Shown: positions 1-10,405 of the stretch, piece by piece
Numbering within the stretch: the stretch's first letter is position 1
Layout of the letters: each line of letters opens with the position of its first letter
From: Streptosporangiaceae bacterium
GTDB lineage: Bacteria > Actinomycetota > Actinomycetes > Streptosporangiales > Streptosporangiaceae
Length of the DNA stretch: 10,405 nt
Reading direction: 5' to 3'
NCBI GenBank assembly: GCA_030040475.1
Contig: JASHTQ010000331.1
Location: 1-10,405 of the forward strand
The notes under the pieces: model-generated
What the model saw: only the letters and a program-made list of their open reading frames with translations
The model's database searches: none
Told to the model about the DNA's origin: nothing
Program-made: the position numbers and the translations under genes

Positions 1-3000
1 CCGTCGTCGAGCGGGCAGAACGTCGCCGCGAAGCGCCGGTAGGCCTCGCCGTAGCGGGCCGCGACCGAGTCGACGTCCCCGATCGCCTCGATCACCTCGG
101 CCGAGGTGGCCAGCAGCGGGCCGGGCGCCTCCGCCTCGAAGTCGAAGTAGAAGCCGCGCAGGTTGTCACGGTACTCGGCCAGGTCATAGGTGTAGAACAG
201 CATCGGCCTGCCGGTGACCGCGTAGTCGAACATGGCCGAGGAGTAGTCCGTGACCAGGATGTCGGCCACCAGGTAGAGCTCGGTGATGTCGGGATACGCG
301 GTCACGTTGAGCGCGAACCCCGGCCGCATCCCGGCGGGCACGTCGTCGGCCATCTGGTGGTGACCGCGGATCAGGAACACGTGGTCCGCGCCGAGCGCCT
401 GCCACGCGCGCTCCAGGTCCAGCCGCATGTCGAAGCGGTACCTGCGGCCGTTGGCGTAGACCTGGTTGTCGCGCCAGGTCGGCGCGTAAAGGACGACCCG
501 CTTGGCCGGGTCGATGCCCAGCCGCGAACGCACCCGAGCCGCGAGTTCCGGCGTGTCGGGACGGCACATCAGGTCGTTGCGCGGGTACCCGTACTCGCAG
601 ATCTCGCCCTCGTAGCGGAAGGCACGGCGCATTATCGGCGTGCTGAACGGGTTGGGCGACAGCAGCAGGTCCCACTGCGCGACGTCCCTCGCCAGGTGGT
701 CGAAGTAGGCCGTGCCGCTGATGAACTGCGGGTTGGCGATGTCGAAACCGATCCGCTTGAGCATCGTGCCGTGCCAGGTCTGCAGGTAGACCTGGCCGTC
801 TCGCTTACGGAACGGCAGCTGCATGTCGTCGTTGGCGATCAGGTACGCCGACCGGGCCAGCGCCTCGTAGTACTCCTGCGTGCCGCGCAGCACGCCGGTG
901 CCGCCCTCGGGCACCGGGACCGACCAGTCGGTGACCGCCCACAGCTGCTCGCGGTCATCGCCCCTGCGGCGCAGCTCCTCGGCGATCCCGAGCGGGTTGT
1001 CGCCGCACTGCTTGCCCTTCCAGCTGACGAACATGATCTGGTCGCGGGCCGGGGTCCGCCGCATCGCCGGGTAGAAGCCGCGGCGCAGCGCCCGCTGGCT
1101 GAAGTTGCCCTGCTCGGTGCGGCGCAGCCGCGGCTCGGCGGTGATCAGCGGGTCGTCGTGGCCGGTGACGATCAGCCGGTACCACTTGCGCCCGGCGGCC
1201 ACCCGGTCGCCGGCCACGTCGGCGAGCCGGTCGTGGTCGTACGTGAGCTCCGCCAGCCCCGAGCCGTCACCGTCCGCCGGGCGTACGTAGAGGTTCCACT
1301 CGCCGTCGCGCAGCGGGACGGCCGAGCCGAAGAACGGCATCCGGTCCACGTCGAGCTCGACGCTGAACCGCTCGCCCCGCACCGGGAACGGGACGACGTG
1401 GGAATCGCCCGACCCGATCCGGCGCAGCACCATCTCGTAGCGCTCGCCGCCGAGCAGGCCGCCGAGGAAGCCGCCGTCCAGCACCAGGCGGCCGTCGGGA
1501 CGCCAGGCGTACGAGTCGATCACCGGACGCGGGGTGCGTTCTGCCATCACAAGGTCACCGTAGCGGCTCCGGCCGACCACGGCCTCCCGGCCGCCGAACA
1601 GGTGCCTGCCCTCCGGCATGCCGTCCGGCCACGCCACCCGGATCCTCGGCCCGCCCGGCGCCGTGACGTAGACGTCCCAGGCCATGCCGTCGTCGCCGAC
1701 CCTCCCGGCCTGGCCGACCCGGTCCGCCACGTCGCCCGCCCCGGCCAGGTCGGCCAGCGAGACGCGCGCGCGCCAGAGGCGCCCAGCAGAACCCGAAGAA
1801 CCAGCGGGACCCGAGGAACCAGGGGAACCAGGGGAACCAGCGGGGCTGGACGGGCTGGACGGGCGGGTCATGGGGAACGACCGACTCGCCGCACCGCGGT
1901 TGCGGACGAGCACAAGCTCGGGCTGGCCGGCCGAGGCCGCCGCGGCGGCAAGCTCCACGTCGATCTCGACGGCGGGGCCACCGAGGGCTGCCGGGTCATC
2001 GAACCCGTCCTGCCAGGCGTGCCCGGCCAGGAACGCGCCGACCCGCCAGGTGGCCAGGTTGAGGCCGAGCCCTGCCCACCTGGCACCGAACCGCAGACCC
2101 GGCCCGGCCTGGCGCGGCTGGGGCCGTTCGGCCGGACCCGGCACCGGGGTGTGCACCCGGGCCGGCCGCCACACGCCGTGGCCGCGGACGAGCATGTAGC
2201 ACTGCCACTCCCCGACGCCCCGCAGCCGCCCCGGCCGGATCGAGAACCGGAAACCCGACCAGTCGTAGTTGTAGTGTTCCTGCTCCGACAGGGCGGTCGC
2301 GTCCGGGTTGAGGAAGGACCGGACGGGCAGCACGCGAGGCAGCCGCCGGCCCGGCGGGCGCAGCACGAGCAGCTTCGAGGTGTTCCGCCGCCTGGCGACG
2401 TCGACCGAGGGGACGTTGGCCCGGCCGGTGACGACCAGCCGGCCAGCGTCCCAGCCGATGTCGTCCACCTGCATGTACGGGTCGAGGTCGCGCCAGTGCG
2501 GCCGGAAGACGCGGGCGGGCACCGGCACCGGGGAGCCGACCCGGAACGGCAGGTCGGCCAGCAGCCGGCCATGCCGGCGGACCATCGGTACCTGGCGCAC
2601 CGGCTGTTCCATCATCCACGCGGCGAACTCGGCCAGTTGCGCGGTCGCCCCGATCCGCACCAGGTAATAGGCCAGCTTGTGGGTGGCGGGCAGGCTGCGC
2701 ATCACCCGCCGGCCGACGCCCGACAGGTAGCCGTCCACCAGGTCGGCGAACTCGGCCCGGTACTCCTCGGTGACCTTGTGCAGGTCCTGGACGTAGAGCC
2801 ACAGGTCGTTCTTGAGCGCCTTGCGCTGGTGCGCGCGCAGCAGGGCGGACGTCGAGTGCGCGGCGATGAACGCGTCGATGTCGTCGAGCGCCGTCATCCG
2901 GTCGCGCAGGTTGCCGATATCTCCCCGGCTCTGCGTGATCGACAGCCTGCCCTGCGCGCGCTCGCGCCAGTAGTAGACGATGTCGGGTATCACGTCCACG

Positions 3001-3593
3001 GCCCTGGCCAGCACGTGGGCCTTGGTCATCAGCCTGATGTCTTCCCAGACCACGCCTTCGGGGTAGGCCAGCCGATTGGCGTCCCAGAACGAGCGCCTGA
3101 ACAGCTTGTTCCACACCGACACGTCGTAGAGCAGCCGCGGGGTCTTGGTGATGTGCGTGCCTGTCTGCCTGCCCTTGATCGCCAGCGAGTGCAGCGCCGA
3201 CGGGTTCAGGCCCTTGGGGCCGACCCGCCAGACGGCCCCGCTGACGAAGTCCGACCCGGATCGCTCCAGCGTGTGCAGCAGCAGCTCGTACGCGTTGCTC
3301 GGCAGCATGTCGTCGCCGTCGACGAAGGCCAGGTACTCGCCGCGGGCGCGCTCGACGCCGCGGTTGCGCGCGCCGCCGGGCCCGCCGTGCTCGGCCTGGA
3401 CGAGGATGAACCGGGGGTCGGCGGCCGCCTTCGCCCGCGCGATCTGCGCGCTGTGGTCGGTGGAGGCGTCGTCGACCATGATCACCTCAAGGTCGCCGAA
3501 CGACTGGGCACCGATCGAATCCAGGCAGTCCCCGAGGTCGTCGGAGTTATTGAAGAACGCCACGACGACGCTGATCTTGGGCCTGCTGCTCAC
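1..3593 (-). CDS. Bifunctional GT2 glycosyltransferase / CDP-glycerol glycerophosphotransferase (TagF-like), C-terminus cut by window edge
   Basis: Translating from the GTG at 3593 gives 1197 codons with no stop before the left edge. Residues 1-330 or so are a GT-A family 2 domain: a VVVAFFNN strand near residue 10, VDDAST (D41-D42), GGPGGARNRG (70-79) and the DGDD metal/nucleotide motif (92-95). About 330-820 is a beta-rich region of unknown role split by a Gly-X-Y-like linker (577-601). From about 820 the sequence matches the TagF/TagB glycerophosphotransferase core: SWKGKQ, TWHGT with His941, GYPRND, YAPTWR (1036-1041), RGHHQM (His1078-1079) and VTDYSS (D1116). The family transfers glycerol-phosphate from CDP-glycerol onto a growing wall polymer at the inner membrane face; the GT2 part would add a sugar, so a sugar/glycerol-phosphate wall polymer is inferred. 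Only a short C-terminal tail should be missing. GTG was chosen because it overlaps the stop of the upstream synthase (GTGA, 3593-3590). Substrates are not deducible. Confidence 0.9.
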   Translation of the reverse strand, partial: MSSRPKISVVVAFFNNSDDLGDCLDSIGAQSFGDLEVIMVDDASTDHSAQIARAKAAADPRFILVQAEHGGPGGARNRGVERARGEYLAFVDGDDMLPSNAYELLLHTLERSGSDFVSGAVWRVGPKGLNPSALHSLAIKGRQTGTHITKTPRLLYDVSVWNKLFRRSFWDANRLAYPEGVVWEDIRLMTKAHVLARAVDVIPDIVYYWRERAQGRLSITQSRGDIGNLRDRMTALDDIDAFIAAHSTSALLRAHQRKALKNDLWLYVQDLHKVTEEYRAEFADLVDGYLSGVGRRVMRSLPATHKLAYYLVRIGATAQLAEFAAWMMEQPVRQVPMVRRHGRLLADLPFRVGSPVPVPARVFRPHWRDLDPYMQVDDIGWDAGRLVVTGRANVPSVDVARRRNTSKLLVLRPPGRRLPRVLPVRSFLNPDATALSEQEHYNYDWSGFRFSIRPGRLRGVGEWQCYMLVRGHGVWRPARVHTPVPGPAERPQPRQAGPGLRFGARWAGLGLNLATWRVGAFLAGHAWQDGFDDPAALGGPAVEIDVELAAAAASAGQPELVLVRNRGAASRSFPMTRPSSPSSPAGSPGSPGSSGPAGSSGSAGRLWRARVSLADLAGAGDVADRVGQAGRVGDDGMAWDVYVTAPGGPRIRVAWPDGMPEGRHLFGGREAVVGRSRYGDLVMAERTPRPVIDSYAWRPDGRLVLDGGFLGGLLGGERYEMVLRRIGSGDSHVVPFPVRGERFSVELDVDRMPFFGSAVPLRDGEWNLYVRPADGDGSGLAELTYDHDRLADVAGDRVAAGRKWYRLIVTGHDDPLITAEPRLRRTEQGNFSQRALRRGFYPAMRRTPARDQIMFVSWKGKQCGDNPLGIAEELRRRGDDREQLWAVTDWSVPVPEGGTGVLRGTQEYYEALARSAYLIANDDMQLPFRKRDGQVYLQTWHGTMLKRIGFDIANPQFISGTAYFDHLARDVAQWDLLLSPNPFSTPIMRRAFRYEGEICEYGYPRNDLMCRPDTPELAARVRSRLGIDPAKRVVLYAPTWRDNQVYANGRRYRFDMRLDLERAWQALGADHVFLIRGHHQMADDVPAGMRPGFALNVTAYPDITELYLVADILVTDYSSAMFDYAVTGRPMLFYTYDLAEYRDNLRGFYFDFEAEAPGPLLATSAEVIEAIGDVDSVAARYGEAYRRFAATFCPLDD
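1792..1866 (-). repeat. Imperfect 9-nt tandem repeat encoding a Gly-X-Y-like linker
   Basis: On the plus strand, units such as CCAGGGGAA, CCAGCGGGA and CTGGACGGG follow one another in 9-nt register. In the minus-strand gene they encode a Pro/Ser/Gly/Ala stretch (about residues 577-601) whose second half reads GSP GSP GSS GPA GSS GSA, i.e. six consecutive Gly-X-Y triplets. Many of these codons end in T (GGT, GCT, CCT, TCT), unlike the G/C-ending codons around them, which fits recent repeat expansion. It probably forms a flexible spacer between two beta-rich modules. Confidence 0.75.
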
Positions 3594-5518
3594 TGACCTT
3601 GTCCTCCGACACCGGGCGATTCCCACCCAAGGGCCACCGGGTCGTACACGCGTTCCACGTAGATCTGGTGCCACAGCGAGAATACGACCAGCAGCCACAC
3701 GTGCCGCCAGGTAACCGCGGGATCGCCGGCCCGGAAACGCTGCAGGATGTCGAGCGCGGCGGGCTTGTTCAGCCACCGGCCGGTCTGCGCCGCGCGGATG
3801 ATCCCCTCGGCGTAGCCGTACATGCCGCCGCCGAGCCAGTAGCCGATCGGGACAGGGAAGCCAAGCTTGGCCCGCTCCGCGGTGGCCTGGGGCAGCAGCG
3901 CGCCCACGGCCTCGCGCAGCGCGAACTTCGTCGTACCGGCGGCGGTCTTCTCCACCCGGGCCAGCCGCGCGGCGACCGCGAGCACCTCCCGGTCGAGGAA
4001 CGGGGAGCGCAGCTCCAGGCCGTGGGCCATCGCCATCCGGTCCGCCTTGACCAGGATGTCGCCGGGCAGCCAGGTATTGATGTCCACAAGCTGCATGGTG
4101 GCGACGTCGTCGAGCCCGGCCTCGGCCGCCTGCCGGTAGACCGGGTCGGTCACGTCGAACTCGCTGCCGTTGCCGTACCTGACCAGCGCCTGCGCCTGCT
4201 CGCCCCGGTACACGTAGGCGTTGCCTATGTACCGCCGCGGCAGCGGCGTCGAGGTCCGGTTGAGCAAGCCCTTGCCCTTGGCCCCGGCCGGCAGCTCGGC
4301 GGCCACCCGGCTGATCGTCGCGCGCCCCCACGAGGGCAGCGCCTTTCCCGCGCGCACCACGCCGGGCTGGTAGTAGACGCCGTAGCCGCCGAATAGCTCG
4401 TCGGCCCCCTCGCCGGACAGCACCACCTTGACGTGCTTGCGCGCCTCCCGGGCGGCGAACCACAGCGGGACCGCGGCCGCGTCGGCCATCGGGTCGTCCA
4501 GGTGCCAGACGATCCTGGGCAGGCAGGCCGCGAACTCCTCCGCGGTGATCACGTACGGAACCGACTTCACGCCGAGCGCCGTCGCGGTCTCCAGCGCCTG
4601 GTCGATCTCGCTGTAGCCCTCGCGCTCGAACCCGACGGTGAAGGTGATCAGCCCGGGATGCAGCTCCGCGGCGAGCGCGCACAGCGTGGCCGAGTCGATC
4701 CCGCCGGACAGGAACGCGCCGACGGGGACGTCGCTGCGCATGTGCACGGCGACCGAGTCGCGCAGCGCGGTCAAGATCCGCTCCGGCGAGCTGGACGAGG
4801 GCGACCTGGCGGGCCGCAGCTCGGGGCGCCAGTACCTGAACACGTCGACCCGGCCGCCGGGCCTGGCGATCAGCACGTGCCCGGGCGGCAGCGACCGGAC
4901 GGGCGGCGTCAGCGTGGCGGGCGCGGGCACGTACTGGAACGACAGGTACCTGCGCAGCGCGTCCGGGTCGAGCGGGCCCACCTCGCCGGCGTCGGCAAGC
5001 GCCTTGCGCTCGGATGCGAACCTGAGCTGGGGCCCGAACCTGGGGCGGCCCTCGGCCGCGGTCAGCGCGTAGTAGAACGGCTTGATGCCGAACGGGTCGC
5101 GGGCGCAGAACAGCTCGCGCGTCCGCCGGTCCCAGATCGCGAACGCGTACATCCCCCGCAGCTGGCGGACGACGTCCTTGCCGACCCATGCGTACGTCTC
5201 GAGCAGGACCTCGGCGCCTGACCTGCTGCGCAGCTGGGCACCGCGGGCCAGCAGCCGCTGGGCAAGCTCGACGTAGTTGTAGATCTCACCGTCGAAGACC
5301 ATCACGAAGCGGCCGTCCGCGGACTGCATCGGCTGGCGCCCGCCGGGCGAGGGGTCGATGACCGCGAGCCGCCTGAAGGCCAGCGCCAGGTCGGCATCGG
5401 CGAAGTAGCCGTCGTCGTCTGGCCCGCGGTGGACCAGGCGCGTGGCGGCGTGGCCCGCCCATTCTGGGTCGGGCCCCGCCCCGTCTGCCAGCGCCAGGCA
5501 GCCGGTTATACCGCCCAT
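3590..5518 (-). CDS. asnB: Asparagine synthase (glutamine-hydrolysing) family protein with degenerate glutaminase site
   Basis: The family converts Asp (or another carboxylate) to an amide via an acyl-adenylate, using ammonia released from Gln by an N-terminal Ntn glutaminase. Numbering below is from a GTG 9 nt upstream (5527). The N-terminal domain is recognisable: HRGPDDDGY (33-41), FRRLAVID, GEIYN (80-84), MYAFAIWD, ARDPFGIKPFYY. The synthetase domain is intact: PPi-loop SGGIDS (274-279), GEGADELFGGY (372-382) and DRMAMAHGLELRSPFLD (496-512). I chose ATG 5518 because it yields MGGITG, aligning with the universal MCGI start; neither start has a clear Shine-Dalgarno. The oddity is that the nucleophile Cys is Gly, the oxyanion-hole Asn is Asp79 (FDGEIYN instead of NGEIYN) and the Gln-binding Asp is Gly104 (SGAE instead of SDTE). 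Glutaminase activity is therefore probably lost, leaving an ammonia-dependent enzyme or another adenylate-forming reaction. The length, about 642 aa, is normal. The stop overlaps the start of the wall-polymer transferase, so the product may act on the same glycan. Confidence 0.92.
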   Translation of the reverse strand: MGGITGCLALADGAGPDPEWAGHAATRLVHRGPDDDGYFADADLALAFRRLAVIDPSPGGRQPMQSADGRFVMVFDGEIYNYVELAQRLLARGAQLRSRSGAEVLLETYAWVGKDVVRQLRGMYAFAIWDRRTRELFCARDPFGIKPFYYALTAAEGRPRFGPQLRFASERKALADAGEVGPLDPDALRRYLSFQYVPAPATLTPPVRSLPPGHVLIARPGGRVDVFRYWRPELRPARSPSSSSPERILTALRDSVAVHMRSDVPVGAFLSGGIDSATLCALAAELHPGLITFTVGFEREGYSEIDQALETATALGVKSVPYVITAEEFAACLPRIVWHLDDPMADAAAVPLWFAAREARKHVKVVLSGEGADELFGGYGVYYQPGVVRAGKALPSWGRATISRVAAELPAGAKGKGLLNRTSTPLPRRYIGNAYVYRGEQAQALVRYGNGSEFDVTDPVYRQAAEAGLDDVATMQLVDINTWLPGDILVKADRMAMAHGLELRSPFLDREVLAVAARLARVEKTAAGTTKFALREAVGALLPQATAERAKLGFPVPIGYWLGGGMYGYAEGIIRAAQTGRWLNKPAALDILQRFRAGDPAVTWRHVWLLVVFSLWHQIYVERVYDPVALGWESPGVGGQGQ

Positions 5519-5572
5519 GCGTGCCACCAGACGTTCGCGATAACGGATCCGTGCTCAGCCGACCCGACCAGC

Positions 5573-6346
5573 CTACTTGGGCTGGAACCTGATCCCGCCG
5601 TCGAAGCGGACCACCTCGGCGTTCAGGTAGTCGTTTTCGATCAGCGCCAGGACCAGCTGGCCGAACTCGGCGGGCCGCCCCATCCGCTTGGGGAACACGA
5701 CCGGCGCGACCAGCCTGGCCTTGAACTCCTCGGCATTGGAGTTGAACCCGTAGATCGGGGTGTCGATGATGCCGGGGCAGATGGTGTTCACCCGGACCCC
5801 GATCACGCCCAGGTCCCGCGCGGCCGGCACGGTCATGCCGATGATTCCGCCCTTGGACGAGGAGTACGCGATCTGGCCGGTCTGGCCCTCGATGCCCGCC
5901 ACCGAGGACGTGTTGATGATCACGCCGCGCTGGCCGTCGGCATCGGCGGGCGCGGTCCTGGCCATCGCGGCGGCGGCGATGCGCATGACGTTGAACGTCC
6001 CGATCAGGTTGATCGTGATGACCCTGGTGTAGCTCGCCAGGTCGTGCGGGGTGCCGTCGCGGCCGACCGTCCGCTCGGCCCAGCCGATGCCCGCGCAGCT
6101 GACGGCGGCCCGCAGCGGCGCCCCGGTGGCCGCCGCGGCGTCCACGGCCGCCTGCACCGACGCCTCGTCCGCCACGTCGGTCCGCGCGAACAGCCCGTTG
6201 ATCTCGGCCGCGATCGGCTTGCCGGCCGCCTCGTTCAGGTCGGCGATCACGACGGTGGCGCCCGCCGCCGCGAGCGCCCGCGCGGTCGCCTCGCCGAGCC
6301 CGCTCGCGCCGCCGGAGACGATCGCCGAGGTCCCGTTCAGGTTCAT
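5573..6346 (-). CDS. Short-chain dehydrogenase, type 2 3-hydroxyacyl-CoA dehydrogenase (HSD17B10)-like
   Basis: A 257-aa classical SDR. Visible are the dinucleotide loop SGGASGLG (11-18), Asp36 at the end of beta-2 (favours NAD over NADP), CAGI (84-87), Asn113, Ser147/148, Tyr161-x3-Lys165, and the PGIIDTP segment. The C-terminus, ENDYLNAEVVRFDGGIRFQP, closely resembles the human HSD10/bacterial FadB2-like end, as does RGVIINTSSVA. The family oxidises the 3-hydroxy group of acyl-CoAs or hydroxysteroids with NAD+ in the cytosol; which substrate is used here cannot be read from sequence. The ATG is the natural family start; upstream there is no Shine-Dalgarno (the bases read CCTCCC) but a TATCCT box lies at -12 to -7, so leaderless translation is likely. 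It precedes the asparagine synthase by 54 nt on the same strand and could be co-transcribed, though its chemistry does not obviously fit wall-polymer synthesis. Confidence 0.92.
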   Translation of the reverse strand: MNLNGTSAIVSGGASGLGEATARALAAAGATVVIADLNEAAGKPIAAEINGLFARTDVADEASVQAAVDAAAATGAPLRAAVSCAGIGWAERTVGRDGTPHDLASYTRVITINLIGTFNVMRIAAAAMARTAPADADGQRGVIINTSSVAGIEGQTGQIAYSSSKGGIIGMTVPAARDLGVIGVRVNTICPGIIDTPIYGFNSNAEEFKARLVAPVVFPKRMGRPAEFGQLVLALIENDYLNAEVVRFDGGIRFQPK

Positions 6347-6352
6347 GCCGGG

Positions 6353-6358
6353 AGGATA
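6353..6358 (-). promoter_or_regulatory. Candidate -10 box for a leaderless transcript of the SDR gene
   Basis: On the minus strand the hexamer reads TATCCT, matching actinobacterial TANNNT. It occupies -12 to -7 relative to the A of the SDR ATG (6346), so transcription would begin at or next to the start codon. No good -35 hexamer is seen, which is common for such promoters. The absence of a Shine-Dalgarno upstream of this ATG supports the reading. Prediction only. Confidence 0.45.
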
Positions 6359-6494
6359 CCCGTCCCGCTACACCATCTCTGCGTAACGAAAGTCACATGA
6401 GGTGCGAAGGCGGCCGGAAGTCACACCGACCACAGGCGCCGGCCGCCCGCTTGCCACGCCGACCCGCCGCCCCCGGCACAGGTCCTTATTTTTA
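6359..6494. other. Upstream part of the divergent intergenic region
   Basis: No convincing gene. It contains two copies of AAGTCACA, both in plus orientation, at 6390-6397 and 6418-6425, 28 nt apart, upstream of the SDR promoter; these could bind a regulator of the SDR gene, but the match is short. A run of T residues lies at 6489-6493, right before the repeat cluster. Confidence 0.3.
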
Positions 6495-6566
6495 GCCGAA
6501 CGGGCGGTGGTATCACGCCCGGGCCGGTTCCTCGGGCCGGGCAGGTACCACGACGGCCCGTTCGGC
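6495..6566. repeat. Long nested inverted repeat (potential hairpin/cruciform)
   Basis: GCCGAACGGGC (6495-6505) is the exact reverse complement of GCCCGTTCGGC (6556-6566). Inside it GTGGTA (6507-6512) pairs with TACCAC (6546-6551), and inside that GCCCGG (6517-6522) pairs with CCGGGC (6537-6542), leaving a loop of 14 nt. The total is 23 pairs with small asymmetric bulges. It is not followed by a U-run on either strand, and both flanking genes point away from it, so it is not an ordinary terminator. It could be a cruciform, a structured leader RNA or a remnant of a small repeat element. Confidence 0.7.
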
Positions 6567-6653
6567 GGCCCCACGCCGAACCGGCACGGGAACCGGAGGG
6601 TGGGGCCGGTTCGTCGGTCCCTGGCGGGTACCACGACGGCCCGTTCGGCGGCC
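6521..6653. repeat. Direct repeat pair of about 50 nt (6521-6570 and 6603-6653)
   Basis: Both units begin GGGCCGGTTC and end with an identical 27-nt block (6544-6570 and 6627-6653: GGTACCACGACG followed by GCCCGTTCGGCGGCC). The segment between these ends differs and carries a 1-nt length difference. A partial inverted relative, GCCGAACCGG, lies between the units at 6575-6584, and GAACCGG (6590-6596) can pair with CCGGTTC (6606-6612). Together with the inverted copy at 6495-6512 the cluster has alternating orientations. Confidence 0.8.
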
Positions 6654-6706
6654 ACCCGGACCAAGCGGCGGGAAGCCGGGCCGTGCCACAACCTCCCGTT
6701 CTGATT

Positions 6707-6718
6707 AAGATATATCTT
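6707..6718. promoter_or_regulatory. AT-rich perfect palindrome, candidate operator of the MFS gene
   Basis: AAGATATATCTT is a perfect 12-bp palindrome 34 nt upstream of the exporter ATG, within an A/T-rich patch (6701-6728) that stands out from the GC-rich surroundings. It overlaps possible TANNNT -10 hexamers (TAAGAT at 6706-6711, TATCTT at 6713-6718). A dimeric repressor of the TetR, MarR or PadR type bound here would block the promoter; such control is usual for DHA2 drug exporters, but no regulator gene is adjacent. The operator role is inferred. Confidence 0.45.
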
Positions 6719-6740
6719 TTTCTTTCTCAGCCGGTGAGCT

Positions 6741-6744
6741 AAGG
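6741..6744 (+). promoter_or_regulatory. Shine-Dalgarno of the MFS exporter
   Basis: AAGG with 8 nt to the ATG at 6753. It is modest but correctly placed, and supports that ATG as the start. Confidence 0.5.
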
Positions 6745-8359
6745 TTTCGAGCATGATTAGGCTGCGCGGGAACCCGTGGGCGGTCTTGGTCGTGGTGTCG
6801 CTCGGGTTCTTCATGACGCTGCTTGACCTGACGATCGTCAACATCGCCATCCCCAACATGATCGACAGGCTGCACGCGTCGCTTGACGACGTGCTGTGGG
6901 TGCTGAACGCGTACGCGCTCGTGCTCGCCGTCCTGGTGATCACGGCGGGCAGGCTGGGCGACATCATCGGGACGCGCACCATGTTCGTGGCCGGCATCGC
7001 CGCGTTCACGGCCGCCTCCGCCGCGTGCGGGTTCGCGCCGAGCGCCGACTGGCTGATCACGTTCCGCGCGGTGCAGGGCCTCGGCGCGGCGATGCTGATG
7101 CCGCAGACGCTCGCGATTGTCACGATGGTGTTCCCGCCGGAACGGCGCGGCGCCGCGTTCGGCATCTGGGGGGCGGTGGCCGGCCTGGCCACCATCGCGG
7201 GGCCGACCCTGGGCGGGCTGCTCGTCACCGCGTTCGACTGGCGGTGGATCTTCTTCGTGAACCTGCCGATCGGGATCGTGGTCTTCGCGGTGACCTTCTT
7301 CATCGTGCCTGACCTGCGCCCGGGGCGCAGGCACCGGCTGGACTTCCGCGGGGTGGCGCTGGCCAGCCTGGGGCTGCTCGCGATCTGCTACGGGCTGGTC
7401 GAGGGGCAGAACTACAACTGGGGCACGATCAGCGGGTTCGTGTCGATCCCGCTCATCCTCGCGGTCGGCGTGCTGCTGATCGGGGTGTTCGTCGTCGACC
7501 AGAAGCTGCGCCAGGACTCCGAGCCGCTCATCCCGTTCGCGCTGTTCAAGAACAGGAACTTCACGCTGATGAACTGGGTGTCAGGCACGCTGTCCGTCGG
7601 CATGCTCGGCATCTTCCTGCCGTTCACCATCTACCTGCAGGACGCGCTCGGCTTCTCCGCGCTCAAGGCGGGCCTGACGATGGCGCCGTCCTCGCTGGTG
7701 ATGATCTTCGCCGCGCCGTTCCTCGGGCGGCTGACCGACAAGATCGGCGGCAAGTACATCCTGGTCAGCGGGCTCACCCTGTTCGCGGCCGGGATGGGCT
7801 GGGTGGTCGCGATCGCGACGCCGAACTCGGCCTGGCAGGACTTCCTGCCGGCGCTGATCGTGGCCGGCCTCGGCATGGGCGGCACGTTCGCGCCGCTGAC
7901 CACCACGGCCATGCGCGAGGTCGAGCCGCGGCTGGCCGGCGCGGCCTCCGGCGTGCTGAACACCACCCGGCAGGTCGGCTCGGTGATCGGCACCGCGGCG
8001 GTCGGCGCGCTGCTGGAGAACAGGCTGGTGTCCTCGCTCACCAGCCAGGCCACGATCCGCTCCGCGGGGCTGCCCGCGCACGTCCGCGCCGCGTTCATCC
8101 ACGGGTTCAAGCAGTCCGCGGCGAGCGGGCTGCTCAGCGGCGGCACGACAAGCTCGGCAGCCCAGCCAGGGGAGCCCAAGGCGCTCGCGGCCCAGTTGCA
8201 GCGGCTCGGCGCCGAGGTCTTCAGCCACGGCTACGTGCTCGCGATGCGGTGGACGATGGTGATGCCGATCGCCGTGGTGGTCCTGGCCGCGGTCAGCTGC
8301 TTCGCGGTCAAGAGGGGGGTCGGCGGCCAGGACCGCACGGCTGAGGCGGCGCAGGCAGG

Positions 8360-9745
<1,386 letters not shown>

Positions 9746-9748
9746 GCG

Positions 9749-9757
9749 CCTTCTCCC
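9749..9757 (-). promoter_or_regulatory. Shine-Dalgarno of the KamA-like gene
   Basis: The minus strand reads GGGAGAAGG before the GTG at 9745: GGGAG is 7 nt away and AAGG 3 nt away. This decides the GTG start. Confidence 0.7.
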
Positions 9758-9994
9758 TCGTCTGGCGTGCTTGCGGCGGTGCGCCGCGCAGCACGCGAAA
9801 ACCAGCCAAAGACACCCGCTCCCCAGCGGTCCCCCCGTCTGGCGGCGTTCCCCGCGTCGACGCCGGGCCAGAACTGCCCCTAATGTTTTTTACGTTCCGG
9901 CCGCTGCACCGGTTCCCGTTCCCGTCCTCCTTATCTTCCTCACCGAGAACTACCATGCAACGGACTATGTATTCGCAGGATCACAGGAACTTCT

Positions 9995-10017
9995 AAGCAA
10001 CCGTTGAATGTTTGCTT
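9995..10017. promoter_or_regulatory. Inverted repeat AAGCAA-N11-TTGCTT, candidate operator
   Basis: Perfect 6-bp arms at 9995-10000 and 10012-10017 span 23 bp, about two helical turns, in the AT-rich patch upstream of plsX. A TTGAAT hexamer (10004-10009) resembling a -35 box lies inside it, so a bound dimer could control plsX or the divergent KamA-like gene. The arms are short, so chance is not excluded. Confidence 0.35.
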
Positions 10018-10044
10018 TATCCAGTGCGCTTTTATTCGTACATT
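10016..10044 (+). promoter_or_regulatory. Tentative plsX promoter
   Basis: TACATT (10039-10044) fits the actinobacterial -10 TANNNT, with a weak TTTATC 17 nt upstream (10016-10021). A start near 10051 would give a leader of about 77 nt to the ATG at 10128. This is the only AT-rich stretch before plsX, but the -35 match is poor. Confidence 0.3.
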
Positions 10045-10127
10045 GGCGGGCCGGCCCGGTTACCCTCCGTGGCGTCGGACGGGTTTGCGGGGGTTCGGCC
10101 CCGACCGCGCACCCGCCCGGCGCCATA

Positions 10128-10405
10128 ATGGGCACACCGCGCTCTTGCCTGGGCTGCCTGGGCGCCTTCTCGCTGGAGGACTCGCCGCATGAGGACCCAT
10201 CCCCGGCCGCGTCCACCGGTGGCCCGCTGAGCACCGAACCGGACGGCAGGGACCGGCGGCCGGCGAACGCGGAGCGGGTCACCGTTCCCGGCCGGGAACG
10301 CGACGCGTCCGAAGCGGCGCCCGCGGCAGTGCCCGCGGCAGTGCCCGCGGCCAGGCCGTGGATCGCGGTCGACGCGATGGGCGGCGACCACGCCCCCGCC
10401 GAGAT
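10128..10405 (+). CDS. plsX: Phosphate acyltransferase PlsX, N-terminal part, cut by window edge
   Basis: The frame is open from 10008 to the right edge and ends with RPWIAVDAMGGDHAPAE, the diagnostic PlsX N-terminus (VDAMGGDHAP, about residues 81-90). PlsX converts acyl-ACP and phosphate to acyl-phosphate for PlsY in membrane phospholipid synthesis; it is a peripheral cytosolic enzyme. Usual PlsX proteins start only a few residues before this motif. Here the sole in-frame ATG is 10128, giving an extra 75 or so residues, hydrophilic and Pro/Ala/Arg-rich, ending in PAAV PAAV PAAR. In codons 1-64, 55 end in G or C, which favours real coding from 10128. There is no Shine-Dalgarno there; GTGs at 10329 and 10341 would give a normal-length enzyme but also lack good ribosome sites. 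The gene is identified securely; the start is uncertain. Confidence 0.8.
   Translation, partial: MGTPRSCLGCLGAFSLEDSPHEDPSPAASTGGPLSTEPDGRDRRPANAERVTVPGRERDASEAAPAAVPAAVPAARPWIAVDAMGGDHAPAE
10283..10300. repeat. 18-bp perfect palindrome in the plsX 5' region
   Basis: CGTTCCCGGCCGGGAACG reads identically on both strands. It lies inside the N-terminal extension if plsX starts at 10128, or in the 5' leader 29-41 nt before the GTG alternatives. As RNA it could fold only with a very tight loop; as DNA it has the symmetry of a dimeric regulator site. Confidence 0.6.
10320..10355 (+). repeat. 12-nt tandem repeat encoding PAAV/PAAR
   Basis: CCCGCGGCAGTG occurs twice exactly (10320-10331, 10332-10343), followed by a third copy changed at its last bases (10344-10355). 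It is in register with codons and encodes PAAVPAAVPAAR immediately before the PlsX core; both copies contain an in-frame GTG that might serve as a start. Confidence 0.8.

Follow-up and report, generated by a model that had tools for sequence, protein, structure and literature searches.

LtsA of C. glutamicum, one of the AsnB/LtsA-type enzymes that amidate meso-diaminopimelate (meso-DAP), is glutamine-dependent and needs its N-terminal domain for amido transfer, according to excerpts of one report (PMC7920481). The accessible part of another gives an extra loop and the missing Asp-binding Arg as hallmarks of meso-DAP-amidating AsnB proteins (PMC8554201). In human ASNS, the glutamine network around Cys1 comprises Arg48, Val52, Asn74, Gly75, Glu76 and Asp96 (excerpts of PMC6748925).

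We analysed a related gene in a window of 10,405 nucleotides of Streptosporangiaceae DNA. Its features are as follows:

3590..5518, minus strand: putative AsnB/LtsA-type amide synthetase gene with its glutaminase site lost (ORF, Pfam, TIGR01536, structure model)
5015..5515, minus strand: N-terminal glutaminase-fold (Ntn) domain, residues ~2-168, under purifying selection (dN/dS, structure)
3590..4789, minus strand: C-terminal synthetase domain with SGGIDS, SGEGADELFGGY and K551 as motifs, plus a meso-DAP-type extra loop (alignments; loop hallmark from the accessible part of PMC8554201)
5513..5515, minus strand: codon 2, GGC (Gly), replacing the TGC codon of the nucleophile Cys1 (DNA, orthologue codons)
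5291..5293, minus strand: codon 76, GAC (Asp), replacing Asn74 in E. coli numbering (alignment, orthologue codons)
5216..5218, minus strand: codon 101, GGC (Gly), replacing Asp98 in E. coli numbering (alignment, orthologue codons)

The product is a two-domain AsnB-type protein of 642 amino acids, read from an ATG. A GTG farther upstream would extend the frame to 3590-5527 (minus strand), but translation probably begins at the ATG, the motif Met being the first residue in 359 of 360 fetched homologues, a count that also rules out an upstream start burying the N-terminus. Pfam detects PF00733 (310.8 bits) and PF13537 (130.9 bits), and the predicted structure model has a pLDDT of 89.9. The protein passes the asparagine synthase model TIGR01536 (432.2 bits, cut-off 267.1) and fails the lasso peptide cyclase model NF033535 (176.8 bits, cut-off 525) and TIGR03108, the XrtA/PEP-CTERM amidotransferase of an exopolysaccharide system (380.2 bits, cut-off 816.9). 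Source records label these proteins, which are found on many metagenome contigs, glutamine-hydrolysing asparagine synthase, a name in which likely neither the donor nor the acceptor is right.

Aligned to E. coli AsnB, the protein carries Gly for Cys1, Asp for Asn74 and Gly for Asp98 (motifs MGGITG, FDGEIYN and SGAEV), so that the nucleophile and the Asn74/Asp98 glutamine site expected of EC 6.3.5.4 were not found in it. The Arg (Arg49), Gly75 and Glu76 of the network are kept, and the network Val is Val here and Ile in intact orthologues. We defined 50 N-domain sites conserved across the intact orthologues and six outgroups, including all seven network sites. Five of the 50 are changed in the window group, three of them being Cys1, Asn74 and Asp98, which gives 3/7 changed in the network against 2/43 elsewhere (Fisher p 0.016). 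In the other half, the synthetase residues Asp238, Glu348, Asp351, Glu352 and Lys449 are all retained. The alignment thus agrees with the preliminary description of a dismantled glutaminase site beside an intact synthetase site, and on this evidence glutamine is very unlikely as the nitrogen donor. That description had offered free ammonia or another amine instead, and either may be the donor.

The synthetase half suggests an acceptor in the cell wall. With E. coli AsnB and two in-genome paralogue types outside, 20 rows form one group (bootstrap 100, SH-aLRT 98) that joins the clade to Bacillaceae AsnB-like and Nocardia/Aldersonia LtsA-like proteins, the inner order of the group being loose. 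These rows, which we take to be of AsnB/LtsA type, stand in for B. subtilis AsnB, AsnH and AsnO and C. glutamicum LtsA. The protein also shows both hallmarks given in the accessible part of PMC8554201: the alignment places the extra loop in it, and at the Asp-binding Arg of E. coli AsnB (R324, Cys1 numbering) it has Ala. The glycan acceptor suggested earlier is doubtful because the tree places this half among AsnB/LtsA-like amidases of peptidoglycan (meso-DAP); the one exopolysaccharide-system model compared, TIGR03108, failed. The same Ala and loop argue against an ammonia-dependent asparagine synthetase acting on free aspartate, which we regard as distinctly unlikely even though the TIGR01536 cut-off is exceeded and the meso-DAP-amidating AsnB of B. 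subtilis can complement an E. coli Asn auxotroph (accessible part of PMC8554201). C. glutamicum LtsA fails to complement an asnA asnB mutant (excerpts of PMC7920481), and all 12 genomes first examined hold at least one further AsnB-family match, although Glu348 is missing from one of the two types of paralogue.

We propose that the protein may be an ATP-dependent carboxyl-amide synthetase that works without glutamine hydrolysis, placing ammonia or a small amine onto a peptidoglycan precursor; this reading has in our estimate a probability of about 0.48. The C-terminal domain would use ATP to adenylate a carboxyl, most likely the epsilon-carboxyl of meso-DAP in the precursor, and free ammonia (or a small amine) would attack the acyl-AMP, taking the place of the ammonia that glutamine once supplied through the tunnel. 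The glutaminase-fold domain would persist as a half with a structural role, and ammonia may come in via the now empty glutamine pocket and the former tunnel. A working synthetase, its acceptor, its nitrogen donor and the route of that donor are what we infer here. Against the proposal stands the glutamine dependence described for LtsA: a relative limited to ammonia would need to make do with a less effective donor. A search of one open literature collection, weak as an absence, found nothing on meso-DAP amidation in these bacteria and was unproductive for Trebonia/Streptosporangiaceae cell walls and for AsnB proteins without Cys.

The relatives indicate how the site was lost. Among the 120 best clusters of 7,972 matches (84-93% identity to the window protein), 108 have Gly and 12 have Cys at position 1, all 120 have Asp at position 74, and 114 lack Asp98. 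A sister lineage has Ser at position 1 in 120 of 120 clusters among the matches listed, and these clusters, which are close kin (at least 85% identity to the query), keep Arg49 (120/120), Asn74 (116/120), Glu76 (120/120) and Asp98 (120/120). Around an intact orthologue, Cys1, Asn74, Glu76 and Asp98 are unchanged in all of the best 120 clusters. The expectation that all orthologues share Gly thus gives way to a range of states. Orthologues with an intact site, which the preliminary description had named as evidence against its reading, do occur at the same locus (L008, L009 and L122, ~65-71% identity); as the stock in which the loss had its origin, they date it rather than refute it. Sequencing error, which the preliminary description also argued against, is ruled out, as the substitutions are found again in the 120 nearest clusters and in 240 clusters from many contigs overall.

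The codon of position 1 is TGC (Cys) in intact orthologues, AGC (Ser) in L118, TCC or TCG (Ser) in the sister lineage and GGC (Gly) in the window lineage; the change from TGC to GGC is the single-base step already described. Codons and trees together indicate that the nucleophile was lost independently at least three times, the outcome expected once the glutaminase is dispensable. L118 joins the degenerate lineages in one tree (SH-aLRT 99) and has no firm place in the tree with E. coli AsnB and the paralogues outside. In the window lineage, the loss of Asn74 and Asp98 seems to precede that of Cys1, and in the sister lineage Cys1 was the first to go; the loss is a stepwise mosaic and not the coordinated three-site event first supposed. 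Position 98 is unconstrained in the window lineage (21 losses on the tree if never regained). The Asn-to-Asp change occurred in parallel (four events on the tree), which we did not count as evidence of selection for Asp, since one transition turns AAC into GAC. All seven inferred nucleophile losses went to Gly or Ser, with a chance of (3/7)^7 = 0.0027 if all seven one-base paths are equal; this bias is suggestive only, since rates of mutation are unequal and some of the Gly changes may be a single event.

Both domains remain under purifying selection (dN/dS 0.20-0.42 for the N-domain and 0.19-0.35 for the C-domain in five pairs among the window, L006, L001 and L073), and the frame is open, which rules out a pseudogene. 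Since the N-domain is otherwise constrained, the loss is a selective one of glutaminase chemistry and not gene decay. One catalytic site can be lost before the other, and a pseudoenzyme or regulatory protein without synthetase activity would fit such an order; we consider it very improbable given the constraint on the C-domain and the conservation of its residues: all 14 clade rows carry equivalents of Asp238, Glu348, Asp351, Glu352 and Lys449, and all 51 aligned sequences carry E502, R504 and K551. That glutamine is still used, through a Ser nucleophile in one lineage and a rearranged site in the other, is highly improbable as well. The well-kept Ser lineage would suit such use, as would TsnB9 (7ylz) and the paralogue par2, which also lack the usual Asn74, but the window lineage lacks Cys1, Asn74 and Asp98 together, with position 98 free to vary. 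These observations weigh on the proposed ammonia-driven synthetase too: if glutamine use had simply been lost, there would be no evident reason for the Ser lineage to retain Asn74, Glu76 and Asp98, and because TsnB9 and par2 do without Asn74, this residue is dispensable elsewhere in the family.

At four positions of the synthetase half, L118 and all 240 clusters of the two degenerate lineages have one set of residues (381 Val, 500 Gly, 505 non-Val, 525 Thr) and all 120 intact clusters have another (381 Ile, 500 Ser, 505 Val, 525 Ile/Val). These differences could reflect a new acceptor, an amine other than plain ammonia, or drift. They favour an organic amine attacking the acyl-AMP, the chemistry of beta-lactam synthetase and of lasso peptide cyclase, to form a different bond on a peptidoglycan-type acceptor. 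Beta-lactam and carbapenam synthetases have the same fold and have also lost glutaminase function. We still hold this unlikely: the four changes are mild and have exceptions among the genome loci (position 381 is Ile in L003 and Met in L073, position 500 is Ser in L006), the lasso cyclase model fails, and we saw no conserved gene for a second substrate at the locus. A variant that we find doubtful places an ancestral change in the synthetase half, by which another amine came to be joined to the meso-DAP carboxyl of the precursor; the switch would have made the glutaminase site useless, and the nucleophile would then have been lost independently, at least three times. We know of no peptidoglycan modification that joins another amine to this carboxyl.

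The gene is flanked as follows:

5573..6346, minus strand: SDR-family dehydrogenase gene directly upstream of the AsnB-like gene, a conserved neighbour (Pfam, locus comparison)
3..3605, minus strand: next gene downstream, a GT2-TagF fusion truncated at the edge of the window (PF00535, PF04464)

The SDR gene is the most constant neighbour; its best model, FabG, scores below cut-off, and we take it to resemble a 3-hydroxyacyl dehydrogenase. A link of the orthologues to TagF-like genes is not supported. GT2-TagF adjoins the AsnB-like gene at eight loci and is absent at the nine others with enough contig, namely the Ser/Thr-lineage loci with a downstream side (L002-L005, L007, L119-L121) and intact L009. 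The teichoic-acid polymerase neighbour is thus conserved in only part of the clade, and a cell-wall glycan role deduced from it is ruled out. We also rejected a lysine 2,3-aminomutase and beta-lactam-synthetase pathway prompted by a nearby KamA-like gene: an MFS gene lies between in the window, and KamA matches occur in L002, L006, L073, L118, L120 and L121 and in none of L001, L004 and L119. No biosynthetic cluster was seen around the window gene. A separate glutaminase could supply ammonia in trans, given that two-subunit amidotransferases of the MurT/GatD kind are known; a MurT_C match is present in all 15 clade genomes searched. We judge this quite improbable, as MurT most simply serves D-Glu amidation and Pfam found no glutaminase among ten neighbour proteins (nine from L002 and L006, one from L118).

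The clade is a natural experiment: its orthologues, many at a recognisably shared locus, form a series that starts with fully intact proteins, passes through others that still have Cys and ends with those that have Ser, Thr or Gly. It makes testable which donor follows the loss of a glutaminase and why the dead domain is kept, and may bring to light an ammonia- or amine-driven step in the modification of peptidoglycan precursors.

Compared with known systems, the window protein differs from E. coli AsnB and human ASNS in lacking the glutaminase residues and the Asp-binding Arg, and from E. coli AsnB in an extra loop of ~45 amino acids. By structural alignment it is 24% identical to the hydroxyamidotransferase TsnB9 (7ylz), a natural-product enzyme. 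With beta-lactam and carbapenam synthetases it shares the AsnB fold and both domains, at 24% and 17% identity in structural alignments; these enzymes close the beta-lactam with a Tyr-Glu catalytic dyad. Loss of the nucleophile is common to both, a likeness of state and not of descent. The nearest comparison is with the meso-DAP-amidating AsnB of B. subtilis and Listeria and LtsA of C. glutamicum. The protein is ~45% identical to Bacillaceae and Nocardia/Aldersonia members and resembles this group in the extra substrate loop, the missing Asp-binding Arg and the kept synthetase motifs, but the rows in our tree have Cys1, Asn74 and Asp98 and the named enzymes use glutamine, whereas the window protein has lost all three residues.

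Aligned to E. coli AsnB and numbered from its Cys1, the AsnB-like protein of the window carries Gly1, Asp74 and Gly98, and the preliminary description was correct in naming these as the altered glutaminase positions. Arg49, Gly75 and Glu76 are retained, as are the synthetase residues Asp238, Glu348, Asp351, Glu352 and Lys449. In the part of PMC6748925 consulted, the glutamine-recognising network around Cys1 of human ASNS comprises Arg48, Val52, Asn74, Gly75, Glu76 and Asp96. Judged from sequence, the window protein is an AsnB/LtsA-type enzyme with a chemically dead glutamine half and an apparently working ATP-dependent acyl-adenylating half; we give loss of glutamine use a probability of about 0.9, and consider a working synthetase quite likely.

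Mean N-domain/C-domain divergence ratios were 1.23 for pairs of intact orthologues, which keep Cys1, Asn74 and Asp98 (n=3), 1.31 for window-group pairs (n=6), 1.35 for pairs of the sister group with Ser or Thr at position 1 (n=21) and 1.43 for Bacillaceae pairs (n=6). N-domain dN/dS (Nei-Gojobori) was 0.19-0.23 (intact, 3 pairs), 0.20-0.42 (window group, 5) and 0.04-0.43 (Ser/Thr, 7). Among 50 N-domain sites conserved in the intact orthologues and six outgroups, which include all seven glutamine-network residues, five are changed in the window group (precursor positions 2, 53, 61, 76 and 101), three of them being Cys1, Asn74 and Asp98. Changes thus affect 3/7 network sites vs 2/43 others (Fisher p 0.016), or 4/7 vs 1/43 (p 0.0007) when Ile-to-Val at 53 is counted as a network change. 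The Ser/Thr group has 7/50 sites changed, with Cys1 as the sole clear network loss. These comparisons indicate that the glutaminase domain is retained and its chemistry is lost. Human ASNS likewise has Val at the site corresponding to precursor position 53.

Towards the end of the glutaminase domain, beyond residue ~155, the intact orthologues L008 (1042-3279), L009 (2742-4940) and L122 (5537-7810) have an insert rich in Pro, Gly and Ala (very roughly 80-115 aa), which is missing in the aligned loci of the degenerate lineages. L001 has a different insert (~40 aa, in the linker), and the AsnB-like proteins of L004 (10001-12340) and L007 (1247-3766) end in Pro/Gln/His-rich low-complexity tails of ~150-210 aa.

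Three protein searches, queried with the window protein, L121 and L122, were each scored over the best 120 of ~8,000 matches, which are the nearest clusters and not random samples. Near the window (84-93% identity), position 1 is Gly in 108/120 and Cys in 12, position 74 is always Asp (120/120), position 76 is Glu in 108 and Gln in 12, and position 98 is Gly (47), Ala (39), Ser (20), Asp (6), Val (5) or other (3). Clusters around L121 have Ser1 (120/120), Asn74 (116; Asp in 4), Glu76 (120) and Asp98 (120), so that Gly is not common to all orthologues, a point the preliminary description had raised for checking. Around L122, Cys1, Asn74, Glu76 and Asp98 are each found in 120/120. At the genome loci, L118 has Ser1 and is otherwise intact; L005 has Ser1 and Asp74; L119 has Ser1, Asp74 and Ala76; L120 and L030 combine Thr1 and Asp74 with Thr or Val at 76; and Cys1 is retained in L001 and L073, which have Asp74 and Ala or Val at 98.

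A 69-row tree (SH-aLRT support only) places the intact orthologues outside and joins L118 to the degenerate lineages (99), which divide into the Ser/Thr lineage (100) and that of the window (99). A 31-row bootstrapped tree recovers both lineages (100/99 and 100/100) and joins them (97/87), and leaves L118 unresolved. Over a 384-row FastTree with the motif columns taken out, and assuming no regain, we counted 7 independent losses of Cys1, 4 of Asn74 (all to Asp), 5 of Glu76 and 21 of Asp98. At position 1, Cys is encoded by TGC (L008, L009, L122, L001, L073), Ser by AGC in L118 and by TCC or TCG in the seven scored loci of the Ser lineage, Gly by GGC (window, L006) and Thr by ACG (L120). TGC lies one base from AGC and from TCC, which differ from each other by two. 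The cheapest history is three separate Cys losses (to AGC, TCC and GGC); descent from a single Ser ancestor would take additional changes and a reversion to Cys. A route via Thr (AGC-ACC-TCC) is possible. Within the window lineage, Cys occurs with Asp74 and without Asp98 in 12/120 clusters, L001 and L073, so Asn74 and Asp98 would have been lost before Cys1, unless Cys was regained.

The synthetase half differs as well. Intact clusters have Ile381, Ser500, Val505 and Ile/Val525 (120/120), and degenerate clusters (240/240) and L118 have Val381, Gly500, Thr, Ser, Ala or Met at 505, and Thr525; exceptions among the genome loci are L003 (Ile381), L073 (Met381) and L006 (Ser500). Between positions 500 and 505 lies Glu502, which, judged by its place in the motif, seems equivalent to Glu-414 of human ASNS, described as a conserved Glu near the glutamine pocket in the relevant part of PMC6748925. 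Should L118 be a member of the degenerate group, the four changes would predate the separate nucleophile losses. An ancestral switch of donor or acceptor, after which a site without use was lost in parallel, would be consistent with that order. Drift is also possible, because these are 4/138 conserved C-domain sites and the outgroups vary at 505 and 525.

Other features of the window are:
3-3605, minus strand: large GT2 glycosyltransferase/CDP-glycerol glycerophosphotransferase fusion (GT2-TagF), ~1,200 aa, end cut by the window edge, central region without an assigned domain
6753-8435, plus strand: DHA2-type MFS efflux transporter (TIGR00711, 331.8 bits over 230.2)
8360-9745, minus strand: KamA-like radical SAM protein (CHAYCTYC Cys motif); matches six NCBIfam models, each time below cut-off

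A KamA-like gene also lies near the AsnB-like gene in six relatives. An SDR gene is immediately upstream in the window, L001-L007, L030, L073 and L119-L121. In L118 and L122 it is the second gene upstream, behind an enoyl-CoA hydratase gene (Pfam, run on the L118 copy); in L008 and L009 a matching ORF occupies the hydratase place. The preliminary description had proposed looking for orthologues beside TagF-like genes, and the association proved partial: GT2-TagF is downstream in eight loci (window, L001, L006, L073, L118, L008, L010, L122) and absent from nine with enough contig (L002-L005, L007, L009, L119-L121). These nine have instead a convergent downstream ORF of the kind identified by Pfam as an ECF sigma factor in L002, whose other neighbours (Pfam) are arginyl-tRNA synthetase, PF02504 (PlsX-type), protein mannosyltransferase, tetrapyrrole methylase-family and TatD-type DNase genes. 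Overall, this looks like a stable chromosomal locus with TagF as a dispensable neighbour.

All 12 genomes of the initial search have at least one further AsnB-family match, and four full-length paralogues entered the 69-row tree. In par1 (L095, L098; 2/2), Met replaces the catalytic Glu348 (SGMGADELFGGY) and Cys1, Asn74 and Asp98 are kept, a mirror image of the window protein, with synthetase Glu348 lost and the glutaminase residues kept. In par2 (L107, L108; 2/2), Cys1 and Asp98 are kept and Asn74 is replaced by Cys or Ser. A match at E <= 1e-120 is carried by 18/297 genomes drawn from the family of genome G006; one of these, G119, falls outside the clade (45-47% identity) and keeps Cys1, Asn74, Glu76 and Asp98. 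Genome G048 has two different intact AsnB-clade contigs (L122, L123), either because the MAG is mixed or because the gene is genuinely present twice.

Rooted on E. coli AsnB and with both paralogue types included, the window clade falls into one group with proteins of Bacillaceae and Nocardia/Aldersonia (20 rows, 100/98; internal branching order unresolved). Neither the B. subtilis nor the C. glutamicum enzyme was among the tree rows. The hallmarks of meso-diaminopimelate (meso-DAP)-amidating AsnB given in the available part of PMC8554201 are lack of the Asp-binding D and R and presence of an extra loop. In the window clade the Asp-binding Arg is missing (R324 is Ala, and Pro in the six aligned rows from Bacillaceae and Nocardia/Aldersonia), and the loop is present with the shared pattern KGK..L.R..TPL..RYIGNA, ending in RYYGNA in the Nocardia/Aldersonia rows. 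MurT_C was matched in 15/15 clade genomes searched. According to the portion of PMC7920481 consulted, LtsA of C. glutamicum acts on lipid intermediates, whose DAP it amidates, and fails to complement an Asn auxotroph. On the most probable reading, the window enzyme would amidate a peptidoglycan precursor with free ammonia; ammonia as nitrogen donor is slightly favoured, and the chances of a meso-DAP-type acceptor are about even. For NAD synthetase, a related glutamine-versus-ammonia question was approached by coupling evolutionary analysis with assays (PMC3376133, in part), and AsnB-like enzymes with other outcomes are known, among them PesC, whose nitrile product is made with glutamine or ammonia (PMC13060819, in part).
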